Of a DNA stretch of 64,000 bases, positions 1 through 64,000 are shown piece by piece (position 1 is the stretch's first letter; the number at the start of each line of letters is the position of its first letter). The position numbers and the translations under genes were made by a program. Below the pieces are notes generated by a model that had not been told where the DNA came from, ran no database searches, and saw only the letters and a program-made list of their open reading frames with translations. The DNA is from Geodermatophilus sabuli (GTDB taxonomy: Bacteria > Actinomycetota > Actinomycetes > Mycobacteriales > Geodermatophilaceae). The stretch spans positions 1 through 64,000 of the forward strand of contig NZ_JAAGWF010000018.1 of NCBI RefSeq assembly GCF_010686765.1, in the 5' to 3' direction.

Positions 1-287
1 TCCGACAACCGCGCCGGACCGGGCACCGCCGGAAGGTCGACCTCGGCCACCGTCAGGCCCAGCCCGAACCCGCCACCTATGAACACACCCCGAACCTAGA
101 CACCGGGTACGACAGTTCCAGGCCGCTGAGCAGGCATGAAGGAACGCCTGCCCGCCCGACAGCGCCGGCGCCCCGGCCTGCTCAGCGAAGTCGACGGCGG
201 TGCCGAACAGCGTCGTCCTCGAGGTGCGGTGCTGCGGAACGGCGCCTCCTCCCACCGAACGTCATGTGCAGGACCACGTCGCCACGG
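1..287. other. left-edge stretch without a supported gene
   Basis: No coding region here is convincing. One possibility is the 5' end of a minus-strand gene starting at a GTG near position 86 and running off the left edge (it would begin M-F-I-G-G-G-F-G). A TAGGTT hexamer lies about 6 bases before that GTG, as in leaderless actinobacterial genes. Only 28 codons are visible, so this stays a guess. Confidence 0.2.
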
Positions 288-796
288 TCAGCCGGAGGAA
301 CCGCCGTCGACGGAGCGGGCCATCGCCACCCGGCGGCCGTGGCGATCCAACCCGAGCGCGCGTTCGCGTGCGACCAGAGCGCGCAGTCCCGGCCCCAGCT
401 CGTCGGTGACCCGCCAGCCGTGCCGGGCGTACCACGACGCGTTCCAGGGCACGTCGGCGTAGGTCAGCAGCGTGACCCGCCGGGCACCGGACCCCGGGCC
501 TCCTCGACCGAGGCCGCCAGCAGCGCCGCGCCGATCCCACGCCTGCCTGCATCGGGATGGACCGACAGCTGCTCGAGGTGGACGTCGTCGTCCACGCGCT
601 CCAGGACGGCGAAGCCGACCACCGGCGCTCCGGCCACCAGCACCCGCCAGGCCGCCGCCCGCTCCTCCGCAGTCGCCGGGAGCGGCAGGTCGAGGACGCC
701 ACGAGCCCGGAACGACCCGTCCGCGGCGGCCTCGACGGCCGGGAGCTCGGCCAGCTCCTGCAGCGACGCGTGGCGGACCGAGGAGAGGGTGGTCAC
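288..796 (-). pseudogene. GNAT-family N-acetyltransferase, frameshifted
   Basis: Reads as a GCN5-related acetyltransferase (acetyl-CoA dependent acyl transfer to an unknown amine). From the GTG at 796 the first frame carries the N-terminal half, ending with the acetyl-CoA-binding stretch RRGIGAALLAASVEEAR. The reading then needs a shift of frame near position 500 to continue as RRVTLLTYADVPWNASWY and RHGWRVTDELGPG, closing at the TGA at 288. Without the shift, translation stops at 464. Either the gene is inactivated by a single indel in a GC-rich run or the sequence has an error there. It is divergent from the FUSC gene. Substrate is not predictable. Confidence 0.65.
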
Positions 797-817
797 CCCG
801 GCAGCCTGCCAGCGTGC

Positions 818-860
818 CGGTTCCCGAGCCTCCCTCCGGGAATGGGAGGCTCGGGAACCG
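818..860. repeat. perfect 17-bp inverted repeat between divergent genes
   Basis: Arms 818-834 and 844-860 are exact reverse complements around a 9-base loop, centred on CCCGAGCCTCCC / GGGAGGCTCGGG. It lies between the start of the GNAT remnant (minus) and the start of the FUSC gene (plus). The right arm ends on the G of the GTG chosen as the FUSC start, and an ATG at 842 lies in the loop. It has no T-tract. It could act as a hairpin in the 5' leader or as an operator; its sequence differs from the other hairpin family in this window. Confidence 0.7.
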
Positions 861-2815
861 TGGCGGACAGGGGGGTGCGCGCGCCGACCTGGCTCGAGGA
901 GCTGGTCCGCACCACTCCGCCGCCGGTGCCCTGGCGCGACGTCGTCCGCTTCGCCGTCGCCATCCCGGCACCGCTGGCTCTCGCCGTCGCCGTCGAGGGC
1001 GGGATCGAGGCCGGTGCGGCGCTGGGTGCGGGCGTGTTCGCCACCACCGGCGCCCTCGCGGCCAGCCTCGCCCCGCAGCCGGGCCCGCTGCGGGAACGGC
1101 TGCGGCGCACCGCGGCGGCGATCGGCTTCGGCGGGGTCGGCCTGGTCATCGGTCAGTTCGTGGCCGGCGGTGGCTGGCTGCCGGTGGTGGCGGTCGCGGT
1201 CGTGGCCGCGGTGGCGGCGCTGATCAGCGCGGTCAACTCGGCGATGTCCCTCGGCTCGCTGCAACTGCTCGTCTACACGGCGCTGGCGTCCGGCCTCAGC
1301 ACGCCGCTGTCCGCGGTCGCCGAGGTCGCGTTCTTCGTCGCCGGGGCCGCCTGGGCGACGCTGCTCACGCTGGTCCAGTACCGGACGGAGCCCAGCGACC
1401 CCGACCGCGCCGCGGTGGCCGCCGTCTTCAGCCGCATCGGCGAGCTGCTGGCAGCGATCGGCACGCCGGACACCGAGGAGGCGCGGCGCGGCCTCACCAC
1501 CGCCCTCAACGGCGCCTACGACCGCGTCATCCGCAGCCGCGGCCGGACGTCGGGCCGCAGCCGGGAGCTCGCCGAGCTGGCCGGGGTGCTCAACTCCGCG
1601 GCGGCCCTGGTGGAGGGCGCCGTGGCCGCCGTCCGCGCCGGCGTGCCGGCCGATCCGCACGACATCACCGCCGCGCACGCCTTGGCCGCCGCGGTCAACG
1701 GCAGCCGCGAACTGCCGGCGCAGCGACCCGACGCCCTCGAGGGCGGTGAGTCCACCCACCGCGCGGTCCGTCACGGCCTGCGGCTGGTGTGGAACGTCGT
1801 CGGCGACCCGGAGGAACGGGCCATCGCCGCGGTGCCCCAACAACGACCCGACTGGCGGATGCGCCTGCGCGACGTCGTCGACCGCACGCTCGGCAGCCGC
1901 GACAGCCGGGCCTTCGCCGTCCGGCTGACGCTGTGCATGACCGTCGCCGAGATCGCCCGGCAGTACCTGCCGATCGAGCGGCCCTACTGGGTGCTGCTCA
2001 CCGTCGCGATCGTGCTGAAGCCGGACTTCGGCTCGGTCTTCACCCGGGCAGTGCAGCGCGGGGCGGGGACGCTGCTCGGCGTCCTCATCGGCTCGCTGCT
2101 GCTGGCGGTGCTGCCGCGCAACGCCTGGGTGCTGGTCGCGATGGCGCTCGCGGCCGGGCTGCTGCCGTGGGCGCGCAACGCCAACTTCGGGCTGTTCTCC
2201 GTCTTCCAGACGCCGGTCATCATCCTGCTGCTGGACCTGGCCCTGCCCGGCGGACCGGAGCTGGTCGGCGCCCGGCTGCTGGACACCCTCATCGGTTGCG
2301 GCATCGTCCTTCTGTTCGGCTACCTGCTGTGGCCGCAGACCTGGCGGGCCCCGCTGGACGAGGCGCTGCGCGACGCCGCGCTCGCGCTGGACGGCTTCGT
2401 CGACGCCGCGTTCACCGGCGGCCCGGCCGACCGCCGCCGGGCCCGCCGGAAGAGCTACCGCGCGCTCACCGAACTGCACACCCAGCTGCAGCGCCGGCTG
2501 GCCGAGCCACCGCCGGTCAGCACCCGCGCCGCCGCGTTCTGGCCGGTGATCGTGCAGCTGGAACGGACGTCGGACGCCGTCACCGAGGCGGTCATCGCCA
2601 CCCGGCACGGCGAGCCGGCACCCGACCTCGCCCAGGTCGCCGTCCTCCGCCGAGCCATCCGGGAACTCGAGGACGACATCCGCGCGCACCGGCTGCCGGA
2701 CGACGCCGAGATCCACGCCGACGGCGTCCTCGCGCCGGTCGCCCGGGAGGTGGATGCCGCCCGCCGCCTCGTCCGCGACGCGGCACCCGGACGCGCCCGT
2801 GCGGACGGCGGCTGA
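860..2815 (+). CDS. FUSC-family inner-membrane protein (aromatic acid exporter-like)
   Basis: A 651-residue integral membrane protein with the two-block layout of FUSC/YccS/AaeB-like proteins. A hydrophobic N-terminal block (about residues 25-160) is followed by a soluble helical region, then a second hydrophobic block (about 350-490) that opens RLTLCMTVAEIARQYLPIE and contains ERPYWVLLTVAIVLKPDFG, the conserved FUSC core, and finally a long soluble C-terminal helical tail. Family members are thought to export aromatic acids or related small molecules; the substrate is unknown here. GTG 860 is preferred; an in-frame ATG at 842 sits in the loop of a strong hairpin. It stands 18 bases before the next hydrolase gene and may be co-transcribed with it. 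Confidence 0.75.
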   Translation: MADRGVRAPTWLEELVRTTPPPVPWRDVVRFAVAIPAPLALAVAVEGGIEAGAALGAGVFATTGALAASLAPQPGPLRERLRRTAAAIGFGGVGLVIGQFVAGGGWLPVVAVAVVAAVAALISAVNSAMSLGSLQLLVYTALASGLSTPLSAVAEVAFFVAGAAWATLLTLVQYRTEPSDPDRAAVAAVFSRIGELLAAIGTPDTEEARRGLTTALNGAYDRVIRSRGRTSGRSRELAELAGVLNSAAALVEGAVAAVRAGVPADPHDITAAHALAAAVNGSRELPAQRPDALEGGESTHRAVRHGLRLVWNVVGDPEERAIAAVPQQRPDWRMRLRDVVDRTLGSRDSRAFAVRLTLCMTVAEIARQYLPIERPYWVLLTVAIVLKPDFGSVFTRAVQRGAGTLLGVLIGSLLLAVLPRNAWVLVAMALAAGLLPWARNANFGLFSVFQTPVIILLLDLALPGGPELVGARLLDTLIGCGIVLLFGYLLWPQTWRAPLDEALRDAALALDGFVDAAFTGGPADRRRARRKSYRALTELHTQLQRRLAEPPPVSTRAAAFWPVIVQLERTSDAVTEAVIATRHGEPAPDLAQVAVLRRAIRELEDDIRAHRLPDDAEIHADGVLAPVAREVDAARRLVRDAAPGRARADGG

Positions 2816-2833
2816 CGCGGGTTCGATGGACCG

Positions 2834-3745
2834 GTGACCTCCCGCACCGTCCGCACCGACGACGGCGTCGACCTGCACGTCGAGACCGACGGCAGCGGCC
2901 CGCTGACCGTCGTCCTCTCCCACGGCTTCACGGCGCGGCTGGGCGAGTGGGACCTGCAGCGGGAGGTCTTGCGCCACCGCGCCCGCCTGGTCCTCTGGGA
3001 CCAGCGCGGTCACGGCCGGTCGGGCTGGACGCCGCTCACGGCCGCGACGATCGACCGCACCGGACGCGACCTCGGTCAGGTGCTCGACGCCGTCGTCCCC
3101 GAGGGGCCGCTGGTGCTGGCCGGGCACTCGATGGGTGGCATGAGCGTCATGGCGCTGGCCCGGCAGCGCCCGGAGCTGTTCGGCACCCGGGTGGTCGGCG
3201 TCTTCCTGCTCGCCACCTCCGCCGGCGGGCTGGTGCGCAACGGCCTCCTCGGCCTGTGGCTGCGGATGGTCCGGTGGCTCGGGCTGCTGCCGCTGTGGCT
3301 GGGCCTGCTCCAACTGCTCGCGCCGCTGCTCGAGCGGTACCGGCGCCGTGGCACGGCGCCGGGCCGCTGGTTCACCCGCCGCTACCTGTTCGGCCGGGAC
3401 GACGCCGACCCCGCCACCGTCCGCCAGGTGCAGGACCTGCTCGAGGAGACGCCGTACACGGTGACCGCGGCCTTCTACTCGACGTTCCTCGACCACGACG
3501 AGAGCGCGGCCCTGCCGGTGCTCGGGCGCGTCCCGGTCACCGTCGTCGCCGCGTCCCACGACCGGCTCACCCCTGCCGGGCACGGCCGGGCGCTCGCGGC
3601 GGGCATCGGCGACGCGGCCGAGCTGGTCGTCGTCGAGGGAGCCGGCCACAGCGTCAACCTGACCCGGACGGGGGTCGTCGACGCGGCGTTCCTGGCGCTG
3701 CTCGACCGGGTGGAGGCCGATCAGCAGCAGCGCCGGGCCGGGTGA
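2834..3745 (+). CDS. alpha/beta-fold hydrolase
   Basis: A 303-residue serine hydrolase of the alpha/beta fold. The oxyanion HG motif (LSHGFTARLGEWD), WDQRGHGRSG, the nucleophile elbow GHSMGG (Ser near residue 99) and a C-terminal acid/His pair (ASHDRLTP and GAGHSVNL, His near 271) are all visible. A hydrophobic, Leu/Trp-rich lid segment lies between the elbow and the acid. The substrate is unknown, but the neighbouring WS/DGAT acyltransferase suggests an ester or lipid. The GTG start sits just after the FUSC stop, implying one transcript. Confidence 0.8.
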   Translation: MTSRTVRTDDGVDLHVETDGSGPLTVVLSHGFTARLGEWDLQREVLRHRARLVLWDQRGHGRSGWTPLTAATIDRTGRDLGQVLDAVVPEGPLVLAGHSMGGMSVMALARQRPELFGTRVVGVFLLATSAGGLVRNGLLGLWLRMVRWLGLLPLWLGLLQLLAPLLERYRRRGTAPGRWFTRRYLFGRDDADPATVRQVQDLLEETPYTVTAAFYSTFLDHDESAALPVLGRVPVTVVAASHDRLTPAGHGRALAAGIGDAAELVVVEGAGHSVNLTRTGVVDAAFLALLDRVEADQQQRRAG

Positions 3746-3842
3746 CCTCCGGTGGACGTGACGCACGGCTCGTGATCGGCTTGCCGCGGCCAGGACCGAT
3801 GACGACCGCCGCCCCGGCACCGGGCGGCCCGGGAGGGTGACC

Positions 3843-5252
3843 GTGGACCGCTTGAGCCCGACCGACGCCGGCTTCTACTACGCCGAGAGCGAGAACACGC
3901 CGCTGCACGTGGGGTCGGTGTCGGTGTTCGAGGGGCCGGCCCCGACCTACGGCGACGTCGTCCGTCTGCTGCTGAGCAAGCTGCCGATGGTGCCCCGGTA
4001 CCGGCAGCGGGTGCGCGAGGTGCCCATGCACCTGGGCCGGCCGCTGTGGGTCGACGACCCGCACTTCCAGATCCTGTACCACGTGCGGCACACCGCCGTC
4101 CCGACGCCGGGCAGCGAGGAACAGCTGCGCAACCTGGCCGGCCGGGTCCTCGGGCAGCGCCTGGACCTGGCCAAGCCGTTGTGGGAGCTGTGGCTGGTCG
4201 AGGGCCTCGAGGACGGCCGGTGGGCGCTCATCTCCAAGGTCCACCACTGCATGGTCGACGGCATCGCCGGCACCGACCTCATGCAGCTGGTGTTCGACCT
4301 GACCCCCGACGCCACCCACCCCGAACCGCAGGACTGGACGCCGCACCGCACCCCGTCGGGCGTCGAGGCGGTGGCCGGGGCGGTCCAGGAGAGCCTCATC
4401 TCCCCCCTGCGCCGCCTCCCCCGGCTCGCGAACCCCAGCGGCCTGCGCCAGGCGTCGACGACCGCCCTCAAGACCGGGCGGTCGCTCGCCTCGCGGGTGC
4501 CGAAGGTGGCCCGGCAGGTCACCACGCCGGTGGCCCGGTCCCTGTCGGGGCCGATCGGCCCGCACCGCCGCTGGGCCTGGACCGACACCGACTTCGGCGA
4601 GCTCAAGGAGATCCGGACGGCGCTGGGCGGCACCGTCAACGACGTCGTCCTCAGCGCGATCGCCCGGGGGTTCCGCGACCTGCTCGAGCGGCGCGGGACC
4701 CTCAGCGAGGGCCTGGTGGTCCGCTCCATGGTCCCGGTCTCGGTCCGGGCCGCCGCCCAGCGCGGCCAGCTGAACAACCAGATCGCCCCGGTCTTCGTCG
4801 ACCTGCCCGTCGGCGAGCCGGACCCGGTCGCGCGCCTGACGTCGATCCGCCGGCAGATGGACGCGCACAAGAAGCTGATGCAGACCGTCGACGCCCGGTC
4901 GATCATCGGCATGGGCGACTTCGTGGCCCCGACACTGCTCGCCCTCGGCGTCCGCGCCGCCCTCGCCGCGGGGCAGGGGTTCTCCCAGACCGTCACCACC
5001 AACGTGCCGGGTCCGCGGGTCCCGCTCTACGTCCTCGGCCGGCGCATGCGCTCGGCCCACGCGTACGTGCCGATCGCCGGCGGCATGCGGGTCTCGATCG
5101 GGATCTTCTCCTACCTGACGACCATGACCTTCGGGATCAACGCCGACTTCGACGCCTTCCCCGACGTCGACGTCCTGTCCGGGGGCATCCGCCGCGGCAT
5201 CGACGAACTGCTGGCCGTGGCCCGCCAGGCGGACCGGGCGCCCGCCTCCTGA
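3843..5252 (+). CDS. wax ester synthase / diacylglycerol acyltransferase (WS/DGAT)
   Basis: A 469-residue acyl-CoA:alcohol or acyl-CoA:diacylglycerol acyltransferase of the actinobacterial Tgs family, which makes storage triacylglycerols or wax esters. The active-site motif HHxxxDG is present as KVHHCMVDGIAG (His near residues 134-135). The family-typical opening MDRLSPTDAGFYY and the later stretches NDVVLSAIARGFR and TNVPGPRVPLYVLG are seen. GTG 3843 is chosen because GGAGGG lies about six bases upstream; an in-frame GTG at 3837 directly abuts that ribosome site. The SDR gene follows 36 bases on. Confidence 0.9.
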   Translation: MDRLSPTDAGFYYAESENTPLHVGSVSVFEGPAPTYGDVVRLLLSKLPMVPRYRQRVREVPMHLGRPLWVDDPHFQILYHVRHTAVPTPGSEEQLRNLAGRVLGQRLDLAKPLWELWLVEGLEDGRWALISKVHHCMVDGIAGTDLMQLVFDLTPDATHPEPQDWTPHRTPSGVEAVAGAVQESLISPLRRLPRLANPSGLRQASTTALKTGRSLASRVPKVARQVTTPVARSLSGPIGPHRRWAWTDTDFGELKEIRTALGGTVNDVVLSAIARGFRDLLERRGTLSEGLVVRSMVPVSVRAAAQRGQLNNQIAPVFVDLPVGEPDPVARLTSIRRQMDAHKKLMQTVDARSIIGMGDFVAPTLLALGVRAALAAGQGFSQTVTTNVPGPRVPLYVLGRRMRSAHAYVPIAGGMRVSIGIFSYLTTMTFGINADFDAFPDVDVLSGGIRRGIDELLAVARQADRAPAS

Positions 5253-5288
5253 CGGGTTGACCGCGCCGGCCCGGGGTAGCCGGTCGGC

Positions 5289-6284
5289 GTGGCTGCCGAG
5301 ACCGACCTGACCGTCGCCGTCACCGGCCCGACCGGGACGTTCGGCGCCGGGCTGGTGCCCCTGCTGCAGGACGACGAGCGGGTGCGGCGCGTCGTCGGGG
5401 TCGCGCGGCGGCCGTTCGACCCGGCCGAGCGGGGCTGGACCACGATGACCTACCACCGCGGCGACGTCCGGGAGCCCGAGGCCCTGCGCGAGGCCTTCTC
5501 CGGTGCCGACGTCGTCGTCCACCTGGCGTTCCTCATCACCGGGAACGCGCCCCGCGCGACCACCCGGGCGGTCAACGTCGACGGCACCCTCGCCGCGTTC
5601 CGCGCCGCCGCGGAGGCCGGCGCCCGCCGGTTCGTCTACGCCTCCTCGGTGGCCGCCTACGGGTTCCACCCGGACAACCCCGCGCGGATCTCCGAGGACT
5701 GGCCCACCCGCCCCGCCGCGCGGCTGTTCTACGCGCAGGAGAAGGCCGAGACCGAGCAGCTGCTGGCGGCCGAGGCCGCCAGGACGCCCGGCACGGCGCT
5801 CTACCTGCTGCGGCCCTGCGTCGTGCTCGGGCCCCACGCGGTCGGCGCCAAGGACGTGCTGCCCGGTCCCCTGGCACCGTTGGGACGCCGGCTGTTCGGC
5901 CGCCCCCGCCGGCTGCCCGTCCCGGTCCCGCTGCTGGCCCCGGAACTGCCGGTGCAGTTCGTGCACGAGGACGACGTCGGCCGCGCCCTGCAGCTGTGCG
6001 TCGTCGCCGCCGGCCCACCCGGGGCCTACAACATCGCCGGGGACGGCGTCCTGACCCTGGCCGACGTGGTCCGTGAGGTCGGCGGGCTGCCCATCCCGCT
6101 GCCCGCCGGCCCGGCGCAGCTGGCCGCCCGCGGCGCGGCACGGCTGCCCTTCCTGCCCCCGGCCGCCCAGTGGGTGGAAGCGGTCAGCCGGCCGGCGATC
6201 ATGGACACCTCGCGGGCCAAGGAGCGGCTGGGCTGGGCGCCACGCCACACCGGCCTGGAGGCGCTGCGGGCCACGCTGCGCTGA
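5289..6284 (+). CDS. NAD-dependent epimerase/dehydratase (extended SDR)
   Basis: A 331-residue extended short-chain dehydrogenase. The N-terminal Rossmann motif TGPTGTFG (TGxxGxxG) is at residues 12-19, the acidic region and NVDGTLAAF follow, then the catalytic SSVAAYG and YAQEK (YxxxK) near residue 154. The C-terminal half resembles NAD(P)-dependent sugar or steroid/lipid epimerases; no specific substrate can be assigned. It probably belongs with the upstream acyltransferase. It converges on the hydrolase ending at 6315. Confidence 0.85.
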   Translation: MAAETDLTVAVTGPTGTFGAGLVPLLQDDERVRRVVGVARRPFDPAERGWTTMTYHRGDVREPEALREAFSGADVVVHLAFLITGNAPRATTRAVNVDGTLAAFRAAAEAGARRFVYASSVAAYGFHPDNPARISEDWPTRPAARLFYAQEKAETEQLLAAEAARTPGTALYLLRPCVVLGPHAVGAKDVLPGPLAPLGRRLFGRPRRLPVPVPLLAPELPVQFVHEDDVGRALQLCVVAAGPPGAYNIAGDGVLTLADVVREVGGLPIPLPAGPAQLAARGAARLPFLPPAAQWVEAVSRPAIMDTSRAKERLGWAPRHTGLEALRATLR

Positions 6285-6317
6285 GGGACCCCTCCTCCGG
6301 GCCCCTGGGAGGCCCTA
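6284..6317. terminator. possible hairpin between convergent genes
   Basis: AGGG...CCTCC and GGGAGG...CCCT can pair across the 30-base gap between two converging stop codons, with a bulge. It has no T-run, and the pairing is imperfect. It may act as a bidirectional terminator. Confidence 0.3.
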
Positions 6318-7232
6318 GCCGGTGCGCACCACCGAGGGCAGCCAGTCGAGGACGAGCTCCGCCACCCTCCCGGGGACCTGCAGCTGGGGCATGTGCCCGA
6401 CGCCGGCCAGTTCCACGTACCGCCACTGCGGATGCCGGCGGGCGGCGTCCCGTGCCGCGGTGACCGGCACCAGGCGGTCACGGTCGCCGTGCACGAGCAG
6501 CACCGGGACGTCGACCCCCGCCATCGCCCGCCGCATGAGCCGTGGGTCGGCCAGCAGCAGGAGCAGCGACCGGGCGGCGGTGAGGAAGGCGCGGTCCATC
6601 CCCGCGACGTCCTGGCGCTGGTCGACCATCGCCACGGAGCGGTCGATCAGCGCGGGCGGCACCGCGGCCGGGTCGACGCCGCACAGCTCCAGCATCTCCA
6701 GCACGGCCGCCCGCGACCCCCGGCGCAGCCGCCGCGCGGCGAGGTAGCGCTCACCCACGCCGGGCAGCGCGTAGAGCGCGAACTCGCGCGCGACCCGGGC
6801 GTCGAGGCGCTGCCGCGGGCCCGGGACGGCGGGGTCGACCAGCACCAGCCCGCTGACCTTGGCCGGGGACCGGGCCGCCTCGAGGATCGAGATCATCCCG
6901 CCCATCGAGTTGCCGACCAGGACCACCGGCGCGCCGGCGACCTCGCGGACGAAGCGGTCGAGCACCGCCACGTTGTCCCGCACCCGGGTCAGCCGCGGAC
7001 CGGGCTCGCTGAGCCCGAACCCGGGCAGGTCGATGGCGTGCACCCGCGCGTGCGGGCTCAGCAGCGGTGCCAGGAGGTCCCAGTTGAGGTGCGAGCCGCC
7101 GAGGCCGTGCACCAGGACGACGGTCGGGTGGCCGGGCGCGCGGGCGGCGTCCGCACCGCCGAAGTCGACGTGGTGGACCGGACCACCGAGGTCCACGGTG
7201 GCGCTGCGCCCCGGGCTCGTCGCGTCGTGCAC
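6315..7232 (-). CDS. alpha/beta-fold hydrolase
   Basis: A 305-residue hydrolase with VLVHGLGGSHLNWD, the nucleophile elbow GNSMGG, the acid loop VHGDRDRLVP and the catalytic His in GVGHMPQLQ. This matches the epoxide hydrolase/haloperoxidase-like branch of the fold. GTG 7232 is the best start; the upstream in-frame extension is low-complexity. It is transcribed toward the SDR gene and divergent from the lipase-like gene at 7436. The substrate is not predictable. Confidence 0.8.
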   Translation of the reverse strand: MHDATSPGRSATVDLGGPVHHVDFGGADAARAPGHPTVVLVHGLGGSHLNWDLLAPLLSPHARVHAIDLPGFGLSEPGPRLTRVRDNVAVLDRFVREVAGAPVVLVGNSMGGMISILEAARSPAKVSGLVLVDPAVPGPRQRLDARVAREFALYALPGVGERYLAARRLRRGSRAAVLEMLELCGVDPAAVPPALIDRSVAMVDQRQDVAGMDRAFLTAARSLLLLLADPRLMRRAMAGVDVPVLLVHGDRDRLVPVTAARDAARRHPQWRYVELAGVGHMPQLQVPGRVAELVLDWLPSVVRTG

Positions 7233-7435
7233 GCCGACACGCTGCCACGGCCGGGCGGCCGCGGCCCGTCGACCGGTCCCCGGCGACCGGTGGCCACGGA
7301 CCGGCCCACCGGACCGCTGGGATGTGTCACAGGTCACCGTCAGACTGCCGATGAGTGGTGCAGGAGTCCGCAGGGTGTCGCCGACCCCCCGCGGTGGTAC
7401 CCGCTGGGAACGGGCCGGGCGACGAGGAGGACCAC

Positions 7436-8251
7436 GTGTCAGGACCACGGGACGCACGGCTCCGGGGCGACGGCCCGCCCCTCTCCCTGTACCTCACCGA
7501 GCCGGCCCGCGGCGCGGCGGACTTCGGCCTCTACCTCGCCGCCCGGCCGCTGGTACCCCGGCTCCCGCGCGGTGACGGCCACCCCGTGCTGGTGCTGCCG
7601 GGCCTGCTCGCCGACGACACCTCCACCCACGTCCTCCGCTCGGTGCTGCGCCGCCTCGGTTACCGCGTGCACGGCTGGCGGCTGGGCCGCAACATCGGCC
7701 CGACGGCGGCCTGCGTCGGCGGCATGCGGGACCGGATCGACGACCTCAGCGACCGCTACGGCCGGCCGATCTCGCTCGTCGGCTGGAGCCTGGGCGGCAT
7801 CTTCGCCCGCGACCTGGCCCGCCGGACGCCGGACTCCGTCCGCCAGGTGGTCACCCTGGGCAGCCCGTTCCGGTTGGTCCGGCACAGCCAGAGCCGCGCC
7901 AGCCGCGCCTTCGCGCGCTACGCCCACCTGCACGTCGAGCACCGCACGCTGCCGCTGGAGCCCGACGGCTGCCCGCTGCCGATGCCCACGACCTCGATCT
8001 ACTCCCGCCTCGACGGCATCGTCCACTGGCAGACCTGCCTGGACGTACCGGGCGAGCACTGCGAGAACATCGCCGTGCTCGCCAGCCACCTGGGCCTGGG
8101 GCACCACCCCGCCGCGCTGTACGCCCTGGCCGACCGGCTCGCCCAGCCCGAGGGGCGCTGGCGGCCGTTCCGCCCGCCGCTGGTGCTGCGCCCGGCCTTC
8201 CCCCGCCCGGACGTCCCCGCCGGCGGGTCGCCTGTGGTCTCCGCGGCCTGA
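7436..8251 (+). CDS. esterase/lipase-like alpha/beta hydrolase
   Basis: A 271-residue protein with the triacylglycerol-lipase/PGAP1-like signature: PVLVLPGLLADDTSTHVLR, then GWSLGGIFARDLAR with the nucleophile Ser, VTLGSPF, and IYSRLDGIVHWQTC, where Asp and His/Trp elements of lipases of this type are found. A ribosome site GAGGAGG ends five bases before GTG 7436. There is no signal peptide, so it is probably cytoplasmic. It may hydrolyse acyl esters; the substrate is unknown. Confidence 0.75.
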   Translation: MSGPRDARLRGDGPPLSLYLTEPARGAADFGLYLAARPLVPRLPRGDGHPVLVLPGLLADDTSTHVLRSVLRRLGYRVHGWRLGRNIGPTAACVGGMRDRIDDLSDRYGRPISLVGWSLGGIFARDLARRTPDSVRQVVTLGSPFRLVRHSQSRASRAFARYAHLHVEHRTLPLEPDGCPLPMPTTSIYSRLDGIVHWQTCLDVPGEHCENIAVLASHLGLGHHPAALYALADRLAQPEGRWRPFRPPLVLRPAFPRPDVPAGGSPVVSAA

Positions 8252-8270
8252 GGACCGCCAGCAGAGGTGG

Positions 8271-8669
8271 TCAGGTGACCGTGAACGAACCGTTCATGCT
8301 GGGGTGCGGGTCGCACAGGTAGCGGTACTCGCCGGCCTCGAGGGTGACCACCCAGGTGGTCTCGACCTTCTCCCTCTCGCCGGTCTTCTCGTCGACCGCC
8401 CCGTCGCCGCCCTGCAGGTGGAAGTCGTGGATGTCGGTCTGGTCGGTGACCTCGATGTTGTACTCACCGGCCGGCAGTTCGGTCACCGGGTTGCCGTCCT
8501 CGTCGACCAGCGAGATCTCGAAGGCGTTGGGGGACTCCTCCGTCCCCACCATCGCCGTCAGGGTCGGCGCCCCCTCGGCGCGGGTCTCCTCGGCCGGCTC
8601 CTCCGCCGGACTGCTGCAGGCAGCCACCAGCAGGAGCAGTGCACCGGCGCTGGCTCGTGACCCCGTCAT
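8271..8669 (-). CDS. cupredoxin-like lipoprotein
   Basis: A 132-residue secreted lipoprotein. The N-terminus is a short signal peptide ending in a lipobox (LLVAACSS), giving a lipid-anchored Cys near residue 18, followed by a Glu/Ala-rich linker. The rest is a single cupredoxin (plastocyanin-type) domain. The type-1 copper ligands are visible: a His in DIHDFHL and the C-terminal loop YLCDPHPSM (Cys, His, Met). It is expected to shuttle electrons or bind copper on the outer face of the membrane. It is monocistronic by spacing. Confidence 0.8.
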   Translation of the reverse strand: MTGSRASAGALLLLVAACSSPAEEPAEETRAEGAPTLTAMVGTEESPNAFEISLVDEDGNPVTELPAGEYNIEVTDQTDIHDFHLQGGDGAVDEKTGEREKVETTWVVTLEAGEYRYLCDPHPSMNGSFTVT

Positions 8670-8798
8670 CTCTGCTCCCCGGACGTCCGCTGTGCTCGAA
8701 CCGGAGCCCACTGTCCGCTCACCGGTGACCGCGCGGAAGAGGTTTCCTCCTGCAACGGCGAGGAGTGGGCTCCGATCCACCCGAGCGGGGGACGGCGG

Positions 8799-9182
8799 CT
8801 ACCCGGCCCGCTCGGCCGCGCTGCGCTCGACGCAGAACTCGTTGCCCTCCGGGTCGCGCAGGGTGACCCAGCCGAGGCCGTCGGAGGCCCGGCGGTGGTC
8901 CTCGTGCATCGTGGCGCCGAGGGCGAGCAGCCGCTGCACCGCCTCGTCGCGGGTGCCCGTCGGCGGCTCGATGTCGAGGTGCACGCGGTTCTTCGCGACC
9001 TTCTCGTCGGGCACTCGGATGAAGAGCAGTCCCGGCGCCTGGTCCGACGGCGGCTCCAGCAGCACCTCGTCGTCCTCGGGCTCGTCCTCGACCACGAAGC
9101 CGGTGACCTCGGCCCAGAAGCGGGCCAGCCGCAGCGGGTCGTGGGCGTCGATCGTGATGTGGCGGACCGGGTTGGCGGGCAT
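8799..9182 (-). CDS. VOC-family (glyoxalase/bleomycin-resistance fold) protein
   Basis: A 127-residue protein of the vicinal oxygen chelate superfamily. It has ITIDAHDPLRLARFWAEVTG at the start, NRVHLDIE mid-chain and GWVTLRDPEGNEFCV near the end, the repeated beta-alpha-beta-beta-beta signature. Metal ligand positions (first-strand His, VHLD His, FCVE Glu) look retained. Members include dioxygenases, glyoxalases and binding proteins; the role is unknown. Confidence 0.8.
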   Translation of the reverse strand: MPANPVRHITIDAHDPLRLARFWAEVTGFVVEDEPEDDEVLLEPPSDQAPGLLFIRVPDEKVAKNRVHLDIEPPTGTRDEAVQRLLALGATMHEDHRRASDGLGWVTLRDPEGNEFCVERSAAERAG

Positions 9183-9214
9183 GGCGCCACCCTGTCAGGC
9201 GGCCGGTGCGAAGG

Positions 9215-9286
9215 TGGGCGCGGCAGGGATCGAACCTGCGACCGCTCGCTTGTAAGGCGAGAGCTCTCCCGCTGAGCTACGCGCCC
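9215..9286 (-). tRNA. tRNA-Val (anticodon TAC)
   Basis: Reading the minus strand gives acceptor GGGCGCG pairing with CGCGCCC, a D-arm (GCTC/GAGC), anticodon stem CTCGC/GCGAG around loop CTTACAA (anticodon TAC, reads GTA), and a T-arm with GGTTCGATCCC. The discriminator is A. No CCA is encoded. Confidence 0.95.
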
Positions 9287-9308
9287 CGCGCGCCCAGGGT
9301 AGAGGAAG

Positions 9309-9362
9309 GGCCCCCCTGCCCCCGCCGCTCGCGAGCTCGCGGCGGGACCCTGCAGGGGGGCC
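9309..9362. repeat. two-tier intergenic hairpin (repeat family copy 1)
   Basis: Outer arms GGCCCCCCTGC and GCAGGGGGGCC (11 bp) enclose inner arms CCCGCCGC/GCGGCGGG with a loop based on GCGAGCTC. It lies just past the stop of the peroxiredoxin gene and before tRNA-Val, so it may terminate the peroxiredoxin transcript. The same theme recurs at 9880, 15677, 20878 and 23867. Confidence 0.8.
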
Positions 9363-9378
9363 GCCCCCGGCCGCGACC

Positions 9379-9840
9379 TCAGGCGGCGAGCTGGGTGATC
9401 GCGTCCTTCCAGCCGGACTGCTCGCGGGCGTCGCCGGGCTGGTTGACCTCCGCGAAGGCGATCTTCCCCTCGGCGTCGACCAGGAAGGTGCCCCGGACGG
9501 CCATGCCGGCCTTGTCGTTGAACACGTCGTAGGCCTGGGCGACGGCGCCGTGCGGCCAGAAGTCCGAGAGCAGCCGGAAGTCGAAGCCCTCCTGCGCCTT
9601 GAAGGCCTTGAGGCTGAAGACCGGGTCGGTGCTGATCGCCAGCACCTCCACCCCGGCGTCGGTGTAGGTGGTCAGCTCGTCGCGCAGCTGGCACAGCTCA
9701 CCGGTGCAGATGCCGGAGAACGCGAACGGGTAGAAGACCAGCAGCACGGGCGTGCCGCGCAGGTCCGCGAGCGACACCACCTGCTTGTCCTGGTCGGGGA
9801 GGCTGAACTCGGGCGCGACGTCGCCGACGGAGAGGCTCAT
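9379..9840 (-). CDS. ahpE: AhpE-type peroxiredoxin
   Basis: A 153-residue thiol peroxidase of the AhpE branch (one-Cys type), which reduces hydroperoxides and peroxynitrite in the cytoplasm. The N-terminal VGDVAPEFSLPDQDKQ, the active-site loop FYPFAFSGICTGELC with the peroxidatic Cys near residue 45, and the catalytic Arg in VRGTFLVD are visible. A second Cys four residues after the peroxidatic one (CTGELC) is notable. The gene appears monocistronic between two hairpins of one repeat family. Confidence 0.9.
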   Translation of the reverse strand: MSLSVGDVAPEFSLPDQDKQVVSLADLRGTPVLLVFYPFAFSGICTGELCQLRDELTTYTDAGVEVLAISTDPVFSLKAFKAQEGFDFRLLSDFWPHGAVAQAYDVFNDKAGMAVRGTFLVDAEGKIAFAEVNQPGDAREQSGWKDAITQLAA

Positions 9841-9879
9841 GCCCCCGATCGTGCCGCACCGGCCGCGGCGGCCCGCACC

Positions 9880-9932
9880 GCCCCCTCACCGGGCCCCGCC
9901 GCGAGCTCGCGAGTGGTGGGGGGCGAGGGGGC
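9880..9932. repeat. intergenic hairpin (repeat family copy 2)
   Basis: Outer arms GCCCCCTC and GAGGGGGC enclose a core with CCGCGAGCTCGCGAG. In reverse orientation it reads GAAGGCCCCCTCGCCCCCC..., matching the other family members. It is placed between the DUF3052 stop (9939) and the peroxiredoxin start (9840), both minus-strand, a position fitting a terminator. Confidence 0.75.
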
Positions 9933-9938
9933 CTTCCG

Positions 9939-10364
9939 TCACCGGCGGGTGCGGGCGGCCTTCGGGGTCACCAGCCGGATGCCCGACCAGTCCTTGGCCG
10001 CGGAGATGCTGCTCGTCTGCGCCAGGCCCGCGGTCGGCGCGGCCTCGGTGACGTCGCCGGGCTCGACGTGGCCCGGCCGCCCCGACTTCGGCACGAGCAG
10101 CCACACCACGCCGTCGTCAGCGAGGGAGGCGATCGCGTCCACGAGGGCGTCCACGAGGTCACCGTCGTCCTCGCGCCACCAGAGGACCACGACGTCGGCC
10201 ACCTCGTCGGTGTCCTCGTCGACCATCTCGCCGCCCGAGAGGTCGATGATCGAGTCGCGCAGGTCCTCGTCGGCGTCCTCGTCCCAGCCGAGCTCCTGCA
10301 CGACCATGCCCGGCTTGATGCCCAGCCGGGCCGCCATGCTGGCGCTGCCCGAGTCGACGCTCAT
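9939..10364 (-). CDS. DUF3052 family protein
   Basis: A 141-residue acidic cytoplasmic protein matching DUF3052, an actinobacterial family of unknown function commonly found beside aceE. It opens SASMAARLGIKPGMVVQELG, has a run of acidic residues (DEDADEDLRD), then VVVLWWREDDGDLVDALVD and VWLLVPKSGRPGHVEPGDV. No catalytic motif is seen. It is divergent from aceE, sharing the 360-base region between them. Confidence 0.85.
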   Translation of the reverse strand: MSVDSGSASMAARLGIKPGMVVQELGWDEDADEDLRDSIIDLSGGEMVDEDTDEVADVVVLWWREDDGDLVDALVDAIASLADDGVVWLLVPKSGRPGHVEPGDVTEAAPTAGLAQTSSISAAKDWSGIRLVTPKAARTRR

Positions 10365-10727
10365 CCCTGCTGTTCCTCCATGTGTCGGCGATGCTGCTGA
10401 CCGGCGGCACGGTCGTGCCCCGTCGTCGGTGTCACGGGCGCACGTGGTCCGCGCCGCGGATCGAGGTGGAGGGGAGTTCCACGGGGCCGGACACGACCAG
10501 CGGGAGCGGTCCCCGCAGCCTGGTCATGTCACCCCTTCCGTCCGTCCCGGTCGTCCACGCCCCTGTGCCGGGGCCTCGTCCGGCCGGGTCACCGGTCGGC
10601 GTTGGCGGAAGCGTAGGGCATGCCTGGTCAGGCGCAAGCGCTCGAAAGCCGCCACGCCCGCGGCCCGCCGTCCCGACATGTGGGCCCGGACGTGACGACG
10701 GCTCGATCCTCGGGGGACGATGGGCGC
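10365..10727. other. divergent promoter region between DUF3052 and aceE
   Basis: About 360 bases without a supported gene. It should hold promoters in both directions. A GGGGGA element 12 bases before ATG 10728 is the likely aceE ribosome site. No clear operator palindrome or structured RNA was recognised. Confidence 0.4.
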
Positions 10728-13529
10728 ATGAGCGCACCGCAGCAGTCGGACGGCGACCCCGCCCGCGATGCAGGCAAGGCCCGCGCGGTCATCACCGACG
10801 GGCTCCCGAGCCAACTGGTCGACACCGACCCGGACGAGACGCAGGAGTGGCTGGAGTCGCTCGACGCGGTCGTCGACCACGCGGGCCGCGGCCGGGCCCG
10901 CTACCTCATGCTCCGGATGCTGGAGCGCAGCCGGGAGCAGCAGGTCGGCGTCCCGGCGCTGCGCAGCACCGACTACATCAACACCATCCCGCCCGAGCGG
11001 GAGCCGTGGTTCCCCGGTGACGAGGACGTCGAGCGCCGGATCCGCGCCTACATCCGCTGGAACGCCGCGATCATGGTCCACCGCGCGCAGCGGCCGGGGA
11101 TCGCTGTCGGCGGGCACATCTCCTCCTACGCCTCGTCGGCGTCGCTGTACGAGGTCGGCTTCAACCACTTCTTCCGCGGCAAGGACCACCCCGGCGGCGG
11201 GGACCAGATCTGGTTCCAGGGCCATGCCTCCCCCGGCATCTACGCCCGCGCCTACCTCGAGGGGCGGCTCACCGAGCAGCAGCTGGACGGCTTCCGCCAG
11301 GAGGTCAGCCACCCGGGCGGCGGGTTGTCGTCCTACCCCCACCCGCGGCTGATGCCGGACTTCTGGGAGTTCCCGAGCGTCTCGATGGGCCTGGGCCCCA
11401 TGAACGCGATCTACCAGGCGCGGTTCAACCGCTACCTGCACGACCGCGGCATCAAGGACACCTCCGACCAGCACGTCTGGGCCTTCCTCGGCGACGGCGA
11501 GATGGACGAGCCGGAGTCCCTCGGCGTGATCGGCCTGGCCGCTCGCGAGGAGCTGGACAACCTCACCTTCGTCATCAACTGCAACCTACAGCGGCTCGAC
11601 GGCCCGGTCCGCGGCAACGGCAAGGTCATCCAGGAGCTGGAGTCCTTCTTCCGCGGCGCCGGCTGGAACGTCATCAAGGTGATCTGGGGCCGCGGCTGGG
11701 ACGCCCTGCTGGCCGCCGACCGCGACGGCGCCCTGGTCAACCTGATGAACCAGACGCCGGACGGCGACTACCAGACCTACAAGGCCGAGGACGGCGCGTT
11801 CGTCCGGGAGCACTTCTTCGGCCGTGACCCGCGCACCCGCAAGCTCGTGGAGAACATGAGCGACAAGGAGGTCTGGGACCTCGCCCGCGGCGGGCACGAC
11901 TACCGCAAGGTCTACTCCGCCTACAAGGCCGCCATGGACCACAAGGGGCAGCCGACGGTCATCCTCGCCAAGACGATCAAGGGCTGGACGCTGGGCAGCC
12001 ACTTCGAGGGCCGCAACTCCACGCACCAGATGAAGAAGCTGACCGCGGAGGACCTCGCGAACTTCCGCGACCGGCTGTACCTGCCGATCCCCGACGAGGC
12101 GCTCGACAAGACCCTGCCGCCCTACTACAAGCCCGGCCCGGACTCCGACGAGATGCAGTACATGCTCGAGCGGCGCCGGGCGCTCGGCGGGGCGGTGCCC
12201 CGGCGGCGGGCCGAGTTCAAGACGCTGAAGGAGCCGGAGGACAAGGCCTTCGACGTCCTGCGCCGGGGCTCGGGCAAGCAGGAGGTGGCGACGACGATGG
12301 CGTTCGTCCGCCTGCTCAAGGAGCTGCTCAAGGACCCCGAGCTCGGCCCGCGGTTCGTGCCGATCATCCCGGACGAGGCCCGCACGTTCGGCCTGGACTC
12401 GTTGTTCTCGTCGCACAAGATCTACAACCCGGCGGGGCAGCGCTACACCTCGGTCGACCGGGAACTGATGCTGGCCTACAAGGAGTCCGAGCAGGGCGTC
12501 ATCCTGCACGAGGGCATCAACGAGGCCGGGTCCACCGCGTCGTTCACCGCCGTCGGCACCTCGTACTCGACGCACGGCGAGCCGATGATCCCGATCTACA
12601 TCTTCTACTCGATGTTCGGGTTCCAGCGCACCGGTGACGGGTTCTGGGCCGCGGCCGACCAGATGACCCGCGGTTTCGTCCTCGGCGCGACCGCCGGCCG
12701 GACGACGCTCAACGGCGAGGGCCTGCAGCACGAGGACGGGCACTCGCTGCTGCTGGCGCACACCAACCCGGCCGTCGTCAGCTACGACCCGGCGTTCTCC
12801 TTCGAGGTCGGCCACATCACCAAGGACGCCCTGCGCCGCATGTACGGCGAGGACCCGGGGGCGCCGCTGGGCGGGTCCCGCAGCCCCGACGTCATGTACT
12901 ACCTGACCGTCTACAACGAGCCCTACAGCCAGCCGGCCGAGCCCGAGGGCCTCGACGTCCGCGGCCTGCTCGCCGGCATGTACCGGTACGCCCCGGGGCG
13001 GGGCGACGGTCCCCAGGCGCAGGTCCTCGCCTCCGGGGTCGCGGTGCCGTGGGCGCTGCGCGCCCAGGAGCTGCTGGCGCAGGACTGGGGCGTCTCGGCT
13101 GACGTGTGGTCGGTGACGTCGTGGACGGAGCTGCGCCGGCAGGCCGACGAGGCCGAGGAGTGGAACCTGCTGCACCCGGGCGAGGAGGCGCGGGTCCCCT
13201 ACGTCACCTCGGCGCTGCAGGACGCCCCGGGGCCGGTGGTCGCGGTCTCGGACTGGATGAAGGCCGTCCCCGACCTGATCGCCCCCTTCGTGCCGGGCGG
13301 GATGGCGACGCTCGGCACCGACGGGTTCGGGCTGTCCGACACCCGCCCGGCGCTGCGCCGGCACTTCCACGTCGACGCCGAGACGATCGTCGTCCGCACC
13401 CTCGCCTCGCTGGCCAGGCGCGGCGAGGTCGACGGCGACGTGGTGCGGCATGCCGTGGAGAAGTACCAGGTGCGCGACGTGCAGGCGGCACCCGCGGAGG
13501 AGCGGTCGGACCCGAGCCCGGCCACGTGA
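10728..13529 (+). CDS. aceE: pyruvate dehydrogenase E1 component (homodimeric type)
   Basis: A 933-residue thiamine diphosphate enzyme that decarboxylates pyruvate and passes the acetyl group to the lipoyl E2 of the pyruvate dehydrogenase complex. The ThDP motif is clear: [12 protein letters not shown] followed about 25 residues later by [15 protein letters not shown]. Other landmarks are [44 protein letters not shown] and the C-terminal transketolase-like domain ending [16 protein letters not shown]. Length fits the family. ATG 10728 is chosen over an upstream ATG at 10620 because of the ribosome site and the family N-terminus. The stop overlaps the next start. Confidence 0.97.
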
Positions 13530-14476
13530 CAGAGGCCGACGACGGCCTGCTCGTGGCCGTCGTCGGCGGCGGGGTGGTGGGGCTGACCTGCGCCCTGGAG
13601 CTGGCCCGTGCGGGGCACCGGGTGCGACTGCACAGCGCCGACCCGCCCGAGGCGACCACGTCGGCGGTGGCGGCCGCCATCTGGTTCCCGTACCGGGCGG
13701 CGCCGGTGGACGCCGTCCTGCGCTGGGGGGCCACCTCGCTGGCGGTCCTCACCGCGCTGGCCGCCGACCCGGCGACCGGCGTGGTCCTGCGGCCGGGCAC
13801 CGTCGTGCACCGCACGCCCGAGCCGGACCTGTGGTGGGCTCCGTCGGTGCCGGGGCACCGCCCCGCCCGTCCGGGCGAGCTGCCGCCCGGCGCGCCGGGC
13901 GGCACCCGCTGCACCCTGCCGGTGGTCGACATGGGCCGGTACCTGCCGTGGCTGGCCGCCTCCTGCCGCGCCGCCGAGGTCGAGGTGGTCCCCGGCCGGG
14001 TCGACCGGCTCGGCGACGTGGCCGCCGACGTCGTCGTCCTGGCCGCGGGCCTGGCGTCGGGACCGCTGGCCGGTGACGACTCGGGGGTCCCCGTGCGCGG
14101 TCAGGTGGTGCGGCTCGCCGACCCCGGGCTGGCCGACTGGCTGCTCGACGAGGACCACCCCGACGGCCTCACCTACGTGGTGCCGCGCGGGCACGACGTC
14201 GTGTGCGGCGGCACGGCGGAGGTCGGCGCCACCGGTACGGACCCGGACCCGGACGTCGAGGCGGCCGTGCTGGCCCGGGTGCGGGCGCTGGTGCCCGCGC
14301 TGCGCGACGCGCCGGTCCGCTCCCGGGCGGTCGGGCTGCGACCGGGGCGACCGACGGTACGGCTGGAACGGATCGAGGTGGACGGCCGGGCGGTGGTCAC
14401 CTGCTACGGCCACGGCGGTGCCGGCGTGACCCTCTCGTGGGGCTGCGCCGCGGACGTCGCCGCCCTGGTCGGCTGA
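13526..14476 (+). CDS. FAD-dependent amine/D-amino acid oxidase-like protein
   Basis: A 316-residue flavoprotein of the DAO family, which oxidises amines or D-amino acids to imino products with FAD. The N-terminal dinucleotide motif [19 protein letters not shown] is at residues 11-29. Substrate-domain features typical of D-amino acid oxidases are AAIWFPYRA, the RGQVV segment, [15 protein letters not shown] and the C-terminal FAD-binding [16 protein letters not shown], where the conserved Arg in [13 protein letters not shown] may hold the substrate carboxylate. Its GTG overlaps the aceE stop (GTGA), so it is translationally coupled to aceE, an unexpected partner. Confidence 0.85.
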
Positions 14477-14485
14477 AGAAGGACC

Positions 14486-15739
14486 TCAGCCCGTGAGCGC
14501 CTGGGCGGCCATGGCCGCGTACAGGGCGGCCCCGTCGGGCAGCACGTCCTCGTCGAAGACCACGAGGTTGGAGTGGTTCCCCGGCGCGGAGGCGGGGTCG
14601 TGTCCGGGCGGGCAGGCGCCGAGGAAGGCCATCGCGCCCGGCACCCGCTCCAGCACGTAGGCGAAGTCCTCGGCGCCCATGAGCGGCTCCCGGGCCTCGA
14701 CGCTGCGCTCCGCGCCGAGCAGCGCCGCGGCCGTCGTCCCCACGCGCTCCGCGACCGCGGCGTCGTTCACCGTGACGGGGTACCCCTGCCGGTGCTCGAA
14801 CTCCACGGTCATCTCGTGCGCCGCGGCGACGTGCTCGGCCACCCGACGCACCGACGCGACCATGTCCGCCCGTCGCTCCGCCGAGAGCGTGCGGATGGTG
14901 CCCTCCAGGAACGCGGTGTCGGGGATGACGTTGTCGGTCGACCCTGCGGAGAGGTGCGCCACCGTGAGCACGGCCGGGTCGAACACCGGCGCCCGCCGGG
15001 TCACCGTCGCCTGCAGGGCCAGCACGATCTCGGCGGCCACCGGCACCGGGTCGGCGGCGGCGTGCGGCATGGAGGCGTGCCCGCCGCGCCCGCGCACGGT
15101 GACCGCCCAGTGGTCGGCCGCGGCCATCATCGGGCCGGGGCGCACGCTCACCGAGCCCGACGGCTGGGTGGAGAAGACGTGCAGCGCGAAAGCGCCGCTC
15201 ACCGGCGCACCGGGGACGACGTCGAGCAGGCCCTCCTCGAGCATGTAGCGGGCGCCGTGGAAGCCCTCCTCCCCCGGCTGCAGCATGAACACGACCTGCC
15301 CGGCCAGCTCGTCGCGGCGCTCGGCGAGCAGCCGCGCGGCGCCGAGCAGCATCGCGACGTGCAGGTCGTGGCCGCAGGCGTGCATCGCACCGGGCACCTC
15401 GGAGGCGAACGGCAGCCCGGTGTCCTCGTGCACGGGCAGGGCGTCCATGTCGGCGCGCAGCAGGTAGGTCGGCCCGGGGCGGGCGCCGCGCAGCACGCCG
15501 ACCGCCGAGCTGGTCGACGTCCCGGTGGTCACCTCGACCGGCAGCTGCGCGAGCTCCTCGAGCACGACGGCCTGCGTGCGCGGCAGGTGCAGGCCGATCT
15601 CCGGGTGCCGGTGCAGCCTCCGCCGCAGGTCGACGGTCCGGTCGGCGTCCGCGCGCGCCGCGGCGAGCAGGGAGAGGACCCCCTCGCCCCCCGCCACCAG
15701 CGAGCTCGCGGCAGGACCCTGCGAGGGGGCCGGTTCCAT
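14486..15739 (-). CDS. M20-family amidohydrolase / aminoacylase
   Basis: A 417-residue M20D-type metal-dependent amidohydrolase (IAA-amino acid hydrolase/hippurate hydrolase-like), cleaving N-acyl amino acids. Seen are RRRLHRHPEIGL, LRADMDALPV, MHACGHDLHVAMLLG, QPGEEGFHGARYM, the dimerisation-domain GRGGHASMPH and the C-terminal MGAEDFAYVL, which supply the di-metal ligands and catalytic Glu. The first about 24 codons after ATG 15739 overlap a hairpin of the window's repeat family, so translation might start later. It is the last gene of a minus-strand run with pirin and PAP2. Confidence 0.9.
   Translation of the reverse strand: MEPAPSQGPAASSLVAGGEGVLSLLAAARADADRTVDLRRRLHRHPEIGLHLPRTQAVVLEELAQLPVEVTTGTSTSSAVGVLRGARPGPTYLLRADMDALPVHEDTGLPFASEVPGAMHACGHDLHVAMLLGAARLLAERRDELAGQVVFMLQPGEEGFHGARYMLEEGLLDVVPGAPVSGAFALHVFSTQPSGSVSVRPGPMMAAADHWAVTVRGRGGHASMPHAAADPVPVAAEIVLALQATVTRRAPVFDPAVLTVAHLSAGSTDNVIPDTAFLEGTIRTLSAERRADMVASVRRVAEHVAAAHEMTVEFEHRQGYPVTVNDAAVAERVGTTAAALLGAERSVEAREPLMGAEDFAYVLERVPGAMAFLGACPPGHDPASAPGNHSNLVVFDEDVLPDGAALYAAMAAQALTG
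15677..15731. repeat. hairpin of the repeat family (copy 3), inside the M20 5' end
   Basis: Outer arms ACCCCCTCGC / GCGAGGGGG, core AGCGAGCTCGCGGC. It shares GAGAGGACCCCCTCGCCCC with other copies. Unlike the others it lies within the annotated start of a gene, between the amidohydrolase and pirin genes, suggesting the true start of the amidohydrolase may be downstream or that the element has been absorbed into the coding region. Confidence 0.7.
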
Positions 15740-15741
15740 GC

Positions 15742-16305
15742 TCAGGACTCTGCCCACGCAGGCCGGGTGGTGTCCAGTTGCCACACGACCGCGGTCGCGG
15801 GGCCGTGCACCGGGCCGCCGTGCTGGGGCTCCACCCGCATCCCGTCCGGACCGGCGAGCACGAGCAGTCCCGGCGGCACGGTGGTCCACGTCCCGGCGTC
15901 CACCACCTCGGTCCACAGCCGGGCGTCCGAGCGGCGGAGGGGCACCCAGCCGTCCGCGTTGGGGTGCACCTCGTGGGTCGCGGACTCGCCGGGCGCCGCG
16001 CTGCGCAGGTACGTCTGGAGCACGTGCGCGCCGTCGTCCCCCGCGACCTCGTCGTGCTCGAGGCCGGTGCCGGCCCGCAGGACGGCGACGTCCCCGGCGA
16101 CCACGTCGGCGCCCTCGCCCCACGCGTGCCGCACGGAGCCGGACAGCACCACCGCCACCACGTCGACCGACCGGTGCGGGTGCCGCCCGTAGCCGGCGCC
16201 CGGTGCCAGCCGGTCGTCGGCGATCCGCAGCACCGGGCCGAGCGAGCCGTCGTCGGGCGCCAGCAGCACCCGCGAGTCCAGCCCGCTCGCATCGGGTCCG
16301 GTCAT
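15742..16305 (-). CDS. pirin-like bicupin protein
   Basis: A 187-residue cupin protein of the pirin family. The N-terminal cupin has GYGRHPHRSVDVVAVVLSG and AGTGLEHDEVAG, with metal-ligand His residues at HPH and the EHDE equivalent; pirins bind Fe and some act as quercetin dioxygenases or transcription cofactors. The second cupin part (PPGLLVLAGPDG, GPVHGPATAVVWQL) lacks an obvious full ligand set. The ATG overlaps the PAP2 stop (ATGA), so the two are coupled; the amidohydrolase follows. Confidence 0.8.
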   Translation of the reverse strand: MTGPDASGLDSRVLLAPDDGSLGPVLRIADDRLAPGAGYGRHPHRSVDVVAVVLSGSVRHAWGEGADVVAGDVAVLRAGTGLEHDEVAGDDGAHVLQTYLRSAAPGESATHEVHPNADGWVPLRRSDARLWTEVVDAGTWTTVPPGLLVLAGPDGMRVEPQHGGPVHGPATAVVWQLDTTRPAWAES

Positions 16306-17003
16306 GTCGGGTCCGCTCCCTTCTCCTGGGCCGGGAGGGCGGCGCGCCCGCCGGGGAGGGCACCGGCGAGCAGCGCGACCGCCAGTGACCACGCGACGCC
16401 GAGGGCCCAGCCGCCGACCACGTCCGACGGGAAGTGCACGCCCAGCCAGATCCGGGTCAGCCCGACCAGGACGGCGAGCCCGACCCCGCCCGCCACGGCC
16501 AGCCGGCGCCTCCGAGGGGTCAGCCGTGGCCAGGCGAGCACCAGGCCGACCGTGACGAGGGTGGCGACACCCGAGGAGTGCCCGCTCGGGAAGCTCAGTC
16601 CGCCGTGGTGCAGCCCGCCGTCCTCGAACGCGGGGCGCACCCGCCCGACCGCCTCCTTGAGCAGCACGGTGAGCGGACTGACCCCGACGTTCGCGGCGAT
16701 CACCCACGCCGCGGTCCACCACGCGCGCCGTGCGCCGAGCCAGAACAGGACGGGGAGGAACACCAGCACCCGGAACCAGACGACGCCGGGGGTGGTGAGC
16801 ACCTCCAGGACGACGGTCACCACGGTGGCGCGCTCGTCGCCCGCGTAGAGCGCCTGGCTGACGGCCTCGTCGACGCGGATCTGCGGAGCGGCGCCGGTCA
16901 CCACGCCCGCGCCCAGCGCGGTCAGCACCCCGAGGCCGCCGCAGACCGCGGTCAGCGCACGCCGGCGGGCGGTCCCGGTCGCTTCCCGCCGCAGGACGTC
17001 CAC
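16302..17003 (-). CDS. PAP2-family membrane phosphatase
   Basis: A 233-residue membrane protein with the three PAP2/acid phosphatase motifs: KEAVGRVRP (KxxxxxxRP), PSGHSSG, and RIWLGVHFPSDVVGG (SRxxxxxHxxxD type, with T-R here). About five to six membrane segments surround them. The family removes phosphate from lipid substrates such as phosphatidate or undecaprenyl diphosphate at the outer membrane face. GTG 17003 is the chosen start. It heads the run PAP2-pirin-amidohydrolase and is divergent from fasR. Confidence 0.85.
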   Translation of the reverse strand: MDVLRREATGTARRRALTAVCGGLGVLTALGAGVVTGAAPQIRVDEAVSQALYAGDERATVVTVVLEVLTTPGVVWFRVLVFLPVLFWLGARRAWWTAAWVIAANVGVSPLTVLLKEAVGRVRPAFEDGGLHHGGLSFPSGHSSGVATLVTVGLVLAWPRLTPRRRRLAVAGGVGLAVLVGLTRIWLGVHFPSDVVGGWALGVAWSLAVALLAGALPGGRAALPAQEKGADPT

Positions 17004-17042
17004 CGCTCCACTGTGCCCGACCGGGCGTGACAGGGTTGGCCC

Positions 17043-18221
17043 GTGTCGGAACGGGGAAGCCGCCCGCCGCCGTCGGCGGGCACGCTGCGGCGGCTGGAGC
17101 GGGCGTCGGGGTCCCTGGCCACCCGCGCGGTGGCCCGGATGGACGACGACCTGCCCTGGTTCCGCACGATGCCGGCCGACCAGCGGTCGTGGGTGATGCT
17201 GGTGGCCCAGGCCGGGCTGGCCTCGTTCGTGGAGTGGTGCCGCACCCCCGACCGACCGCCCCGGCTGACCGGTGAGGTGTTCGGCGCGGCTCCGCGCGAG
17301 CTGGCCCGCGTCGTCCCGCTCAAGCACACCGTCGACCTGGTCAAGGTGACCGTCGAGGTCATGGACGACTTCGTGGAGTCCGTCGCCGAGCCGGGGGACG
17401 CCGACGCGCTGCGCCTGGCGGTGCTGCAGTACAGCCGCGAGGTGGCGTTCGCCACCGCGCACGTCTACGCCACCTTCGCCGAGAGCAGGGGCGCCTGGGA
17501 CGCGCGGCTGGAGGCGCTGGTGGTCGATGCGCTGGTCCGTGGCGAGCGCTCCGAGGAGCTGTCCGGGCGCGCGTCCGCGCTGGGCTGGGCGGCGATGAGC
17601 CCGGTCACCGTGCTGGTCGGCGCGGCCCCTCCCGAGGGGGACGCGCACGCCCGAGCCCGGCGGGCGGCGCGGCAGATGCGCACCGAGGTGCTGGTCGGGG
17701 TGCACGCCGAGCAGCTGGTCGTCGTCCTCGGGGGCTCCGACGAGCTCCGTTCGGTGGCCGAGCGCGTGGCCGACGAGTTCGGCCCCGGCCCCGTGGTGGT
17801 GGGCCCGGTCGTCGACCGGCTCGCCCAGGCCGGCGACTCGGCGGGAGCCGCACTGGCCGGCCTGCGCGCCGCACCGGCCTGGCCGGGGGCGCCCCGGCCG
17901 GTGGCCGCCGACGCGCTGCTGCCGGAGCGGGCCCTGGACGGCGACCCGGTGGCGCGGGCGACCCTGCACGAGCGGGTCACGCTGCCCCTGCAGGCGGCCG
18001 GCGGCGAGGTCCTGGAGACCGTCCGGGCGGTGCTCGCCGGCGGGGGCAACCTGGAGGCCAGCGCGCGGGTGCTGTTCGTGCACCCCAACACGGTCCGGTA
18101 CCGGCTCAAGCGGGCCACCGAGCTGACCGGGCTGTCGGCCACCGATCCGCGGGGTGGCTGGACCCTCCAGGTCGCCCTGGCCCTGGCCGCCCTCGACCAG
18201 GACCGCTCGCTCTGGCACTGA
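17043..18221 (+). CDS. fasR: PucR-type transcriptional regulator of fatty acid synthesis
   Basis: A 392-residue regulator with a C-terminal PucR/CdaR helix-turn-helix (about residues 320-390): GGNLEASARVLFVHPNTVRYRLKR is contained there, the family's DNA-binding helix, with a GGDEF-like middle region. Placement directly upstream of fabD-fabH-acpP-fabF matches Streptomyces FasR, which activates that operon and is essential there. No N-terminal effector motif is recognised. The 153-base gap to fabD contains a near-perfect inverted repeat, a candidate binding site. Confidence 0.88.
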   Translation: MSERGSRPPPSAGTLRRLERASGSLATRAVARMDDDLPWFRTMPADQRSWVMLVAQAGLASFVEWCRTPDRPPRLTGEVFGAAPRELARVVPLKHTVDLVKVTVEVMDDFVESVAEPGDADALRLAVLQYSREVAFATAHVYATFAESRGAWDARLEALVVDALVRGERSEELSGRASALGWAAMSPVTVLVGAAPPEGDAHARARRAARQMRTEVLVGVHAEQLVVVLGGSDELRSVAERVADEFGPGPVVVGPVVDRLAQAGDSAGAALAGLRAAPAWPGAPRPVAADALLPERALDGDPVARATLHERVTLPLQAAGGEVLETVRAVLAGGGNLEASARVLFVHPNTVRYRLKRATELTGLSATDPRGGWTLQVALALAALDQDRSLWH

Positions 18222-18289
18222 GCTGGCCCTCCGGTGTGGTGGATCCCACTACCGACACCCCGCGAACAGGCGGCGGCATCGCGCATCTG

Positions 18290-18306
18290 TTGTAGGAACC
18301 CTCCAA
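18290..18306. promoter_or_regulatory. candidate FasR operator upstream of fabD
   Basis: TTGTAGGAACCCTCCAA forms a near-perfect inverted repeat: arms TTGTAGG and CCTCCAA with one mismatch around AAC. It lies about 70 bases before the fabD start, in the only sizeable gap between fasR and its expected target. That the regulator binds here is inferred. Confidence 0.5.
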
Positions 18307-18374
18307 AGCGCACCGGTCCCCTTTCGTGCCGACCACCACCCGCACCGCGCCGCGATCCCTGGCACGGTGAGGAG

Positions 18375-19577
18375 GTGCTGGCCGTCCTCGCCCCCGGACA
18401 GGGTGCGCAGAAGCCCGGGATGCTGAGCGACTGGCTCGAGCTCCCGGGCGCAGAGTCCTTCTTCCGCTGGGCCGGCGCGATCGCCGACGCCGACCTCCTC
18501 GCGCTCGGGACGACCGGTGACGCCGAGGCGATCAAGGACACCGCGGTCACCCAGCCGCTGGTGGTCGCGATGAGCCTGTTCATCGCCCGCGAGCTGGGTG
18601 GGCTGCCCGGCCCGGTCCCCCACACCCCGCAGGCCGGCCGGGACGTCGTCATCGCCGGGCACAGCGTCGGCGAGCTGACCGCCGCGGCGCTGGCCGGGGT
18701 CCTCTCGGTGGAGGCGGCGATCGCCCTCACCGCCGTCCGGGGGCGGGCCATGGCCGCCGCCTGCGCGCAGACGCCGACCGGGATGTCCGCCGTCCTCGGC
18801 GGCGACCCCGACGAGCTGACGGCCGCGCTGGACCGGCACGGCCTGGTGGCCGCCAACCTCAACGGCGGCGGCCAGACGGTCGTCGCCGGACCGCTCGACG
18901 GGCTGGCCGCGCTCAAGGCGGCTCCGCCGGCGAAGGCCCGCGTCGTGCCCCTGTCGGTGGCCGGCGCCTTCCACACCGCGTACATGGCCCCCGCCCGGAC
19001 CGAGCTCGAGGGCCTGGTCGGTGGCCTGACGCCGGCCGACCCGAGTCGGCTGCTGCTCTCCAACGCCGACGGCGCCGCGGTGACCACCGGCGCCGAGGCC
19101 CTCGCCCGGCTGGTCACCCAGGTGACCAGCCCGGTGCGCTTCGACGCGTGCCTGGCCACGATGCGGGACCTCGGCGTCACGGCCGCGATCGAACTACCCC
19201 CGGCCGGGGCACTGGCGGGGCTCGCGAAGCGGGAGTGGAAGGGCGCCGACGTCGAGGTCCTCGCCGTGACCGGCCCGGCCGACCTCGACCGGGCACGCGA
19301 GCTCATCGCCGCCGAGCGGGGCCGCGCCGAGGCCCAGCACCTGCCCGACTGGCGGGTGGTCGTCTCCCCCGTGCGGGGCACGGTCAGCCCCGCCGCCGTC
19401 GCCGAGGGGACGCGGCTGCTGGCCGGCACGCCACTGGGGCGGATCCGCAGCCGCCGCGAGGAGGTCGACGTCTCAGCCGGGTACGACGGGGTACTGGCCG
19501 AGTGGCTGGTGCACGACGGCGACCTGGTCGACGCAGGGGACCCGATCGCCCGTCTCTACCCGGAGGAGTCGGAATGA
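18375..19577 (+). CDS. fabD: malonyl-CoA:ACP transacylase with C-terminal biotinyl/lipoyl-like domain
   Basis: Loads malonyl groups from CoA onto ACP for fatty acid elongation. Residues 1-310 form the MCAT domain: APGQGAQ at 6-12, GHSVGEL with the nucleophile Ser near 97, and the catalytic His in AFHTAYM near 200. Usual FabD length is about 310-320 residues; this one has 400. The extra part (about 325-400) reads as a barrel-sandwich hybrid: VVVSPVRGTVSP, then EVDVSAGYDGVLAEWLV and HDGDLVDAGDPIARLYP. The usual biotinyl/lipoyl Lys turn is replaced by IRSRREEVD, with no Lys. GTG 18375 follows GAGGAG closely. Its stop overlaps fabH (ATGA). Confidence 0.93.
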   Translation: MLAVLAPGQGAQKPGMLSDWLELPGAESFFRWAGAIADADLLALGTTGDAEAIKDTAVTQPLVVAMSLFIARELGGLPGPVPHTPQAGRDVVIAGHSVGELTAAALAGVLSVEAAIALTAVRGRAMAAACAQTPTGMSAVLGGDPDELTAALDRHGLVAANLNGGGQTVVAGPLDGLAALKAAPPAKARVVPLSVAGAFHTAYMAPARTELEGLVGGLTPADPSRLLLSNADGAAVTTGAEALARLVTQVTSPVRFDACLATMRDLGVTAAIELPPAGALAGLAKREWKGADVEVLAVTGPADLDRARELIAAERGRAEAQHLPDWRVVVSPVRGTVSPAAVAEGTRLLAGTPLGRIRSRREEVDVSAGYDGVLAEWLVHDGDLVDAGDPIARLYPEESE

Positions 19578-20542
19578 CGAGCCTGCAACTGCCCAGTGGC
19601 GCGCCCGGTGCGCGGATCCTCGGCTTCGGCAGCTACCGCCCGCGCCGACGGGTCACCAACGACGAGCTCGCCCAGACCATGGACACCAACGACGAGTGGA
19701 TCCAGGGGCGGGTCGGCATCGCCGAGCGCCGGTGGGCGGCACCCGACGAGACCCTCGTGGAGATGTCGGTGGCCGCCGGCGGCAAGGCCCTGGCGGCCAG
19801 CGGCCTCGACGCCGGCGACATCGATCTCGTCCTGCTGGCGACGACCAGCCCCCCGACGGCCATCCCGGGTCTCGCCCCCCGGATCGCCCACCAGATCGGT
19901 GTGCCGCGACCGGGCGCGTTCGACGTCAACGCCGGGTGCGCCGGATGGTGCTATGCGCTCAGCGCGGCAGCCGACGCGATCCGTTCGGGGTCAGCGCGCC
20001 ACGCCCTGGTCATCGGGGGGGAACGGCTCACCGACTACACGAACCTCGACGATCGGGCGACCGCGGTGATCTTCGCCGACGGCGCCGGGGCGGCCGTGCT
20101 CGGGCCGTCCGACGAGCCGGCGGTCGGCCCGGTCGTCTGGGGCAGCGACGGTGACCTGCACGAGGCCATCGCCATCCCCGAGGGGGAGGCCGGCATGAGC
20201 ATGGCCGGGCAGGCGGTGTACCGCTGGGCCACGACCAAGCTCACCGACACCCTCGTCGAGGCGATGCGTCGCGCCGGCGTGGGCCCGGAGGACATCGACG
20301 TCTTCGCGCCGCACCAGGCCAACCTCCGCATCATCGAGCTCATGGCCAAGCGGCTGAAGCTCCCCGAGCGCACCGTGATCGCCCGCGACGTCGTCACGTC
20401 GGGCAACACCTCGTCGGCCTCGGTGCCCCTCGCGCTCGCGGCGCTCGTCGAGAGCGGCGAGGCCAAGACCGGCGACGTCGCCCTGCTCCTCGGGTACGGC
20501 GCCGGGCTGACCTTCGCCGGTCAGGTCGTCGTGCTGCCGTGA
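19574..20542 (+). CDS. fabH: 3-oxoacyl-ACP synthase III
   Basis: A 322-residue condensing enzyme that starts fatty acid synthesis by joining an acyl-CoA primer to malonyl-ACP. The catalytic triad is visible: Cys in DVNAGCAGWCYAL (near residue 122), His in APHQANLRI (near 247) and Asn in TSGNTSSASVPLAL (near 278). The C-terminus LGYGAGLTFAGQVV is family-typical. It overlaps fabD by four bases, so synthesis of the two is coupled. In actinobacteria FabH commonly selects branched primers; that is family knowledge. Confidence 0.96.
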   Translation: MTSLQLPSGAPGARILGFGSYRPRRRVTNDELAQTMDTNDEWIQGRVGIAERRWAAPDETLVEMSVAAGGKALAASGLDAGDIDLVLLATTSPPTAIPGLAPRIAHQIGVPRPGAFDVNAGCAGWCYALSAAADAIRSGSARHALVIGGERLTDYTNLDDRATAVIFADGAGAAVLGPSDEPAVGPVVWGSDGDLHEAIAIPEGEAGMSMAGQAVYRWATTKLTDTLVEAMRRAGVGPEDIDVFAPHQANLRIIELMAKRLKLPERTVIARDVVTSGNTSSASVPLALAALVESGEAKTGDVALLLGYGAGLTFAGQVVVLP

Positions 20543-20632
20543 TCGTGCTGCGATGAGCAGGCACCACCATCCCCCGGCTCGTCCGGGTACCACGGCGGGT
20601 CCGCCCGCCCCATCCGAGAGAGAGGACCCCGC

Positions 20633-20869
20633 GTGAGCGAGGACATCCAGACCGGTCTGGCCGAGATCCTGGAGGAGGTCGCCGGGGTCGCCCCCGCCGA
20701 CGCCACGCCGGAGAAGTCGTTCACGGAGGACCTCGACGTCGACTCGTTGTCGATGGTCGAGATCGCCACCGCCGTCGAGGACAAGTTCGGCGTCGCCATC
20801 CCCGACGACGAGCTCGGCAACATCAAGACCGTCGGCGACGCGATCAGCTTCATCCAGAAGAACCAGTAG
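20633..20869 (+). CDS. acpP: acyl carrier protein
   Basis: A 78-residue acidic carrier protein. The 4'-phosphopantetheine attachment site is DVDSLSMVEI with Ser near residue 38, followed by the recognition helix and DDELGNIKTVGDA. It carries growing acyl chains among FabD, FabH and FabF. GTG 20633 follows the GAGAGAGAGGA ribosome region. A repeat-family hairpin lies between it and fabF, possibly tuning relative expression. Confidence 0.97.
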   Translation: MSEDIQTGLAEILEEVAGVAPADATPEKSFTEDLDVDSLSMVEIATAVEDKFGVAIPDDELGNIKTVGDAISFIQKNQ

Positions 20870-20877
20870 GAGTCGAA

Positions 20878-20922
20878 GGACCCCCCTGCCCCCACGCCCG
20901 GCGCGGGGACCGCAGGGGGGCC
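20878..20922. repeat. hairpin between acpP and fabF (repeat family copy 4)
   Basis: Outer arms GGACCCCCCTGC and GCAGGGGGGCC enclose CCCACGCCCGGCGCGGGG, part of which forms an inner stem. It begins nine bases after the acpP stop inside the fas cluster. It may be an attenuating terminator that lets acpP be made in excess over fabF, or a processing/stability stem. Confidence 0.75.
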
Positions 20923-20960
20923 TGACCGGCCGCCCGGCCGCACGTCCAGGAGGAACCGTC

Positions 20961-22202
20961 ATGAGCACGTCTGTCGACGACGTCGTCGTCACCGGTCTCG
21001 GTGCCACCACACCGCTCGGTGGCGATGTCGCCAGCACGTGGGACGCACTGCTGGCCGGGCGGTCCGGGGTCAGCCGGATCACCGACGACTGGGTCAAGGA
21101 GTTCCCGGCGCAGCTGGTCGCCCGGCTGGCCGAGGACCCGGTCGCCCGACTGGACCGGGTGCGCGCCCGGCGGCTGGACCGCAGCCAGCAGGTGGCCGTC
21201 ATCGCCGCCGAGGAGGCGTGGCAGGACTCCGGCGCCGGCGACGCGGGCGTGGACCCCCTGCGGATCGCCGTGGTCTTCGGGACCGGGATCGGCGGGGCGC
21301 TGACCCTGCTCGGCCAGGACGACGTCCTCGAGGAGAAGGGGCCCAAGCGGGTCTCCCCCTTCACCATCCCGATGCTCATGCCCAACGGCCCCGCCGCCGC
21401 GGTCGGGCTCGCGGTCGGCGCCAAGGGCGGCGTGCACGCGCCGGTCAGCGCCTGCGCCTCCGGCGCCGAGGCGATCCGCTGGGGTCTGGACCTGCTGCGC
21501 TTCGACCGCGCCGACGTCGTGCTCGTCGGCGGCACCGAGGCCTGCGTGCACCCCCTCCCGATGGCCGGGTTCGCCGCGATGCGCGCGATGAGCACCCGCA
21601 ACGACGAGCCCGAGCGCGCCTCGCGCCCCTTCGACAAGGCGCGCGACGGCTTCGTGCTCGGGGAGGGCGCCGCGGCGATCGTGCTCGAGCGCGCCGACGC
21701 CGCCAAGGCGCGCGGTGCCCGGGTGCACGCCCGGCTGGCCGGCGCCGGAGGCACGGCCGACGGCTACGACCTGGTCGCCCCGCACCCCGAGGGCGAGGGC
21801 GCCGGCCGGGCCATCGCCGCCGCCATCCGCGACGCCGGGCTCACCCCCGCCGACATCGCCCACGTCAACGCGCACGCCACGTCGACGCCGGTCGGCGACA
21901 CCGCCGAGGCCGCCGCGATCCGCGGCGCCATCGGCGAGCACGTGGTGGTGACGGCGACCAAGAGCCAGACGGGGCACCTGCTGGGCGCCGCCGGGGCGCT
22001 GGAGTCGGTGTTCACCATCCTCGCGCTGCGCGAGCAGATCGTGCCGGCGACGGCCAACCTCGACGACCCGGACGACGACGCCGCCGTGCAGGCCCTCGAC
22101 ATCGTCCGCCGCGAGCCCCGGCGCATGACCCTCTCGGCGGCCGTCAACGACTCCTTCGGCTTCGGCGGGCACAACATCGCGCTGGTGTTCACCACCGTCT
22201 GA
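20961..22202 (+). CDS. fabF: 3-oxoacyl-ACP synthase II
   Basis: A 413-residue elongating condensing enzyme. It has the Cys-His-His active site: Cys in VSACASGAEAIR (near residue 165), His in NAHATSTPVGD (near 305) and His in KSQTGHLLGAAGALE (near 339), and the glycine-rich end NDSFGFGGHNIALVF. It extends acyl-ACP with malonyl-ACP and fits the fasII set. AGGAGG lies eight bases before ATG 20961. A shortened form of the hairpin theme (GAAGGACCC...GGGTCC) follows its stop at 22204-22227. Confidence 0.96.
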   Translation: MSTSVDDVVVTGLGATTPLGGDVASTWDALLAGRSGVSRITDDWVKEFPAQLVARLAEDPVARLDRVRARRLDRSQQVAVIAAEEAWQDSGAGDAGVDPLRIAVVFGTGIGGALTLLGQDDVLEEKGPKRVSPFTIPMLMPNGPAAAVGLAVGAKGGVHAPVSACASGAEAIRWGLDLLRFDRADVVLVGGTEACVHPLPMAGFAAMRAMSTRNDEPERASRPFDKARDGFVLGEGAAAIVLERADAAKARGARVHARLAGAGGTADGYDLVAPHPEGEGAGRAIAAAIRDAGLTPADIAHVNAHATSTPVGDTAEAAAIRGAIGEHVVVTATKSQTGHLLGAAGALESVFTILALREQIVPATANLDDPDDDAAVQALDIVRREPRRMTLSAAVNDSFGFGGHNIALVFTTV

Positions 22203-22286
22203 AGAAGGACCCCCGCTGCAGGGTCCCGTCGGCTACCCGCCGGTCGGGCCGTCCCCGCACGCCCGCGCCCGGTCCCTGGAGGTCCC

Positions 22287-23699
22287 GTGACCACCGTGCA
22301 CGCCGCTCCCGTCGCCACCTCCGCCGATCCGCGCGACCCCGAGGACCGGCTGCACCGGTTCTTCGACGCGGACTCGATGGCCCTGCTGGCCCCCCGCGAC
22401 GCGTCGGGGGTCGCGGCGGCCCGGGGCACGGTCGCGGGCCGCGCGGTGATCGCCTACTGCACCGACGCGACCGTGATGGGCGGTGCCATGGGCCTGCACG
22501 GTTGCCGGCACGTCGTGGACGCAATCGACACGGCGGTGCGGGACCGGCTGCCGGTCGTCGGCATCTGGCACTCGGGCGGCGCCCGGCTGGCCGAGGGCGT
22601 GACGGCGCTGCACGCGGTCGGCGAGGTGTTCGCGGCGATGGTGCGCGCATCGGGCCGGGTGCCGCAGATCTCGGTGGTGCTCGGCCCGGCCGCCGGCGGT
22701 GCCGCCTACGGGCCCGCCCTCACCGACCTGGTGATCATGGGACCGGCCGGCCGGGTCTTCGTGACCGGGCCCGACGTCGTCCGGTCGGTCACCGGGGAGG
22801 ACGTCGACATGGAGCGGCTGGGCGGCCCGGACACCCACGGCCGGCGCAGCGGCGTCGTGCACGTGGTGACCGGGACCGAGCAGGCGGCGCTGGACACCGC
22901 CCGCGACGCGGTGGACCTGCTGGGCACCCAGGGGTCCTTCGCGCCCGCGGACGGCGAACCCGACGTCGACCTCTCCGCCCTGCTGCCCGAGCGGCCCAAC
23001 CGCGCCTACGACGTCCGGCCGCTGGTCGCCGGCCTCCTCGACGGCCCGGGCCTGGAACTGCACCCCCGGTGGGCACCCAACATCGTCACGACGCTGGGCC
23101 GCCTGGCCGGGCGGACGGTCGGGGTGGTCGCCAACAACCCGCTGCGGCTGGGGGGCTGCCTGGACTCGGCGTCGGCGGAGAAGGCGGCCCGGTTCGTGCG
23201 GATGTGCGACGCCTTCGGCGTCCCGCTGGTGGTGCTGGTCGACGTGCCCGGCTACCTGCCCGGCGTCGGCCAGGAGTGGGACGGCGTGGTGCGGCGCGGG
23301 GCCAAGCTGCTGCACGCCTTCGCCGAGGCCGTGGTCCCCCGCGTGACGCTGGTGACCCGCAAGTCCTACGGCGGGGCCTACATCGCGATGAACGCCCGGT
23401 CGCTCGGGGCGACGGCGGTGTTCGCCTGGCCCGGGGCCGAGGTGGCGGTCATGGGGGCCAAGGCCGCCGTCGGGATCCTGCACCGCAAGCAGCTGGCCGC
23501 CGTCCCGCCGGCCGAGCGGGAGGCGCTGCACGCCCGGCTCGCCGCCGAGCACGAGCTGATCGCCGGCGGGGTGGCCCGGGCCCTGCAGATCGGGGTCGTC
23601 GACGAGGTCGTGGAGCCGCCGCGGACCCGGCGCCGGCTGGTGGACGCGCTGGCGGCAGCCCCGGCGGGTCGCGGCGCACACGGCAACATCCCGCTCTGA
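22287..23699 (+). CDS. accD: acyl-CoA carboxylase carboxyltransferase (beta) subunit
   Basis: A 470-residue biotin-dependent carboxyltransferase of the AccD/PccB family, which transfers CO2 from carboxybiotin to acetyl- or propionyl-CoA to give malonyl- or methylmalonyl-CoA. Both crotonase-like halves are present: N-half with WHSGGARLAEGV and GPAAGGAAYGPALTD, C-half with DVPGYLPGVGQEWDGV and KSYGGAYIAMNARSLG, the acyl-CoA and biotin oxyanion glycine motifs. Its place at the end of the fas cluster is like accD6 in mycobacteria, implying it feeds FabD with malonyl-CoA; no alpha subunit lies nearby. A strong terminator follows. Confidence 0.92.
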   Translation: MTTVHAAPVATSADPRDPEDRLHRFFDADSMALLAPRDASGVAAARGTVAGRAVIAYCTDATVMGGAMGLHGCRHVVDAIDTAVRDRLPVVGIWHSGGARLAEGVTALHAVGEVFAAMVRASGRVPQISVVLGPAAGGAAYGPALTDLVIMGPAGRVFVTGPDVVRSVTGEDVDMERLGGPDTHGRRSGVVHVVTGTEQAALDTARDAVDLLGTQGSFAPADGEPDVDLSALLPERPNRAYDVRPLVAGLLDGPGLELHPRWAPNIVTTLGRLAGRTVGVVANNPLRLGGCLDSASAEKAARFVRMCDAFGVPLVVLVDVPGYLPGVGQEWDGVVRRGAKLLHAFAEAVVPRVTLVTRKSYGGAYIAMNARSLGATAVFAWPGAEVAVMGAKAAVGILHRKQLAAVPPAEREALHARLAAEHELIAGGVARALQIGVVDEVVEPPRTRRRLVDALAAAPAGRGAHGNIPL

Positions 23700-23716
23700 C
23701 CCCCGGTGCGGACGCA

Positions 23717-23754
23717 GCAGGGCCCGGCACCTCGGCGGAGGTGCCGGGCCCTGC
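23717..23754 (+). terminator. strong hairpin after accD
   Basis: A 17-bp stem (GCAGGGCCCGGCACCTC with its complement) around loop GGCG, 18 bases after the accD stop, followed by CGTTCCC. It is the likely end of the fas operon transcript; it lacks a full U-tract, as is common in high-GC actinobacteria. Confidence 0.85.
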
Positions 23755-23866
23755 CGTTCCCGGCCTGTGCCGCCCGGACGCCGCTTCCCCGACGACGTCC
23801 GGACGACCCGGCCAAGCCTACGACGAGGGCTGGGGGGCCACCCCCCGGTCGTGGCCGCATTGTGAT

Positions 23867-23925
23867 GAAGGACCCCGTCCCCCTCACCGCTCGCAGGCTC
23901 GCGGCGAGCCTCTGGACGGGGCTTC
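23867..23925. repeat. hairpin (repeat family copy 5) between converging genes
   Basis: Outer arms GAAG-CCCCGTCC and GGACGGGG-CTTC enclose CTCACCGCTCGCAGGCTCGCGG, the same core theme as copies 1-3. Its right arm overlaps the stop codon of the DUF3145 gene. It likely terminates that minus-strand transcript and read-through from accD. Confidence 0.75.
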
Positions 23926-24424
23926 AGACGACCTGGTGGAGCCAGGTGACCGGGCTGCCGTCACCGGCGTGCCGGTAGACCTCGAGGTCGGCGTCCCAGG
24001 CCGCACCGAGCAGCTGGTCGACCCCGTGCCGGAACGCCTCGATGGAGCTGGTGGTGGCAGCGAGGTGCCGCAGCTGCTGCTCGCTGATCATGATGTCGCC
24101 GTTGGCGCTCGTGGGCGCCCGGAAGACACCGTGCCCGGGCACGTACGACATGCGCTCGCCGTCGTTGCCGTGGCTGGCTTCCTCGGTCACCTCGAAGCGC
24201 AGCATCGGCCACGCGCGCAGCGCAGCGACCAGCCGGGCACCCGTCCCGGGGGCACCGGTCCAGGCGACCTCGGCACGGTAGGAACCGTGTGCCGCGGGCT
24301 GGTCGGCCCACGACAGGGAGACCGGCGCGCCGACGACGCGTTCGAGCGCCCACTCGACGTGCTGGCAGAGCGCCTTCGGGCACGCGTGCACGAAGACGAC
24401 ACCCTGGGTAGACCGTCGTTGCAC
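23924..24424 (-). CDS. DUF3145 family protein
   Basis: A 166-residue protein of the actinobacterial family DUF3145, function unknown, often found next to fatty acid synthesis genes. It begins MQRRSTQGVVFVHACPKAL, then CQHVEWALERVVGAP and TYRAEV-like SYRAEVAWTGAPGTGA, RFEVTEEASHGNDGERMSY and a conserved mid-region GHGVFRAPTSANGDIMI. GTG 24424 is firmly supported by GGAGG eight bases upstream; the reading frame further upstream is unlikely to be coding. It converges on the fas cluster. Confidence 0.88.
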   Translation of the reverse strand: MQRRSTQGVVFVHACPKALCQHVEWALERVVGAPVSLSWADQPAAHGSYRAEVAWTGAPGTGARLVAALRAWPMLRFEVTEEASHGNDGERMSYVPGHGVFRAPTSANGDIMISEQQLRHLAATTSSIEAFRHGVDQLLGAAWDADLEVYRHAGDGSPVTWLHQVV

Positions 24425-24793
24425 GGGGCACCTCCATCGACTCGATCGGTCTCGTCTTCCCCAACGGACGATCGATTCGGTGACAGGCTGTGTTCGGCGG
24501 CTCGGACCAGGGGTCCCGCGAACAGTCTGCACGATGGGCCCCCCATCGCGCCAGTGCGGATGAGGCGGTTGGGTCACATGTGACGGATGGTCACGGGAGT
24601 GGCCACTAAGCGCTGGTCAGCGGCACTACCACGGTGACGACGCCGCCGTCCACAGGTCGGCGGCGCCTGGGTCTCCCCCTCCGGCGTGTCCGGGCCGCCC
24701 CGCGTGTCCACCCCCACCCGCCCGGGGAGGAGGGGCGCCGGGATGACGCAGCGTAGCGAGCAGCACCAGGAGTGACGGCCCGCGACTCTCCGC
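24425..24793. other. intergenic region with a perfect 12-bp palindrome
   Basis: No gene is supported. It must hold the promoter for DUF3145 (minus). GTCACATGTGAC at 24573-24584 is an exact palindrome, a shape used by GntR- and Crp-type regulators. Its position 150 bases before DUF3145 makes it a candidate operator, but the binder is unknown. Confidence 0.4.
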
Positions 24794-25921
24794 TCACCGG
24801 GCGAGCGCGGCCACCCGGTCGCCCCCGCCGGCCTTCGCCCGGTACATCGCCCGGTCGGCCCGCCCCAGCACCTCGTGCACGTCGTCGCCGGCCACGACCG
24901 GCGTCATGCCGATGCTGGCGGTGACCCCGCAGCCGGCGCCCACCGCTGCCACGGCCGCGCGCAGCCGGGCGGCCAGCGCGGCACCGTCGCCGTCGGGGCC
25001 GGCCGCGGAGAGGACGGCGAACTCGTCCCCGCCGAGCCGGGCCACGGTGTCGGTCTCGCGCACCACGCCGGCGAGCGCCGCCGTGACCGCGCGCAGGACG
25101 GCGTCCCCCGCCGCGTGGCCGTCGCGGTCGTTGACGCCCTTGAAGCCGTCCAGGTCCACCACGCAGACCACCGACGGGGCGCCCGTGCCCGCCGCGGTCA
25201 CCGCCCGGTCCAGGCGGTCGAGGAACGCCCGCCGGTTGAGGCAGCCGGTGAGCGGGTCGGTGGCCGCCAGCACCTCGTGGGTGCGCAGCAGCATCGCCTG
25301 CCGCTCGTAGGCCTCCCACTGGTTGGCCGAGGCCATGGCACAGAGCACGGTGAAGGCGGCCAGGATCGCCGCGACGAAGAGGGCCGGCACGTCGAGGTGC
25401 GGCACGGCGATGAGGCCCAGGTAGCAGCCGGTCATGAGAGTGCCGGTGGCCACCACGCCGTAGGGCGGATAGGCGGCGGCCATGAAGCCCAAGGTCAGGA
25501 AGAGCACCACCGGGATCGGACTGCCGGCCCCGCCGTCGACCCGCGCGGCGATCGTGACCAGCACCGTCACGGCGGCGCTCCAGCCGTAGAACAGCAGCGG
25601 GCCGCGATGGTCCTGCACCATCCGGGCCAGGGGCAGCAGGAGCAACGCCGGCGTGCCCACCATCACCGCGGAGCTCAGCACCAGCAGCAGCACCGAGTGG
25701 CGGGCGGGACCGGAGGTCAGCAGCACGTAGCCCAGCACCGAGCCGGCACCGAGCTCGCTGAGCAGGACGCCGTAGCGGACGTGGCGCACCCAGTACTGCG
25801 CGCGGTCGGCGTCCTCGGCCAGCCGCCGGTACAGCCCGGCGCCCAGCGCGGCCAGCAGTCGGCCGACCCCGGGGACCCGCAGGTCACCCGCTCGTCGTCG
25901 CGCCGCCGGTCGTCCGTCCAC
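24794..25921 (-). CDS. membrane diguanylate cyclase (GGDEF)
   Basis: A 375-residue protein making the second messenger c-di-GMP from two GTP. The N-terminal half has about six membrane segments (residues about 45-215, no recognised ligand domain). The C-terminal GGDEF domain starts TDPLTGCLNRRAFLDRLD; the active-site loop is RLGGDEFAVL (near 294-300), so the catalytic motif is intact. The inhibitory I-site RETD sits exactly five residues before it, so product inhibition is expected. GTG 25921 is the start. It is divergent from the maleylpyruvate isomerase-like gene. Confidence 0.92.
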   Translation of the reverse strand: MDGRPAARRRAGDLRVPGVGRLLAALGAGLYRRLAEDADRAQYWVRHVRYGVLLSELGAGSVLGYVLLTSGPARHSVLLLVLSSAVMVGTPALLLLPLARMVQDHRGPLLFYGWSAAVTVLVTIAARVDGGAGSPIPVVLFLTLGFMAAAYPPYGVVATGTLMTGCYLGLIAVPHLDVPALFVAAILAAFTVLCAMASANQWEAYERQAMLLRTHEVLAATDPLTGCLNRRAFLDRLDRAVTAAGTGAPSVVCVVDLDGFKGVNDRDGHAAGDAVLRAVTAALAGVVRETDTVARLGGDEFAVLSAAGPDGDGAALAARLRAAVAAVGAGCGVTASIGMTPVVAGDDVHEVLGRADRAMYRAKAGGGDRVAALAR

Positions 25922-26048
25922 GTCGATGCGATCGTCCGGTACCGGGCCGGGCTTGACCGCGCCCTCCCCCGGAGGGGGTGCCTCTCCCGCGGGGAGTCAG
26001 CTCACCGGGGTGGGCCTGCCCTCCACGCCCTCGGGGTAGGGGCCGGCC

Positions 26049-26942
26049 ATGGTGGGCACACGCGGCATGGCCGACGCCGGGCGCGGCGAGGTGGGCGGGA
26101 TGGTCCTCGGGGCATGGGACGCGTTCCTCGAGCAGACCGCCGCCGTCGACCTGGACCGGCCCAGCCGGCTGCCCGGCTGGCGGGCACACGAGATCTGCGT
26201 GCACCTGGGCTGCTGGGAGGACCACACCGCCCTCGCCGACCTGATCGCGTCGGCCCGCGCCGGGGGGACGGGGACACCGCCGGACGTCGATGCGACCAAC
26301 GCCCGGGTGACCACCGCCCACCGCGGCGCCTCCCGCGACGAGGTGCTGGCCGCCCTGCGGCGCAACCGGGCGGCCACCGTCCGGTACCTCGCCGACGAGC
26401 CGGTCGAGCTCGACACCGCGCCGACGGTGGCCGTGGTGGGCCGGCTTCCGCTGCTCAGCGTCGTCCTGGGCCAGGCCTACGAGCTCGCCGTGCACGGGCT
26501 GGACCTCGTCCCCCTCGGTGCGCCCCCTCCCCCGGCGCCGGTGCTGCAGGCAGGCCTGGCGGCGCTGGCCGACGTGACCGGTGCGCTCGCGGCGTCGACC
26601 GGGATCACGGGTGGCGCCACGCTGGCCACGCCGGACGGCGGCTGGGCGTTCGCCTCGGACGGAGCGGGCTGGACCGTCCACCGGGTCGCCCCCGGTCACG
26701 GCGGCGGAACGGCCGTCGAGGCGCAGGCCGACCTGCTGCTGGAGGCGGCCTCCGGCCGGGTCAACCCCGTCGCCGCACTGGCCCGCCGCCGCCTCCGGGT
26801 GCACGAGCTGGGCGGGCTGCTGGCTCTGGCGCCGATCGTGCAGGCGGCACCCGGCATCCCCGGGGGGCCGATCCTGCAGCTGGCGGCGAGGACCCTCGGT
26901 GGCGCCGGAGGCCTGCTCGGGCGCCTGCGCGGTCGCCGCTAG
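26049..26942 (+). CDS. mycothiol-dependent maleylpyruvate isomerase-like (DinB-fold) protein
   Basis: A 297-residue protein with an N-terminal DinB-type four-helix domain: RLPGWRAHEICVHLGCWEDH supplies the conserved His metal ligands, and AYELAVHGLDL the third His, as in mycothiol-dependent maleylpyruvate isomerases and transferases. The C-terminal half (about 180-297) has a sterol carrier-like feel with ADLLLEAASGRVNP. Its substrate is unknown. ATG 26049 is used, with ATG 26067 also possible. Confidence 0.7.
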   Translation: MVGTRGMADAGRGEVGGMVLGAWDAFLEQTAAVDLDRPSRLPGWRAHEICVHLGCWEDHTALADLIASARAGGTGTPPDVDATNARVTTAHRGASRDEVLAALRRNRAATVRYLADEPVELDTAPTVAVVGRLPLLSVVLGQAYELAVHGLDLVPLGAPPPPAPVLQAGLAALADVTGALAASTGITGGATLATPDGGWAFASDGAGWTVHRVAPGHGGGTAVEAQADLLLEAASGRVNPVAALARRRLRVHELGGLLALAPIVQAAPGIPGGPILQLAARTLGGAGGLLGRLRGRR

Positions 26943-27065
26943 CGCTACCGTCGTCCCCGCCGTCCACTCCCGAGGGGAGGACGGCGAGGACCGGGGGTAG
27001 TGCCCGACGACAGGGCCGTGCCACCGGGTGGCGCGGCCGCGACGCCCGCTGCTCGAGGAGGTCCC

Positions 27066-27836
27066 GTGGCCGACCGGTACGAGGAGCCTGATCCCGACCT
27101 GCCCGAGGTCCGTGGGGGTGCGGGGATCGTGCTGCCGGCCGGGCCGCCTGCCACCGGCCGCCCGGGTCTGGACCGCCGCCGGGTACTGGGCGCGGCCATC
27201 GAGTTCATCGACGAGCACGGCATCGGCGAGCTCACGATGCGCCGCCTGGGCGCCCACCTCGGCGTGGAGGCGATGGCCCTCTACCGCTACGTCCCGGGGA
27301 GGGAGAGCCTCATCGACGGGGTCGTCGAGAGCGTGATGGACGAGCTGTACGGCGATCCCGACGTGCTGCTCGAGGCCACCCACGGCTGGCAGGACTACCT
27401 GCAGCGGCTGGCCCACGGCGTCCGCCGGATCGCGCTGGCCCACCCCGAGGTCTTCCCGCTGATCGCCACCCGGCCCCCCTCGGCGCCGTGGATCCGGCCG
27501 CCGCTGCGCAGCCTGCGATGGCTGGAGTCCTTCCTGCAGGCGATGGTCGCCGGCGGGTTCTCCGACGCGTCCGCCGTGGTCGCCTACCGGGCCTACACCA
27601 GCTTCCTGCTGGGCCACCTGATGCTCGAGGTCTCGCAGCGGGGCGTGCAGATCAGCCCGGCCGACGCGCCTGAGGGGGTCGGGCCCGCCGACGACCTCAG
27701 CGACTATCCGACGCTGCGCCGGCTCAAGCCGCTGCTGTCCCAGGACGAGACGGCCGCGGAGTTCGAGGAGTCACTGGAGAACCTGCTGGAGCGCCTGGAC
27801 CGGCTGCTGGCGTCCACCCGACGGCGGCAAGATTGA
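27066..27836 (+). CDS. TetR-family transcriptional regulator
   Basis: A 256-residue repressor-type protein. The N-terminal helix-turn-helix reads DRRRVLGAAIEFIDEHG, ELTMRRLGAHLGVEAMALYRYVPGRE, typical of the TetR_C (PF02909-like) branch, followed by an all-helical ligand domain (about 110-250) with LIATRPPSAPWIRPPL. GAGGAGG five bases before GTG 27066 fixes the start. A perfect palindrome of the type bound by these regulators lies two bases past its own stop, upstream of the PRC-barrel gene, which may be its target. Confidence 0.9.
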   Translation: MADRYEEPDPDLPEVRGGAGIVLPAGPPATGRPGLDRRRVLGAAIEFIDEHGIGELTMRRLGAHLGVEAMALYRYVPGRESLIDGVVESVMDELYGDPDVLLEATHGWQDYLQRLAHGVRRIALAHPEVFPLIATRPPSAPWIRPPLRSLRWLESFLQAMVAGGFSDASAVVAYRAYTSFLLGHLMLEVSQRGVQISPADAPEGVGPADDLSDYPTLRRLKPLLSQDETAAEFEESLENLLERLDRLLASTRRRQD

Positions 27837-27837
27837 C

Positions 27838-27852
27838 GTTTACGACGTAAAC
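27838..27852. promoter_or_regulatory. perfect palindrome, likely TetR operator
   Basis: GTTTACGACGTAAAC has 7-bp arms around a central A. Actinobacterial TetR regulators often bind GTTTAC...GTAAAC sites. It lies immediately after the TetR stop and 110 bases before the PRC-barrel gene. That this TetR binds here is inferred from adjacency. Confidence 0.65.
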
Positions 27853-27961
27853 AGGCGGGCACTCATCAGGTGCGGCACCGTCGACGACCGCCACAGCGCG
27901 TCGCATCCGGTGGTGCCCCATCCGGTCGCACACCAACCATCCTGAGGCGAGGAGCCCCTTC

Positions 27962-28774
27962 ATGATCACGGACCAGGACGTACGTCGCGTCATCGGCAGC
28001 ACCGCGTTCGGCACCGACGGCAAGAAGCTCGGCAAGGTCGGCGAGGTCTACCTCGACGACGAGACCGGTCGCCCGGAGTGGGCGACCGTCCAGACCGGCC
28101 TGTTCGGCACGAAGCAGACCTTCGTCCCACTGGCCTCCGCTGAGATCGCCGGCGAGGACCTCCGCGTCCCCTTCGACGCCGACCGCGTCAAGAACGCCCC
28201 GCACGTGGACGTCGAGTCCGGCCACCTGTCGCCCCAGGAGGAGTCCGAGCTCTACCGCTACTACGGGTTGGACTCCGGCGTCGGCACCACTGACGTCACG
28301 ACGACGACCACCCACCAGGACCGTGACGGCGACGGGATCCGCGACGACGTCGAGGGCCGCACCGTCGGCCGCGACACCTCCGGCCCGACCACGGACACCG
28401 CGATGACCCGCTCCGAGGAGCACCTGCAGGTCGGCACCCAGCGCGTCGAGACCGGCCGTGCGCGGCTGCGCAAGTACGTCGTCACCGAGAACGTCAGCCA
28501 GACCGTGCCCGTCTCCCGCGAGGAGGTCCGGGTCGAGCGCGAGCCGATCACCGACGCCAACATCGGCAACGCCCTCGACGGTCCCGCGATCTCCGAGGAG
28601 GAGCACGAGGTGACCCTCCACGCCGAGCGTCCCGTCGTGGCCAAGGAGGCCGTCCCGGTCGAGCGCGTCCGCCTGGACACCCAGACCGTCACCGAGCAGG
28701 AGACGGTCACCGGCGAGGTGCGCAAGGAGCAGATCGAGGTCGACGGCGTCGACGGGACCGGTCGACGGTCCTGA
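27962..28774 (+). CDS. PRC-barrel and DUF2382 (YsnF/AvaK-type) protein
   Basis: A 270-residue, charged, soluble protein. Residues about 5-85 are a PRC-barrel (MITDQDVRRVIGSTAFG, KVGEVYLDDETGRPEWATV, TFVPLASAEIAGEDLRVPF). A linker (TTTTTHQDRDGDGIRDDVEG, calcium-loop-like DRDGDGIRDD) leads to a DUF2382 domain about 140-260 (RSEEHLQVGTQRVETGRARLRKYVV ... EEVRVEREPI). Such proteins are stress-associated and of unknown biochemical role. The upstream palindrome suggests TetR control. The following membrane protein is probably co-transcribed. Confidence 0.85.
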   Translation: MITDQDVRRVIGSTAFGTDGKKLGKVGEVYLDDETGRPEWATVQTGLFGTKQTFVPLASAEIAGEDLRVPFDADRVKNAPHVDVESGHLSPQEESELYRYYGLDSGVGTTDVTTTTTHQDRDGDGIRDDVEGRTVGRDTSGPTTDTAMTRSEEHLQVGTQRVETGRARLRKYVVTENVSQTVPVSREEVRVEREPITDANIGNALDGPAISEEEHEVTLHAERPVVAKEAVPVERVRLDTQTVTEQETVTGEVRKEQIEVDGVDGTGRRS

Positions 28775-28804
28775 CCCAGCTCGCCGCTCGAGCCAGGAGG
28801 ACCC

Positions 28805-29398
28805 ATGGCCAGCACTGACCACGGCGCCTCGGCCACGCGGGGAACCGCCCGCGATGCCGTCGATGCCCAGCACGACCGCTTCGGCGGCATCAAGTGGGGG
28901 GCGGCGTTCTTCGGCTGGCTGTCGGCGAACGGCCTCGCGGTCCTGCTCGTGGCCCTCCTGTCGGCCGGGGGCGTCGCCCTCGGCCTCACCCAGGGCGTGC
29001 CGAGCGCCGACGAGGCCACCCAGCAGGCGGACACCATCGGCATCGCCGGTGGGATCGCCCTGCTGGTGATCCTCTTCCTGGCCTACCTGGCCGGCGGGTA
29101 CGTGGCCGGCCGCATGGCCCGGTTCGACGGTGCCCGTCAGGGCATCGCGGTCTGGGTGATCGGCCTGCTGGTCGTGATCGCACTCTCGGTCGCCGGCGTC
29201 GTCCTCGGGGCCGAGTACAACGTGCTGCAGCAGCTCAACCTGCCGCGGATCCCGATCGACGAGGGCACCGCGACCACCGCGGGGATCATCGCGCTGGTCG
29301 CCGTCCTGATCGTCACCCTCCTGGGGGCGGTCCTCGGCGGCCGGCTCGGCACGCGGTACCACCGCAAGGTCGACCGGGCCGGCTTCGACGCCGCCTGA
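28805..29398 (+). CDS. four-helix integral membrane protein
   Basis: A 197-residue protein with four predicted membrane helices: LSANGLAVLLVALLSAGGVA, IAGGIALLVILFLAYLAGGY, a segment AVWVIGLLVVIALSVAGVV, and GIIALVAVLIVTLLGAVLGG. The N-terminus has the FGGIKWGAAFFGWL motif seen in actinobacterial proteins of unknown function; glycine-rich helix ends (AGGYVAGRMARFDGA, GGRLGTRYH) suggest two inverted halves. AGGAGG lies five bases before ATG 28805. It probably forms a transcription unit with the PRC-barrel gene, so a role in envelope stress is possible but unproven. Confidence 0.75.
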   Translation: MASTDHGASATRGTARDAVDAQHDRFGGIKWGAAFFGWLSANGLAVLLVALLSAGGVALGLTQGVPSADEATQQADTIGIAGGIALLVILFLAYLAGGYVAGRMARFDGARQGIAVWVIGLLVVIALSVAGVVLGAEYNVLQQLNLPRIPIDEGTATTAGIIALVAVLIVTLLGAVLGGRLGTRYHRKVDRAGFDAA

Positions 29399-29412
29399 GC
29401 GCCTGACACGAC

Positions 29413-29444
29413 GAAGGCCCCGCACCGGTCGGTGCGGGGCCTTC
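29413..29444. terminator. bidirectional terminator hairpin
   Basis: A 14-bp stem, GAAGGCCCCGCACC and its complement, around GGTC, sits between converging genes (membrane protein and M23 peptidase). CTTCCTCGT trails on the plus side and the A-rich ACGA lead gives a short T-run on the minus. Confidence 0.85.
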
Positions 29445-29464
29445 CTCGTGCGGCGACGGGGAAC

Positions 29465-30655
29465 TCAGCAGCCGCCACCGAGCGAGATGCCGTGCGCGCT
29501 CAGCCACGGCATCGGGTTGACCCGGTTGGCGTAGAGACCGCCCTGGTGGACCTCGAAGTGCAGGTGCGGGCCGGTGGACTGGCCCCGGTTGCCCACCTCG
29601 GCGATCTGCTGGCCGGCGCTGACGACCTGGCCGGCGCTGACGAACGACTGGTTGACGTGGCCGTAGAGGGTGATCTGGCCGTCGCCGTGCTGCACGTACA
29701 CGGCCAGCCCGAAGCCGCTGGCCGGCCCCGACTGCAGGACCACGCCGTCCGCCGGCACGAAGATCGGGGTCCCGATCGGGGCGGCGATGTCCACGCCCTG
29801 GTGCATCGTCCCCCAGCGGGCGCCGTAGCAGGAGGTGACCCGGCCGGTGGTCGGCATGCCGCTGGTGGCTGATGCGACAGCCCGGGTCTCCGCCTGCGCC
29901 GTCTGCTGCTCGCTCCAGGCCGCGCCGGGGTCGGCCGCTCCCCGGGCGGCGAGCAGTCGCTCCCCGACCTGCCGGAGCTGCTCCTCGAGACCGGCCTTCT
30001 CGGCGGCGCGGGCGTCGTACTCGGCCTGCGCCTGCGCGAGGTGGGCGTTGGCGGCCGCCTCGGCCTCGTCGGCCGCGCGGACCAGCTCGTCGAGCCGGGC
30101 GACGGCGGCCCGGGCGGCGCGGTCGGCGTCCTCGACCCGCGTCTGGACGTGCAGGTACTCCTGGAGCCGCTGGGCGCGGTGGTCGCCGATGACCTCCATG
30201 GTCGCCGCCCGCTGCAGGAGCTCCGTGGGGCTCTGGGCGTCGAGCAGCAGTTCGACGTCGCCGTAGCGGTCGTCGGCACCCATGTAGACCTCGCGGCCCA
30301 GGTCTGCGACGTCCTCGGTGGCCTGGCCGACGGCGGCCTGCGCGGCGGCCAGCTCGGCAGCGGTGGCGGTGGCCTCCGCCTGCGCGGTGGCCAGCTCGGC
30401 GCGGGCGACCAGGGCGGCGTCGGCGGCCGCCTCGGCCTCCACGGTCATCCGCTGGAGCTGCTCCTCGGCGGCCGCGAGGAGGTCCTGGATGCGGGCCACC
30501 TCGGCGGCGAGCTGCGACTGCTCGGAGGACGTGCTGGCGGGCGCGGCGACGGCGGCGGGCGTGCCGGCGAGGAGGCCGGCGACCGCCGCAGCGACGACGG
30601 CGGCCCGCTGGGGGGCGCGCCGCCTGCGGCGGGGGGAACGGGCACGGTCGGGCAC
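29465..30655 (-). CDS. secreted M23-family peptidoglycan peptidase with coiled coil
   Basis: A 396-residue exported cell-wall enzyme or amidase activator. An Arg-rich N-terminus and hydrophobic core (AAVVAAAVAGLLAGTPAAVAA) form a signal peptide cut after AVA. Residues about 45-245 are an Ala/Glu-rich coiled coil. The C-terminal LytM domain has the zinc ligands HQGVDIAAP (H and D) and HLHFEVH, plus GHVNQSF for the catalytic His region; the set looks complete, so it may be an active endopeptidase. GTG 30655 is chosen as it starts the signal peptide. Its leader carries a c-di-AMP riboswitch. Confidence 0.9.
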   Translation of the reverse strand: MPDRARSPRRRRRAPQRAAVVAAAVAGLLAGTPAAVAAPASTSSEQSQLAAEVARIQDLLAAAEEQLQRMTVEAEAAADAALVARAELATAQAEATATAAELAAAQAAVGQATEDVADLGREVYMGADDRYGDVELLLDAQSPTELLQRAATMEVIGDHRAQRLQEYLHVQTRVEDADRAARAAVARLDELVRAADEAEAAANAHLAQAQAEYDARAAEKAGLEEQLRQVGERLLAARGAADPGAAWSEQQTAQAETRAVASATSGMPTTGRVTSCYGARWGTMHQGVDIAAPIGTPIFVPADGVVLQSGPASGFGLAVYVQHGDGQITLYGHVNQSFVSAGQVVSAGQQIAEVGNRGQSTGPHLHFEVHQGGLYANRVNPMPWLSAHGISLGGGC

Positions 30656-30689
30656 GGTGTTCAGGCGGTGCAGGGTCGCCAAGGCGACT

Positions 30690-30860
30690 GTTCTCCCATC
30701 CTCGTGACCGCCTACCGAGTTAGCTGACGGGTTCGGGCCGGACGGCGCCCTACCCACCTACGCCCCCATGCGCAGGCAGGATTCACCCCAGTGGAACGGT
30801 GGGTCCCCGGTCCACCTCGGCCCGGACGGCGTCGGTGGTTCGGCGGGGCCTGACCGAGGC
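30690..30860 (-). ncRNA. c-di-AMP riboswitch (ydaO-yuaA type)
   Basis: On the minus strand the leader of the M23 peptidase contains the class hallmarks in order: GGGGTGAATCCTGCC, a GGGCGCCGTCCGG arm, then CCCGAACCCGTCAGCTAAC and GGTAGGCGGTCACGAGG, ending about 35 bases before the GTG. These match the ydaO/yuaA consensus, which binds cyclic di-AMP and in actinobacteria commonly controls cell-wall peptidases and resuscitation factors. The 5' boundary is approximate. By family precedent ligand binding lowers expression. Confidence 0.88.
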
Positions 30861-31295
30861 TCCTCGGGTTTCGGGGAGCACAGCCCGGCAAGGCCGTTGG
30901 CGAAGCTACTACGTGTGCACCCCGGCGGTCACGATCGAGTAACACCTGCTGCGCGCCTCCTTGCCCGATGGGGTGGTCGACCGCTACCGCCGGTCATCGC
31001 CCGTTAGCGAGGAGTGAAGTCCGGCCGTCGTGGCGATCGCCGGACCGACCTGCGCGGATGGCGCGATCGGCTCGGTGGGCGACGGAGACGGGTCCGCCGC
31101 CGGCCCCGGCCCGCCGGCGATGGCTCGCATCCGCTCGGGGACGGGATGAGATCCGGGACACCCGGATCGACACGCCGTCGACACGCCGGTGGCGTCGTTG
31201 GCACTTCTCGACACCGCGGCCGACTGCGGCGACCACCTAGGGTCGACGGGAGCCTGTCCCGGCGAACCGCGCCGGCCCGACTGCGGGAGGCGTGA
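30861..31295. other. divergent promoter region, M23 peptidase and PstS-like genes
   Basis: About 435 bases with no supported gene. It holds the promoter of the riboswitch leader (minus) and of the PstS-like gene (plus). A match to the phosphate box (GTTCA-type repeats) was looked for by eye and not seen. Confidence 0.4.
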
Positions 31296-32399
31296 GTGAC
31301 TGTCCGGAGGAAGGTCGCGTTCGGCCTCGGCGCGGCAGTGGTGGCCGGCGCCCTGGTCACGCTCGCCGGGTACGTGCCGCCGAACGAGCGCCCCCGGGCC
31401 GGTACCGCGAGCGAACGACTCGAGGGGGCCCTCGTCGGCGCGGGGTCCAGCGCGATGCAGGCGGCGATGCAGGGCTGGACAGCGGGTTACACCGGCGTCC
31501 AGCCGGAGGTGACCGTCGACTACGACCCGGTGGGCTCCGGAGGTGGGCGGGAGCAGTTCCTCGACGGCGGCGTGGACTTCGCCGGGTCCGACGCCCCCCT
31601 GGACGAGGAGGAGCTGGCCGAGGCGGCGCGACGCTGCGGCGACTCCGGGGTGTTCGAGCTGCCGAACTACATCTCGCCGATCGCCGTCGTGCACAACCTG
31701 GAGGACGTCGACGAGCTGCGCCTCTCCCCCCGCACACTGGCCGGCATCTTCGACCGGCGGATCACCGCCTGGGACGACCCGGCGATCGCGGCCGACAACC
31801 CCGGTGCCCCGCTCCCCCCGCTCGCGATCACCCCGGTCAACCGGAGCGACGAGTCGGGCACCACGCAGAACTTCACCGAGTACCTGGCCGCCGCGGCCGG
31901 TGACGCCTGGCCGCACGAGGCCAGCGGCGACTGGCCGGTCGCCGGCGGCGAGGCCGCGCAGGGCAACTCCGGCGTCGTCGGCGCGGTCGCCGGCGGTCAG
32001 GGGACGATCGGGTACGCCGATCTCTCCCAGGCCGGCGACCTCGGGGTGGCCGCGATCGGGGTGGGGACGGAGTTCGTCGTCCCGACGGCGGAGGCCGCCG
32101 CGGCCGTCGTCGAGGCGTCGGAGACGCTGGAGGGCCGCGGTGAGTACGACTTCGCGCTCGAGCTGGCCCGCGCCACGAACGGATCGGGCCAGTACCCGAT
32201 CGTGCTGGTGAGCTACCACATCGGCTGCGTGCAGTACGACGACCGGCGGACCGCCGAGCTGGTGGCCGACTTCCTCGACTACGTGGTCAGCCCGGAGGGT
32301 CAGCAGGCGGCCGCTGAGGTGGCCGGCTCCGCACCGATCTCCGACGCACTGCGGGACCAGGCCCGGACGGCGATCGCGGCGATCAGCGCGGCGTCATGA
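31296..32399 (+). CDS. pstS: PstS-like phosphate-binding protein
   Basis: A 367-residue periplasmic-binding protein of the PstS type. A short positive N-terminus and one hydrophobic segment (about 6-25) without a lipobox Cys suggest an exported or membrane-tethered form. Phosphate-site motifs are recognisable: LVGAGSSAMQAAMQGW, YDPVGSGGGREQFLDGGVDFAGSDAPL, PVNRSDESGTTQNFTEYL and ISPIAVVHN. The mature fold seems complete. No PstCAB or PhoU genes are alongside, so it either serves a distant transporter or a sensing role. tRNA-Met follows 63 bases on. Confidence 0.83.
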   Translation: MTVRRKVAFGLGAAVVAGALVTLAGYVPPNERPRAGTASERLEGALVGAGSSAMQAAMQGWTAGYTGVQPEVTVDYDPVGSGGGREQFLDGGVDFAGSDAPLDEEELAEAARRCGDSGVFELPNYISPIAVVHNLEDVDELRLSPRTLAGIFDRRITAWDDPAIAADNPGAPLPPLAITPVNRSDESGTTQNFTEYLAAAAGDAWPHEASGDWPVAGGEAAQGNSGVVGAVAGGQGTIGYADLSQAGDLGVAAIGVGTEFVVPTAEAAAAVVEASETLEGRGEYDFALELARATNGSGQYPIVLVSYHIGCVQYDDRRTAELVADFLDYVVSPEGQQAAAEVAGSAPISDALRDQARTAIAAISAAS

Positions 32400-32462
32400 G
32401 GTCGTGCGCCGGGCGTCCCCCGGACCGGGTCACCCGGCCGACGTGGCAGGCTGGCACCGACG

Positions 32463-32536
32463 AGGGGCGGTAGCTCAGCCGGTCAGAGCACGGGACTCAT
32501 AATCCCTGGGTCGTGGGTTCGAGCCCCACCCGCCCC
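32463..32536 (+). tRNA. tRNA-Met (anticodon CAT)
   Basis: Acceptor GGGGCGG pairs with CCGCCCC, D-stem GCTC/GAGC, anticodon loop CTCATAA (CAT), T-arm GTGGG-TTCGAGC-CCCAC, discriminator A and an encoded CCA (32537-32539). The first anticodon-stem pair (C-T) is a mismatch. Elongator Met is most likely; an Ile2 (lysidine) identity cannot be excluded by eye. It is the apparent insertion site of the mobile island that follows. Confidence 0.92.
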
Positions 32537-32556
32537 ACCACCTGCGAACACGCTGG

Positions 32557-33190
32557 CTGGTCGAGGACGGCGAGGTCCATCAGTCGCCCATGGAGCGCAT
32601 GCGCCCGCCCGCCTTTCCCGAGCAGCCGGTCGACGTGTTGACCGACGACGAACTGCGCGCGCTGCTGACCACCTGCCGGGGCAACACGTTCGAGAACCGC
32701 CGATACACGGCGATCCTGAGGATGCTGATCGACACCGGTATGCGCGCCGGCGAGCTGGCCGGCCTCTCGGTCGAGGACCTCGATCCCGAGCAGGCCGTCG
32801 CCTTCGTCCTGGGCAAGGGACGCCGTGATCGCGCCGCGCCCTATGGCGCCGAAGCGGCCGACGCACTGCGCCGATACCTGCGCGCCCGCGATCTCCACCC
32901 GTAGGCCGGACTGTCGGCGCTCTAGTTGGGCACAAGGGGCCGCGTCACTGACTCGGGCATCAGGCAGATCCTCGAGCGCCGCACGGCCGAAGCCGGCGTC
33001 ACCATGTGCACCCGCATCGGTTCAGGCACACGTACGCCCACACGTGGCTGGTGAGGGCGGCCAAGAGCAGGACCTCATGCGGCTCGCCGGCTGGCGCTCC
33101 CGAGAGATGGTCGGCCGCTATGCGGCGAGCGCGGCGGACGAGCGGGCCCGCGCCGCCTTCCGTCGCGCCCCCCTCGGTGACCGTCTCTGA
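32557..33190 (+). pseudogene. tyrosine recombinase (integrase) remnant 1
   Basis: A XerC/phage-integrase-like gene broken several times. Its N-terminal SAM-like domain is missing: the similarity begins WLVEDGEVHQSPMERMRPP about 20 bases past the tRNA 3' end. The first catalytic Arg is in [11 protein letters not shown]. The frame meets a TAG at 32902-32904, another TAG where Trp is expected before [19 protein letters not shown], then needs a shift to read [15 protein letters not shown] (HxxR box) and another shift to read [20 protein letters not shown], with the nucleophile Tyr. It cannot make an active enzyme. Confidence 0.85.
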
Positions 33191-33564
33191 CTCGGAGCAG
33201 CTATCGAAGGAGAAGCAAGCGGACGGTGTCCGCGACAAGCAGGTGACAGTCGTCGGCGGCAAAACCGAGCCTCCGGCACATGATGCTCTCAACACACAGG
33301 TTGTGAAGCCGCCGCGCACCTGGCGGGACGCGGCGACCGGTGTCAGCCCATCCCCTGCGGTGTGCACGCTCCGAGCTCGCTGGACGCGCGAACGACACCG
33401 GACAGCCCCGCCCCGCCGGTCACGAGGGTCGCGAGGTCAAGTCGCGCGCCGGCAATCTCAAGATCCGGCACAGGGCGAACGCCTCATCGCCTGGGGGGAA
33501 GGCTGGGCGCACTGACCGGGTGTGCGTTAACCGCCTCGCTGGGCGGAACTGCCGAGACGTGCGC
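33191..33564. other. decayed island DNA without a gene
   Basis: No gene is supported. The stretch between the two integrase remnants has lost coding character; short open frames have no recognisable domains. It is presumably eroded mobile-element sequence. Confidence 0.5.
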
Positions 33565-33941
33565 CCCCTCCACGCTGGGCACCTAGCTGCGCGGGGTGTG
33601 CCGTTTCCGCCGCTGGCTGGACACTGAAGGAGAACTGGAGAAGGCCCCGACCGACGGTATCGAGATCCTCAGCGGACTCGAGAAGCCGGTGCCCGTGCTC
33701 ACCGACTCCGAGATCGCCGCCCTGCTCAAGGCGTGCGCGGTGGGCCGTGGCCGGCCCGGGACCTTCGACCGCGACGTCTTTGGGTCGCCGGGACGAAGTA
33801 GTGCTGCAGCTACTGCCTGACACCGGTGTGCGCGTATCGGGGTTGTGCGGGTTGACGCCCAGCGACATCGACTGGACCGAGAGCTGGCTTACCTCACCGG
33901 CAAGGGCCTCCGCTTGCGGTCCAGCCGGGCGAGCTCATGAC
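33565..33941 (+). pseudogene. tyrosine recombinase (integrase) remnant 2
   Basis: A second, distinct integrase fragment. TLGT-stop-LRGVCRFRRWLD shows an in-frame TAG (33583-33585) where the family has Tyr. Then follow LEKPVPVLTDSEIAALLKAC, a frame change near 33780 to RRDEVVLQLLPDTGVRVSGLCGL (catalytic Arg, with Glu replaced), and another shift giving RELAYLTGKGLRLRSS before a stop. The C-terminal half with the HxxR box and Tyr is absent. Confidence 0.75.
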
Positions 33942-34251
33942 CCACACCGCCGGCTCAGCCTCGGTGACCGCCTGTGATCGCGGCTCGGGCCCCTGCGAGC
34001 CTCATCACAAAGGGACAAGGAGTTCGCCGGCTCATAACAGACCTCTTGCATGGTGCTGCCCAGACTCACCTGCCGTGGCGGCAAGGACGAGCCGACGACG
34101 GCATGTGCACACCCGCGTGCCGAGGCATGACCGACCGAAAAGGCCCAGGTGACTGATTCCGCAACGTCTTCTTCGTCCTGCAGGCGTTCTCAGCAGGCCG
34201 CATGATGTACCACGTAGCGTCGGCTTGAGATCTGCAAGGGATGGATGACTC
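33942..34251. other. island DNA without a gene, upstream of the orphan gene
   Basis: No gene is supported in these 310 bases. They should contain the promoter of the orphan gene at 34252. Composition drifts to lower GC toward the right. No att-like repeat of the tRNA 3' end was found here. Confidence 0.4.
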
Positions 34252-35652
34252 GTGACCCTTGATCTCCCCGACCCCCTTTGGTACCTCTCGCACCGAAGGT
34301 GTCAGGCAATCGTCGAGCGACACCAAGCCGAGTCGAGTCGAAGGACCGTCGACACGACAGTCGTTGCAAACGTCGACGCGGGCGTCGCGGGACTCGAAGT
34401 CTCGGCTTCAAGGAAGCCACCTCGGGAGCCGACCTCGCCAGAAATCGCAGCGAAGGCGACTGAAATCGTCAAGTCCCGGACGCACGCGGTACATGATGCG
34501 GAGGTAAGCGCAGGAACGTATGTCCGCGGAGTCTTCAACCTACACTGTCAAGACAAGTTCTTCAGTGGCCCATTGCCAGACCAGGCTCAGCCCGTGTCGT
34601 ACACCGCGACATTTCGAGATCCCTCGGGCGGCCATGTGCTCATCCTGTTGCTCGGGTCGAAGGCAAATCAAGACCCGCAGAATCGCGCCGGCCCCCCGGG
34701 TCGGTCGGTGAGCGATCCACGCGGGTTGTATGACGTCCTCCGCCGCATCGCTGAGGCTGATGGAACGTGGGAGCCATCCAAGGACCTCGAAGGGCGGGCC
34801 GAAACTGATGCGCGTCGACGCGCGAGGAGCAACGGCGCACTCATGGACGATGCCGTCGCCGCTTTGTACACCGGCGATGCGGTCGTGACGTGGCGCCGCG
34901 AGCTTGAGGTGCTATTTGAGGTCATTGATCGAGACAACGGTCGACACGTCTGGCGTGAGGGCGTCTTCGGTGAGCAGGTGAGGAAGCACTTCGACAGGGT
35001 CGTTCTGGGTACGCCTTTGTGGGTCGGCCAACCTTCCAAGCCCAAAACCACACCACAAGGAACTCAGCGACAGTGGCAGGAATGGGACACTGCATGCGAT
35101 CGCCTCGGGGACATGTTGCGGTATTGCAACCAACCCATTCGCAGCGGGATCACACGCGAGAAAAAGATCGCAGGGCTCCGCCAAGTCGCCATGTTGATGT
35201 CTAGTACGCAGCGTCGCATCGACTCATGGCAGTCGTTTGGGCAGTGGGCAGCAAGTAGATGCTATTCAATGCGTGCTGGACTACGTCCCGACATTCATGA
35301 TCCTGGCGCTGAAAGCCTCGATTCTCGCGGCCTCATACCGCTACGCAAGAGGGCGAGCTACGATGTCGGCTTGTTTCGGCGGCGTAGAGTCTGGCTTGAT
35401 AACGAGACAGAGCCAGCATGGAGCGCGCACAGTCAGGAACACGGTTGGATTCTGCGAGATCCCTATAGGAAGCGTTACGGCAATGACGCGGAAGGATGGG
35501 GAAGCGTCGTGGTCACGCCCGATGGCAGCCTTCATGTTGCGGACGACAACGGCCTCTTGGAGCATCGCTGCCGATCTGGTCGTGTGGAGAAGGCCTCCAA
35601 TTCGGTCTCGCGTGTGATCCTTCTGAACATTGCCAACTGGTATGCCGTATGA
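34252..35652 (+). CDS. orphan protein of unknown function in the mobile island
   Basis: A 466-residue protein I do not recognise. It has no signal peptide or membrane segment. Visible features are an N-terminal LWYLSHRRCQAIVERHQ, a mixed region with NLHCQDKFFSGPLPDQ and HVLILLLGSKANQD, a charged helical middle (ELEVLFEVIDRDNGRHVWRE), and a C-terminal Tyr/Trp-rich part with HGWILRDPYRKRYGND and VVVTPDGSLHVADDNG. The YLSxxR start and GSK segment recall, weakly, SAVMC3_10250/DUF7019-like proteins. Base composition is visibly less GC-rich than all neighbours and uses AT-ending codons freely, so recent transfer is likely. GTG 34252 follows GGGATGG. It is the only intact gene of the island; a phage-defence or element-maintenance role is possible but unsupported. 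Confidence 0.75.
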   Translation: MTLDLPDPLWYLSHRRCQAIVERHQAESSRRTVDTTVVANVDAGVAGLEVSASRKPPREPTSPEIAAKATEIVKSRTHAVHDAEVSAGTYVRGVFNLHCQDKFFSGPLPDQAQPVSYTATFRDPSGGHVLILLLGSKANQDPQNRAGPPGRSVSDPRGLYDVLRRIAEADGTWEPSKDLEGRAETDARRRARSNGALMDDAVAALYTGDAVVTWRRELEVLFEVIDRDNGRHVWREGVFGEQVRKHFDRVVLGTPLWVGQPSKPKTTPQGTQRQWQEWDTACDRLGDMLRYCNQPIRSGITREKKIAGLRQVAMLMSSTQRRIDSWQSFGQWAASRCYSMRAGLRPDIHDPGAESLDSRGLIPLRKRASYDVGLFRRRRVWLDNETEPAWSAHSQEHGWILRDPYRKRYGNDAEGWGSVVVTPDGSLHVADDNGLLEHRCRSGRVEKASNSVSRVILLNIANWYAV

Positions 35653-35776
35653 CGAGCGCCTGGACGGAGTCTCGTCTTTTCGTCATCGACAGTGAATCGT
35701 AGCTCCGAGTTCGTCTAAGGCTTCCAGATGACGAAGCCAAGTTCCCTCCCGTCCGCGTCGCCTACCTTCCATCAGA

Positions 35777-36145
35777 TTGCTAAGCGGACTGAGGCACGTG
35801 GCGTCGCGGAGGTCGACCCCTCCGGCGCCGCTCGACAGCCGGCTCGTCGAGGAGGTCGTCCACGGTGAGGACATCCGTCGCCCCCTGGGGTTGACTCACT
35901 CCTACCCGGAGGAGGCCGTCGTCAGGTCGCTTCGCCTCCAGGCTCGCACCCCCGCGTCCTTCGGCGGCGCGAAGGAGCTCGTGGCTCGTGTCCGGCTGAC
36001 GGCGGTGGACGCTGGTGTGTCCATCGGTGACGGTCCAGAGGTGCGCGGCACCGCGCTCTCGTTGCTCCTGGCCGTCTCCGGGCGGCCGGTGGCGCAGGAC
36101 GAGCTCGACGGACGGGGAGTCGCCACGCTGACGGCGCCGAGGTGA
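35777..36145 (+). pseudogene. C-terminal fragment of a mycothiol/maleylpyruvate isomerase-like protein
   Basis: From about residue 19 the frame reads SRLVEEVVHGEDIRRPLGL, then a central ARVRLTAVDAGVS and ends GTALSLLLAVSGRPVAQDEL and GRGVATLTAPR. That is the second half of DinB-fold TIGR03083-type proteins (the HGEDIRRPLG box carries a metal His). The first half with the WTVADVLAHL-type box is missing. High GC returns here, so it is probably host DNA truncated at the right boundary of the island. Confidence 0.65.
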
Positions 36146-36155
36146 TGCCGTGTCT

Positions 36156-37337
36156 TCACGCGTCAGTGAGTCGCTGCCCGGCTGACGACCTCCCCTCCTC
36201 GGTGGTCGAGGGCGACGCTCCGAGTGTCGATCCGCGTGGACGGGCCGCCTGCGCGTCGGGCGCACCGCGCGGCCCGGGTACGAGGGCACTGTTCGCCGCG
36301 ACGGCGTGTGTGACGTGGGCGGCGTCGTCGGCGACGAAGCCCAGCAGGGCCGACCCGCGCGTGTGCTGCCACGGCAGGCCCAGGAAGTAGAGCCCGCGGA
36401 CCTCGGTGACGCCGCGGGAGTGAGCGATCCGGTCGTCGCGCAGCACACCGGGGACGTCGATCCAGGAGTGGTCGGGCCGGTGACCGGTCGCCCAGACGAC
36501 GACGCCGACCTCCCGGCTGCTGCCGTCGGCGAACCGCACCGTGTGGCCGGCGGCGCCGGTCAGCCGCGGCCGGAAGCGGACGCCAGCCCGCTGCAGCCCG
36601 CGCCGGCTGGTGCCGATGAGGAACTCGCCGCGTGCCTGCATCCGGCGGCCGAGCCGGGATCCGGCAGGCACCCGCATGAGCCGCGACCGGGTCAGCCACC
36701 AGAACAGGTCCCTGCCGAGGAGCCGCTCCGGCAGGGACGGGTAGGCGGAGCCGACCGACAGCTCGACCGGCCGGGTCCGGGCCAGCTCCTCGGCGATCTG
36801 GAAGCCGGAGTTGCCGCCGCCGACGACCAGCGCCGGACCGTCGGGCAGCGCGTCGGGGCTGCGGTAGGCGTGGCTGTGCAGCTGGGTCACCGACGCGTCC
36901 AGCCCGGCAGCGAGCGGTGGGACGAACGGCGTCTGGAACGGTCCGGTGGCCACGATGACCTGCCGGGCGGTGAACGCGCGGTCGGCGGTGCTGAGCCGGA
37001 AGCCGGCGTCGGTGCGGTGCAGTCCGGTGACCCGCGTGCCCAGCTCGACCGGCAGGTCGAAGGCGTCGGCGTAGTGGCGGAGGTACTCGGCGACCGCCTC
37101 CGTGCCCGGGTACGTGCCGGGCGGCGCCGGGAACGGCAGGCCGGGGAGCGCGTCGTGCTCGGCCGGGGTGAACAGCCGCAGGGAGTCCCACCGCGTGCGC
37201 CACGTGTGCCCGAGTTCCCCTGCCGCTTCGAGGACCACGAACCGGAGCCCGTGCCGGCGCAGGTGCCACGCGGCGGCCAGGCCGGCCTGTCCCCCGCCCA
37301 CGACGACGACGTCGAACGGCTCGACCGGGGCGGTCAC
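36156..37337 (-). CDS. flavin-containing monooxygenase (CzcO-like)
   Basis: A 393-residue FAD/NADPH oxidoreductase. The FAD motif VVVGGGQAGLAAAWHLRR is at residues 12-29, the NADPH motif ALVVGGGNSGFQIAEEL near 160-176, and the ATG-containing VVVWATGHRPDHSWID closes the second Rossmann half, as in Trk/CzcO-type monooxygenases. It should oxygenate N or S centres or a metal-linked ligand; the substrate is unknown. Its GTG overlaps the multicopper oxidase stop (GTGA), so both are made together. The last about 40 residues are low-complexity. Confidence 0.85.
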   Translation of the reverse strand: MTAPVEPFDVVVVGGGQAGLAAAWHLRRHGLRFVVLEAAGELGHTWRTRWDSLRLFTPAEHDALPGLPFPAPPGTYPGTEAVAEYLRHYADAFDLPVELGTRVTGLHRTDAGFRLSTADRAFTARQVIVATGPFQTPFVPPLAAGLDASVTQLHSHAYRSPDALPDGPALVVGGGNSGFQIAEELARTRPVELSVGSAYPSLPERLLGRDLFWWLTRSRLMRVPAGSRLGRRMQARGEFLIGTSRRGLQRAGVRFRPRLTGAAGHTVRFADGSSREVGVVVWATGHRPDHSWIDVPGVLRDDRIAHSRGVTEVRGLYFLGLPWQHTRGSALLGFVADDAAHVTHAVAANSALVPGPRGAPDAQAARPRGSTLGASPSTTEEGRSSAGQRLTDA

Positions 37338-38983
37338 GACGTCGTCGCCCGGTCGACCGTGAAGCTGAACATCATCCCGGAGTGCAGGTGCTCGGCGATG
37401 TGGCAGTGCGCCATCCACAGTCCGGGATTGGTGACGTCGAGGAGGATGTCGACGGTCTGTCCGGTCGGGATGAGCACGGTGTCCTTCCAGACCAGGTTGG
37501 GCTCCGGCACGCCGTCCCGGGTGAGGACGAGGAAGCGGCCGGCGCCGTGGATGTGGAACGGGTGGTGCATCGGGTGGTCGGAGTCCATCTCGTTGACCAG
37601 CCGGATCTTGACCCGTTGCCCGGCGGTGAAGCGCCAGTCGACGGGGAGCACGTCACGCCCCGTGGTGCGGTCGAGCAGCTTCCAGCGCATCGTCTCCGCG
37701 GTGGTGGCCCGGTTCGTCTCGGCCATCTCGTCCTCCCACTCGATCCCGTCGGCGGTCGAGGACCCGTGGTGGTGCGCGTGGCCCATGTCGTGGCCGTGCT
37801 CCACCCCCTGGCCGTGCCTCATGCCGTGGCCCGGAGTGGCGCCGGCCGGGGCCGTCGCCATCAGCTTCATGCCGCACTCCGGGCACCGCCCCGGCTCGTC
37901 GCTGACCACCTCCGGGTGCATCGGACAGGCGTAGATCGCCGGTCCGGCCGCCGCGGGCGCGCCCGGGTCGTCCATCTCGGCGACGATGGCGAGGGTCTTG
38001 TCCGGCGGCGCGGCCAGCCACCGCCCCAGCCCCGCACGCTCCTCGGCGAGTTCCGGCGCGGTGCGCAGCACCTCGAACTGGTCGGCCAGTGACGGCTCGG
38101 CGACCTCGCCGGTGACGGTGATCGCCGCCAGTCGGTGGGTCCGGTTCGGGGTGTGGTGCTCCAGCGCGAACTCCCCCGGCCGGTCGAACAGCACGTCGAC
38201 GACACCGCGTTCGGACGGCGCCAGCACCACGTCGTCCACGAACTGCTCGTGCTCCACCCGGCCGCTGTCCCCGCCGACCAGCTTCATCCGGGCCCCCGGC
38301 ACGGTGACCCGGAAGACGCGGCTGTTGGCGGTGTTGGTCAGCCACAGCCGGACGACCTCGCCGGTCCGGGCTCTGAACGCGGGAGCGGTCTCGCCGCCGG
38401 TGAGCATCACGTTGCCGTAGCGGCCCATCGCCGCGTAGTTGGTCTCGGTGCGGCTGAACGGGGCGATCACGCCGTCCTCGAGCAGCAGGTCGTCGAGGGT
38501 CAGCACGACGTCGCGGTGCGCCGGCGGCCAGTAGGCCGGCTCCGTCGGCTCGACCAGGATGCTGCCGTAGAGACCGAGCTCCTGGGTGACGTCCTCGCGG
38601 ATGTGCGGGTGGTACCAGTACAGACCCGGATCGGGGAACTGGATGCGGTACGTGAACTCCCCGCCAGGGGGGATCGGCGCCTGGGTCTCGTGCGGCACGC
38701 CGTCGAAGCGGTTCTCCAGGCGCAGCCCGTGCCAGTGCACGGTGGTGTCCAGGTCGGTGCCGTTGGTGACGTGCACGACGACCTCCGAGCCCTGCCGGAC
38801 TCTCAGCGTGGGGCCGGGGATCGAGCCGTTGTAGCCGAGCATCCGCACGGTGTGGTCGCCCAGCCGCTGGGCGACCGGACCGGGTCGCACGTGCAGTTCG
38901 TCGCCGTCGCCGAGCTCGATCACCTCGGGCCGCGTGGCCGCGGGCAGGTCGGTGACGTCGGTGGAGAAGACGGTGGTGTCCAC
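37334..38983 (-). CDS. multicopper oxidase with internal heavy-metal-binding insert
   Basis: A 549-residue copper enzyme oxidising a substrate with O2 reduction to water. The four copper boxes are intact: HWHGL (near 82), WYHPHI, HPFHIHGAGRF and HCHIAEHLHSGMM at the C-terminus. Between cupredoxin domains 2 and 3 (about 345-415) sits an insert with IYACPMHPEV and GRCPECGMKLM, a heavy-metal-binding domain, followed by a His/Met-rich tail GHGMRHGQGVEHGHDMGHAH. The insert may deliver copper. There is no obvious signal peptide, so a cytoplasmic site or an uncertain start is possible. AGGAGG six bases before GTG 38983 supports this start. Next gene: the coupled monooxygenase. Confidence 0.9.
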   Translation of the reverse strand: MDTTVFSTDVTDLPAATRPEVIELGDGDELHVRPGPVAQRLGDHTVRMLGYNGSIPGPTLRVRQGSEVVVHVTNGTDLDTTVHWHGLRLENRFDGVPHETQAPIPPGGEFTYRIQFPDPGLYWYHPHIREDVTQELGLYGSILVEPTEPAYWPPAHRDVVLTLDDLLLEDGVIAPFSRTETNYAAMGRYGNVMLTGGETAPAFRARTGEVVRLWLTNTANSRVFRVTVPGARMKLVGGDSGRVEHEQFVDDVVLAPSERGVVDVLFDRPGEFALEHHTPNRTHRLAAITVTGEVAEPSLADQFEVLRTAPELAEERAGLGRWLAAPPDKTLAIVAEMDDPGAPAAAGPAIYACPMHPEVVSDEPGRCPECGMKLMATAPAGATPGHGMRHGQGVEHGHDMGHAHHHGSSTADGIEWEDEMAETNRATTAETMRWKLLDRTTGRDVLPVDWRFTAGQRVKIRLVNEMDSDHPMHHPFHIHGAGRFLVLTRDGVPEPNLVWKDTVLIPTGQTVDILLDVTNPGLWMAHCHIAEHLHSGMMFSFTVDRATTS

Positions 38984-39209
38984 GGGTGACCTCCTGGTCG
39001 GGTTGCTGAGACGGTCAGCGGTCCTGCACGGGCGTCGTACACCCGCGGTCGGTTCCCCCTGCTCCACGTGACGAAGGGCCGTTCCCGGATCCCGGAGCGC
39101 CGTCGAGCCTGCAACCAGGCACCACCGGACTGCACCGAGCCAAGGTCCTCCCACCCGTGGGGCCTTCGGCCCTCGTCGACCGCGCGCCCGACGAGCGCTC
39201 CGGGGCGGG

Positions 39210-40568
39210 TCAGCTCGGCGGCACGGGCGACCCGGTGCGCACGGCCCGCACCACGTCGTCGATGGCCCGCGCCGACAGGTCCGCACCGTGCTCCTCGTCG
39301 AGCAGGCCGGCGTGCGTCGCATCCACGGTGCGGTGGCTGCTGTTGGTCGACAGCGACGCCATGCGGTCGTGCGCGGCCGCCCACTCCGGATCGGCTGCGT
39401 GTCCGGCGGCGGTGAGGACCACCAGCGGCGTGCTGCCGAGGGTGGACAGTTCCCGGGCCTGGGCCAGCAGCGCGGGCAGGGTGCCGGCTTCGGCGACCGC
39501 GTTGCGTGCACCGCGGGGACTGACGGCGAACGCCTGGTACTGGCTCGCGGCCGGCTCGGGCAGGGCGGACCAGGAGGAGGTCGGCACCAGCCGCCCGATG
39601 CCCAGGCGGGCCAGGCTCGGCAGCACGGCGACCGCGCTGGGCGGACCGGCGTGTACCGCCCCCGTGCCGGTGGCCGCGTAGGGGCTGGTGGCGTCCAGCA
39701 GGACCATCCCGGCCACCTGCTCGGGGTGGCGGGCGGCGTAGGACATCGCGTGGTCGCCGCCGATCGAGTGCCCGACCAGCACGTACGGGCCCTCCTCACC
39801 GGCTCGGGCCAGCAGCGCGTGCAGATCGGCAGCCCCACCGTCGTGCTCGGAGGGCGCGTCGTCGCTCCAGCCCTGGCCGGCGCGGTCGTAGACGCACACC
39901 CGCGTGGTGCCGGCGACGGCCGGGGCGACCCGCGCCCAGTTGGCCGAGAACTCGCCGAGCCCGCTGGTCAGGACGACCGTGGGGCCGCCCGAGCCGGTGC
40001 AGTCCAGGTGCAGCCGGTAGCCGCCGACGTCGTAGAGCTGCCCGGGCATCGGGTGGGCGCGCTGGTCGGCGGCCAGCCCGACGGTCTCCACCGCACCCCC
40101 CACGGCCGCGGCGGCCATCAGCGCCACCACCGGGTAGATCAGCCGGCGGCCGCTCCCGGCGGCCAGCGATCGGCGCACCCGGCGGACCGTCCACACGGCG
40201 AGGGCGAGCAGCAGCGGTGGCCATGCCCAGCCGGCGGCGGTCAGCACCCGGTCGTCCGGGGCGGCCACGAGCAGCCAGAGCCCGGTCGCACCCAGGCCGG
40301 CGGCCGGGAGCCAGGCCCACCGCTGCGGCCGGGCGGTCACGCGGGCGGACGACACCGCCAGCACCGCCCAGCCGGTCGCGAACCCCAGCAGGGCCGCCCC
40401 GGTGATGACCGGCTCGGGCTCGCCGGCGAACACGACCAGGGTGAGGACGGCGGCCAGGGTTGCCCCGGTCACCAACGATCCGACGATGACCCGTCGGAGG
40501 GGACCGCGGCGGGGTGCGCGGCCGGCGGGGGGCACGGCAGCTGCGGCGGTCGGTGCGACGGTGGTCAT
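39210..40568 (-). CDS. membrane-anchored alpha/beta hydrolase
   Basis: A 452-residue protein with an N-terminal membrane part of about five helices (residues 28-175) and an extracytoplasmic or cytoplasmic hydrolase domain (about 190-452). The hydrolase motifs are VVLTSGLGEFSANW, YDRAGQGWSD, the nucleophile elbow GHSIGGDHAM, the acid-region VVLTAAGHAADPEW and a late His in DATHAGLLD. The combination resembles actinobacterial membrane hydrolases of unknown substrate. ATG 40568 is the start. Confidence 0.82.
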   Translation of the reverse strand: MTTVAPTAAAAVPPAGRAPRRGPLRRVIVGSLVTGATLAAVLTLVVFAGEPEPVITGAALLGFATGWAVLAVSSARVTARPQRWAWLPAAGLGATGLWLLVAAPDDRVLTAAGWAWPPLLLALAVWTVRRVRRSLAAGSGRRLIYPVVALMAAAAVGGAVETVGLAADQRAHPMPGQLYDVGGYRLHLDCTGSGGPTVVLTSGLGEFSANWARVAPAVAGTTRVCVYDRAGQGWSDDAPSEHDGGAADLHALLARAGEEGPYVLVGHSIGGDHAMSYAARHPEQVAGMVLLDATSPYAATGTGAVHAGPPSAVAVLPSLARLGIGRLVPTSSWSALPEPAASQYQAFAVSPRGARNAVAEAGTLPALLAQARELSTLGSTPLVVLTAAGHAADPEWAAAHDRMASLSTNSSHRTVDATHAGLLDEEHGADLSARAIDDVVRAVRTGSPVPPS

Positions 40569-40583
40569 CGTGCGGCCCTCCTG

Positions 40584-40629
40584 GTCGGCTGGGGTCGTCG
40601 GCTGGGTCGGCCAGGTCGTCGGCTGGGGC
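40584..40629. repeat. short imperfect tandem repeat GTCGGCTGGG
   Basis: Three close copies of a GTCGTCGGCTGGG-like unit lie in the 88-base gap between two minus-strand genes. It may reflect slippage; it has no known function. Confidence 0.6.
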
Positions 40630-40656
40630 GCCCGACCCGGTGGTCTCGCCAGGTGC

Positions 40657-41115
40657 TCAGGAGACGAGGGGCAGGTCGGCCAGGATCGCCACGGCGATCA
40701 GCGCGGCGGCGACGACGTCGACGGCGGCACAGAACGGCGGCCACCAGCGGGTGCCCCTGACGAAGCCGGTGCGGTGCTGCCACAGGTCCTTTCCGCCGTG
40801 GCCGGCCAGGCCGGCGACGATCAGCCAGGGCGTCCCGGTCACCGCGGCCGCGGCGACGACCACGAACCCGGCCGCGACGCCCGACTCGACGGCGAGCACG
40901 TGCGGGCGCCCGTCGGCGACGGCGAAGCCGATGTAGACCGCCGCGATCAGGGGGAGGCCGAGGGCGTAGACGGTCGCGGGGTCCAGCCAGGAGAGGGCCA
41001 GCGGTGAGACGGCCTGGAGGACGCCGAAGACGACGCCCCACGCCACCGGGGTGCGCAGGCTGCGGCGACGGGTGCGGGCCTCGAGGGCGGTGGTGCGGAG
41101 GCTGTCCGTGGTCAT
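40657..41115 (-). CDS. small four-helix membrane protein, unknown
   Basis: A 152-residue protein with about four hydrophobic helices (WGVVFGVLQAVSPLALSWL, VYALGLPLIAAVYIGFAVA, SGVAAGFVVVAAAAVTG, FCAAVDVVAAALIAVAIL) and a loop GLAGHGGKDLWQHR. No known family was recognised. It is minus-strand, 88 bases before the membrane hydrolase, possibly co-transcribed. ATG 41115 chosen. Confidence 0.65.
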   Translation of the reverse strand: MTTDSLRTTALEARTRRRSLRTPVAWGVVFGVLQAVSPLALSWLDPATVYALGLPLIAAVYIGFAVADGRPHVLAVESGVAAGFVVVAAAAVTGTPWLIVAGLAGHGGKDLWQHRTGFVRGTRWWPPFCAAVDVVAAALIAVAILADLPLVS

Positions 41116-41247
41116 GGCGCCGATGGTCTGCGTCGCCGCCGCGACGCGAAGGTGCCGAAGGTCATGGCCCGGGTCATCGTCTGGCACGGGCTGCGGGCCC
41201 CTCGGGCGCCGCCGCGACGACAGAGGGCTCGCCCCCGAGCTGGCCGG

Positions 41248-41607
41248 TCAGCCCGGGCCGATGGGGTGGCGGACGTCGTAGGCAGCCGAGAGCTTCCTGG
41301 GGACGACCATGCGCCACGCGTCGACGACGAGTTCACGGGCCTCGATCGGGTCCAGGGCAGCGAGGTCGGCGTGGACCCAGTGGAAACGCATGTCCGACGC
41401 CGTCGGCATCTGGAACGTGTGCGGCCGGCCCCGGACCAGCGCCTCCCGTTCCTCCTTGGGGAACGCGAACCCCATCACGCTCTCGTCCAGGGAGAACGCC
41501 ACGTAGACGATCTGCCCGACGCGGAACTTCAGTCTGCCGCGGACGTACACCGGGTACGAGCGCTCCAGCTCGGAGCCCAGGTGCCGGACGTCCTCGATCA
41601 CTGCCAT
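41248..41607 (-). CDS. MmcQ/YjbR-family protein
   Basis: A 119-residue soluble protein of the MmcQ/YjbR (DNA-binding double-wing-like, CyaY-like fold) family, function unknown. It has MAVIEDVRHLGSELERSYPV, KFRVGQIVYVAFSLDESVMGF, then FPKEEREALV and the ending DVRHPIGPG. ATG 41607 is preferred over the upstream ATG 41637 as it starts with the conserved segment. Confidence 0.72.
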   Translation of the reverse strand: MAVIEDVRHLGSELERSYPVYVRGRLKFRVGQIVYVAFSLDESVMGFAFPKEEREALVRGRPHTFQMPTASDMRFHWVHADLAALDPIEARELVVDAWRMVVPRKLSAAYDVRHPIGPG

Positions 41608-41729
41608 GTCAGGACGCTCCTCCCGCCTCGTCCACACGGGTTCGACCGCGACGGCCGGCCGGAGTCATCGGTGGTCGCGATCGCAGGGCACGTCCGCCCC
41701 CGGCTGGGACCCGACCGCGTCCCCCCCGG

Positions 41730-42668
41730 TCAGTCCGGCGGCGCCGGCCCGGCCGGCTGCACCTGCGCCCTCTCCCCGATGCCGATGCGGGAACCCAGCC
41801 GACGGCCCGCCTCCGGCACTCGCTCCCAGGGCACCAGGGACAGGATCGCCACGCAGTGCGGGAGGAAGATGATCATCACCCCGGCGAACGTCATCAGGTG
41901 GAACCCGAGGAGGAAGGCGGCCAAGGCCACCCGGGCACGGTCCGAGCGCACGAGCAGCATCAGCGGTGCGGCGAACTCGAGGACCAGCATCACCCACTGC
42001 GCCGCGAGGAGCAGGCCGGGGACCTCGAGGGTCCAGGTGGCCAGGTCCGTGCCGCGGCGGAGCACCGCCCAGGCCAGGGTCGAGCCGCTGGCCCAGTCCC
42101 AGCCGCCGAAGCGCATCTTCGCCCAGGCGGCGAGGAAGTAGGTGAGCATGACGGCGAGCAGCACCACGGCCATCGCCCAGCCGGCTGCCTCGGACGGGCG
42201 CCGGTCCCGCCAGCGGGCCCGGCCGATCGTGGGCAGGACCGCGAGGGCGACGAGGAAGGCGAACCGGTCGTGGTCCACCTTCCCGTAGCTCATCGCGATG
42301 ACCATCCACTCGAAGTACAGGAGGAACACCGCCGTCCCCAGCAGGCGGGGCGCCCGGCCGGTGGCCGCCGCCACCGCCGCGGCCACCAGCGCCCACTGGA
42401 CGACGTGCACGACCGTGGAGGTGGGCGTGGGGAGAGGCAGCCACTGCCCGACGAGGACGGGCTGGTAGTACTCGGTCGGGACGGCGGCGTGCGCCCGCAC
42501 CCACGCCGTGGTCAGGAAGACGTCGACCGGGATGAACAGGTAGGCGATGGTCCGGAAGACCGCGATCCGCGCCAGCGGCACCGGCTCCGGCCACCGGGAC
42601 CACCGGCCCCGGCCGGGCGCTCCCGGGACAGCAGACCCACCCCCGGCCGTCCCCGTCGACGCGCTCAC
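41730..42668 (-). CDS. HTTM-type integral membrane protein
   Basis: A 312-residue membrane protein with about seven to eight hydrophobic segments, resembling the HTTM (horizontally transferred transmembrane, gamma-carboxylase-like) family: EPVPLARIAVFRTIAYLFIP near the start, YYQPVLVGQWLPLPTP, LLYFEWMVIAMSYGKVDHDR and the late FLLGFHLMTFAGVMIIFLPH. The biochemical role of these proteins is unknown; they may modify or assemble extracytoplasmic proteins. GTG 42668 overlaps the partner gene's stop (GTGA), so the two genes are coupled. Confidence 0.72.
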   Translation of the reverse strand: MSASTGTAGGGSAVPGAPGRGRWSRWPEPVPLARIAVFRTIAYLFIPVDVFLTTAWVRAHAAVPTEYYQPVLVGQWLPLPTPTSTVVHVVQWALVAAAVAAATGRAPRLLGTAVFLLYFEWMVIAMSYGKVDHDRFAFLVALAVLPTIGRARWRDRRPSEAAGWAMAVVLLAVMLTYFLAAWAKMRFGGWDWASGSTLAWAVLRRGTDLATWTLEVPGLLLAAQWVMLVLEFAAPLMLLVRSDRARVALAAFLLGFHLMTFAGVMIIFLPHCVAILSLVPWERVPEAGRRLGSRIGIGERAQVQPAGPAPPD

Positions 42669-43150
42669 GGTGCCCCTTCCACGTCCTGCTCGATGAGCAC
42701 CCGCTCGGTGACCCCGGTGGGTTCGCCGTCGACCAGGTCGGTCCGGCGCTGCACCACCTGCACCCGGACCACGGGCTCCGCGTCGGGATGCCGGTCGGCG
42801 TAGGCCTGCGCGAGGAGCTCGAGCAGCTCGGGCGCTCCGGCCAGGCGCGGCAGTTGCCCCTCGAACTCGGCGCGGCGCAGGCCGACGGCTCCTCCCGAGA
42901 GGCGGACCTCCTCACCGGCGGCGGTGAACCCGACGACCCGGGTGGAGTCCACCTGCCCGTCGGGATCGGCCCGGCCCGAGTACATGCTGAAGGGGCCCAC
43001 CGGGAACCAGGAGTCGTCGCCGACCAGGCTCCCGCCGACGGTCAGCGCGAGCACCACCACGGTGGCCGCCAGCCGCGACCGTCGACCGGCGGGGCTCAGG
43101 CGCAGGACCTCGGTCGACGCCGGATCGACGGGACTGGGCCTCGACGGCAC
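42665..43150 (-). CDS. partner protein of the HTTM-type gene, single membrane anchor
   Basis: A 161-residue protein with one N-terminal membrane anchor (RLAATVVVLALTVGGSLVG) and an extracytoplasmic domain with SWFPVGPFSMYSGRADPDG, a W-P-F-x-MYS motif also seen in partners of HTTM proteins, followed by VDSTRVVGFTAAGEEVRLSG and a long helix. No catalytic residues were recognised. The overlap with the following membrane gene suggests a two-component complex. Confidence 0.68.
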   Translation of the reverse strand: MPSRPSPVDPASTEVLRLSPAGRRSRLAATVVVLALTVGGSLVGDDSWFPVGPFSMYSGRADPDGQVDSTRVVGFTAAGEEVRLSGGAVGLRRAEFEGQLPRLAGAPELLELLAQAYADRHPDAEPVVRVQVVQRRTDLVDGEPTGVTERVLIEQDVEGAP

Positions 43151-43257
43151 GCGTGCATCCTAGGAGCGGCGCGTCCGGCAGCGTCCGGCTGGGTGGGGCG
43201 GGAGCAGGACCGCCGGGGCCGTCGTCCGCTGTCGGTGCCGACGGGGAGGATCCGACC

Positions 43258-43638
43258 GTGGCTACCTTCTTCCTCCCGCGGGCCAGCGACGACGAGCAGG
43301 CGGAGCGGCTCTACGACGCCCTCGCCGAGTTCGCCGGGTGCGAGCCCGCCCCTCCCGGGCAGCGCGTCCAGTCGATCGCCTTCACGCAGGACGGCGCGGA
43401 GTGGGTCGCCGAGGTCGGAGAGGCGCTGAGCGGCCGGCGGACGACGCGGCAGCTGCGCCGCGGCGAGGTCCTCGAACGCACCGAGGAGCTCGGGTCGACG
43501 TCCCGGGTGCTCGCCATCTACCCGGGCTCGCCCTTCGTCGTGGTGACCGACGCCCAGCCGATCACCGGTACGCCGTCGGAGTGGGCCAACCCCTTCCTCG
43601 CCCAGGCCGACCGGGTCACCTGGTTCGACGCCGGGTGA
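43258..43638 (+). CDS. hypothetical protein, 126 aa
   Basis: A small soluble protein, start GTG 43258 with GGGGAGGA eight bases before. It has an alternating charged/hydrophobic sequence (FFLPRASDDEQAERLYDALAE, QSIAFTQDGAEWVAEVG, VLAIYPGSPFVVVTD, EWANPFLAQADRVTWFDAG). No family or motif was recognised; the last segment with PFVV and W-x-NPF may be a small alpha/beta fold. It is followed by the DUF2505 gene and may share its transcript. Confidence 0.65.
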   Translation: MATFFLPRASDDEQAERLYDALAEFAGCEPAPPGQRVQSIAFTQDGAEWVAEVGEALSGRRTTRQLRRGEVLERTEELGSTSRVLAIYPGSPFVVVTDAQPITGTPSEWANPFLAQADRVTWFDAG

Positions 43639-43707
43639 GCCGCCCGCGGTCAGGCACCGCGCCGCGGCCCGAGGGGCGGTCGGCGCCGGGGCGACGGAAG
43701 ATTCGGC

Positions 43708-44211
43708 GTGCCCATCGACCACATCGCCACCTATGCCGCCGGTCCGGACGACGTGCTCGCCGTCCTCACCGACGAGGCGTTCCTCCGTGACTACGCCCAG
43801 GCCCTGGGCGCCCGGCTCGAGGGCATCGAGACCGCGACGGTCGACGGCGCGCCCCAGACGACGGTGCGGCTGCTGGCCCCGACGACGGGGGTGCCGGCGG
43901 TGTTCAGCCGGTTCGTCGGCCGCGAGGTGGCGGTCGTCGACCGGCGGACGTGGACGGCGGCCGACGGCGACAGCGGTCACCACGGTGTCCTGCAGGTCAG
44001 CGCGCAGGTCTTCGGTCGCACCGCGGTCATCCGCGGCGAGCGTCGCCTCGCGGTGGCCGGCGACGGCACCCGGTCCACCGTGACCGGTGAGGCGGAGGTC
44101 GACGCGCCCTTCATCGGCCGCCAGGTCGAGGGTGCGGTCCGTGAGCTGGCGCTGGTGGTCCTGCGCCGCGAGGACGACGTGCTGCGGCGCTGGCTGGGCG
44201 ACCCGAGCTAG
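43708..44211 (+). CDS. DUF2505 family protein
   Basis: A 167-residue soluble protein matching actinobacterial DUF2505, of unknown function, with a START-like fold (helix-grip). It opens MPIDHIATYAAGPDDVLAVLTDEAFLRDYAQALGA, then VRLLAPTTGVPAVFSRFVG and the beta strands GHHGVLQVSAQVFGRTAVI; the last helix runs from FIGRQVEGAVRELALVVLR. It may bind a hydrophobic ligand. GTG 43708 chosen. Confidence 0.82.
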   Translation: MPIDHIATYAAGPDDVLAVLTDEAFLRDYAQALGARLEGIETATVDGAPQTTVRLLAPTTGVPAVFSRFVGREVAVVDRRTWTAADGDSGHHGVLQVSAQVFGRTAVIRGERRLAVAGDGTRSTVTGEAEVDAPFIGRQVEGAVRELALVVLRREDDVLRRWLGDPS

Positions 44212-44242
44212 CCGCCCGGTCAGCCGACCGGCGTCCGGCCGG

Positions 44243-44449
44243 TCAGGGAGCCAGCGGTCCCCAGTGGCCGACCGTGGCCCAGGTGCCGGAGCGCTGCTCC
44301 TCGAGTCGGTACTCGGCGGCCGCGGGCGGGTCGGTCATGCGGTGCCGGGTGACCTCCTCCACGGCCAGCTCCTCGGCGGTCCGGGCGTCGCCGGCCTCCC
44401 ACTCCTGCAGCACGACACCGTCGTTGGTCGACAAGCGGTAGTTGGGCAT
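44243..44449 (-). CDS. small hypothetical protein, 68 aa
   Basis: A compact protein, MPNYRLSTNDGVVLQEWEAG then ELAVEEVTRHRMTDPPAAAEY and GTWATVGHWGPLAP. The ATG start and steady codon use make it likely to be real. It lacks any recognised motif and is minus-strand between the DUF2505 and kinase genes. Confidence 0.6.
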   Translation of the reverse strand: MPNYRLSTNDGVVLQEWEAGDARTAEELAVEEVTRHRMTDPPAAAEYRLEEQRSGTWATVGHWGPLAP

Positions 44450-44544
44450 GGCCGGACCCTAGGAGGGCGCGGCCGCACCGGCGAGGCGACCGGACCCGGC
44501 TCCCTCCGGTGCTCACCGGCGGCCTCTCGGCGTACCGTCCGCCC

Positions 44545-45780
<1,236 letters not shown>

Positions 45781-45827
45781 CCGGCCGCGCCCGGGCGGCG
45801 CCGGCGGTTCTGGGGCAGGCTCGCAGG

Positions 45828-45953
45828 ATGACGACGCCCGAGCCGGAGAGCCCTGAGCCCCGCGACATCGCCCTCGAGATGGCGACCCCCGAGCAGGCGG
45901 CCGACCTCGAGGGAGAGAGTGAGCCGGAGGACCGTCCCGCCTCCCCCTCCTGA
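45828..45953 (+). CDS. small acidic protein, 41 aa (tentative)
   Basis: A short frame with a Glu/Pro-rich, unstructured sequence (MTTPEPESPEPRDIALEMA, PEQAADLEGESEPEDRPA). The ATG is preceded by GCTCGCAGG, a weak ribosome site. Comparable acidic small proteins occur in this group of bacteria, but without a match it is tentative. Confidence 0.35.
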   Translation: MTTPEPESPEPRDIALEMATPEQAADLEGESEPEDRPASPS

Positions 45954-45991
45954 CAGCCATGGACCGCCCGCATGCTGGGTAGCGGGCCGTC

Positions 45992-46498
45992 ATGCGCAGC
46001 CGTGACCTCCTCCTGTACGCCTACGACCAGGTCCGCGAGACCCTCGCCGGCACCCTCGAGGGCCTCGCTCCCGACGCCCTGGAGCGTCGAGCCGCACCCG
46101 ACACCAACCCGATCGGCTGGCTGGTCTGGCACCTGCTCCGGGTGCAGGACGACCACGTCGCGGACGTCGCCGGCACCGAGCAGGTGTGGACGGCGCAGGG
46201 CTTCGCCGGCCGGTTCGCGCTGCCCCTGGACGACGCGGCCACCGGCTACGGCATGAGCAGCGAGGAGGTGGCCGCCGTCCGGGTGCCGTCGGCCGAGCTG
46301 CTGCTCGAGTACTCCGAGGCGGTGCACGCCCGGACGGCGGAGTTCCTGCGCGGCCTGTCCGACGACGACCTGGACCGGGTGGTCGACCGGCGGTGGGATC
46401 CGCCGGTCACCCTCGGCGTCCGCCTGGTCAGCGTGCTGTCCGACGACCTCCAGCACCTGGGGCAGGCCGCGTACCTGCGCGGGCTGCTCGGCGCCTGA
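45992..46498 (+). CDS. DinB-family (mycothiol transferase-like) protein
   Basis: A 168-residue four-helix protein of the DinB/DUF664 superfamily. The metal His residues are in NPIGWLVWHLLRVQDDHVAD and SDDLQHLGQAAYLRG (third His). In actinobacteria such proteins are often mycothiol-dependent transferases. It ends just before the minus-strand potassium channel gene. Start ATG 45992. Confidence 0.85.
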   Translation: MRSRDLLLYAYDQVRETLAGTLEGLAPDALERRAAPDTNPIGWLVWHLLRVQDDHVADVAGTEQVWTAQGFAGRFALPLDDAATGYGMSSEEVAAVRVPSAELLLEYSEAVHARTAEFLRGLSDDDLDRVVDRRWDPPVTLGVRLVSVLSDDLQHLGQAAYLRGLLGA

Positions 46499-46499
46499 G

Positions 46500-47531
46500 T
46501 CAGCGGCCGGCGGCCAGCCGCGCCGGTTCGATCCGGCGACCGGCGACGTAGTAGAGCGTCGTGCCGGTGGGGACCGGGGTGTCCCACGGCGGGCTGACCA
46601 CCAACCCGCCGTCGGAGCGGACGGCCAGCAGCGTGGCTCCGAACGACCGCCCGAACCAGGTCTGGCACTCGCCGAACGTGGCGTGCGGGAAGCCGGGGGG
46701 AACGCGGGTCGAGTACGTGTTGCCGTGCCCGCCGCTGGTCATCAGGTCGTTGTAGACCTGCGCGATCCCGGGGTCGTTGGCCTCCTCGGTCAGCAGGTAC
46801 GGCATGTGCCACTGGACCGCCTGCACGCCCTCGTGGACGTAGCGCAGGGTGCTCAGCCGGCCGAGGTCGCGCAGCGCGGCGACCAGGTGGATGCCCGGGT
46901 TGGCGTGCGTGACGGCCAGCGCGACCGCCAGCGTCTCGTTGTCGTCGCGGGCGTCGACGACCGCCGTCCGGGCGCGTCCCACGCAGGCGCGGGTCATCAC
47001 GTCCTCGGAGCCGAGGTCCCCGCGGACGAAGTGCACGGCAGGCAGCTCGGGGAGCGGGTCCTCCGGGACGTCGTCCCAGGCGCACAGCACCACCTGGACG
47101 CGCTCCTCGGCGGTCAGTTCCGCGACGATGCGCGCGGTGCGGCCCGGCGTGTAGCCGAGCAGGACGACGTGGTCGGCGAGGTCCAGCGTGACCAGTCCCC
47201 TCAGTCTCTTGCCCTTGACCGACTGCAGGGCGGCGGCCAGCGAGGTGAACAGCAGGGTGAGCGTGACGATGCCGCCGACGACCACGTAGAGGCCGACCAG
47301 CCGGCCGCCCGTCGACGTCGGGAAGACGTCGCCGTACCCCACCGTCGCGGACGTGATGACGAAGTACCACCAGTACGTGCCCGGCGCGGCGATCTCGCTG
47401 TCGGCCGGCTCCAGCAGGGCCATGGCCAGCCAGCTGGAGAGGAAGACGAAGACGGCGACCGCCAGGGGCAGCCGCCACCCACTGAGCCGCAGGCGGACCA
47501 CACGCAGCAGACGTGCGATGAGGAACGGCAC
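46500..47531 (-). CDS. potassium channel with regulatory RCK (TrkA-N) domain
   Basis: A 343-residue membrane protein with two membrane helices around the selectivity filter TSATVGYGDVFP (near residues 62-74), then a cytoplasmic RCK domain: DHVVLLGYTPGRTARIVAELT, FVRGDLGSEDVMTRACVGRA and DARDDNETLAVALA, a Rossmann fold binding nucleotide to gate the pore. The C-terminal half (about 250-343) resembles the TrkA-C part (VSPPWDTPVPTGTTLYYVAG). It is likely a K+ channel. The GTG starts of neighbours are distant, so it stands alone. Confidence 0.9.
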   Translation of the reverse strand: MPFLIARLLRVVRLRLSGWRLPLAVAVFVFLSSWLAMALLEPADSEIAAPGTYWWYFVITSATVGYGDVFPTSTGGRLVGLYVVVGGIVTLTLLFTSLAAALQSVKGKRLRGLVTLDLADHVVLLGYTPGRTARIVAELTAEERVQVVLCAWDDVPEDPLPELPAVHFVRGDLGSEDVMTRACVGRARTAVVDARDDNETLAVALAVTHANPGIHLVAALRDLGRLSTLRYVHEGVQAVQWHMPYLLTEEANDPGIAQVYNDLMTSGGHGNTYSTRVPPGFPHATFGECQTWFGRSFGATLLAVRSDGGLVVSPPWDTPVPTGTTLYYVAGRRIEPARLAAGR

Positions 47532-47635
47532 CCGACCTCCCTGACGGCGACCGGGGGACGGTAGCGCTCACCGCTCCGCCGGTCACCGCGGGGACCGACG
47601 GGCGGCGCGCCGAGTGCCGTCGTACCGTCCGCCGG

Positions 47636-48814
47636 GTGACCAGTCCCGACTTCTACGCCCTGGACGACCTCCTCGAGCCGGAGGAGATCGAGCTGCGCGA
47701 CCGGGTCCGCGCCTTCTGCGAGCGGGAGGTCACCCCACGGATCAACGACTACTGGGAGCGGGCGGAGTTCCCGTTCGAGCTGGTGCCGAAGATCGCCGAG
47801 CTGGGCATCTCCGGCGGGACGGTGCAGGGGTACGGCTCCCCCGGCATGAGCGCCGTCACGGCCGGGCTGGTGGCCGCCGAGTGGGCGCGCGCCGACGGCA
47901 GCATCGGCACCTTCTACGGCGTGCACAGCTTCCTGGCCATGCAGTCCATCGCGCTCCTGGGCGACGAGGAGCAACGCCGGCGGTGGCTCCCGGCCATGGC
48001 CCGCATGGAGAAGATCGGCGCGTTCGGCCTCACCGAGCCCCAGCACGGCTCGGACGCGGTGGCGCTGGAGACCCGGGCCCGGCGGGACGGCGACTCCTAC
48101 GTGCTGACGGGGGCGAAGAAGTGGATCGGCAACGGCTCCATCGCCGACCACGTGCTGGTCTGGGCGCGCGGCGAGGACGGTCAGGTGGGCGGATACGTCG
48201 TCGACAAGGGGACCCCGGGCTACCAGGCGACGGTGATGACGGGCAAGACGGCGCTGCGGGCGGTGTGGCAGGCGGAGATCACGCTGACCGACGTCCGGGT
48301 GCCGGTGGAGAACAAGCTGGCCAACTGCTCCTCGTTCCGGGACGTCTCCCAGGTGCTCGACCGGACCCGGTACACCGTCGCCTGGCGGGCACTGGGCCTG
48401 GCCACGGCGTCCTACGAACTGGCCCTCGCGCACGCGCTGCGCCGCGAGCAGTTCGGCCAGCCGATCGCCGGCTACCAGCTGGTCCAGGACAAGCTGGCCC
48501 GCATGCTGGCCGAGATCACCTCGATGCAGCTGATGTGCTGGCGACTGTCGAAGCTGGCCGACGCCGGCCGGATGACGGCGGCCATGGCCTCCCTGGCGAA
48601 GATGAACCACGCGGCCAAGGCCCGGGCGATCGTCGCCGACGCACGGGACATCCTGGGCGGCGACGGCATCCTGCTGCAGAACCACGTCGCGCGGCACCAC
48701 GCCGACATGGAGGCGGTGTTCACCTTCGAGGGCACCGACTCGGTGCAGGCCCTGATCGTCGGGCGGGAGATCACCGGGCTGTCCGCGATCAGCGGACGGC
48801 GCCCCCAGCAGTGA
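47636..48814 (+). CDS. acyl-CoA dehydrogenase
   Basis: A 392-residue flavoprotein that makes trans-2-enoyl-CoA from acyl-CoA. Seen are the N-terminal VRAFCEREVTPRIND, the mid-domain FGLTEPQHGSDAVA and TGAKKWIGNG, the electron-transfer region LARMLAEITSMQLMCWRLS, GGDGILLQNHVARHHAD and the catalytic Glu in FEGTDSVQALIVGREITG. The layout fits the glutaryl-CoA/long-chain branch, but substrate specificity is not fixed. GTG 47636 start. Confidence 0.93.
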   Translation: MTSPDFYALDDLLEPEEIELRDRVRAFCEREVTPRINDYWERAEFPFELVPKIAELGISGGTVQGYGSPGMSAVTAGLVAAEWARADGSIGTFYGVHSFLAMQSIALLGDEEQRRRWLPAMARMEKIGAFGLTEPQHGSDAVALETRARRDGDSYVLTGAKKWIGNGSIADHVLVWARGEDGQVGGYVVDKGTPGYQATVMTGKTALRAVWQAEITLTDVRVPVENKLANCSSFRDVSQVLDRTRYTVAWRALGLATASYELALAHALRREQFGQPIAGYQLVQDKLARMLAEITSMQLMCWRLSKLADAGRMTAAMASLAKMNHAAKARAIVADARDILGGDGILLQNHVARHHADMEAVFTFEGTDSVQALIVGREITGLSAISGRRPQQ

Positions 48815-48832
48815 CCGCGGTCGGCGAGCGCC

Positions 48833-49093
48833 TCAGCCGGCGCGGCTGAGCGGCTGGGCGACCGAGGTCAGCCGGCCACACTCGGGGCAGGCGGTGCGCC
48901 CGGCGCCGACCCGCTCCCACTTCTGCGATCCCCACACCTGCACGATGGCCCCGCACACGGCCAGCTCGACCTCCCCGTCCAGCTCGGCGGGCGGCCGGTG
49001 CGCCTCCACCGCGTGCCACGGGTGGCGCTGTTCGGTGGGCCTGCCCGGTGACCAGCGGTCCGGTCGGGCGAACCCCACGGCATAGGACTCCAC
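48833..49093 (-). CDS. hypothetical protein with putative zinc-ribbon, 86 aa
   Basis: A small protein from GTG 49093. The C-terminal half has a Cys pattern (AVCGAIVQVW ... TACPECGRLTS), which could bind zinc. Its N-terminal part has SYAVGFARPDRWSPG and HPWHAVEAHRP. The family is not recognised, though similar small proteins are known from actinobacteria. The start is uncertain because AGGGAGG nearly abuts it. Confidence 0.55.
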   Translation of the reverse strand: MESYAVGFARPDRWSPGRPTEQRHPWHAVEAHRPPAELDGEVELAVCGAIVQVWGSQKWERVGAGRTACPECGRLTSVAQPLSRAG

Positions 49094-49221
49094 GCCTCCC
49101 TTGTGCCCCAGTTCACAAGCCCGAAACAACCCGACCGGGCGAACCGGACGATGCCGGACCGGGGTGTGCCGCCCGCGCCGGGAGGGCACACCAGGGGTGC
49201 CCGTCGAGGATGGAGGCGACC

Positions 49222-49806
49222 GTGACCCAGACCGAGGACCAGCGTGACGTCGTGGACCTGCTCAGCGCCGATCACCGCGAGTTCGACCGCGTCTTCACCG
49301 AGCTCGAGACGCTGGTCGGGCAGACCGGCCCCGACGCCCTGCGGCGCAAGCGGGAGCTCGTGGACGAGGTGACCATCGGCATCGTCAAGCACTCCGTCGC
49401 CGAGGAGACGCAGGTCTACCCCCGGGTGGAGAAGCAGGTGGACGAGACGGAGGCCGAGCGCTCCAAGCACGAGCACGCCGAGGCCGAGGAGACAATGAAG
49501 CGGCTCGAACGCATGGACCCCGGCGACCCCGGCTTCGACACCGAGGTGCTGACCCTCGTCCGGGAGATCAGGGAGCACGTCGAGCACGAGGAGGGCCGGA
49601 TGTTCGCCGAACTGCGGGCCACCTTCGACCGGGACGAGCTGGTGCGGATGGCGGAGGCCGTGCAGCGGGTCAAGGCGATCGCACCGACCCGGGCGCACCC
49701 GATGACGCCCAACGAGGCCGGCGTCCGGACCGTGCTCGGCCCGGTCGCCAGCCTCCTCGACCACCTGCGCGACGCGGTCAGCGGGCGGGGGAAGACGGCC
49801 GGCTGA
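49222..49806 (+). CDS. hemerythrin HHE-domain protein
   Basis: A 194-residue protein with a hemerythrin-like domain (about 12-150) that binds a di-iron centre. The His/Glu ligands are visible in LLSADHREFDRVFTELE, IVKHSVAEETQVYPRVEK and SKHEHAEAEETMKRLE, and EIREHVEHEEGRMFAEL. Such proteins sense or scavenge O2, NO or oxidants. GGAGG five bases before supports GTG 49222; ATG 49210 is an alternative. Confidence 0.9.
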   Translation: MTQTEDQRDVVDLLSADHREFDRVFTELETLVGQTGPDALRRKRELVDEVTIGIVKHSVAEETQVYPRVEKQVDETEAERSKHEHAEAEETMKRLERMDPGDPGFDTEVLTLVREIREHVEHEEGRMFAELRATFDRDELVRMAEAVQRVKAIAPTRAHPMTPNEAGVRTVLGPVASLLDHLRDAVSGRGKTAG

Positions 49807-49867
49807 CGCGCCGGGCCGACCGGCCGCGCTACCGTCGGGGGGCGACGTCCGGGGAGGAGCAACGCCG

Positions 49868-50176
49868 GTGGAACCTGTCAGCCTGCTGGTCGGCGCGGCG
49901 CTGCTCGCGTTCGGTTTCCTGGGCGGCCGGCTGAGTCGTCGCCGGCCGAAGCCGCCCCCGGCGCCGCCGGCTCCGCTGTGCGGCTGCGGGCACACGCTCA
50001 GCCAGCACGACACCGAGACCAACACCTGCTACGCCGAACTGCGACGGGACACCTACGACAAGCGCGGCCGCTGGTCGGGGCACGCCTGGGTGCCCTGCAC
50101 CTGCCGCCAATACGTCGGTCCCCGCCCGATCGACGAGGTGTTCATGCCGCGCCTGCTGCCGCCGGCCACCGACTGA
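49868..50176 (+). CDS. small membrane-anchored Cys-rich protein, 102 aa
   Basis: One N-terminal membrane helix (SLLVGAALLAFGFLGGRLS) with an Arg/Pro-rich linker is followed by a Cys/His cluster: LCGCGHTLSQHDTETNTCYAE and WVPCTCRQYVGP, seven residues suited to metal binding. The function is unknown. GTG start 49868, 5 bases past GGAGGAGC...CC. It is convergent with the MarR gene. Confidence 0.65.
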   Translation: MEPVSLLVGAALLAFGFLGGRLSRRRPKPPPAPPAPLCGCGHTLSQHDTETNTCYAELRRDTYDKRGRWSGHAWVPCTCRQYVGPRPIDEVFMPRLLPPATD

Positions 50177-50185
50177 GCGAGGCGG

Positions 50186-50635
50186 TCAGTCCCCCGGCTG
50201 GACGGCGGCCAGTGCCGTGACCAGCGCCTGCACCCGCTCGGCGCCCAGCGTCGCGGCGAACGCCGACTCGTGGGCCCGGACCAGGCCCTCCAGCCGCAGG
50301 AGCCGGCTCCGCCCGCGCGCCGAGAGGTGGACGCGGACCCGCCGTCCGTCCCCCGGGTCGGGCAGCCGGTAGGCAGCCGCGGTGTCGACCAGCCCGTCGA
50401 CCAGCCGCGTCACCGTCGGCGCCGGAAGGGAGAGCGCAGCGCCCAGCTCCCCCATCGACCGCCCGGGGCTGGCCGCCAGGCAGCGCATCACCCGGTAGCC
50501 GTCCAGCGTGGCGCCGTCCTCGGCGAGCACCGCTCCGACACCGCGCGCGACCCGCCGCTGGGCGACGGTCAGCAGCTCCACCAGGGTGACGTCGGGAACC
50601 GCCGCCACCCGGTCTGCCTGCTGCTCGACAGCCAT
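50186..50635 (-). CDS. MarR-family transcriptional regulator
   Basis: A 149-residue winged-helix dimeric regulator. Central wHTH residues are MGELGAALSLPAPTVTRLVD, GLVDTAAAYRLPDPGDGRRVRV (wing), and a C-terminal helix for dimerisation. The divergent arrangement against the amide-binding protein gene suggests it controls the amide operon. Its inducer is unknown. Confidence 0.88.
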   Translation of the reverse strand: MAVEQQADRVAAVPDVTLVELLTVAQRRVARGVGAVLAEDGATLDGYRVMRCLAASPGRSMGELGAALSLPAPTVTRLVDGLVDTAAAYRLPDPGDGRRVRVHLSARGRSRLLRLEGLVRAHESAFAATLGAERVQALVTALAAVQPGD

Positions 50636-50655
50636 GGCCGCACCATACTCAGCGG

Positions 50656-51699
50656 GTGCCCGACCCGACCGGTCCCGTGGAGGGGTGGGCGGCCGCCCTC
50701 ACCCCCCGCCGCCCGGACGTCGTCCGGATCGGCCTGGCCGTGCCGCTCTCCGGCCCCCTGGCACTGACCGCTCCGTCGGCCCTGGACCTCGCCGCGCTCG
50801 CGGCCGACGAGACCAACACCGGGGGCGGGGTCCGGGGGCGGGCCGTGGAGCTGGTGACCATCGACTCCGGCCGGCCGCCGGCGGTGGTCGCCGCGGAGGC
50901 CGCCGCCCTGCACGAGGCGGGCGCCTTCGACGTCCTCGTCGGCTACCACACCAGCGACGTCCACCGTGCGCTCGAGACGGCCCTCGCCGGCCGGGTGCGC
51001 TACGTCTTCACCCCGCCGCACGAGGGCGGCGGACGACGCCCCGGCGTCCTGCGCACCGGCCCGTCCCCGCGGCACCAGCACGCCGCCGCCCTCGCCTGGC
51101 TGGTCGGCCACCGCCACGCCCGGCGCTGGGTGCTGGTCGGCAACGACTACGTCTGGCCGCAGGCGGTGCACCGCGCCGCCGCGTCGGTCCTGCACGGGCT
51201 GGGCGCGGAGGTCGTCGGCGAGATGCTCGTGCCGTTCGGTCCGAGCGACCCCGGCCGGATGCTGGACCTGGTGCGGCGCTCCCGTGCGGACGCCGTCCTG
51301 CTGAGCCTGGTGGGCCGGGACCTGGTGGCGTTCAACCGCGAGTTCGCCCGTGCGGGCCTGGACCGCCGGGTGGCGCGGCTGTCCGGCGCGCTGGAGGAGA
51401 ACGGCCTGTACGCGATCGGCGGGGACCGGACCGGGGAGCTGTTCGCCAGCATGCCGTCCTTCGCCGCGCTCGACGGCGCCGCCGACGAGAGCCAACTGGC
51501 CCTCCAGGAGCGGCACGCGCGGCGCGCCGGGCCGACGGCGCCGGTGGTGTGCGCCTACGCCCGCGGGGTCTACGACGGGGTCCGCCTGGCCGCCACCCTC
51601 ACCGGCCCCGGCCGCGGCCGCGTGGCCCGGCCGGCGGCGCAACCACCACGCCTCGCGCGAGCCGACGGACTGGCCTTCCACGAGGTGCCCACCGCCTGA
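50656..51699 (+). CDS. AmiC-like amide-sensing binding protein
   Basis: A 347-residue periplasmic-binding-type I protein (Peripla_BP_6, branched-chain amino acid/amide binding). Motifs are IGLAVPLSGPLALTAPSAL, DSGRPPAVVAAEAAAL, VLVGNDYVWPQAVHRA, PFGPSDPGRMLDLVRRSRAD and a C-terminal AYARGVYDGVRLAA. It lacks a signal peptide and lipobox, so it is cytoplasmic, as is AmiC of Pseudomonas, which reports amides. It is divergent from MarR by 20 bases and upstream of a permease and formamidase gene. Confidence 0.83.
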   Translation: MPDPTGPVEGWAAALTPRRPDVVRIGLAVPLSGPLALTAPSALDLAALAADETNTGGGVRGRAVELVTIDSGRPPAVVAAEAAALHEAGAFDVLVGYHTSDVHRALETALAGRVRYVFTPPHEGGGRRPGVLRTGPSPRHQHAAALAWLVGHRHARRWVLVGNDYVWPQAVHRAAASVLHGLGAEVVGEMLVPFGPSDPGRMLDLVRRSRADAVLLSLVGRDLVAFNREFARAGLDRRVARLSGALEENGLYAIGGDRTGELFASMPSFAALDGAADESQLALQERHARRAGPTAPVVCAYARGVYDGVRLAATLTGPGRGRVARPAAQPPRLARADGLAFHEVPTA

Positions 51700-51704
51700 C
51701 GGCA

Positions 51705-51738
51705 TTTGCTTCCATCTGGAAACACCGCGGCCTACTCT
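51705..51738 (+). promoter_or_regulatory. candidate promoter/operator of the permease-formamidase operon
   Basis: TTCCATCTGGAA (51710-51721) is an exact inverted repeat with 5-bp arms. It overlaps a possible -35 (TTCCAT) with TACTCT 17 bases on as -10, 40 bases before the permease start. Its AT-richness stands out. A regulator bound there is inferred. Confidence 0.45.
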
Positions 51739-51778
51739 CTCCCCGCCCGGCCCGCGAGCCGGAGGAAGAGGAGTGGCC

Positions 51779-53215
51779 GTGAGCGACCCCCGTACCACCC
51801 ACAGCACGACCGGTGACCCCGGCGGTCCCGTCCACGCGACCGGCGACCCGGGCGTGGAGGAGTTCGGCTACCGCCAGGAGCTCAAGCGGTCGCTGACCTT
51901 CACCGATCTGCTGGTCTACGGCCTGATCTTCATGGTCCCGATCGCGCCGTTCGGCATCTTCGGCGGCGTCTTCCAGGCCTCCGGGGGCATGGTGGCGCTG
52001 GCCTACGCCGTCGGCGGGCTGGCGATGGCCTTCACCGCGGCGTCCTACTCGCAGATGTCGCGGGCGTTCCCGATGGCCGGGTCGGTCTACACCTACGCCG
52101 GCCGCGGCATCGCCCAGCCGGTCGGCTTCATCGCCGGCTGGATGATCCTGCTCGACTACGTGCTGGTGCCCGCACTGCTCTACCTCATCGCCGCGATCGC
52201 GATGAACTCGATCGTCACCTCGGTGCCGGTCCTCGTCTGGCTGATCGCCTTCGTCGTCCTCAACACCGTCGTCAACTACTTCGGCATCGAGTTCACCGCG
52301 CGGGTGAACAAGGTCATGCTGGTCGCCGAGCTGATCGTGCTCGCCATCTTCCTGGTCATCGGCGTGGTGGCGCTGGCCTCCGGGGAGGGCCGCGGCTTCG
52401 ACTTCTCGCCGATCTACGACGCTGACACCTTCTCGCTGGAGCTCGTCTTCGGCGCCGTCTCCATCGCGGTGCTGAGCTTCCTCGGGTTCGACGGGATCTC
52501 GACCCTCGCCGAGGAGAACCGGGACTCGGCCCGCTCGATCGGCAAGGCCATGATCGCCGCGCTGGCGCTGGCCGGGACGCTGTTCATCGTCCAGACCTGG
52601 ATCGCCGCCCTGCTGGTGCCCGACCCGGACACCCTCATCGCCGAGGGCGACGCCGCCGGGACGGCGTTCTACGACGCGGCGGCGGTCGCCGGCGGGGAGT
52701 GGCTCTCCACGCTCACCGCGGTGGCCACGGCGGTGGCGTGGGGCTTCGCCAACTCGCTGGTGGCCCAGGCGGCCACCTCCCGGCTGCTGTTCGCCATGGC
52801 CCGTGACCGCCAGCTGCCCGGCTTCCTCGCCCAGGTGCACCCGGTCCGTCGGGTCCCGGTCAACGCCACCTTCCTGGTCGCCCTCGTCTCGCTGGTGCTC
52901 GGCTGGTACATGACCACCCGAGACGACGGCATCACGTTGCTGTCCACCCTGGTGAACTTCGGCGCCCTGTCGGCCTTCCTCCTGCTGCACGTCTCCGTCG
53001 TCGTGCACTACGTGGTGCGCCGGAAGAGCCGGAACTGGTGGCTGCACCTCGTCGTCCCGGTGCTCGGGTTCGCGATCCTGGCCTACGTCGTCTACAACGC
53101 CGACGTCGCCGCCCAGGAGCTCGGCTTCGTGTGGCTGGGGATCGGCGTGCTCCTGCTGGCCTTCCTGGTGGCCACGGGCCGCAAGCCGGAGCTGCGCGGC
53201 GAGGAGCGACCGTGA
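51779..53215 (+). CDS. APC-family permease
   Basis: A 478-residue membrane transporter with 12 predicted helices of the amino acid-polyamine-organocation superfamily. Landmarks: LLVYGLIFMVPIAPFGIFGG, FPMAGSVYTYAGRGIAQPVG, GFDGISTLAEENRDSARSIG and MARDRQLPGFLAQVHPVRRV. In this setting it probably imports an amide, amine or urea-like compound for the formamidase. GTG 51779 follows GAGGAG; GTG 51773 is an alternative. Its stop overlaps the next gene's GTG. Confidence 0.9.
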   Translation: MSDPRTTHSTTGDPGGPVHATGDPGVEEFGYRQELKRSLTFTDLLVYGLIFMVPIAPFGIFGGVFQASGGMVALAYAVGGLAMAFTAASYSQMSRAFPMAGSVYTYAGRGIAQPVGFIAGWMILLDYVLVPALLYLIAAIAMNSIVTSVPVLVWLIAFVVLNTVVNYFGIEFTARVNKVMLVAELIVLAIFLVIGVVALASGEGRGFDFSPIYDADTFSLELVFGAVSIAVLSFLGFDGISTLAEENRDSARSIGKAMIAALALAGTLFIVQTWIAALLVPDPDTLIAEGDAAGTAFYDAAAVAGGEWLSTLTAVATAVAWGFANSLVAQAATSRLLFAMARDRQLPGFLAQVHPVRRVPVNATFLVALVSLVLGWYMTTRDDGITLLSTLVNFGALSAFLLLHVSVVVHYVVRRKSRNWWLHLVVPVLGFAILAYVVYNADVAAQELGFVWLGIGVLLLAFLVATGRKPELRGEERP

Positions 53216-54234
53216 CGGCGTCCCTCGAGGTCGTCACCCTGGAGCCGGCGGCCGACCAGCTGCGGTACACCTTCGGTGGCGGCGAGCCGCTGCTCACCGT
53301 GGCGCCCGGCACGGTCGTGGAGCTGACCACGGAGGACTGCTTCGGCGGTGCGGTGCGGGGCGTCGACGACCTGCCCAGCCGGGTGTGCGAGTTCCCCTAC
53401 CTCAACCCGGTCACCGGGCCGATCGCCGTCGAGGGCGCCGAGCCCGGGGACACCCTCGCCGTGCACCTCGTGGAGATGGCACCGGTGCGTGACTGGGCGG
53501 TGTCGACGACGTTCCCGCACTTCGGCGCGCTGACCACCACGCACTCGACCGCGATGCTGCACGAGGCGCTCGAGGAGCTGGTCTGGGTCTACGAGGTGGA
53601 CCGGGAGCGGGGCACCTGCCTGTTCCGGCCGCGTCGGGGCGGCCCCGAGGTGGAGCTCCCGCTCGACCCGATGCACGGCACCATCGGCGTCGCGCCGGCC
53701 GGCGGGGAGGTGTTCGCCAGCATCACCCCCGGCGCGCACGGCGGGAACATGGACACCCCCGAGGCCCGGGCCGGGACGACGCTGTACTTCGGCGTCAACG
53801 TCGCGGGCGGGCAGCTCTCCCTGGGTGACGGGCACTGCCGTCAGGGCGAGGGCGAGGTCTGCGGCACCGCCGTCGAGGCCGCGATGCGCACGGTCGTCGT
53901 CGTCGACCTGGTCAAGGGCGGAGCACCGGCCTGGCCGCGGCTGGAGAGCGACGAGTTCCTCATGTCCACGGGCTCGGTCCGGCCGCTGGAGGACGCCTTC
54001 CGCGTCAGCCAGCACGACCTGGTGACCTGGGCGGCGCAGCTGACCGGCTGGGACCCGCTCGACGCCTACCAGCTGGTCAGCCAGGCCGGGCTGGCGCCGG
54101 CGGGCAACGTCGTCGACACGAACTACACGATGGTCGCCAAGCTGCCCAAGCGGTACCTCGGCGGCGCCGTCGCCGTCGACGGGGTGCACGACCGGCTGCG
54201 GGAGACCGCCGCCGCCTATCTCGGCTCGCGCTGA
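53212..54234 (+). CDS. fmdA: acetamidase/formamidase
   Basis: A 340-residue amidase of the FmdA_AmdA family, hydrolysing formamide or acetamide to ammonia and formate/acetate. Family residues are visible in VELTTEDCFGGAVRGVDDLPS, PGDTLAVHLVEM, PLDPMHGTIGVAP, TPGAHGGNMDTPE, VNVAGGQLSLGDGHCRQGEGE, and YQLVSQAGL. The GTGA overlap with the permease gene couples them. A stem-loop just past the stop ends the operon. Confidence 0.93.
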   Translation: MTASLEVVTLEPAADQLRYTFGGGEPLLTVAPGTVVELTTEDCFGGAVRGVDDLPSRVCEFPYLNPVTGPIAVEGAEPGDTLAVHLVEMAPVRDWAVSTTFPHFGALTTTHSTAMLHEALEELVWVYEVDRERGTCLFRPRRGGPEVELPLDPMHGTIGVAPAGGEVFASITPGAHGGNMDTPEARAGTTLYFGVNVAGGQLSLGDGHCRQGEGEVCGTAVEAAMRTVVVVDLVKGGAPAWPRLESDEFLMSTGSVRPLEDAFRVSQHDLVTWAAQLTGWDPLDAYQLVSQAGLAPAGNVVDTNYTMVAKLPKRYLGGAVAVDGVHDRLRETAAAYLGSR

Positions 54235-54236
54235 GG

Positions 54237-54266
54237 CCCGGCGGGGAGCTCCGGCTCCCCGCCGGG
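54237..54266 (+). terminator. terminator hairpin after the formamidase
   Basis: A 13-bp stem, CCCGGCGGGGAGC with its complement, around TCCG, two bases after the stop codon. No T-tract, as usual in this genome. Confidence 0.8.
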
Positions 54267-54341
54267 TGCGTCGGGTCGCGGTACGTGGACACCGTCCGCG
54301 CCGCCGTCCCGAGGGGGCCCGGGCCGGTGCACCCTGGGTGC

Positions 54342-55202
54342 GTGCCCGAGGTGCCGCCCGAGATCGCCGAGCTAGCCGCCCGCCTCGCGACCGTGCCCGG
54401 CGTCGTCGGCGTGACCCTCGGCGGCAGCCGCGCGCGCGGCGACCACACGGCCGACTCCGACACCGACCTCGGCCTGTACTACCGCCCGCCGCTGGACACC
54501 GGCGCCCTGGGCACGCTGGCCCGGGAGGTGTCCGGCCCCGGAGCCACGGTGACCCGGCCCGGTGAGTGGGGCCCCTGGGTGGACGGCGGCGCCTGGCTGC
54601 GGATCGGCGGCCGGGCGGTGGACTGGATCTACCGGGACGTCGACCGGGTCGCCGCGGCCGGGCGGGACGCTCGCGCGGGGCGGGTCGCCTTCCACGCCCA
54701 GGTCGGCCACCCGCTGGGCTTCCTCGACGCCGCCTACGCCGGGGAGCTGGCCCTGGGCGTGGTCCTGGCCGACCCCTCGGGAGAGCTCGCCGCGCTCCGG
54801 CGCCAGGTGGCCGACCACCCGCCGGCGCTCGGCGCGGCGCTGGTGGCCCGCCTCGAGGAGGCCCGGTTCTGCGTCACGATCGCCGGGAAGGGCGCCGCCC
54901 GCGGCGACACCGCCTACGTCGCCGGCTGCCTGTTCCGCGCGGTCGGCCTGTCCGCCGCCGCGCTGCACGGCCGGGCCGGGCGGTGGCTGGTCACCGAGAA
55001 GGGCGCGGTCGCCGCGGCCGGCCGGCTGCCGGGGGCCCCGCCGGGCTTCGCCGGCCGCGCGCAGGCCGTCCTCGCCGCCCTGGGCACGGACGCCGCGACG
55101 CTGCGGGGTGCCGTCGCGGCCGCGGGTGACCTCGTGGCCGAGGTGTCGAGCGCCTGCGCGGCCGGTCGCGACCTCAGTCCCGGCCCTCGATCGCCGCGGT
55201 GA
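54342..55202 (+). CDS. nucleotidyltransferase-fold protein
   Basis: A 286-residue protein with an N-terminal minimal nucleotidyltransferase domain: VTLGGSRARGDHTADSDTDL matches the GS...D-x-D catalytic pattern (metal Asp pair intact), and DWIYRDVDR supplies the third acid. The remaining 170 residues are helical. It may transfer an NMP to a protein or small molecule, like aminoglycoside-type enzymes or MNT proteins; the target is unknown. GTG 54342 is chosen because the domain begins right after; GTG 54285 is possible. Its 3' end overlaps the 3' end of the NhaA fusion gene by 29 bases. Confidence 0.72.
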   Translation: MPEVPPEIAELAARLATVPGVVGVTLGGSRARGDHTADSDTDLGLYYRPPLDTGALGTLAREVSGPGATVTRPGEWGPWVDGGAWLRIGGRAVDWIYRDVDRVAAAGRDARAGRVAFHAQVGHPLGFLDAAYAGELALGVVLADPSGELAALRRQVADHPPALGAALVARLEEARFCVTIAGKGAARGDTAYVAGCLFRAVGLSAAALHGRAGRWLVTEKGAVAAAGRLPGAPPGFAGRAQAVLAALGTDAATLRGAVAAAGDLVAEVSSACAAGRDLSPGPRSPR

Positions 55203-57822
55203 CCTCGGCGTCGGTGGGGTTGCGCAGCAGCTCGCCGCGCCGCCACACCACGACCGGGAGGTCCGCCTCCGCCACGCCCAGCTCGGCCAGGAGCGCGGCG
55301 TCGTCCACGCTGCCGTCGAGGTCGACGAAGGCGGCCGTGAGCCGGCGTGCGCTGGCGTACTGCTGCAACCGCCGGCTGTCCGGCGATCCCGCCCGGCCCA
55401 CGATGCGGAGGTCGGCGGCCAGCTCCAGGAGCATCGACCGGCGGACGAGGAAGGCCCGGAGCACCAGTTCCTTCAGCGCCCGGTCGGAGCGGAAGACGTC
55501 GTGCATCCGGTCGTCGGGGACGCGGATGACCTCACCGGGCCGGATGACCAGCGCGGTGAGCGACACCGGGTCGTCGCTGAACAGGTCGAGCTCACCCAGG
55601 AACCGCCGCTGCCCGTGCACGGAGATCACCCGTTGGTCGGCGCGGCCGTGGTCCTCGACGATCGCCACCGCGCCCGAGAGGACCACGTGGAAGTCGTAGC
55701 CGGGGTCGCCCTCGCGGAAGAGGGTGTCGCCGGGTTCGCACCGCCGCCGCGACCCGTGCCGTTCCAGCAGGGCCAGCTGCTCGTCGGTCAGCCGCGGGAA
55801 GGCGCCGTCCCGGTCGGGCGTCTCGGGCAGGTCGGCCGGCACGGTGGCCGCCGCGTCGACGGCGGCGCGCTGGTCGGCACCGCGCCGGGGTCCGAGCATC
55901 GGCAGGGCCCGCCCGGCCGCGCCGTCGTCCGCCGGGGACGGCCGCCGGGGCCAGTCGCCGTCCCCGTCGGCGGTGGCGAGCAGCTCGGCGGCCAACGTGT
56001 CGGCGTCGTAGGGGCCGGTGTGCCGGCGCCCGCCGATGAAGAACGTCGGGGTGCCCTCGACCCCACTGGCCTCGGCGGAGTCGACGTCCTCCTGCACGCG
56101 CCGGGCGTACCGGCTGGAGCCGAGGTCACGGGCGAACCGCTGCACGTCCAGCCCGACCGCCGCGGCGTGCTCGAGCAGGTCCTGCGGCAGCAGCCGGTCC
56201 TGCGCGCTGAACAGCCGGTCGTGCATCTCCCAGAACCGACCCTGCGCGGCCGCCGCCTCGGCGGCCTCGGCGGCGAGCTCGGCGTGCGGGTGCACGTCGA
56301 CCAGCGGCACGTGCCGGAAGACGTAGCGGAGCCGGTCACCGAACCGCTCGCGCAGCTCCTCGACGGCGCCGGTGGCCCGGCCGCAGAAGGGGCACTCGAA
56401 GTCGCCGTACTCGACGAGCGTCAGCGGTGCGTCGACCGGCCCGCGGACGTGGTCGCGCGACGGGTCCACCGGCGGGTCGAGCAGCACCGACCGGCCCGCC
56501 GCGTCCGCCGGCCGCCGGCGGTCGGCCAGCCGGAACAGCGCCCAGCCCAGCAGCGCGGCCAGCACCGACGCCGCGAGGACACCGACCCGCGCCTGGTCGG
56601 CCAGCCGCTCGTCGCCGTCGAAGGCGAGGTCGACGATGAACAGCGAGATCGTGAACCCGATGCCCGACAACGCGGCGCCGCCGGCCAGCTGCAGACCGCC
56701 CAGGCCCGGCGCCAGCTCACCGAGGCGCAGCCGCACCGCCAGGCCGGTGCCGATCAGGATGCCCGCGAGCTTGCCGAGGACGAGTCCGGCGACCACACCG
56801 ATCGTGACCGGGGAGGTCAGCGCCGCCCGCAGGGTCTCACCGGTCAGCGCGACGCCGGCGTTGGCCAGGGCGAAGACCGGCACGATCACGTAGCTGGTCC
56901 ACGGCTGCCAGAGCTGCTGCAGCCGCTCGCTGGCCGACACCGACCGGTCGATGCTCAGCCGGGCCGCCCGCGCGAACGCCGGGTTCGGTGACTGCTGGTA
57001 GGCGCGGGTCCGCCGGGCGGCGTCCTCGACCTCCTCCCGGCGCGCCGGGTAGGCGGGGGTGAACAGCGCGATCACCACACCGGCCAGGGTCGGGTGCACG
57101 CCGGAGGCGTACATCGCCACCCAGACCGCCAGCGCGAGCACCAGGTAGGCCGGCCCGCGCCAGACCCGCAGGTACCGCAGGCCGATCATCAGACCCAACC
57201 CCAGGACGGCCAGCGCCAGGGGGCCGAGGGCGAGGTCCTCGGTGTAGAAGAGCGCGATGACGGTGAGCGCCCCGACGTCGTCGGCGATGGCCAGCGTCAG
57301 CAGGAACACCCGCAGCTGGGCCGGGCAGGCCGGCCCGACCAGGGCCAGCACGCCGAGCAGGAACGCGGTGTCGGTGGAGATGACCACGCCCCAGGCCGAC
57401 ACCGCCTCGCTGTCGAGGGTGAACGCGACGTAGACCAGCGCCGGCACCGCCAGCCCGGTGACCGCGGCCAGCGCCGGCACCGCGGCCCGCCGCCGGTCGG
57501 TGAGCTCCCCCATCACCAGCTCGCGCTTGACGTCCAGCCCGACGACGAAGAAGAAGAAGACCATCAGGCCGTCGTTGACCCAGTGCTGCAGGTCCAGCGC
57601 CAGCTCCGTGCCGCCCACCCGGACGGCGAACTCGGTGTGCCAGAAGGCGTCGTAGCCGGCACCGAACGGGGAGTTCACCCACAGCAGCGCGACCACGGTG
57701 GCGACCAGCAGCAGACCCGCGCTGCCGGCCTCGGTGCGCAGCCGCCGGCGCAGCGGGGCCACCCGGGCCAGGAGCCCGCCGCGACCTCCCGGGGCGGACT
57801 GGCGGTCGGCGGTGACGGTCAC
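55174..57822 (-). CDS. NhaA Na+/H+ antiporter fused to DsbA, cyclic-nucleotide-binding and glutaredoxin-like domains
   Basis: An 882-residue chimera. Residues about 1-430 are an NhaA-type antiporter: GAGYDAFWHTEFAVRVGG, NDGLMVFFFFVVGLDVKREL, STDTAFLLGVLALVG and the ion-binding AIADDVGALTVIA with the Asp pair, then ALSGIGFTISLFIVDLAF. Residues about 445-620 are a DsbA-like thioredoxin domain with VEYGDFECPFCGRA (CPFC near 475) and GTPTFFIGGRRHTGPY. Residues about 660-790 form a cyclic-nucleotide-binding domain (GDTLFREGDPGYDFHVVLSG, FLGELDLFSDDPVS). Residues about 800-882 look like the N-terminal glutaredoxin-like part of CNB-type thioredoxin reductases, with LRIVGRAGSPDSRRLQQY (no CxxC) and LPVVVWRRGELLRNPTDAEV; the FAD part is absent. 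GTG 57822 overlaps the MFS stop. Confidence 0.85.
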   Translation of the reverse strand: MTVTADRQSAPGGRGGLLARVAPLRRRLRTEAGSAGLLLVATVVALLWVNSPFGAGYDAFWHTEFAVRVGGTELALDLQHWVNDGLMVFFFFVVGLDVKRELVMGELTDRRRAAVPALAAVTGLAVPALVYVAFTLDSEAVSAWGVVISTDTAFLLGVLALVGPACPAQLRVFLLTLAIADDVGALTVIALFYTEDLALGPLALAVLGLGLMIGLRYLRVWRGPAYLVLALAVWVAMYASGVHPTLAGVVIALFTPAYPARREEVEDAARRTRAYQQSPNPAFARAARLSIDRSVSASERLQQLWQPWTSYVIVPVFALANAGVALTGETLRAALTSPVTIGVVAGLVLGKLAGILIGTGLAVRLRLGELAPGLGGLQLAGGAALSGIGFTISLFIVDLAFDGDERLADQARVGVLAASVLAALLGWALFRLADRRRPADAAGRSVLLDPPVDPSRDHVRGPVDAPLTLVEYGDFECPFCGRATGAVEELRERFGDRLRYVFRHVPLVDVHPHAELAAEAAEAAAAQGRFWEMHDRLFSAQDRLLPQDLLEHAAAVGLDVQRFARDLGSSRYARRVQEDVDSAEASGVEGTPTFFIGGRRHTGPYDADTLAAELLATADGDGDWPRRPSPADDGAAGRALPMLGPRRGADQRAAVDAAATVPADLPETPDRDGAFPRLTDEQLALLERHGSRRRCEPGDTLFREGDPGYDFHVVLSGAVAIVEDHGRADQRVISVHGQRRFLGELDLFSDDPVSLTALVIRPGEVIRVPDDRMHDVFRSDRALKELVLRAFLVRRSMLLELAADLRIVGRAGSPDSRRLQQYASARRLTAAFVDLDGSVDDAALLAELGVAEADLPVVVWRRGELLRNPTDAEVTAAIEGRD

Positions 57823-59327
57823 CGGCCGGTCTCCCCGCCACCGGCCGGGTGCAGCTGCGGGCCGGTCACGCCGCAGTGCGGGCACTCCTCGAGGTGCAGG
57901 CGGCGGGGCAGTTCCTCGGCCGCCAGCGGGCGCCGCACGTACGCGAGGGCGATGAGGGCCCCGGCCACCAGCAGCCCGGCGCAGATGAGCACCGCCGTCC
58001 GGAAGCCGGCGCCGAACGCGCCCGGGTCGGTGTAGTCGCTGCCCCCGAGCCCGGCGGCCGCGGGCACCACCGCGACGGCGAGCAGCCCGGCGGCCCGCGC
58101 CACGGCGTTGTTGACGCCCGAGGCGACACCGGCGAACCGGTCGGCGGCGGAGTCCAGCACGGTGGCGGTGAGCGGGGCCACCAGCAGGGTGAGGCCGGCG
58201 CCGAACAGCACGGCGGCCGGCAGGACGTCGACGACGTAGGAGGCGTCCGGGCCGATCCGCAGCATCAGCAGCACCCCGGCGGCCGACACCAGCGGGCCGG
58301 CCGTCATCAGCAGCCGCGGGCCGATCCGCTGGGCCAGCGCCCCCACGCGGGCGGAGAACAGCAGCATGAGCACGGTGACCGGCAGCAGCGCCGTCCCGGC
58401 CAGCAGCGGGGCGAACCCCGACACGACCTGCAGGTGCAGGACGAGCAGCACGAACACCACCCCGAGCGCCGCGTAGACCACGAAGGTGACGGCGTTGGCC
58501 GCGGTGAACTGGGCGTCCCGGAAGAGCGCGGGCGGCACCAGCGGGGAGACCGAGCGCCGCTGCACGACCACGAAGGCACCCAGCGCGACCAGCCCGGCCG
58601 CGGCCCACACCCAGATCCCGGGCCCGCGACCGGGCTCGCCGGCCGCGGTCAGCGCGTACGTCAGGGCCCCCAGGCCGACCGCGACCAGCACCGTCCCCGG
58701 CCAGTCCAGCCGCCCGCCCGCCTCCGGGTCCCGCGACTCCGGGACGTGCCGCGCCGCGACGACGACGATCAGCACGGCCAGCGGCAGGTTGAGCAGGAAC
58801 ACCAGCCGCCAGTTCCACTCCACCAGCCATCCGCCGACGAACGGGCCCAGCGCGCCCGCGACCCCGCCCAGGCCGGACCAGGCACCGACGGCGGCCGCGC
58901 GGTCCGAGCCGTGGAAGGACGCCGAGATGATGGCCAGGCTGCCCGGCGTCAGCAGCGCCCCACCCACACCCTGCAGGGCACGCGCCGCGATCAGCGTCCG
59001 GATGTCGGGCGCCAGCCCGCACAGCAGGGAGGCCGCGGCGAACCAGACGACGCCGACGACGAACACCCGCCGCCGGCCGAGCCGGTCCCCGAGCGAGCCG
59101 CCCAGCAGGATCAGCGACGCGAGGGTGAGCGTGTAGGCGTTCACCGTCCACTGCAGGTCCGAGAAGCCGGCGTCCAGGTCGGTGCCGATGCGTTCGAGTG
59201 CGACGTTGACGACGGTGGCGTCCAGCATCGCCAGGCTCGACCCGAGCACGGTGGTGAGCAGCACCCAGCGCGCCCGCGACGTGCCCATGCGCAGCGCACC
59301 GTCCGGGGGCACCGCCACCCCGGCCAT
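57819..59327 (-). CDS. MFS exporter of the DHA2 (14-helix) type with Cys tail
   Basis: A 502-residue drug-efflux-like transporter. Motif LDATVVNVALERIG, GSLGDRLGRRRVFV (motif A), SFHGSDRAAAVGAWSGLGGV and GALGPFVGGWLVEWNWR are typical of EmrB/QacA-like DHA2 proteins, with 14 predicted helices. It ends in a short soluble tail, EECPHCGVTGPQLHPAGGG, with a CxxC pair that could bind metal. GTG/ATG: ATG 59327 with GGGGGAGG four bases upstream. Its stop overlaps the NhaA fusion start, so the two form a coupled operon. Confidence 0.9.
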   Translation of the reverse strand: MAGVAVPPDGALRMGTSRARWVLLTTVLGSSLAMLDATVVNVALERIGTDLDAGFSDLQWTVNAYTLTLASLILLGGSLGDRLGRRRVFVVGVVWFAAASLLCGLAPDIRTLIAARALQGVGGALLTPGSLAIISASFHGSDRAAAVGAWSGLGGVAGALGPFVGGWLVEWNWRLVFLLNLPLAVLIVVVAARHVPESRDPEAGGRLDWPGTVLVAVGLGALTYALTAAGEPGRGPGIWVWAAAGLVALGAFVVVQRRSVSPLVPPALFRDAQFTAANAVTFVVYAALGVVFVLLVLHLQVVSGFAPLLAGTALLPVTVLMLLFSARVGALAQRIGPRLLMTAGPLVSAAGVLLMLRIGPDASYVVDVLPAAVLFGAGLTLLVAPLTATVLDSAADRFAGVASGVNNAVARAAGLLAVAVVPAAAGLGGSDYTDPGAFGAGFRTAVLICAGLLVAGALIALAYVRRPLAAEELPRRLHLEECPHCGVTGPQLHPAGGGETGR

Positions 59328-59430
59328 CGCGCCTCCCCCCGCCGGGTGCACCCGCAGCCCGGCCGGACGTCGTCCGTCCGCCCGGGAGTCTGCCTGCTGC
59401 CGGCCCGCCGGTGGAAGGCGCGGAGCCGGG

Positions 59431-60162
59431 TCAGCCGTAGCGGGCGACGAAGTTGGCCAGCAACCGCCCCGGCTCGGTGACCACGGCGCGGCTGAGCCGC
59501 GCGATCAGCTCGTCCAGCTCGGCCGGCGGGAAGTACCCGGCGTGCTGGTAGACGCGGGCCCGGGCCACGACCCCGGGGACGTCGAGCTCGGGGTGGAACT
59601 GGGTGGCGTAGACGTTCTGCCGCACCCGGAACATCTGCACGGGGCACGCCGGGGAGGAGGCCAGCAGCACCGCCGTCGGCGGGAGCACCCGGCAGGCCTC
59701 CTTGTGGCCGACCAGCGCGTCGAACACCGGCGGCACCCCGGCGAGGACCGGGTCGGCGCGCCCGGCCGGGGTGAGGGTGATCGACACGCAGGACACCGGC
59801 TCACCGTGGGTCCGGTCGACCACGCCGCCCTGGTGCACCCCGAGCGTGCCGATGCCGTAGCAGGCGCCGAAGAAGGGGAGGTCGCGGGCGACGACCTCGT
59901 CGAGCAGGGCGGCCAGCTCGCCCTCCACGCGCCGCTGGACCGCCGACTTCCCCCCCGGCGGGTCGCTGGAGTTGAACGGGCCGCCGCCGAGGAACACCCC
60001 CGCGTAGTCGTCGAGGTCCAGGTCGGGCAGGGGCGCGGCCTCCATGCGGACCCGGCGCAGCTCGTGCTCGGCCAGGCCGCTCAGCCGGAGGAAGGCGGCG
60101 TACTCGCCGTCGGCGGCGACGTCCTCGGCGCGCGAGGCGAGCAGGAGGAACGGCCGCCGCAC
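59431..60162 (-). CDS. class I glutamine amidotransferase (GATase1-like)
   Basis: A 243-residue protein of the GATase1 family, releasing ammonia from glutamine or hydrolysing a gamma-glutamyl bond. The nucleophile Cys is in FFGACYGIGTLGVHQGG (near residue 98), the His and Glu in ATQFHPELD, and the oxyanion loop in YAGVFLGGGPFNSSD. No synthase partner is nearby, so it may act alone, as in GMP synthase-like stand-alone amidotransferases. GTG 60162 start; divergent from folP. Confidence 0.88.
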   Translation of the reverse strand: MRRPFLLLASRAEDVAADGEYAAFLRLSGLAEHELRRVRMEAAPLPDLDLDDYAGVFLGGGPFNSSDPPGGKSAVQRRVEGELAALLDEVVARDLPFFGACYGIGTLGVHQGGVVDRTHGEPVSCVSITLTPAGRADPVLAGVPPVFDALVGHKEACRVLPPTAVLLASSPACPVQMFRVRQNVYATQFHPELDVPGVVARARVYQHAGYFPPAELDELIARLSRAVVTEPGRLLANFVARYG

Positions 60163-60352
60163 GCAGTGATCCTAGGCATGCCCCCCAGCGACCGGGCACC
60201 GCCACGGGCGAGTAACCCTTCCAGGTGCTGGAAGCCCGCTGTGCCCGGAGCGGTGGCCCGGGTCACCGTCTGCACCGGGGGACACCGTCCCGGGCCCGGG
60301 CGACCCCCGCCGCGTCCGGCGCCGGCCGCCGGGACCGTCCGAGGAGGCAGCC

Positions 60353-61228
60353 ATGTCCACCGGGACCCCCGCCGCCGTCGCCCGGCCCACGCCGGGAGCC
60401 GGCCTGCTCCGGCCGGGGCGCTGTGTCGTCATGGGCATCGTCAACGTCACGCCGGACTCCTTCTCCGACGGCGGGCGCTACGCCGCCACCGGGCCGGCGG
60501 TCGCCCACGGCCTCGCCCTGGCCGCCGCGGGCGCCGACTACGTCGACGTCGGTGGTGAGTCCACCCGCCCGGGTGCGGGCCGGGTGGAGGCCGACGAGGA
60601 GCTGCGGCGGGTCGTCCCCGTGGTCACCGAGCTGGTGGCTGCGGGCGTCGCGGTGAGCATCGACACCACCCGCGCCCGCGTCGCCGAGGCCGCGGTCGCC
60701 GCCGGAGCGGTCGTGGTGAACGACGTCAGCGGCGGGCTGGCCGATCCCGCGATGGCACGCACCGTCGCGGACGCGGGCGTCCCGTGGGTGCTGATGCACT
60801 GGCGCGGCCACAGCCGGCAGATGTACGCCCCGGCCGTGTACGGGGACGTGGTCGCCGAGGTCGGCGTGGAACTGCGCGCCCGGGTGGACGACGCCCTGGC
60901 CGCCGGGGTCGACCCCGGCCGGCTGGTGCTGGACCCCGGGCTCGGCTTCGCCAAGCTCCCGGAGCACGACCTGGCCCTGCTCGCCGGGCTGGACGACCTC
61001 GTCGACCTGGGGTTCCCGCTGCTGGTGGGCGCCTCCCGCAAGCGCTTCCTCGGCGCGGTGCTGGCGGCCGCGGACGGCGAGCCCCGCCCGGCCGAGCAGC
61101 GGGACGCCGCGACCCTGGCCACCTCGGTGCTGGCCGCGCGGGCGGGCGCCTGGGGGGTCCGCGTGCACGACGCGGCGGCCTCGGCCGACGCGGTGCGCGT
61201 CGTCGCCGCCGTGTCGGGCGGGTCCTGA
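60353..61228 (+). CDS. folP: dihydropteroate synthase
   Basis: A 291-residue TIM-barrel enzyme joining 6-hydroxymethyl-dihydropterin diphosphate with p-aminobenzoate (the sulfonamide target) for folate synthesis. Signature motifs are MGIVNVTPDSFSDGGRY, VDVGGESTRPGA, NDVSGGLADPAM, LDPGLGFAKLPEHD and GASRKRFLGAVL. Unusually the first helix is preceded by a Pro/Ala-rich N-terminus; family length is about 280. GAGGAGGCAGCC precedes the ATG. No other folate genes (folB, folK) follow, so it may be a second folP copy. Confidence 0.93.
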   Translation: MSTGTPAAVARPTPGAGLLRPGRCVVMGIVNVTPDSFSDGGRYAATGPAVAHGLALAAAGADYVDVGGESTRPGAGRVEADEELRRVVPVVTELVAAGVAVSIDTTRARVAEAAVAAGAVVVNDVSGGLADPAMARTVADAGVPWVLMHWRGHSRQMYAPAVYGDVVAEVGVELRARVDDALAAGVDPGRLVLDPGLGFAKLPEHDLALLAGLDDLVDLGFPLLVGASRKRFLGAVLAAADGEPRPAEQRDAATLATSVLAARAGAWGVRVHDAAASADAVRVVAAVSGGS

Positions 61229-61354
61229 CCCACGCCCACGGCCCTCCGCCCGCCGCACCGAACTCGCGCTCGGCTGGCCCCTTCCCCGGACGCGGCGTCC
61301 GTGATCCACTTCACACCGCCGCCGGGAGGGCGGCCACGGAGAACGGGGGCAGCG

Positions 61355-61612
61355 ATGTCACTGGAGCAGGACGTGGCGGCGGCGCGCAGCGCCGTCGACG
61401 CGCTCGAGCAGGCCTGCGGGCCGCTCACCCGCCACTTCGGGGACACGGTGGACGCCCGCCGACTGCGGGTGGACGTCGCCCGGCTGCGTGACGACCTGGG
61501 CCTGCTCTGCGGTGCGGTCCGCCCCCGCGCCCTCGGCCCCACCTCCCCGGCCGTCTACTGGGACGACGGACTCGACGACGGCCTGGGGGCGCCGAGCCGC
61601 ACGGCACCGTGA
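61355..61612 (+). CDS. hypothetical protein ahead of the sdh operon, 85 aa
   Basis: A small helical protein, MSLEQDVAAARSAVDALEQA, HFGDTVDARRLRVDVARLRDD. It lacks recognised motifs. ATG 61355 has GGGGGC a few bases upstream. It overlaps the succinate dehydrogenase membrane gene (GTGA), so it is coupled and is likely a real gene of the operon; such small ORFs ahead of sdh genes are seen in related actinobacteria. Function unknown. Confidence 0.6.
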   Translation: MSLEQDVAAARSAVDALEQACGPLTRHFGDTVDARRLRVDVARLRDDLGLLCGAVRPRALGPTSPAVYWDDGLDDGLGAPSRTAP

Positions 61613-62439
61613 CCGCCACCGCCCCGCGCCGGACCGGCGCGGTCACCCCCGGGTCCGGGAACGGGTCGCCGCCCCCGCGCCGCGCGGCGATCGCGGCGCG
61701 CCACCTGCGCACCGACCGGTGGTGGATCCAGCCGCTGGTCACGATGACGGTGCTGCTGGCGTTCGTCGTGTACTCGTCGTTCCGGGCGTTCCAGAACGCG
61801 TACTACTTCGCCGAGCCCTACATCTCGCCGTTCTACTCGCCGTGCATCACGACCGGCTGCGAGGGCGACACGTTCCCGGAGTTCTTCACCGGGCCGTCGT
61901 TCATCTCCCCGGCGATCTACATCCTGATCATCCCGCTGGGCCTCCGCGCGACCTGCTACTACTACCGGAAGGCCTACTACCGGTCCTTCTGGCTCTCTCC
62001 CCCCGCCTGCGCGGTCGGCGAGCCGCACCGTCGCTACACCGGGGAGTCGCGGCCCCCGCTGCTCGTCCAGAACCTGCACCGCTACGCGCTCTACGCGGCC
62101 CTGGTCTTCAACGTCATCCTCACCTACGACGCGGTCCTCGGGTTCCGCGACGAGACCGGCGAGTGGGGCCACATGGGCCTGGGCACGCTCGTGCTCCTGG
62201 CCAACGCCGCCCTGCTGTGGCTGTACTCGCTGTCGTGCCACTCGTGCCGGCACATCGTCGGCGGCCGGCTCAACCACTTCTCGAAGCACCCGTTGCGCTA
62301 CAAGGCCTGGACCCAGATCTCCCGGCTGAACGCGATGCACGCGAAGTTCGCCTGGCTGTCGTTGTTCAGCGTCGCGATCGCGGACGCCTACGTCTTCCTG
62401 CTGGCCACCGGCACGATCTCCGATCTCCGCTTCTTCTGA
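61609..62439 (+). CDS. sdhC: succinate dehydrogenase membrane subunit (cytochrome b-type)
   Basis: A 276-residue membrane anchor of the actinobacterial Sdh1-like complex, with about five helices and many His/Cys residues: WWIQPLVTMTVLLAFVVYSS, the FITPAIYILIIPLGLRAT-like ISPAIYILIIPLGLRATCYY, ALYAALVFNVILTYDAVLGF, SCHSCRHIVGGRLNH and LNAMHAKFAWLSLFSVAIAD. His residues in LVQNLHRYAL and SCHSCRH may ligate heme. The succinate dehydrogenase flavoprotein follows by 16 bases. Confidence 0.8.
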   Translation: MTATAPRRTGAVTPGSGNGSPPPRRAAIAARHLRTDRWWIQPLVTMTVLLAFVVYSSFRAFQNAYYFAEPYISPFYSPCITTGCEGDTFPEFFTGPSFISPAIYILIIPLGLRATCYYYRKAYYRSFWLSPPACAVGEPHRRYTGESRPPLLVQNLHRYALYAALVFNVILTYDAVLGFRDETGEWGHMGLGTLVLLANAALLWLYSLSCHSCRHIVGGRLNHFSKHPLRYKAWTQISRLNAMHAKFAWLSLFSVAIADAYVFLLATGTISDLRFF

Positions 62440-62455
62440 GGACGGTGCACCCCTG

Positions 62456-64000
62456 ATGGAGCTCGAACGGCACGAGTACGACGTCGTGGTCGTCGGGGCG
62501 GGAGGTGCGGGCCTGCGGGCCGCCATCGAAGCCCACGAGTCCGGCGCCCGGACCGCCGTGGTCTGCAAGTCGCTGCTGGGCAAGGCGCACACCGTGATGG
62601 CCGAGGGCGGCATCGCCGCGGCGATGGCCAACCTCTGGCCCGAGGACAACTGGCGGGTGCACTTCCGCGACACCATGCGCGGCGGGAAGATGCTCAACCA
62701 CTGGCGGATGGCGCAGCTGCACGCGCAGGAGGCGCCCGACCGGGTCCGCGAGCTCGAGGACTGGGGCGCGCTGTTCGACCGGACGGCGGACGGCCTGATC
62801 AGCCAGCGCGACTTCGGCGGCCACCGCTACGCCCGCCTCGCCCACGTCGGTGACCGCACCGGCCTCGAGCTGATCCGCACGCTGCAGCAGCGCACCGTCG
62901 CCCTCGGCATCGACGTGTACATGGAGTGCACCGTCACCCGGCTGCTGACCGACGAGCAGGGCATCACCGGCGCGTTCGGCTACTGGCGCGAGTCCGGCCG
63001 CTTCGTCGCCTGGCAGGCGCCGTCGGTGGTGCTCGCGACGGGCGGCATCGGCAAGTCCTACAAGGTCACCTCGAACTCGTGGGAGTACACCGGCGACGGG
63101 CACTCACTCGCACTCCAGGCCGGCGCGACGCTGGTGAACATGGAGTTCGTGCAGTTCCACCCGACGGGGATGGTCTGGCCGCCGTCGGTGCGCGGGATCC
63201 TCGTCACCGAGAGCGTCCGGGGTGACGGCGGCGTCCTGAAGAACTCCGCCGGGAACCGCTTCATGTTCGACTACATCCCCGACTTCTTCCGCAAGGAGAC
63301 GGCGGAGACCGAGGACGAGGCCGACCGCTGGTACGAGGACAAGAAGAACAACCGGCGGCCGCCCGAGCTGCTCCCCCGCGACGAGGTGGCCCGGGCCATC
63401 AACAGCGAGGTCAAGGCCGGCCGCGGCACGCCGCACGGCGGCGTCTTCCTCGACATCGCCTCGCGGCGGTCGGCCGACTACATCCGCAAGCGCCTGCCGT
63501 CCATGTACCACCAGTTCAAGGAACTGGCCGAGGTGGACATCACCGCCGAGGCGATGGAGGTCGGCCCCACCTGCCACTACGTCATGGGCGGTGTCGAGGT
63601 CGACCCCGACACCGAGGCGGCCCGCGTGCCCGGCCTGTTCGCGGCCGGCGAGGTCGCCGGCGGCATGCACGGGTCCAACCGGCTGGGCGGCAACTCCCTG
63701 TCCGACCTGCTGGTCTTCGGCCGGCGCGCGGGGGCGGCCGCGGCCGGACACGCCGCGGGCCTTCCGCACCGGAGCGAGCTGCCGGACGCCGCCCTGGCCG
63801 ACGCCGCGCGGGCGGCGCTGGCACCGTTCGAGCGGGAGGGGGGCGAGAACCCCTACACCGTGCAGCACGACCTGCAGCAGACGATGCACGACCTCGTCGG
63901 CATCATCCGGACGGCGCCGGAGATGGAACAGGCGCTGGAGCGGATCGCCGTCCTCAAGGAGCGGGTCGCCAACCTCTCGGTCGAGGGGCACCGGCAGTAC
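62456..64000 (+). CDS. sdhA: succinate dehydrogenase flavoprotein subunit, partial
   Basis: The visible 515 codons are the FAD-containing catalytic subunit that oxidises succinate to fumarate; the gene continues beyond the right edge. Motifs: dinucleotide VVVGAGGAGLRAAIEAHESG, FAD-linkage-region KSLLGKAHTVMAEGGIAAAM, active-site HRYARLAHVGDRTG, FVQFHPTGM, EVGPTCHYVMGGVEV and GSNRLGGNSLSDLLVFGRRAG. ATG 62456 starts the N-terminal motif. With the preceding membrane subunit it forms an sdh operon; the iron-sulfur subunit probably follows outside the window. Confidence 0.95.
   Translation, partial: MELERHEYDVVVVGAGGAGLRAAIEAHESGARTAVVCKSLLGKAHTVMAEGGIAAAMANLWPEDNWRVHFRDTMRGGKMLNHWRMAQLHAQEAPDRVRELEDWGALFDRTADGLISQRDFGGHRYARLAHVGDRTGLELIRTLQQRTVALGIDVYMECTVTRLLTDEQGITGAFGYWRESGRFVAWQAPSVVLATGGIGKSYKVTSNSWEYTGDGHSLALQAGATLVNMEFVQFHPTGMVWPPSVRGILVTESVRGDGGVLKNSAGNRFMFDYIPDFFRKETAETEDEADRWYEDKKNNRRPPELLPRDEVARAINSEVKAGRGTPHGGVFLDIASRRSADYIRKRLPSMYHQFKELAEVDITAEAMEVGPTCHYVMGGVEVDPDTEAARVPGLFAAGEVAGGMHGSNRLGGNSLSDLLVFGRRAGAAAAGHAAGLPHRSELPDAALADAARAALAPFEREGGENPYTVQHDLQQTMHDLVGIIRTAPEMEQALERIAVLKERVANLSVEGHRQY

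Follow-up and report, generated by a model that had tools for sequence, protein, structure and literature searches.

The model Na+/H+ antiporter, NhaA, is known to be controlled by pH through residues of its own. Sperm and plants are known to have exchangers with a built-in cyclic-nucleotide-binding (CNB) domain, and the plant Na+/H+ exchanger SOS1 carries such a domain in its cytosolic C-terminus. Among thioredoxin reductases the classical motif is CxxC. Two reports describe, respectively, SLC9C1, a sperm Na+/H+ exchanger with a cytosolic C-terminal CNB domain, a voltage sensor and modulation by cAMP (PMC6052114), and a CNB-bearing reductase, ATII-TrxR (PMC6544261).

The locus presented here lies in a window of 64,000 nucleotides from Geodermatophilus sabuli, the whole stretch of DNA that was analysed. 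A fusion gene of 882 codons plus stop occupies positions 55174..57822 of the minus strand, with a GTG start at 57822-57820, a stop at 55176-55174 and no internal stops in the reading frame. The protein comprises, in order, an NhaA part (residues 27-429), a DsbA/thioredoxin part (457-614), a CNB-fold part (676-800) and a glutaredoxin (Grx) fold (803-880). All four parts are folded in the AlphaFold2 model (mean pLDDT 88.4), and the CNB-Grx tail calculated by itself reached a pLDDT of 91.4. A variable linker (residues 620-664; 55831..55965, minus strand) has a pLDDT below 50 at residues 621-656.

The same four-part order was found in 54 of 112 family genomes, including 22 of the 26 in the genus, where a match had to run from residue 22 or earlier to residue 854 or later; the stops fall near the same place, and one of the 54 genomes (G096) has an in-frame stop. 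In the genome collection, 80 of 485 relatives were kept, and 23 four-part loci occurred among these. Nothing was found to suggest that two genes had been joined by assembly or annotation, and this explanation, along with a frameshift, is refuted by the same join in the assemblies of the 54 family genomes and by full-length matches in relatives. The earlier note was thus correct to read four domains in one frame as a natural fusion, and its motifs (CPFC, AIADDVGALTV and a CxxC-less tail) are as it described them. The checks that it proposed on homologues and on folding came out in its favour, since domain order and stop region are common to relatives and structure prediction gave confident CNB and Grx folds. 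It had also reasoned that homologues ending after the DsbA part, with a separate CNB-reductase gene downstream, would imply an assembly join. Two-part NhaA-DsbA homologues that end after the DsbA part do occur in other genera; however, NhaA adjoined a CNB-Grx-reductase gene, the arrangement sought as a source of the fusion, at none of the 20 reductase loci examined (L172-L191), and the shorter flanks of 29 phylum-scan loci (L143-L171) contained no NhaA-DsbA gene.

The NhaA domain (56536..57744, minus strand) matched Pfam NhaA (PF06965) over residues 27-429 with 448 bits against a cut-off of 23.5, and the NCBIfam equivalog TIGR00773 with 325.1 against 254 bits, while scoring under the cut-offs of four narrower NCBIfam NhaA models. 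Residues D151, D181, D182 and K351 align with the ion-site residues of NhaA in the PDB, D133, D163, D164 and the TM10 lysine K300 in E. coli numbering, and are present in 53/53 NhaA-bearing rows of the alignment (A2). A fold search with the whole model returned E. coli NhaA with a TM-score of 0.94 on the target, followed by SLC9C1 and SOS1, which matched piecewise only (TM-scores of about 0.3, RMSD of about 27 Å). Judged by curated models and ion-site residues, the core is genuinely of the NhaA type and a predicted Na+/H+ antiporter; by both sequence and fold it matches NhaA and not an SLC9-type exchanger.

The second domain (residues 457-614; 55981..56454, minus strand) has the DsbA/thioredoxin fold, a CxxC site (CPFC, residues 477-480) and a cis-Pro motif (GTPTFF, with GTP at 590-592). 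It matched Pfam Thioredoxin_4 over residues 457-611 (83 bits versus 23.2) and DSBA over 468-614 (67.7 bits versus 25.6). CPFC is kept in 27 of 28 four-part proteins. The exception, L057, which comes from a metagenome-assembled contig of doubtful assignment, has APFQ in its place and retains the CNB domain; in the same genus, the two-part proteins L207 and L209 have FTSA and FTNA at this site. Judging from these three proteins, the thiol site is dispensable in some lineages. With helix limits drawn by hand from the AlphaFold2 model, 24 Lys/Arg residues were counted in seven inside loops and two in six outside loops; by the positive-inside rule and homology, the added C-terminal domains are predicted to be cytosolic. 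The DsbA label of the earlier note therefore stands for fold and CPFC but not for location, since the prediction places the thiol domain in the cytosol, unlike DsbA proper, which functions after export to the cell envelope.

The CNB-fold domain (residues 676-800; 55423..55797, minus strand) matched Pfam cNMP_binding (PF00027) over residues 693-779 with 56 bits against 27.5. It adopts the CNB beta-roll, and a fold search with the tail gave CRP-type matches. An Arg in the phosphate-binding cassette binds the phosphate of cyclic nucleotides. In the window fusion, the cassette is GELDLFSDDPVSLTA, and alignment with the cAMP-binding M. tuberculosis CRP puts Val at the position of this Arg. Val fills the column in 16/16 Geodermatophilus rows listed, five of which have an Arg two residues earlier. 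Blastococcus-type fusions have Ala or Pro in the column and Gly in place of a conserved Glu, with an Arg two columns later and, in most, another one column earlier. No fusion listed has Arg in the column itself, although in some an Arg lies no more than two residues away, and none of 24 reductase CNB domains listed has it either. An antiporter gated by cAMP or cGMP, with the CNB domain binding its ligand conventionally and acting on NhaA as in SLC9C1, could claim the fold, the Pfam match above cut-off and the low-scoring SLC9C1 and SOS1 matches next after NhaA; the substitutions in the window, in both types of relatives and in the reductases make it quite improbable. With Val at the phosphate-binding position, the description of this domain as a cAMP-type sensor is unsupported, and canonical cAMP binding was likewise rejected as unsupported.

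The last domain (residues 803-880; 55183..55416, minus strand) was assigned to the Grx fold from model topology (beta-alpha-beta-alpha-beta-beta-alpha) and profile searches. The window's own Grx-like tail had no Pfam match. A profile of 26 tail sequences matched Rv3198.1, a putative glutaredoxin with a PDB entry, at E = 7.8e-6, and PF00462 was matched at E ≤ 0.1 by six of the 26 members (best 5.9e-7), the window's tail not among them. All 50 Foldseek matches listed for the tail were CNB proteins, and the Grx fold was not seen separately among them. Neither a CxxC nor a CxxS active site is present: residues 800-882 of the window protein contain no Cys, and the fusions listed have none at the site. 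The tail shares 43-46% identity with eight of nine CNB-Grx-reductase genes of the family and 36% with the ninth, and 26-45% over the matches in a phylum sample; in most reductase copies the homology begins at an ETPD..GA(F/Y)PRL stretch. A Pyr_redox match, marking the FAD/NAD(P) reductase half, is present in the reductases L179, L172 and L190 and absent from the window protein, in keeping with the earlier proposal that the tail is kin to the front of these flavoproteins and lacks their reductase half.

Such a tail might be a decaying piece of a CNB-Grx-reductase that only stabilises the C-terminus. The missing catalytic Cys of the Grx part would fit this passenger role, as would the long tail branches in both fusion groups and a divergence faster than that of the core (mean identities of 75% and 67% versus 88%). 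However, the tail is found in 54 of 112 family genomes at similar length with a confidently predicted fold, two NhaA-DsbA lineages carry it, and mean pN/pS values of 0.39 (CNB) and 0.54 (Grx) lie below that of the linker (0.82) in a comparison of the window with the 19 named genus homologues, of which 18 were used and L045, the most divergent, was omitted. A passenger tail is thus rather unlikely; judging from these substitution ratios, the CNB and Grx parts are under constraint.

In a core tree from which long or truncated rows (L054, L028, L102, L209 and L207) had been left out beforehand, the NhaA-DsbA cores of the two fusion groups did not form one clade (AU p 0.0023), which points either to two separate attachments of the tail or to an exchange of parts. 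A first tail tree grouped all 29 fusion tails with support of 87/87. In a second, with the long rows of two reductases (L190, L200) and one fusion (L057) removed, they grouped at only 69/0, and trees that joined either fusion group to seven of the family reductases stayed above the 0.05 rejection level (p 0.056 and 0.067). Unfused NhaA and DsbA-like genes are adjacent in at least eight of 61 relatives, seven convergent and one tandem, with separate frames confirmed in G019 and G028. As a side observation, a CNB-Grx-reductase occurs in one of 56 fusion genomes (the 54 plus G077 and G090, where the fusion is split in the assembly) and in eight of 56 others; the Fisher p of 0.03 ignores kinship, and the difference is not taken as evidence.

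Upstream lies a DHA2-type MFS efflux transporter gene (57819..59351, minus strand) with a C-terminal EECPHCGVTGPQ stretch. Its stop overlaps the fusion start by four bases (GTGA), as first noted, and the coupling proposed in the earlier note is supported by the 19 named Geodermatophilus contigs, in 17 of which an MFS homologue precedes the fusion. At the 3' end, a convergent nucleotidyltransferase-domain gene (54285..55202, plus strand), of interest as context only, overlaps the fusion by 29 bases. The overlap was reported correctly, but the suggestion that the tail was cut there was rejected, since homologues stop at much the same point and a tblastn comparison of 45 loci gave no hit to the convergent gene at E ≤ 1e-8. 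In seven of the 19 named contigs, the fusion stop overlaps, as ATGA or GTGA in 7/7, the start of a response regulator-Grx-reductase gene that is followed by a CNB-histidine kinase gene, so that the genes form an apparent operon; counted by handle, the reductase gene adjoins 8 of 22 genus fusions, the strains probably overlapping. It is not next to the fusion in 12 of the 19 contigs or in the window strain, whose nearest copy of the reductase-kinase pair lies elsewhere (G000:C15, L219).

These neighbours bear on a reading in which NhaA is mainly an anchor for an oxidoreductase that would use CPFC, dock through CNB-Grx, draw electrons from the response regulator-Grx-reductase and act on membrane proteins, perhaps the MFS transporter. 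It would account for the CPFC and GTP motifs, the coupled MFS gene, the CxxC in the MFS tail of the window and 15 of 17 named homologues, and the reductase overlap in one lineage. We consider it unlikely: the ion-site residues persist in every NhaA row, whereas CxxC is missing from three; pN/pS is as low in the NhaA part as in the DsbA part, which together indicate that the transporter is kept; and MFS proteins L034 and L037 lack the tail CxxC beside CPFC fusions.

The reading that we favour, at a shade under an even chance, is an NhaA antiporter with a cytosolic redox-control tail, a thiol switch and docking module for a two-component-controlled flavoenzyme. Its observed elements are the fusion and its conservation, the ion-site residues, CPFC, the constraint on the tail and the reductase-gene overlap in one lineage; what we infer is electron transfer, docking and gating and, by homology and the positive-inside rule, the cytosolic location. 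The CPFC pair would be the redox-active element, and the CNB and CxxC-less Grx folds a non-catalytic sensing and docking module through which the antiporter may meet a flavoenzyme that resembles thioredoxin reductase and is encoded in trans, namely the response regulator-Grx-reductase paired with the CNB-histidine kinase. Oxidation or reduction of CPFC might then raise or lower antiport, and a ligand in the CNB domain, though not cAMP bound in the canonical way, might also shift it up or down. The classical CxxC is absent from the reductases read (L179, L172, L040, L043 and L044), which makes electron flow to CPFC a guess. A stricter version, in which a built-in disulfide switch gates the antiporter by cytosolic thiol redox, the kinase and response regulator-Grx-flavoreductase fix its set point, and the tail was joined to two cores, is doubtful. 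The searches yielded no functional data; the genome context gives new support and suggests that sodium and pH control may be wired to cell redox state. If true, the stricter version would be two-component, redox-wired control of sodium and pH. The natural NhaA, thiol and CNB-Grx unit, with its overlapping flavoreductase gene in some strains, offers a compact genetic system in which to test redox-set ion transport, and a possible role for actinobacterial NhaA-DsbA and response regulator-reductase fusions. New here are the failure of the two groups' cores to form one clade, the unfused NhaA/DsbA-like neighbours and the reductase-gene overlap.

Compared to known systems, the fusion resembles the actinobacterial two-part fusions of NhaA with DsbA/thioredoxin (Rhodococcus, Streptomyces, Nocardioides and others) in placing a CxxC-type thiol domain after NhaA, but these stop there and have no CNB or Grx tail. 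The CNB-Grx-thioredoxin-reductase-like flavoproteins contain the same CNB-Grx module and run on into an FAD/NAD(P) reductase; in the fusion, NhaA-DsbA stands in front instead. The response regulator-Grx-reductase of the kinase pairs also has a CxxC-less Grx fold, there beside a reductase, but is a separate gene with a receiver domain where the fusion tail has CNB. E. coli NhaA shares fold and ion-site residues and has no added domains. SLC9C1 and SOS1 likewise join a Na+/H+ exchanger to a cytosolic C-terminal CNB domain; however, they belong to a different exchanger family and have no thiol domain, SLC9C1 also having its voltage sensor and cAMP modulation, and the resemblance is one of plan, not of descent.

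The four-part fusion gene runs on the minus strand from a GTG at 57822 to a stop at 55174 (882 codons). The NhaA, Thioredoxin_4/DSBA and cNMP_binding matches of its protein all lie over their own curated Pfam cut-offs, and the NhaA part is also supported by an NCBIfam equivalog match and by fold. Aligned to the NhaA chains in the PDB, it keeps the acidic residues of the ion site and the lysine of TM10 that are known from E. coli NhaA. The DsbA-like domain carries CPFC and GTPTFF, and its nearest solved structure by sequence is DsbA/TsdA of Corynebacterium diphtheriae. Pfam gives no separate match for the final 80 residues of the window protein, but they adopt a β-α-β-α-β-β-α fold in the predicted model. 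When this end was combined with 25 homologues into a profile, Rv3198.1, a putative glutaredoxin, was matched at E 7.8e-6, and PF00462 is matched by 6 of the 26 members.

The four-part fusion is a conserved natural protein. It was matched through all four parts in 54 of 112 Geodermatophilaceae genomes, 22 of 26 within Geodermatophilus, with 55 matches overall as one genome (G113) has two. One of the 55 (G096) is interrupted by an in-frame stop, and two more family genomes (G077 and G090) have the fusion split in assembly. From a collection of 485 relatives, 80 loci were kept. Four-part loci number 23 (19 from Geodermatophilus, 3 from Blastococcus, plus L057), and the other 57 show NhaA-DsbA only, one of which (L054) stops at the contig end. 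The C-terminal ends of the fusions printed all fall within about 30 residues of one another. L057 (6013-8622) lies on a contig labelled Chthoniobacterales and has long branches; because of its grouping with a Geodermatophilaceae copy in the trees, that label is probably misplaced. At least 8 of 61 genomes carry an unfused NhaA gene next to a DsbA-like gene (7 convergent, 1 tandem), with separate frames checked in two.

In a tree of the NhaA-DsbA core (51 rows), the Geodermatophilus-type and Blastococcus-type fusions stand apart, with 100/100 for each clade; a topology that unites them is rejected (AU p 0.0023). Quick trees of NhaA alone and DsbA alone likewise keep them apart, whereas the tail tree unites them weakly. 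These trees leave two possible histories: two separate attachments of the tail, or the replacement of one core or tail by another. G113 holds both types (L195 and L196).

With NhaA helix limits set by hand from the model, 24 Lys/Arg are in inside loops versus 2 in outside loops. Both termini are predicted to be cytosolic, as in E. coli NhaA, so that the thiol domain would be cytosolic as well, its DsbA name notwithstanding. Mean pN/pS, as saturation-uncorrected proportions, was 0.26 for NhaA, 0.24 for DsbA, 0.82 for the linker, 0.39 for the cyclic-nucleotide-binding-fold (CNB) domain and 0.54 for the glutaredoxin (Grx) fold, comparing the window gene with the named homologues of the genus (18 of 19; the most divergent, L045, was left out).

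The earlier note had taken the CNB domain for a cAMP-type sensor, a reading that the alignment does not favor. The fusion cassette GELSIFDPGPRTSSA aligns to GELDLFSDDPVSLTA of M. tuberculosis CRP with Val in place of the phosphate-binding Arg. Val occupies this column in all 16 Geodermatophilus rows printed, five of which have an Arg two residues earlier, and none of the 24 reductase rows printed has Arg there. The 11 Blastococcus-type rows have Ala (9) or Pro (2), with an Arg two columns later in all 11 and also one column earlier in 9, and Gly replaces Glu. Judged by these residues, the CNB domain is not of the canonical cAMP type and its ligand site may be shifted or different.

CNB-Grx-reductase flavoproteins contain the entire CNB-Grx module of the fusion tail; thus, the tail looks like such an enzyme without its reductase half, as had been proposed. 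In most reductase copies the module starts with ETPD..GA(F/Y)PRL and ends with LRNPxxxEL, just ahead of the FAD-binding GAGPAG stretch. The reductase half matches thioredoxin reductases, under the NCBIfam equivalog cut-off. Across the phylum, the tail was matched in 34 of 396 genomes including the window's own (E <= 1e-10); among 29 loci fetched from these matches, 25 have the reductase and no flank has an NhaA or DsbA match. One CNB-bearing reductase, ATII-TrxR, is described in PMC6544261.

The search for the missing reductase half gave the main new result, a reductase gene that overlaps the fusion. In 7 of the 19 named Geodermatophilus contigs, a response regulator-Grx-reductase gene starts in overlap with the stop codon of the fusion, and a CNB-histidine kinase gene directly follows it (domains determined in L043). 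The pair lies at 8634-11764 in L043, with equivalents in L040, L041, L044, L046, L048 and L049. Counted by locus, the reductase gene adjoins 8 of 22 genus fusions (L127-L134), probably in the same strains, and was not found within 1.5 kb flanks of the other 14. The nearest such pair of the window strain is located elsewhere (L219). Directly upstream of the fusion, 17 of the 19 contigs have a DHA2-type MFS gene, with the 4-base overlap of the window in 8 of the 17; in L053, an MFS homologue is downstream of a two-part gene. At the C-terminus of the MFS exporter there is a recurring EEC-x-HCG-V-x-GPQ-x-HP stretch (window 57819-57890, minus strand; tails of L033-L051). Of the 17 named Geodermatophilus homologues, 15 have its C-x2-C, as does the window.

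The linkage and the conservation are what the sequences show; the chain that we infer would run from the CNB-histidine kinase through the receiver-Grx-reductase and CPFC to antiport. Since the receiver is fused to the flavoprotein, phosphorylation may control the enzyme directly. At just short of an even chance, the best explanation is an NhaA antiporter whose cytosolic tail would be a redox-control unit that docks the antiporter to the response regulator-Grx-reductase. Three findings count against it: lost thiol sites, reductases without the classical CxxC, and piecewise fold matches to SLC9C1 and SOS1 (TM about 0.3). The thiol site is APFQ in L057. Two two-part NhaA-DsbA proteins of the window's own genus, L207 (G001) and L209 (G011), have FTSA and FTNA; with a very long branch besides, their DsbA part may have turned into a non-redox domain. 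Because of these two losses, the reading of the tail as a decaying CNB-Grx-reductase piece, of no present function other than to stabilize the C-terminus, was raised slightly and is still improbable, and the redox-control reading was moved slightly down from an even chance. The classical CxxC is absent from the reductases whose sequences were read; L179, L172 and L043 have YYAAT/YYGSA...C where classical thioredoxin reductases have it, so the CNB- and receiver-bearing enzymes may not, strictly, be thioredoxin reductases.

Among the literature matches listed, mostly from outside subscription journals, titles and abstract openings held nothing on this fusion (NhaA with thioredoxin/DsbA or CNB; CNB- or receiver-bearing reductases), nor did those of the best 10 of 552 on Geodermatophilus antiporters or NhaA. 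The fusion is real, conserved and unusual, and the physiological meaning proposed for it is plausible. Among exchangers that carry a CNB domain, SLC9C1 (PMC6052114) comes nearest to it. An antiporter with appended cytosolic control domains is of a kind already known, and this variant is new.
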